Origin: Sulfurovum sp.
GTDB lineage: Bacteria; Campylobacterota; Campylobacteria; Campylobacterales; Sulfurovaceae
Reading direction: 5' to 3'
DNA length: 10,442 bases
Assembly: GCA_027046415.1 (NCBI GenBank)
Contig: JALTYW010000190.1
Coordinates: forward strand, 1-10,442
Shown: positions 1 through 10,442 of the stretch, in pieces
How the letters are laid out: every line of letters starts with the position of its first letter
Numbering within the stretch: the first letter of the stretch is position 1
Position numbers and translations under genes: made by a program
The notes under the pieces: generated by a model
Database searches by the model: none
What the model was told of the DNA's origin: nothing
The model's input: the letters and a program-made list of their open reading frames with translations, nothing else

Positions 1-12
1 GGAGTATAGAGA

Positions 13-666
13 ATGAGAATATTGCTGATGGAGGATGATCCGGTACTGGGTGAGATCATTACCGATTATCTGAACGGATACTACAGTGTAGACCATGCGT
101 ACGATTCACAGGAAGCACAGGAGATGCTCGATACAACAAAGTATGACCTTCTGATCTTCGATGTCAATGTTCCCGGGATCAGTGGTATTGAGCTGATCAG
201 GGAACTTCGCAGTTTTAACGACACAACCCCCGCCATTATCATCACCGCATATGACGATACGGAACATCTTCGAAAAAGTTTCGATGCCGGTGCGCATGAC
301 TACATCAAAAAGCCCTTTGAGCTTGAGGAGCTGAGACTTCGTATCGACAAGAGCAAGGTTCTTTTCCATATCGAACAGGAAGAGAAGATGACATTGGGAG
401 AAGATTTGATGTACTACCCTTCCAGACGCATGGTGCGTAAAAACGGCAAGGAGATACTGCTCAAACCCAAAGAGCATGAGATCCTCTCCTATTTTGTCGC
501 ACACCCACACAGGCTCATCTCTACGGAGGAGCTTGTGCAAAACATTTGGGAGTTTGACCAACTGCCCAGCGATGCAACACTGCGTTCCTATATCAGAAAT
601 CTCAGAGAGATCATCGGCAGTGAAAAGATAAAGACGCAAAGAGGGGCAGGCTACCGCTATGAATGA
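13..666 (+). CDS. OmpR/PhoB-family two-component response regulator
   Basis: A 217-residue cytoplasmic transcription regulator activated by phosphotransfer from the histidine kinase encoded just downstream. The receiver domain spans about residues 1-115. It has the acidic pocket E7-D8-D9, the expected phospho-acceptor D50 (in IFDVNVPG), T78 and the invariant K100 followed by P101. A winged-helix DNA-binding domain follows at about 125-217 and ends in the typical RGAGYRYE wing. The length is normal for the family. The start is supported by GGAG at 1-4. The last codons overlap the kinase start by 8 bp, so the pair is probably translationally coupled. The stimulus and target genes cannot be read from the sequence. 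The next operon concerns sulfur metabolism, but it has its own promoter-like sequence and nothing ties the two together. Confidence 0.95.
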   Translation: MRILLMEDDPVLGEIITDYLNGYYSVDHAYDSQEAQEMLDTTKYDLLIFDVNVPGISGIELIRELRSFNDTTPAIIITAYDDTEHLRKSFDAGAHDYIKKPFELEELRLRIDKSKVLFHIEQEEKMTLGEDLMYYPSRRMVRKNGKEILLKPKEHEILSYFVAHPHRLISTEELVQNIWEFDQLPSDATLRSYIRNLREIIGSEKIKTQRGAGYRYE

Positions 667-1831
667 GTTGGAGAAAAAATCGTTCTACTCCTTTCTTGGG
701 CTCTACATCGTCTCCTCACTTCTATTTATCCTTCTGGTCGGATACTGGTACTACATCGCCCAGAAGCGTGCGTTGGAGAATGAAACCTACTACAGGCTTG
801 AACACTTTGCCGATGTTGAAGCAGGAGAGATCATCACTGCGCATATGCATGGTATACCGCTCAAACCGGTTGTGCTTCCCAAAGAGGTAACACTTGCGCT
901 GATAGATACTAACGGAAGTGTATCCGGAGGAAAACTGCTTGTTTCCCAACTTCCGGACAAACCTGGTTATTTTAAATCAGACGGTTACAATGTGCTCATA
1001 TCCGATGCACCAAGAGACCATTTGAATATCCGGTATGTTGTTTTGCAGACAACCATGCCCTCAAAAGAAATAGCAGCCCTGAAAGCACTTGTACTAAAAG
1101 TAATGCTGATGATCTTTTTGCTGGTAGTGATCGTTGCGTGGGTGCTTTCAAAGATTTTTATGCGTCCTTTGCATCAGCGTGTTGCCCAGATAGAGCATTT
1201 TATCAATGATATTACCCATGAGCTCAATACGCCTATCTCGGCACTCAGTATGGCGACCGAACAGGCGCTCAAGCAGGGGGAGTGTACACCCAAAACACTC
1301 AAAAACATCTCCATCAGTACCCGTCAGCTCTACGACATCTACCGATCATTGACCTACCTGAACTTTTCTGAACAGAAGGAGGTCGATGAGGTGATCGATG
1401 TCGGGGAGAGTGTAGAGAAGAGCATCGCCTACTACCGTCCGCTTGCAGAGGTGAAGCAGATAGGTTTTGAAACCCATGTTGAACCGTACAGATATCGCAT
1501 GCCTCAACCCCAGCTTCAGCTGCTGCTTGGCAATCTTATAGGCAATGCCATCAAGTACTCACCAAGACGCTCGACGATTACAATCAATTTCAATGATGGA
1601 ATACTGCATATCAAAGATGAGGGTATCGGCATTGCTCCTGAAAAACAGAAAGAGGTGTTTGAAAAGTTCCGCCGGGGTACCGACTACTCCGGTGGGTTTG
1701 GTGTCGGTTTGAGTATTGTGAAGAGCATTTGTGAGAAGTATGGTATTCATATTACATTGGTATCGGAACCAGAAAAAGGGACAGAATTTACGCTTGTATT
1801 TGGAAGCAATGCAGAAAACTATTCTAAATAA
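659..1831 (+). CDS. Membrane sensor histidine kinase, partner of the upstream regulator
   Basis: A 390-residue inner-membrane sensor kinase. Transmembrane segments lie at about 9-33 and 143-165 and enclose a roughly 110-residue periplasmic sensor region with no family I recognise. The HisKA dimerisation domain has its H-box at 184-192 (DITHELNTP), with H187 as the expected phosphorylated histidine. The ATP-binding domain shows the N-box (N292 to Y300), the G1 box D320-E321-G322-I323-G324, the F-box around F334-F337, and the G2 box GGFGVGL at 345-351. Only about 18 residues separate TM2 from the H-box region, so there is no full HAMP linker. This is unusual compared with EnvZ-type kinases but common in compact Campylobacterota kinases. 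The ATG lies inside the end of the regulator gene. The ligand is unknown. Confidence 0.94.
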   Translation: MNELEKKSFYSFLGLYIVSSLLFILLVGYWYYIAQKRALENETYYRLEHFADVEAGEIITAHMHGIPLKPVVLPKEVTLALIDTNGSVSGGKLLVSQLPDKPGYFKSDGYNVLISDAPRDHLNIRYVVLQTTMPSKEIAALKALVLKVMLMIFLLVVIVAWVLSKIFMRPLHQRVAQIEHFINDITHELNTPISALSMATEQALKQGECTPKTLKNISISTRQLYDIYRSLTYLNFSEQKEVDEVIDVGESVEKSIAYYRPLAEVKQIGFETHVEPYRYRMPQPQLQLLLGNLIGNAIKYSPRRSTITINFNDGILHIKDEGIGIAPEKQKEVFEKFRRGTDYSGGFGVGLSIVKSICEKYGIHITLVSEPEKGTEFTLVFGSNAENYSK

Positions 1832-1853
1832 CTATAAAATCCATTGATTTACT

Positions 1854-1881
1854 TGACAATAGAATTTTTTTTGGGTAAACT
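1854..1881 (+). promoter_or_regulatory. Candidate sigma-70 promoter for the structured leader and sulfur operon
   Basis: A perfect TTGACA lies at 1854-1859. After a 16-bp spacer containing a run of eight T comes TAAACT at 1876-1881, a 4/6 match to TATAAT. A start site near 1888 would place transcription just before the structured region beginning at 1901. Upstream T-rich tracts are typical of Campylobacterota promoters. The -35 match is strong and the -10 match weak, so the exact start is uncertain. Confidence 0.45.
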
Positions 1882-1900
1882 TCAACTACAAAATTTAAAA

Positions 1901-2037
1901 AGGCACTTGTAAAAACCCTAGTAATTCACAGTGGACAAGGGCATTTGGTTTCCAAGATTGTTGTAGTCTCCCCTTTATATTGTTAAATCTTAAAGGAAGC
2001 CGGATGTTGTGATGCCCTAGGGTCTTTAGAGGTGCTT
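1901..2037 (+). ncRNA. Candidate long rod-shaped structured RNA (leader or sRNA)
   Basis: Three nested helices close this region end to end. P1 pairs 1901-1921 with 2017-2037: 19 of 21 positions pair, with mismatches G1909-G2029 and A1914-C2024. P2 pairs 1926-1930 with 2008-2012. P3 pairs 1941-1953 with 1995-2007 and continues as 1954-1959 with 1986-1991 across a three-A bulge. About 43 pairs form in total. Residues 1931-1940 bulge out on the 5' side, and 1960-1985 form the apical loop. Six pairs (1902/2036, 1907/2031, 1941/2007, 1945/2003, 1946/2002, 1949/1999) are G-U on this strand and would be A-C on the other, which favours a + strand RNA. I match it to no riboswitch class that I know. 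It could be a cis-regulatory leader, a 6S-like rod RNA (short for that class), or a small inverted-repeat element. The fold was done by eye, without energy calculation. Confidence 0.5.
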
Positions 2038-2048
2038 CGTTATCTATT

Positions 2049-2057
2049 TATAAAGGA
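2049..2057 (+). promoter_or_regulatory. Ribosome binding site of the DUF4395 gene, complementary to the leader's apical loop
   Basis: AAAGGA at 2052-2057 lies 5 nt before the ATG at 2063 and is the obvious Shine-Dalgarno. Bases 2049-2056 are perfectly complementary, over 8 bp, to 1972-1979 in the apical loop of the upstream structured region. If this pseudoknot forms, the SD is masked. This is an inference from complementarity only. Confidence 0.5.
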
Positions 2058-2062
2058 CTTTT

Positions 2063-2518
2063 ATGTCTCCTTCATGCCCAATTTCCAACAAACGTATCGA
2101 TACCAATCTTGTACGGGTTGTCTCTTTTCAGGTACTTTTATTTACCGTACTTTTTTCAGTTACACACAGCCTTGTGTTTGTATTTGTGATCCTGTTTGAC
2201 TTTATGATGCGTGTTTTTAGGAAAGAGAAGTTCAGTCCTTTTTATGTGACGGCATCATCTATCCTGAAACATTGGAATACAGTACCGCGTTACAGCGATG
2301 AATCACCAAAACGTTTTGCACTCTATCTTGGACTTCTGACTACAGTTGCCATTACCGTCTTTGCAGTGTTCGGCTTTATAAAAGTTGCAATTTTTGTAGC
2401 ATTGATCCTTATTATTTGTACATTTCTTGAAGTTTTATTCGATTTTTGTATAGGTTGTAAGATATACTACGCTTTACAATTAGTTAAGGTAATGAAACAT
2501 GATAGGAATTTCAACTAA
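2063..2518 (+). CDS. DUF4395-type small membrane protein
   Basis: A 151-residue integral membrane protein of unknown biochemical role. It resembles the DUF4395 family: a Cys-Pro near the N-terminus (C5-P6), a polar segment before the first hydrophobic block, the middle motif S81-P82-K83-R84-F85-A86, and a CxxC near the C-terminus (C129-I-G-C132). Hydrophobic stretches at about 17-48, 87-105 and 107-127 suggest four or so membrane passes. The conserved cysteines suggest a thiol or persulfide role, and its neighbours are an Rrf2 regulator and a Cys/Met PLP enzyme, so I infer a link to sulfur handling. A specific reaction cannot be assigned. The SD is AAAGGA at 2052-2057. The 3' end overlaps the Rrf2 gene by 20 bp. 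Confidence 0.8.
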   Translation: MSPSCPISNKRIDTNLVRVVSFQVLLFTVLFSVTHSLVFVFVILFDFMMRVFRKEKFSPFYVTASSILKHWNTVPRYSDESPKRFALYLGLLTTVAITVFAVFGFIKVAIFVALILIICTFLEVLFDFCIGCKIYYALQLVKVMKHDRNFN

Positions 2519-2912
2519 AACCATCTATGCAGTTGCTGCACTGCATGAACTGGGTGCAATCCAGGATGATGAAGTACTGAAGATCAAAGAGATCGCTGCA
2601 AGAGCTTCCATCCCCCAGAGTTTTCTTGAACAGATTCTGCTCGAACTAAAGAAGCAGGGTGTACTGACCAGTATAAAAGGCGCACATGGCGGTTACAAAC
2701 TTGCCAAAGATATGAAAGATATCACACTCGGAGATATCATACAGATTCTTGAAACAGACGCTTTTTCTGATATATGCCGTACAGACAATATGGCATTGAA
2801 ACTCTTTTGGGATGATATACAGCAGGGTGTCCTGGATGTATTTGCCATCCCTTTGTCAGAACTGAAAAACTATCAAATGAAAGCCAACTACGCACTGAAC
2901 TACTCTATTTAG
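2499..2912 (+). CDS. Rrf2-family transcription regulator (CymR/IscR-like)
   Basis: A 137-residue DNA-binding regulator. The N-terminus (ISTKTIYAVAAL) and winged-helix domain follow the Rrf2 pattern: the recognition helix region is at about 36-52 (ASIPQSFLEQILLELKK) and the wing motif GGYKLA is at 64-69. It has only one cysteine, C93, whereas IscR and NsrR use three to ligate an Fe-S cluster. A cluster held in the usual three-Cys way is therefore unlikely. Either a CymR-like mode or sensing through C93 is possible. The start is preceded by AAGG at 2486-2489, with 9-nt spacing, and lies inside the DUF4395 gene. The next gene is a Cys/Met enzyme, so the likely role is control of sulfur amino acid metabolism, probably including its own operon. 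Confidence 0.9.
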   Translation: MIGISTKTIYAVAALHELGAIQDDEVLKIKEIAARASIPQSFLEQILLELKKQGVLTSIKGAHGGYKLAKDMKDITLGDIIQILETDAFSDICRTDNMALKLFWDDIQQGVLDVFAIPLSELKNYQMKANYALNYSI

Positions 2913-2923
2913 GAATATACAAC

Positions 2924-4177
2924 ATGCAACACGATTTTGAATACTATAATACCCTGCTGGTACAGTGTGTCGGCGGGAAAGTCGGGCCCATCGCACCGAC
3001 CATCACCCCTTCTGCGGCATACGGATATGCCGATGCTCAGGAAGCCGAGGGAATCTTTTCAGGAGAGGTGAACAAGCCGCTCTATGCACGGGTAGGAAAC
3101 CCGACCAATGCCAAGCTCGAAGGCATTGTAGCAAAGATAGAGGGTGGCTTTGGTGCTATTGCAACCGCTTCGGGCATGGGAGCACTCTCCATGGTAACGA
3201 CTGCACTGCTTAAAAGCGGTGACGAGATACTCTGTGTGGGCGGATTTTTCGGCGGTACCTACACGCTGGTAAATGAAACCCTCAAACGGTTTGGCATCAG
3301 CAACAGCTTCTGCACCATCAACGACTTCGACTATATGGAGAAGAAACTCTCCGAAGGGGTCAAGATGGTACTGCTTGAGAGTGTGGGTAACCCGAGTCTC
3401 AGACTGCCTGATCTTAAAGCCATCGCCGACCTGTGCAACAAGTATGAAACCCTGATGGTCGTGGACAACACCGCCACACCGCTGCTGGTACGTCCGCTTG
3501 ACCTTGGTGCAGACATTGTGGTGCACTCAACGACCAAAAATATGTCCGGTAACTCGACCGCACTGGGGGGCATTGCTGTCTTTAGAGCGGTAAAAGAGGA
3601 GGGTGACAAACTCTTGAACGATAAGTATGCCGACGTGCACAAATTTGTCAAGAAAGCGGGCAAAAAAGCCTTCATTCCCATCTGTAAAAAACGTGCCATC
3701 CGTGATATGGGGATGACAGCAAACGCCTTTGGTTCTTTCCTGACCATGCTTGGGCTTGAGACACTGGCACTGCGTGTAGAACGCATCAACAACTCTGTCG
3801 CAAAAGTAGCGGCGATCCTTGAGGAGTCACTGCCAGAAGGCATTGAGGTCAACCACCCATCGTTGCCAAAAAGCGAAGACCATGCACGCTACCTCTCGGA
3901 CTTTTCCAACGGCTGCGGTCCATTGCTGACACTCGAGTGCGGTACACCCGAACGTGCCTTCAGGCTGCTTAACAACCTCAAACTTGCCACACTTACCGCC
4001 AACATTGGTGATAACCGTACTTTGGCACTCCATATGCAAAGTACCATCTACAGTGACTTTGACGAGGAGGCACGCCGATTCAACGGTGTGACAGAGGGGC
4101 TTATCCGTGTATCGATAGGGCTTGAAGACCCCGAAGCTATTGCGGAAGATTTCATGCAGGCAGCGGAAGCGGTTTAG
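2924..4177 (+). CDS. Cys/Met-metabolism PLP-dependent enzyme (O-acetylhomoserine sulfhydrylase or methionine gamma-lyase-like)
   Basis: A 417-residue cytoplasmic fold-type I PLP enzyme of the cystathionine gamma-synthase/lyase family, at the normal length. Family landmarks are the phosphate-binding Y54-A-R56, the GNPTN motif at 58-62, S83-G84-M85, the pyridine-binding D181 (VVDNT), and the Schiff-base lysine K205 in HSTTK. Two positions differ from the textbook pattern. The aromatic residue before GGT, usually Tyr (LYGGT), is F109. The segment after the lysine, usually KYxxGHS, reads K-N-M-S-G-N-S. Its exact reaction (sulfhydrylation, gamma-elimination or transsulfuration) therefore cannot be fixed. 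The SD, AGGAA at 2911-2915, overlaps the stop of the Rrf2 gene, which makes it the third gene of that operon. The stop codon overlaps that of the convergent sppA. Confidence 0.9.
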   Translation: MQHDFEYYNTLLVQCVGGKVGPIAPTITPSAAYGYADAQEAEGIFSGEVNKPLYARVGNPTNAKLEGIVAKIEGGFGAIATASGMGALSMVTTALLKSGDEILCVGGFFGGTYTLVNETLKRFGISNSFCTINDFDYMEKKLSEGVKMVLLESVGNPSLRLPDLKAIADLCNKYETLMVVDNTATPLLVRPLDLGADIVVHSTTKNMSGNSTALGGIAVFRAVKEEGDKLLNDKYADVHKFVKKAGKKAFIPICKKRAIRDMGMTANAFGSFLTMLGLETLALRVERINNSVAKVAAILEESLPEGIEVNHPSLPKSEDHARYLSDFSNGCGPLLTLECGTPERAFRLLNNLKLATLTANIGDNRTLALHMQSTIYSDFDEEARRFNGVTEGLIRVSIGLEDPEAIAEDFMQAAEAV

Positions 4178-5034
4178 TACGGCAGTTTGGCCTTCAACCC
4201 GTAAAAATAGCTCTGCATCTGAAACATCGCTTGAGATGTGAGCTTCTCCATGAACGACTCCAGTTTATCTTTTTTCTTCCAGACAGGTGTTTTGACCCCA
4301 GCGCTTTTTTCCAGTTCTTTTTTTGCATCGCTGAGTGTACCCACCGCATCTATGAGCCCAACCTCTTTGGCGCGAGAAGCGAGGAAAATGTGAGCATTGG
4401 CGTAGTTTTCTGATGCATTAATGTCGAGGTGGCGGGCTTTGGCGACGTCGCTGACGAAAAGTTTGTAGGTATCTTTTGTCAGGCGTTCGAGTTCGGCGCG
4501 CTCTTCGGGTGTCCATTTACGTGTGGGTGTCCCTGCCTCTTTGTATTTTCCCTCTTTGACGATCTGCGGTTTGACCCCTATCTTGTTAAGCAGTTCCTCG
4601 ATGTCCGCACTCTCCATGATCACCCCGATTGAGCCTACAATGGCACCGGGATTGGCAATGATCTTGCCGGCAAAGATGGAGCTGTAGTAGCTGCCGCTTG
4701 CCATGATGCCTGAAGCGTAGGCAATGACAGGTTTCTTTTTTTGCAGGTTACGGATAGCATAGCTTATTTCAATGGAGGGTGGTACGGCACCGCCGGGAGA
4801 GTTGACATTGAGCAGTACCCCTTTGATATGCGGATCTTTTTGTGCATCTTCAATCTGTTTGACGATCTTCTCCGCATCCATAATAGGACCAAAGAGTTTG
4901 ATCTCCTGCAGGTTCGGTTTTTTCAGCGGTGCTTCGGCTGAGGGCATCAGGACAATAAAAAGGATGAGCAAAAAGAGCAGTCCCTTGAAGTGCTCACCGA
5001 TCCATTTGATAGCGTTGCTAAGTCTCTTAAACAT
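4174..5034 (-). CDS. sppA: SppA-type membrane signal peptide peptidase (S49)
   Basis: A 286-residue short-form protease IV. It is anchored by one membrane segment at about 18-35 and faces the periplasm, where it degrades cleaved signal peptides. The catalytic serine is S113 in MASGSYY. The general-base lysine is probably K165 in GKYKEAG, 52 residues later, which matches the Ser-Lys spacing of Bacillus subtilis SppA as I recall it. SPGG at 79-82 and GAIVGSIGV at 130-138 are family motifs. I chose the ATG at 5034 because AAGGAG at 5041-5046 precedes it by 6 nt and the protein then opens with a normal anchor. A longer frame reaches 5151 but only runs through the upstream gene. The start overlaps the stop of the hydrolase gene by 8 bp, so the two are coupled. 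Confidence 0.93.
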   Translation of the reverse strand: MFKRLSNAIKWIGEHFKGLLFLLILFIVLMPSAEAPLKKPNLQEIKLFGPIMDAEKIVKQIEDAQKDPHIKGVLLNVNSPGGAVPPSIEISYAIRNLQKKKPVIAYASGIMASGSYYSSIFAGKIIANPGAIVGSIGVIMESADIEELLNKIGVKPQIVKEGKYKEAGTPTRKWTPEERAELERLTKDTYKLFVSDVAKARHLDINASENYANAHIFLASRAKEVGLIDAVGTLSDAKKELEKSAGVKTPVWKKKDKLESFMEKLTSQAMFQMQSYFYGLKAKLPY

Positions 5035-6250
5035 ACTGTTCTCCTTCAATATAAACGGCATCTGCCTCTTTGGTATGCAGCAGTGTCCACAGGGCGATCT
5101 CTTCGGGACGTTTTGGCAGTTCAGGCAGGGTGATGAGGGCAAAGTCTGCATCTTTGCCTACCTTGAGTGAGCCGTTGTTGAGCCCCAGTGCCTTGGCAGC
5201 ATCTTCGGTCGAAGCTTTGATGAGCCTGCGTGCAAGCAGATCAACTGGAGCTTTGTGGTGCAGCATCAGCGCCGCTCTGAACTCGTCGAAGATGTTGAGT
5301 GAGTCGTTGGAGCTGAGCCCGTCCGTTGCAACGGTGTAGGGAAGCTCCAGCGCTTCAAGGTTCTCCAGTGCCAGCCGTCCGCAGCCAAGATAGCGGTTGG
5401 AGCGTGGGCAGTGGGCGACAGTGTGCCCTTTGGCTTTGAGGTGGGCAAGCTCTGCTTCGTTTGCCTGTACACAGTGGACAAAGTGGGCAGGGTAGGTATC
5501 GAAAGCATGGAGGAACTCCTCGATGGTCGTTACCGGAGTGGAGGTGTTGAAGAACTTTTCAAAGAACTCTTTGAAGTCTCCGCTGCCTTTTTCAAGCCAC
5601 TCCCGCTCTGCCTGTGACTCCAGAAAGTGTGTCGTTAGCGGCATGGCATGCTGTTTTGCCAGGGTCACTGCACGCTGCAAAATGACAGGGTGTACCGAGT
5701 AGGGGGAGTGGATAGCGATGCCGGGGGTAATGCGGCTTTGGTTATCGCAGCTTTGAGAGGCTTTGACGCGTTCGAGAAAGTCGTTGTAGAGCATATCCGC
5801 ATACTGGGCATTGGAGCCGATGAGTTCATTGAAAAAGACCACACGCTGGGGCGTACTCTCGCACACTTCCAGTTCGGTGCCGAAGCTGGAGATGGCACCA
5901 AAGCAGGTGATGCCAGAGCGAAGCATCTGGTTACACTCTTTGCTCATCATCTCATTGTCACATGCCTGCAGCAGATCGTCACGGTGTTGGATGACCGAGT
6001 CAAGCCACGGCATAAAATCACCGTATTTGAGCGAAGTACGGTTGGCGGAGAACTCCAGATGGACATGGGTGTTGATAAATCCGGGGTAGATTACCGTGTA
6101 GGGCTTGGCACGGATCAGCTCTGCTTCGGGGTAGCGGGCAATGAGGTTTTCGGGCAGATCGACCGCTTCGATACGGCTTTCAAAAGCAATGGCGAGGTTC
6201 TCGACGAAGTTTCCGTCTATGTACAAATAATCAGCGATAATGATTTTCAT
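5027..6250 (-). CDS. mqnX: Aminofutalosine deaminase-family amidohydrolase
   Basis: A 407-residue metal-dependent hydrolase of the amidohydrolase superfamily, related to adenosine/SAH deaminases. Likely metal ligands are H62 and H64 (THVHLEF), H208 (TTHFLES, with catalytic E211) and D310 (TDGLSSNDSLN). H280 lies in the HCPRSN motif and a long C-terminal TIM-barrel tail follows. From the literature as I recall it, a Nitratiruptor homologue deaminates 6-amino-6-deoxyfutalosine in the menaquinone futalosine pathway. In Campylobacter and Helicobacter the nucleosidase MTAN can act on that compound directly, so the physiological role here is inferred, not certain. The start has AAGGAA at 6259-6264 with 8-nt spacing. 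It is transcribed divergently from aroQ and coupled to sppA downstream. Confidence 0.85.
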   Translation of the reverse strand: MKIIIADYLYIDGNFVENLAIAFESRIEAVDLPENLIARYPEAELIRAKPYTVIYPGFINTHVHLEFSANRTSLKYGDFMPWLDSVIQHRDDLLQACDNEMMSKECNQMLRSGITCFGAISSFGTELEVCESTPQRVVFFNELIGSNAQYADMLYNDFLERVKASQSCDNQSRITPGIAIHSPYSVHPVILQRAVTLAKQHAMPLTTHFLESQAEREWLEKGSGDFKEFFEKFFNTSTPVTTIEEFLHAFDTYPAHFVHCVQANEAELAHLKAKGHTVAHCPRSNRYLGCGRLALENLEALELPYTVATDGLSSNDSLNIFDEFRAALMLHHKAPVDLLARRLIKASTEDAAKALGLNNGSLKVGKDADFALITLPELPKRPEEIALWTLLHTKEADAVYIEGEQYV

Positions 6251-6283
6251 CTATAACGTTCCTTGGGTTTAAACCTATTTGGA

Positions 6284-6289
6284 TAAAAT
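6284..6289 (+). promoter_or_regulatory. Candidate -10 box for the aroQ operon
   Basis: TAAAAT, a 5/6 match to TATAAT, lies 34 bp before the aroQ start in the 73-bp divergent gap. No clear -35 is visible, which is usual for Campylobacterota. TATACA at 6302-6307 is an alternative. Confidence 0.3.
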
Positions 6290-6299
6290 AATACCCTAA

Positions 6300-6305
6300 A
6301 TTATA
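6300..6305 (-). promoter_or_regulatory. Candidate -10 box for the hydrolase-sppA operon
   Basis: The minus strand reads a perfect TATAAT here. It would start transcription near 6293 and leave a leader of about 43 nt before the hydrolase ATG at 6250. The motif overlaps the aroQ leader, so the two divergent promoters would sit almost on top of each other. Confidence 0.4.
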
Positions 6306-6323
6306 CATGAAGAAGGTAGTAAA

Positions 6324-6809
6324 ATGAAAATAGTCGTTATTCAAGGACCAAATCTTAACATGCTTGGTGTTCGTGACCAGAATATCTACGGTCCTATGAA
6401 ACTTGAGGATATCCATGCACAGATGAAGGCGTTTGCAGAGCAGAACAATCTGGAGATCGAATTTTTCCAGAGCAACCTCGAAGGTGAGATCGTTGACCGT
6501 ATTCAGGAGTGTATGGGCGATGCGGACGGTATCATCATCAACCCGGCTGCCTACACACACACTTCCATCGCGATCCGTGACGCGCTTGCGGCAGTGAAGA
6601 TCCCTGCGATCGAAGTACATTTAAGCAATATCCACGCCAGAGAAGAGTTCAGACACACTTCTCTGACCGCGCCGGTATGTGCAGGGCAGATCGTAGGTAT
6701 GGGACCGTTCGGATACCACCTTGCTATGGTTGGCATGACGCAGATCCTCAATGAGGTTGCTGCCATGAAAAAAGCACAGCAGGCACAACAGCAGGCTGCA
6801 CAGCAGTAA
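6324..6809 (+). CDS. aroQ: Type II 3-dehydroquinate dehydratase
   Basis: A 161-residue cytoplasmic enzyme that removes water from 3-dehydroquinate to give 3-dehydroshikimate, the third step of the shikimate pathway. It forms a dodecamer in known relatives. The type II signature is complete: QGPNLNMLG at 7-15, lid arginine R17, catalytic tyrosine Y22 (IYGP), N73-P-A-A-Y-T-H79-T-S, H99 (VHLSN) and R110 (EFRHTS). The end departs from the usual form. From about residue 149 the protein finishes in a Gln/Ala-rich tail ([11 protein letters not shown]) beyond the core fold. AAGG at 6313-6316 is the SD. It is the first gene of the + strand operon and is followed 63 bp later by the M24 peptidase. Confidence 0.97.
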
Positions 6810-6825
6810 GCTCCTCCCTCTCAGT

Positions 6826-6844
6826 GCACAGGTTTTGCCTGTGT
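6826..6844 (+). other. Small hairpin in the aroQ-peptidase gap
   Basis: CACAGG at 6827-6832 pairs with CCTGTG at 6838-6843 around a 5-nt loop, plus a closing G-U. No T-run follows, so it is not a standard intrinsic terminator. It could be a processing or mRNA-stability hairpin, or chance. Confidence 0.3.
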
Positions 6845-6872
6845 ACCATATCTATCCGCAAAAGGCTAACCT

Positions 6873-7892
6873 ATGAACTATATGCTTGTAAACGAAAACG
6901 CTATCTATTACGAATGCGGCTACAGCTGTGACAATGCACTCTATCTGCAGTTTGGAAACGAAGCATATTTCATTACGGATGGACGTTATACGGTCGATGC
7001 CAAAGAGCATGTCAAAGGTGCCAAGGTGGTCATTGCTGCTGATCTGTACGGTGAGGGGGCAAAGCTGATCAAAAAGCACAAGATCAAAAAGATCGTCTAT
7101 GATCCCAAAGAGTGGACGGTGTTCGGTTTTGAACGCATTGCATCAGCGGTAAAGTGCAAGCTTGTACCCGAGCCTGACTTTTCACACAAAAAACGCATCA
7201 TCAAAAGTGATGCAGAGCTCAAGATACTTGCCAAAGCCGCAAAGCTCGGGCGCAAAGCCTTTAAGCATCTTGCCAAAGAGATCGCAGCCAACGGTTTTGG
7301 CAAAGACGAGTACGCACTGACCTACATGGCAAAGGGGGTATTGAGCGACTACGGCAGGTATGAGCTGAGCTTCGATCCTATTGTTGCCATCAACGCCAAC
7401 GCTGCCAAGCCCCATGCCACACCGACAAAGAGTGTGCTGCAAACGCATGACCTGCTGCTTGTCGATGCGGGGCTGAAGTACAAGCGCTACTGCTCGGACA
7501 GAACGCGTACGGTCTATGCAGGTAAGCAGTTTGCATTTGGTACCGTACAGCAGTTTGGCAAAAAGAAGATACAAAAGGCGTACGATACCGTGCTCAAAGC
7601 CCACGACCGCGCCATTGCCAAAGCGCGCAGCGGCATGAAGGCAAAAGAGGTCGATGCGCTCACACGTGACTTCATTGAAAAAGCGGGGTTTGGAAAGTAC
7701 TATGTACACTCGACAGGGCATGGTGTGGGACTGGACATCCATGAGATGCCCTACATTGCTTCCAAATCCGACACGATCATCGAGGATGGTATGGTCTTTA
7801 CCATTGAACCGGGCATCTACATTCCCGGGGAGTTTGGTATTCGCATCGAAGATATGGTCGCGATGGTCAATGGAAAACCGAAGGTGCTGTAA
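6873..7892 (+). CDS. M24-family metallopeptidase (Xaa-Pro aminopeptidase/dipeptidase-like)
   Basis: A 339-residue cytoplasmic peptidase that probably removes residues next to proline from short peptides. The N-terminal creatinase-like domain spans about 1-110, and the pita-bread catalytic domain spans about 115-339. The five metal ligands are visible: D198 (VDAGL), D209 (CSDRTRT), H283 (STGHGVGLDIHE), E312 (FTIEPGIY) and E326 (RIEDM). The supporting histidines H181 and H290 are also present. The family includes PepP and PepQ, and the sequence alone does not decide between them. The C-terminus stops soon after the last ligand segment, but all catalytic parts are intact. The SD is AAAAGG at 6860-6865. 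Its place between aroQ and folK is typical of the group, as I recall. Confidence 0.92.
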   Translation: MNYMLVNENAIYYECGYSCDNALYLQFGNEAYFITDGRYTVDAKEHVKGAKVVIAADLYGEGAKLIKKHKIKKIVYDPKEWTVFGFERIASAVKCKLVPEPDFSHKKRIIKSDAELKILAKAAKLGRKAFKHLAKEIAANGFGKDEYALTYMAKGVLSDYGRYELSFDPIVAINANAAKPHATPTKSVLQTHDLLLVDAGLKYKRYCSDRTRTVYAGKQFAFGTVQQFGKKKIQKAYDTVLKAHDRAIAKARSGMKAKEVDALTRDFIEKAGFGKYYVHSTGHGVGLDIHEMPYIASKSDTIIEDGMVFTIEPGIYIPGEFGIRIEDMVAMVNGKPKVL

Positions 7893-7909
7893 GAATTAAG
7901 AGTAGTAGG

Positions 7910-7925
7910 GTGCGTAACCACGCAT
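7910..7925 (+). other. Small palindromic hairpin before folK
   Basis: GTGCGT at 7910-7915 and ACGCAT at 7920-7925 can form a 6-bp stem (one G-U) around an AACC tetraloop, in the 55-bp gap before folK. The T-poor downstream sequence argues against a terminator. A short dispersed palindromic repeat is possible but cannot be tested from one copy. Confidence 0.3.
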
Positions 7926-7947
7926 CAAATAAATAAAGCAGGGAAAT

Positions 7948-8442
7948 ATGGTAAAAAGAAAAAAGCTAAATGACGCACTGACATTGATTTTTACCCCGCA
8001 TTTTCCCTATAATGCAAAAAAAGAGTCCAAAAAACGTCACAAAGTACTTTTGGGCATAGGCGGAAACATCGGTGATGTGATGCGGCGTTTTGAACACCTT
8101 TTTGTCTTCTGGCAAAAGAGCGGCTTTTTGGAGGTGCTTGAAACGTCGCCCATACTGCGTAATCCGCCGTTTGGCTATACCGAGCAGCCGGACTTTTACA
8201 ATGCGGTGGTGTTGGTAGCGACAGACCTGACACCGATGCAGATGCTGGCGTATGCATTGCATACGGAGAAGCGTTTTGGCAGAAAGCGGCTCTTTAAAGA
8301 CGGGCCGAGAACACTCGATATCGACTTGATATTTTATGATGATATAACCATGCAGAGCAAACGACTGACACTGCCGCATCCGGGATGGCATGTGCGCAGT
8401 TCGGTACTCATACCGCTCTCGATGATGAAAAAGGCAGGATGA
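7948..8442 (+). CDS. folK: 6-hydroxymethyl-7,8-dihydropterin pyrophosphokinase
   Basis: A 164-residue HPPK that transfers pyrophosphate from ATP to hydroxymethyl-dihydropterin in folate synthesis. Motifs are GIGGNIGD at 36-43, the pterin-loop region R71-N72-P73-P74-F75-G76, and the core FGRKRLFKDGPRTLDIDLIF with Mg-binding D125 and D127. LPHP at 142-145 also fits. About 31 basic, Lys-rich residues precede the HPPK core, longer than in E. coli. There is no in-frame ATG between the chosen start and the core, and GGG at 7941-7943 gives a modest SD, so the extension is probably real. The stop overlaps the flhF start. Confidence 0.95.
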   Translation: MVKRKKLNDALTLIFTPHFPYNAKKESKKRHKVLLGIGGNIGDVMRRFEHLFVFWQKSGFLEVLETSPILRNPPFGYTEQPDFYNAVVLVATDLTPMQMLAYALHTEKRFGRKRLFKDGPRTLDIDLIFYDDITMQSKRLTLPHPGWHVRSSVLIPLSMMKKAG

Positions 8443-9533
8443 TGATCAACGAAACATTTGTGGCTTCAAGTCCCAAAGAGGCATTTGCACAGGCAGTAGA
8501 GAAGTACGGAACGGATGATCTTGAGATCGTTTCGGCAAAACAGCTTCGGTATGATGACGGACAGATACGTGCTGAAGTGGTCATTGCAGTGGACAAAGCG
8601 CTCTTTCGGGAAAAGTCGTTCGGCATAGAGAATTTCCGTCCGAAGAAGAGTACTGAAGAGGCACAGATGCTCGATGAGATCGGTGTATTGAAAACCGAGA
8701 TCGACCGTATGAAGGAGAACCTGACCGGAGATCTCATCAAAGAGGAGAGTGTTGCACAAAAGATCAAAGATCTGTTTGTCAAAAAGGGCATTGCCCCCAA
8801 ATGGATTGACAGTATCTTCGCGACACTGATCGGTACGCCGATTATTGCGGATGAGTCGCTGCTTGTCTCTTACCTGCTCGAAGAGATAGATGAGACCCTG
8901 AAGACGAAAGAGGAAGATCTCTCTTCTCCCAAAATTGTCATGCTGGTAGGTCCTACCGGTGTTGGGAAAACGACTACCATCGCGAAGCTTGCTGCACGGT
9001 ATGCCTATCTGCTCGACCGTCCCTATAAGGTTGCCCTCATCAACCTTGACAGTTACAAAGTAGGAGCGATCGAACAGCTTTCACACTATGCGCAGATCAT
9101 GCAGATAGAGCACTTTGCTGTACCAAATCCTGAATCCTTTCAAGAGCATCTTGAAGCGTTGGAGGAGTATGACATTATTTTAGTTGATACAGCCGGAATG
9201 TCCCCGTACGATACCAACAAGTTTGTCAAAACCATAGAGTTCGTCACCTCCGAGACGCCAAGGGTACTGGAGGTCAATCTTGTATTGCCGGCAACGATCA
9301 AATATGAGGATATGGATGATATCTACCAAAACTTCTCATTTCTCAATCTTGACTCGGTGATCATCAGCAAGTTTGACGAGACACGTCACTTTGGTACACT
9401 GTTGAACTTTATGCTGCTCTACAAGCTTCCTATGAGCTACTTCTCCGTCGGGCAGGAGGTACCTGATGATCTGATGGTCGCAAACAAGGAGTATTTGCTT
9501 GAGAAATTTATTGGGGATGTCAACGAGGGGTAA
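8439..9533 (+). CDS. flhF: Flagellar SRP-like GTPase FlhF
   Basis: A 364-residue SRP/FtsY-type GTPase that places and numbers polar flagella, acting at the cell pole inner membrane. After a divergent N-terminal B domain (about 1-100) and a helical N domain (about 105-160), the G domain shows P-loop GPTGVGKTTT at 171-180, INLDSYKVGA at 201-210, G3 DTAGM at 250-254, and SKFDETRHFG at 310-319 in place of TKxD. C. jejuni FlhF is about 480 residues by my recollection, so this is a short form, mainly through a smaller B region. The start is ATG 8439 or 8442 (ATGATGA overlapping the folK stop). AAGG at 8431-8434 fits 8442 slightly better. A longer frame to 8385 lies inside folK. No flhG follows. Confidence 0.95.
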   Translation: MMINETFVASSPKEAFAQAVEKYGTDDLEIVSAKQLRYDDGQIRAEVVIAVDKALFREKSFGIENFRPKKSTEEAQMLDEIGVLKTEIDRMKENLTGDLIKEESVAQKIKDLFVKKGIAPKWIDSIFATLIGTPIIADESLLVSYLLEEIDETLKTKEEDLSSPKIVMLVGPTGVGKTTTIAKLAARYAYLLDRPYKVALINLDSYKVGAIEQLSHYAQIMQIEHFAVPNPESFQEHLEALEEYDIILVDTAGMSPYDTNKFVKTIEFVTSETPRVLEVNLVLPATIKYEDMDDIYQNFSFLNLDSVIISKFDETRHFGTLLNFMLLYKLPMSYFSVGQEVPDDLMVANKEYLLEKFIGDVNEG

Positions 9534-9639
9534 CCCTTGTGTGAAGCGCCTTGAAGAGATAATACTGCGGTGTTGTCTCTTGAGGGACTACACACGAAAG
9601 AGTGCAGAAAAACAGATGATACAGTACGTGTATGTCTGA
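9517..9639 (+). CDS. Small hypothetical ORF between flhF and mnmA (40 aa)
   Basis: Not recognised. The 40-residue product is basic and probably helical, with a Cys-Cys pair and a Tyr-rich C-terminus (QMIQYVYV). The ATG at 9517 lies inside the last codons of flhF. A GTG at 9541, with GAGGGG at 9525-9530 about 10 nt upstream, is an alternative start giving 32 residues. Its stop overlaps the start of the next small ORF by 8 bp. Support is positional: the ORF fills what would otherwise be a gap between two real genes in a tightly packed operon. It could still be chance. Confidence 0.4.
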   Translation: MSTRGNPCVKRLEEIILRCCLLRDYTRKSAEKQMIQYVYV

Positions 9640-9748
9640 CATCGAGCTGCCTCATACCATCCTTGTCCATAGGGACGGAGAGATTGCCAGAGCTATTCTG
9701 GTCAATGCAAACAATGAAGTTGCAGTGAAGATTACAAAGGTATATTGA
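9632..9748 (+). CDS. Small hypothetical ORF just before mnmA (38 aa)
   Basis: Not recognised. The 38-residue product reads like a small beta-rich fragment ([20 protein letters not shown]) with no membrane segment. There is no SD before the ATG, which overlaps the stop of the preceding small ORF (ATGTCTGA), so it would depend on translational coupling. It ends one base before the mnmA ATG and carries the mnmA SD (AAAGG at 9736-9740). Alternatively this DNA is simply the mnmA leader, or the two small ORFs are one protein split by a +1 frame change. Confidence 0.45.
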
Positions 9749-9749
9749 A

Positions 9750-10442
9750 ATGAAAAAGAAAGTATTGGTAGGAATGAGCGGCGGGGTCGATTCGACAGTC
9801 ACCTCGGTACTGCTGCAAAAAGAGGGATATGAGGTTGAAGGGGTCTACATGAAACTCCACAACAAGCCCGGATACCATGAAGAGAACTGGCGAAAGGTAC
9901 AAAAGGTCGCAGACTATCTGGGAATCAAAGTACACTTTTACGATTTGAGCGAAGCCTTCAACCAAAATGTCTATGAGTATTTTGTCGAAAGCTACAAACA
10001 AGGACTTACACCAAACCCCTGTGTGATGTGTAACCGTACCATCAAGTTCGGAAAGATGATAGAGTTTGCCGACCAAGTGGGTGCGGAGTATGTTGCGACA
10101 GGTCACTACATTCAGTGTGACGGCGAGTTTATCTATGCAGCGGACGATCCAAACAAAGATCAGAGCTATTTTTTGTGTGAGGTTAAAAAAGAGGTACTCC
10201 CACGCCTCATCTTCCCGCTTGGCACATGGAAAAAACCCGATGTCAAAGCCTATGCGGCAAATATTGATGTGCTTCAAGAGTTCGCGACACAGCCTGAGAG
10301 CAGCGAGATATGTTTTGTGGAAAATACTTACGATGAAGTACTGGCACGCCACATGAACATTGACCAACCCGGTGAGACGGTCGATACCGAGGGTAATGTG
10401 GTGGGCACCCACAAAGGGTACATGCACTACACCATCGGTAAG
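9750..10442 (+). CDS. mnmA: tRNA-specific 2-thiouridylase MnmA, 5' part (runs off the window)
   Basis: The first 231 residues, in frame to the last base of the window. The family is usually about 340-370 residues, so roughly the last third is outside. The enzyme makes 2-thiouridine at the wobble position of Lys, Glu and Gln tRNAs, taking persulfide sulfur from a sulfur relay and activating the base with ATP. The PP-loop SGGVDS is at 10-15. The catalytic cysteines are C91 (in TPNPCVMCN) and C188 (SSEICFV), the pair that handles the persulfide. GHY at 118-120 and KDQSYFL at 136-142 are further family motifs. The SD is AAAGG at 9736-9740. Confidence 0.95.

Follow-up and report, generated by a model that had tools for sequence, protein, structure and literature searches.

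Positions 1901–2037 of the window (the whole analysed stretch of 10,442 nt from Sulfurovum sp., contig JALTYW010000190.1) almost certainly encode a conserved + strand RNA that folds into a long rod. As judged from sequence comparison, the rod is quite probably an exapted IS5-like MITE. It most likely forms the 5′ leader of a sulfur operon (DUF4395-rrf2-metY), since 42 of the 43 strong rods in the genus were located 50–157 nt 5′ of a same-strand DUF4395 domain, behind a nearly invariant promoter. No description of the rod RNA was found in the open-licence literature, and Rfam 15 holds no entry for it. The features of the locus are listed below.

659–1831: histidine-kinase gene, the 5′ neighbour of the intergenic region that holds the rod
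1837–1858, + strand: candidate operator and −35 element (AAATCCATTGATTTACTTGACA), conserved in homologues
1876–1881, + strand: −10 element TAAACT, spacer 17
1901–2037, + strand: rod RNA (fold z −5.03; covariation; above 60 bits in 43 of 78 genus genomes)
1901–1918, + strand: 5′ arm of the closing stem, MITE terminal-repeat-like (median 4 mismatches in 18 nt, 43 rods)
1931–1940, + strand: one-sided 5′ bulge (GGACAAGG) in the fold, core GGACAAGGG at 1933–1941
1960–1985, + strand: apical region in the fold, GUCUCCCC at 1966–1973, CU-rich with GUCUCC
2020–2037, + strand: 3′ arm of the closing stem, MITE terminal-repeat-like (median 3 mismatches in 18 nt, 43 rods)
2063–2518, + strand: DUF4395 gene (PF14340, 95.7 bits, above cut-off)
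2499–2912, + strand: rrf2-family regulator gene (PF02082 and TIGR00738, above cut-off)
2924–4177, + strand: metY-like PLP enzyme gene, O-acetylhomoserine sulfhydrylase-like (PF01053, above cut-off)

The RNA fold of 1901–2037 reached −50.3 kcal/mol, and none of 200 shuffled sequences folded equally well. It comprised 47 pairs (24 AU, 15 CG and 8 GU), five in the apical hairpin and 42 in the remainder, and the same structure was obtained when 1888–2062 was folded. The end-to-end rod proposed in the initial annotation was thereby reproduced, together with its 10-nt bulge and 26-nt apical region. Exactly six G-U wobble pairs, as had been counted there, lie in the rod proper (1902/2036, 1907/2031, 1941/2007, 1945/2003, 1946/2002 and 1949/1999); the two remaining ones are within the apical hairpin. 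The opposite strand of 1901–2037 folded to only −36.4 kcal/mol.

BLASTn retrieved relatives of the rod from 37 of the 78 Sulfurovum genomes. A covariance model (R1), built from 30 correctly oriented sequences (alignment A2), matched 52 of the 78 at E values up to 0.1 and exceeded 60 bits in 43. The single exception to the placement described above was G003, and the weaker matches in G026 and G040 were likewise found 50–157 nt 5′ of a same-strand DUF4395 domain. The count of neighbourhoods covered 48 places matched by R1, with reverse-strand and short symmetric places omitted. No strong copy occurred away from the operon in the 78 genomes.

Compensatory changes among the homologues support the structure. 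The covariation score of A2 was 0.291, compared with an average of 0.155 for shuffles (0 of 500 as high; the rows of A2 are related, so these figures are not probabilities) and a maximum of 0.106 for slid structures, where sliding preserves the relatedness, but the structure was derived from the same sequences. A2 was not fitted to the structure, and the covariation was also examined with RNAalifold. Standard pairs made up 96.9% of the cells, and 13 of the 28 pairs were changed on both sides, eight being invariant and uninformative. Moreover, each of 43 sequences (39 strong and 4 weak homologues) had a z below −2, with a mean of −6.0. The + strand was stabler than the − strand in 40 of these 43, the mean difference being 8.5 kcal/mol, and their folds held 261 GU pairs on the + strand vs 120 on the − strand. 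The strand bias, read in the initial annotation as a mark of selection on an RNA, is thus shared by the homologues. The rod is conserved as a + strand RNA, as proposed there; two points went beyond that proposal, namely its tie in cis to one operon and its likely ancestor, a DNA palindrome of the MITE type.

The two unpaired parts differ in persistence. GACAAG was present in all 30 rows of A2; the bulge core was missing in the weak homologues L121, L125, L127 and L138 and altered in L116. The apical loop motif was kept in the homologues, even in those without the bulge. A second model, R2, revealed a rod ahead of DUF4395 and rrf2 (both identified from translation) in G112, a genome from another genus of the same family. 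Its stem is GC-rich, unlike the others, with TGGACAAGGGCAT and ATTGTCTCCCC intact. As both motifs recur on a dissimilar stem in another genus, the GGACAAGG bulge and the GUCUCC loop are likely recognition elements, the role for which they had been put forward as candidates. Pairing between bulge and loop in a pseudoknot was as strong in 3022 of 5000 swaps among 39 sequences, in columns that hardly vary.

No further rod outside the genus was found in 97 other genomes of the family with R2, or in a sample of 398 genomes of the order with R1 and strict filters, a subset of the weak matches being inspected in each case. Viral contigs searched with the Rrf2 protein contained no relative. In contigs of GTDB genomes, relatives of DUF4395 defined 46 loci, of which 34 carried a strong rod and four a weak one (the four homologues without the bulge core). 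Six were rod-free; L126, L132, L133 and L137 retain the TACTTGAC promoter motif, which is altered in L136 and L144. L146 is cut off inside the DUF4395 gene. At L131, a long hairpin upstream of position 2022 occupies the place of the rod, with a dissimilar stem sequence and an AGTCTCC loop, the picture that drift or exchange of the stem around a retained loop would leave.

On a tree of Rrf2 and MetY with 47 rows, rods occur in both halves, and five rod-free rows require four changes, all forced by starred branches. L131 and the rod-bearing L128 group as sisters (support 99). The tree was made by a quick method with SH-aLRT support only and a midpoint root; L109, L118, L144 and L146 were omitted, L147, L132 and L131 fill less than half of the columns, and L132 forms a long branch. 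This pattern, together with the rod of G112, makes one early origin followed by repeated loss the simplest account, although it is not proof. Operons without a rod exist, so it can be dispensed with, which counts against the model proposed below.

The view of the rod as a probable exapted transposon is based on its closing stem, which matches the terminal repeat (GGGCACCTCTAAAAACCC) of an IS5-like MITE family common in Campylobacterales; the arms and the repeat are related, not identical. Most of the inspected weak model matches elsewhere were inverted repeats ending in or near GGGCACCTCTAAAAACCC. We rejected chance palindromes as an explanation of the weak symmetric matches in other genera and families, because those inspected were MITE-like, except the true rod of G112. 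With up to two mismatches, the repeat was present in 105 of the 398 order genomes. In the 23 genus genomes of this sample it gave 232 matches vs 4 for the reversed control, a few of them possibly rod arms. One genome (G001) had as many as 51 matches.

We compared the rods with 27 MITE units, i.e. 16 of the 20 stretches reached with the model (L222, L227, L231 and L232 were omitted) and 11 units chosen by pattern (L253–L263), eight of which are 264–267 bp long. L253, a unit of 1 kb, carries the gene for a 263-aa protein in which a DDE transposase domain was recognised (PF01609, above cut-off) and which is nearest in NCBIfam to IS5 (NF033581, 117.5 bits, below the cut-off of 140). Over 36 nt, the rod arms agreed with the unit arms at a median of 25 positions. 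Shuffled 3′ arms averaged 16.3 and did not exceed 23, and the four weak homologues (17–21 of 36) were within this shuffle range. Because the rod model had first led to the units, similarity in this core cannot by itself serve as an unbiased test. The 18 nt that follow in each arm, compared with the 11 pattern-chosen units and with the four weak homologues omitted, gave values of 10.4 and 10.3 vs 9.3, a weak signal in the same direction (0 of 100 shuffled sets were as high, but the rods are related).

The rod and the MITE family share the sequence of the closing stem and the shape of a long hairpin; in other respects they differ. The family is multicopy, with identical 4-nt flanks in 16 of the 27 units, whereas the rod of the window is flanked by AAAA (1897–1900) and CGTT (2038–2041), without a target-site duplication, and gave a single BLAST hit in its own genome (66% complete). 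We therefore read it as no longer mobile and as at most a MITE descendant, not a live member. GUCUCC was present in none of the 27 units and GGACAAG in one, hence both motifs are features of the leader copy.

The gene order DUF4395-rrf2-metY is conserved in most loci, unlike the two-component genes that precede it in the window. The nearest characterised family of the Rrf2 protein is CymR, with a score below the CymR cut-off, and the metY name follows the best NCBIfam match, TIGR01326, also below its cut-off. Cysteine metabolism is controlled by Rrf2-type regulators such as CymR. In G003, the rod is followed by a DUF4395 remnant and rrf2, with metY absent from the stretch examined. In G061 (a 37-bit match), the rod precedes a DUF4395 remnant similar to that of G003, then rrf2 and metY. 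As read from these sequences, the two genomes have lost DUF4395 at the locus and retained the rod with rrf2.

The promoter-like TTGACA noted ahead of the rod was located at 1853–1858 and is paired with the −10 element at a spacing shared by 41 of 42 homologues (17 nt). TTGAC was present in all 42 homologues with upstream DNA, and 13 of the 16 bases 5′ of it were identical in at least 38 of them. Rods start 5–34 nt past the −10 element, and in the window transcription would start near 1888. The block ATWGATTTACTTGACW had 10 exact matches in 7 of the 10 genomes searched, seven ahead of rods and three ahead of a second DUF4395 gene (L174 in G036, L178 in G001 and L186 in G077). These second operons thus carry an exact copy of the promoter block, and their leaders are rod-free. 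The next gene found after the second DUF4395 was cysK in G036 and G077 and the gene for phosphoadenylyl-sulfate reductase in G001, all above curated cut-offs. When up to two mismatches were allowed, matches of ATWGATTTACTTGACW and of its reversed control were about equally numerous in most of these 10 genomes, with more of the former in G028 (14 vs 3) and G010 (9 vs 2). The rod operon and the second DUF4395 operon probably belong to a shared sulfur regulon, and the conserved block may be the Rrf2 binding site. In several genomes, e.g. at L113:1984–2667, a longer DUF4395 gene lies in divergent orientation beyond the rod promoter.

In the model that we propose, an IS5-like MITE would have inserted between the promoter and DUF4395 before Sulfurovum and a sister genus diverged, and selection would then have kept the derived rod as a + strand RNA. 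Transcription would proceed from the conserved promoter, with a candidate operator common to the second DUF4395 operon, so that the rod opens the leader of the DUF4395-rrf2-metY mRNA. It is reasonably likely that this leader acts in cis. The rod would do so after transcription start, its long duplex serving as a platform for mRNA processing or protection of the RNase III type (cf. Correia elements), with the GGACAAGG bulge and the GUCUCC loop as conjectural docking sites read by a trans factor. We lean slightly towards this combined model of an exapted, transcribed cis platform with motifs read in trans. Processing or protection as the mechanism of the rod is a tentative suggestion, which draws on Correia elements of Neisseria; passages of PMC2649163 and PMC10969869 describe the action of RNase III on MITE hairpins in mRNA leaders. 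A long duplex so close to the 5′ end would naturally serve RNase III as a substrate or shield. A leader function that can do without contact to the ribosome-binding site is favoured by the cis linkage, the presumed 5′ place, the persistence with rrf2 after the loss of DUF4395 and the varying distance to the start codon.

The rod has its own conserved promoter, its apical loop is the most persistent motif, and MITE-derived sRNAs are described in Coxiella in parts of PMC5896051. These points would suit a trans-acting sRNA, freed by processing or leaky termination, whose CU-rich loop pairs with G-rich ribosome-binding sites of other mRNAs. In 13 of the 43 rods, five or more of the 8 nt that follow the stem are U (vs 2.8% of downstream 8-mers), hence termination is possible in some members. 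However, no terminator-like site was found in 1780–2200 of the window, the other 30 rods have no U-rich tail, and the confinement of strong copies to the operon also speaks against this reading, which we regard as unlikely. A riboswitch that regulates the operon, with bulge and loop together binding a sulfur metabolite (e.g. O-acetylhomoserine, cysteine, methionine or a derivative) in a pocket, would agree with the strict linkage to one sulfur operon, the conserved aptamer-like unpaired motifs in the leader of metabolic genes and the position close to the transcription start. It is made improbable by the missing expression platform: besides the terminator result, the accessibility of the SD had medians of 0.27 with the rod (41 sequences) vs 0.275 without it (40), which shows no occlusion. 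Own pairs of loop and SD among 43 sequences were matched in strength by 3356 of 5000 swaps (the start codon of L135 is implausible and that of L147 belongs to rrf2), and the distance from rod to start codon varies from 16 to 123 nt in 42 of 43. A bulge 19 pairs away from the loop would also be an unusual pocket. The SD results bear equally on the idea that the rod sequesters the ribosome-binding site, which, with attenuation through a leader peptide, we consider highly improbable. In the window, the loop CCUUUAU is complementary to AUAAAGG at the SD, and several rods hold short ORFs that open with NTG GAC AAG, some of them ending in TAT TGT stop, but frame and start differ among the 43 sequences and no leader ORF is shared.

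The notion of an inert relic, i.e. a functionless leftover transposon palindrome, could draw on the resemblance of the closing stem to the MITE repeat and on the four changes needed for the rod-free operons. It is contradicted by the covariation and the + strand asymmetry, and GUCUCC and GGACAAG, near-absent from the MITE units, were kept across two genera; we consider it very improbable. The least probable reading, with a negligible chance, is a 6S-like RNA that binds RNA polymerase, an alternative raised in the initial annotation and suggested by the rod shape and the one strong copy per genome. Passages of PMC3847290 place the 6S RNA of the phylum upstream of purD in Campylobacter jejuni and Helicobacter pylori. 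Its family, RF01069, was detected in 70 of the 78 genus genomes and coexists with the rod in 40 of the 43 that have a strong one. At purD loci it scored 68–87 bits and was upstream of purD in all three scanned (10 fetched). It had no match in the incomplete genome of the window. RF00013 was found in none of the 78 genomes, with 5 of 14 controls positive. Neither family matches the rod, which precedes DUF4395 or rrf2, not purD, and has a one-sided bulge, not a central bubble. The purD RNA is comparable in being a structured RNA with its own promoter before a biosynthetic gene, but differs in locus, sequence and structure. In Rfam 15, the window had no match at the gathering score, and 1832–2070 gave one irrelevant match at E ≤ 10 and none to 6S, in line with the initial view of an undescribed structured RNA.

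Among known systems, the Correia elements (CREE/NEMIS) of Neisseria resemble the rod: according to passages of PMC2649163 and PMC10969869, a MITE-type hairpin stands there between a native promoter and a gene, is transcribed with the gene and is a target of RNase III. They are multicopy, whereas the rod is a single element, fixed and covarying, that has its own loop motifs and is shared by the genus and at least one genome of another genus; action of RNase III on the rod is conjectural. The QMITE1 and QMITE2 sRNAs of Coxiella burnetii likewise arise from MITE copies, but in that one species each family has, according to PMC5896051, about 50 copies, compared with one copy of the rod per genome, at one operon.

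The origins of regulatory RNAs are rarely visible, and here relatives of the apparent parent MITE can be set beside the derived leader RNA within single genomes, where operons that share the promoter but have no rod provide natural controls. The captured MITE may even have become a dedicated sensor or effector, either as a new riboswitch or as an RNA recognised by its own trans factor, a reading that we regard as rather unlikely; if true, the birth of a regulatory RNA family from a transposon would be traceable from mobile relatives to a fixed covarying element. The rod also points to control by RNA in addition to that by Rrf2 in a probable sulfur regulon of Campylobacterota.

We must also note some irregularities at single loci. 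The histidine kinase at L109:1591–2732 and metY at L140:3945–4935 each match as two pieces, which indicates a frameshift or an assembly error. At L110, L130 and L145, several tens of extra bases separate the rod from the start codon (97, 65 and 123 nt, respectively), and the extra sequence between rod and DUF4395 in L110 and L145 is repeat-like in appearance.
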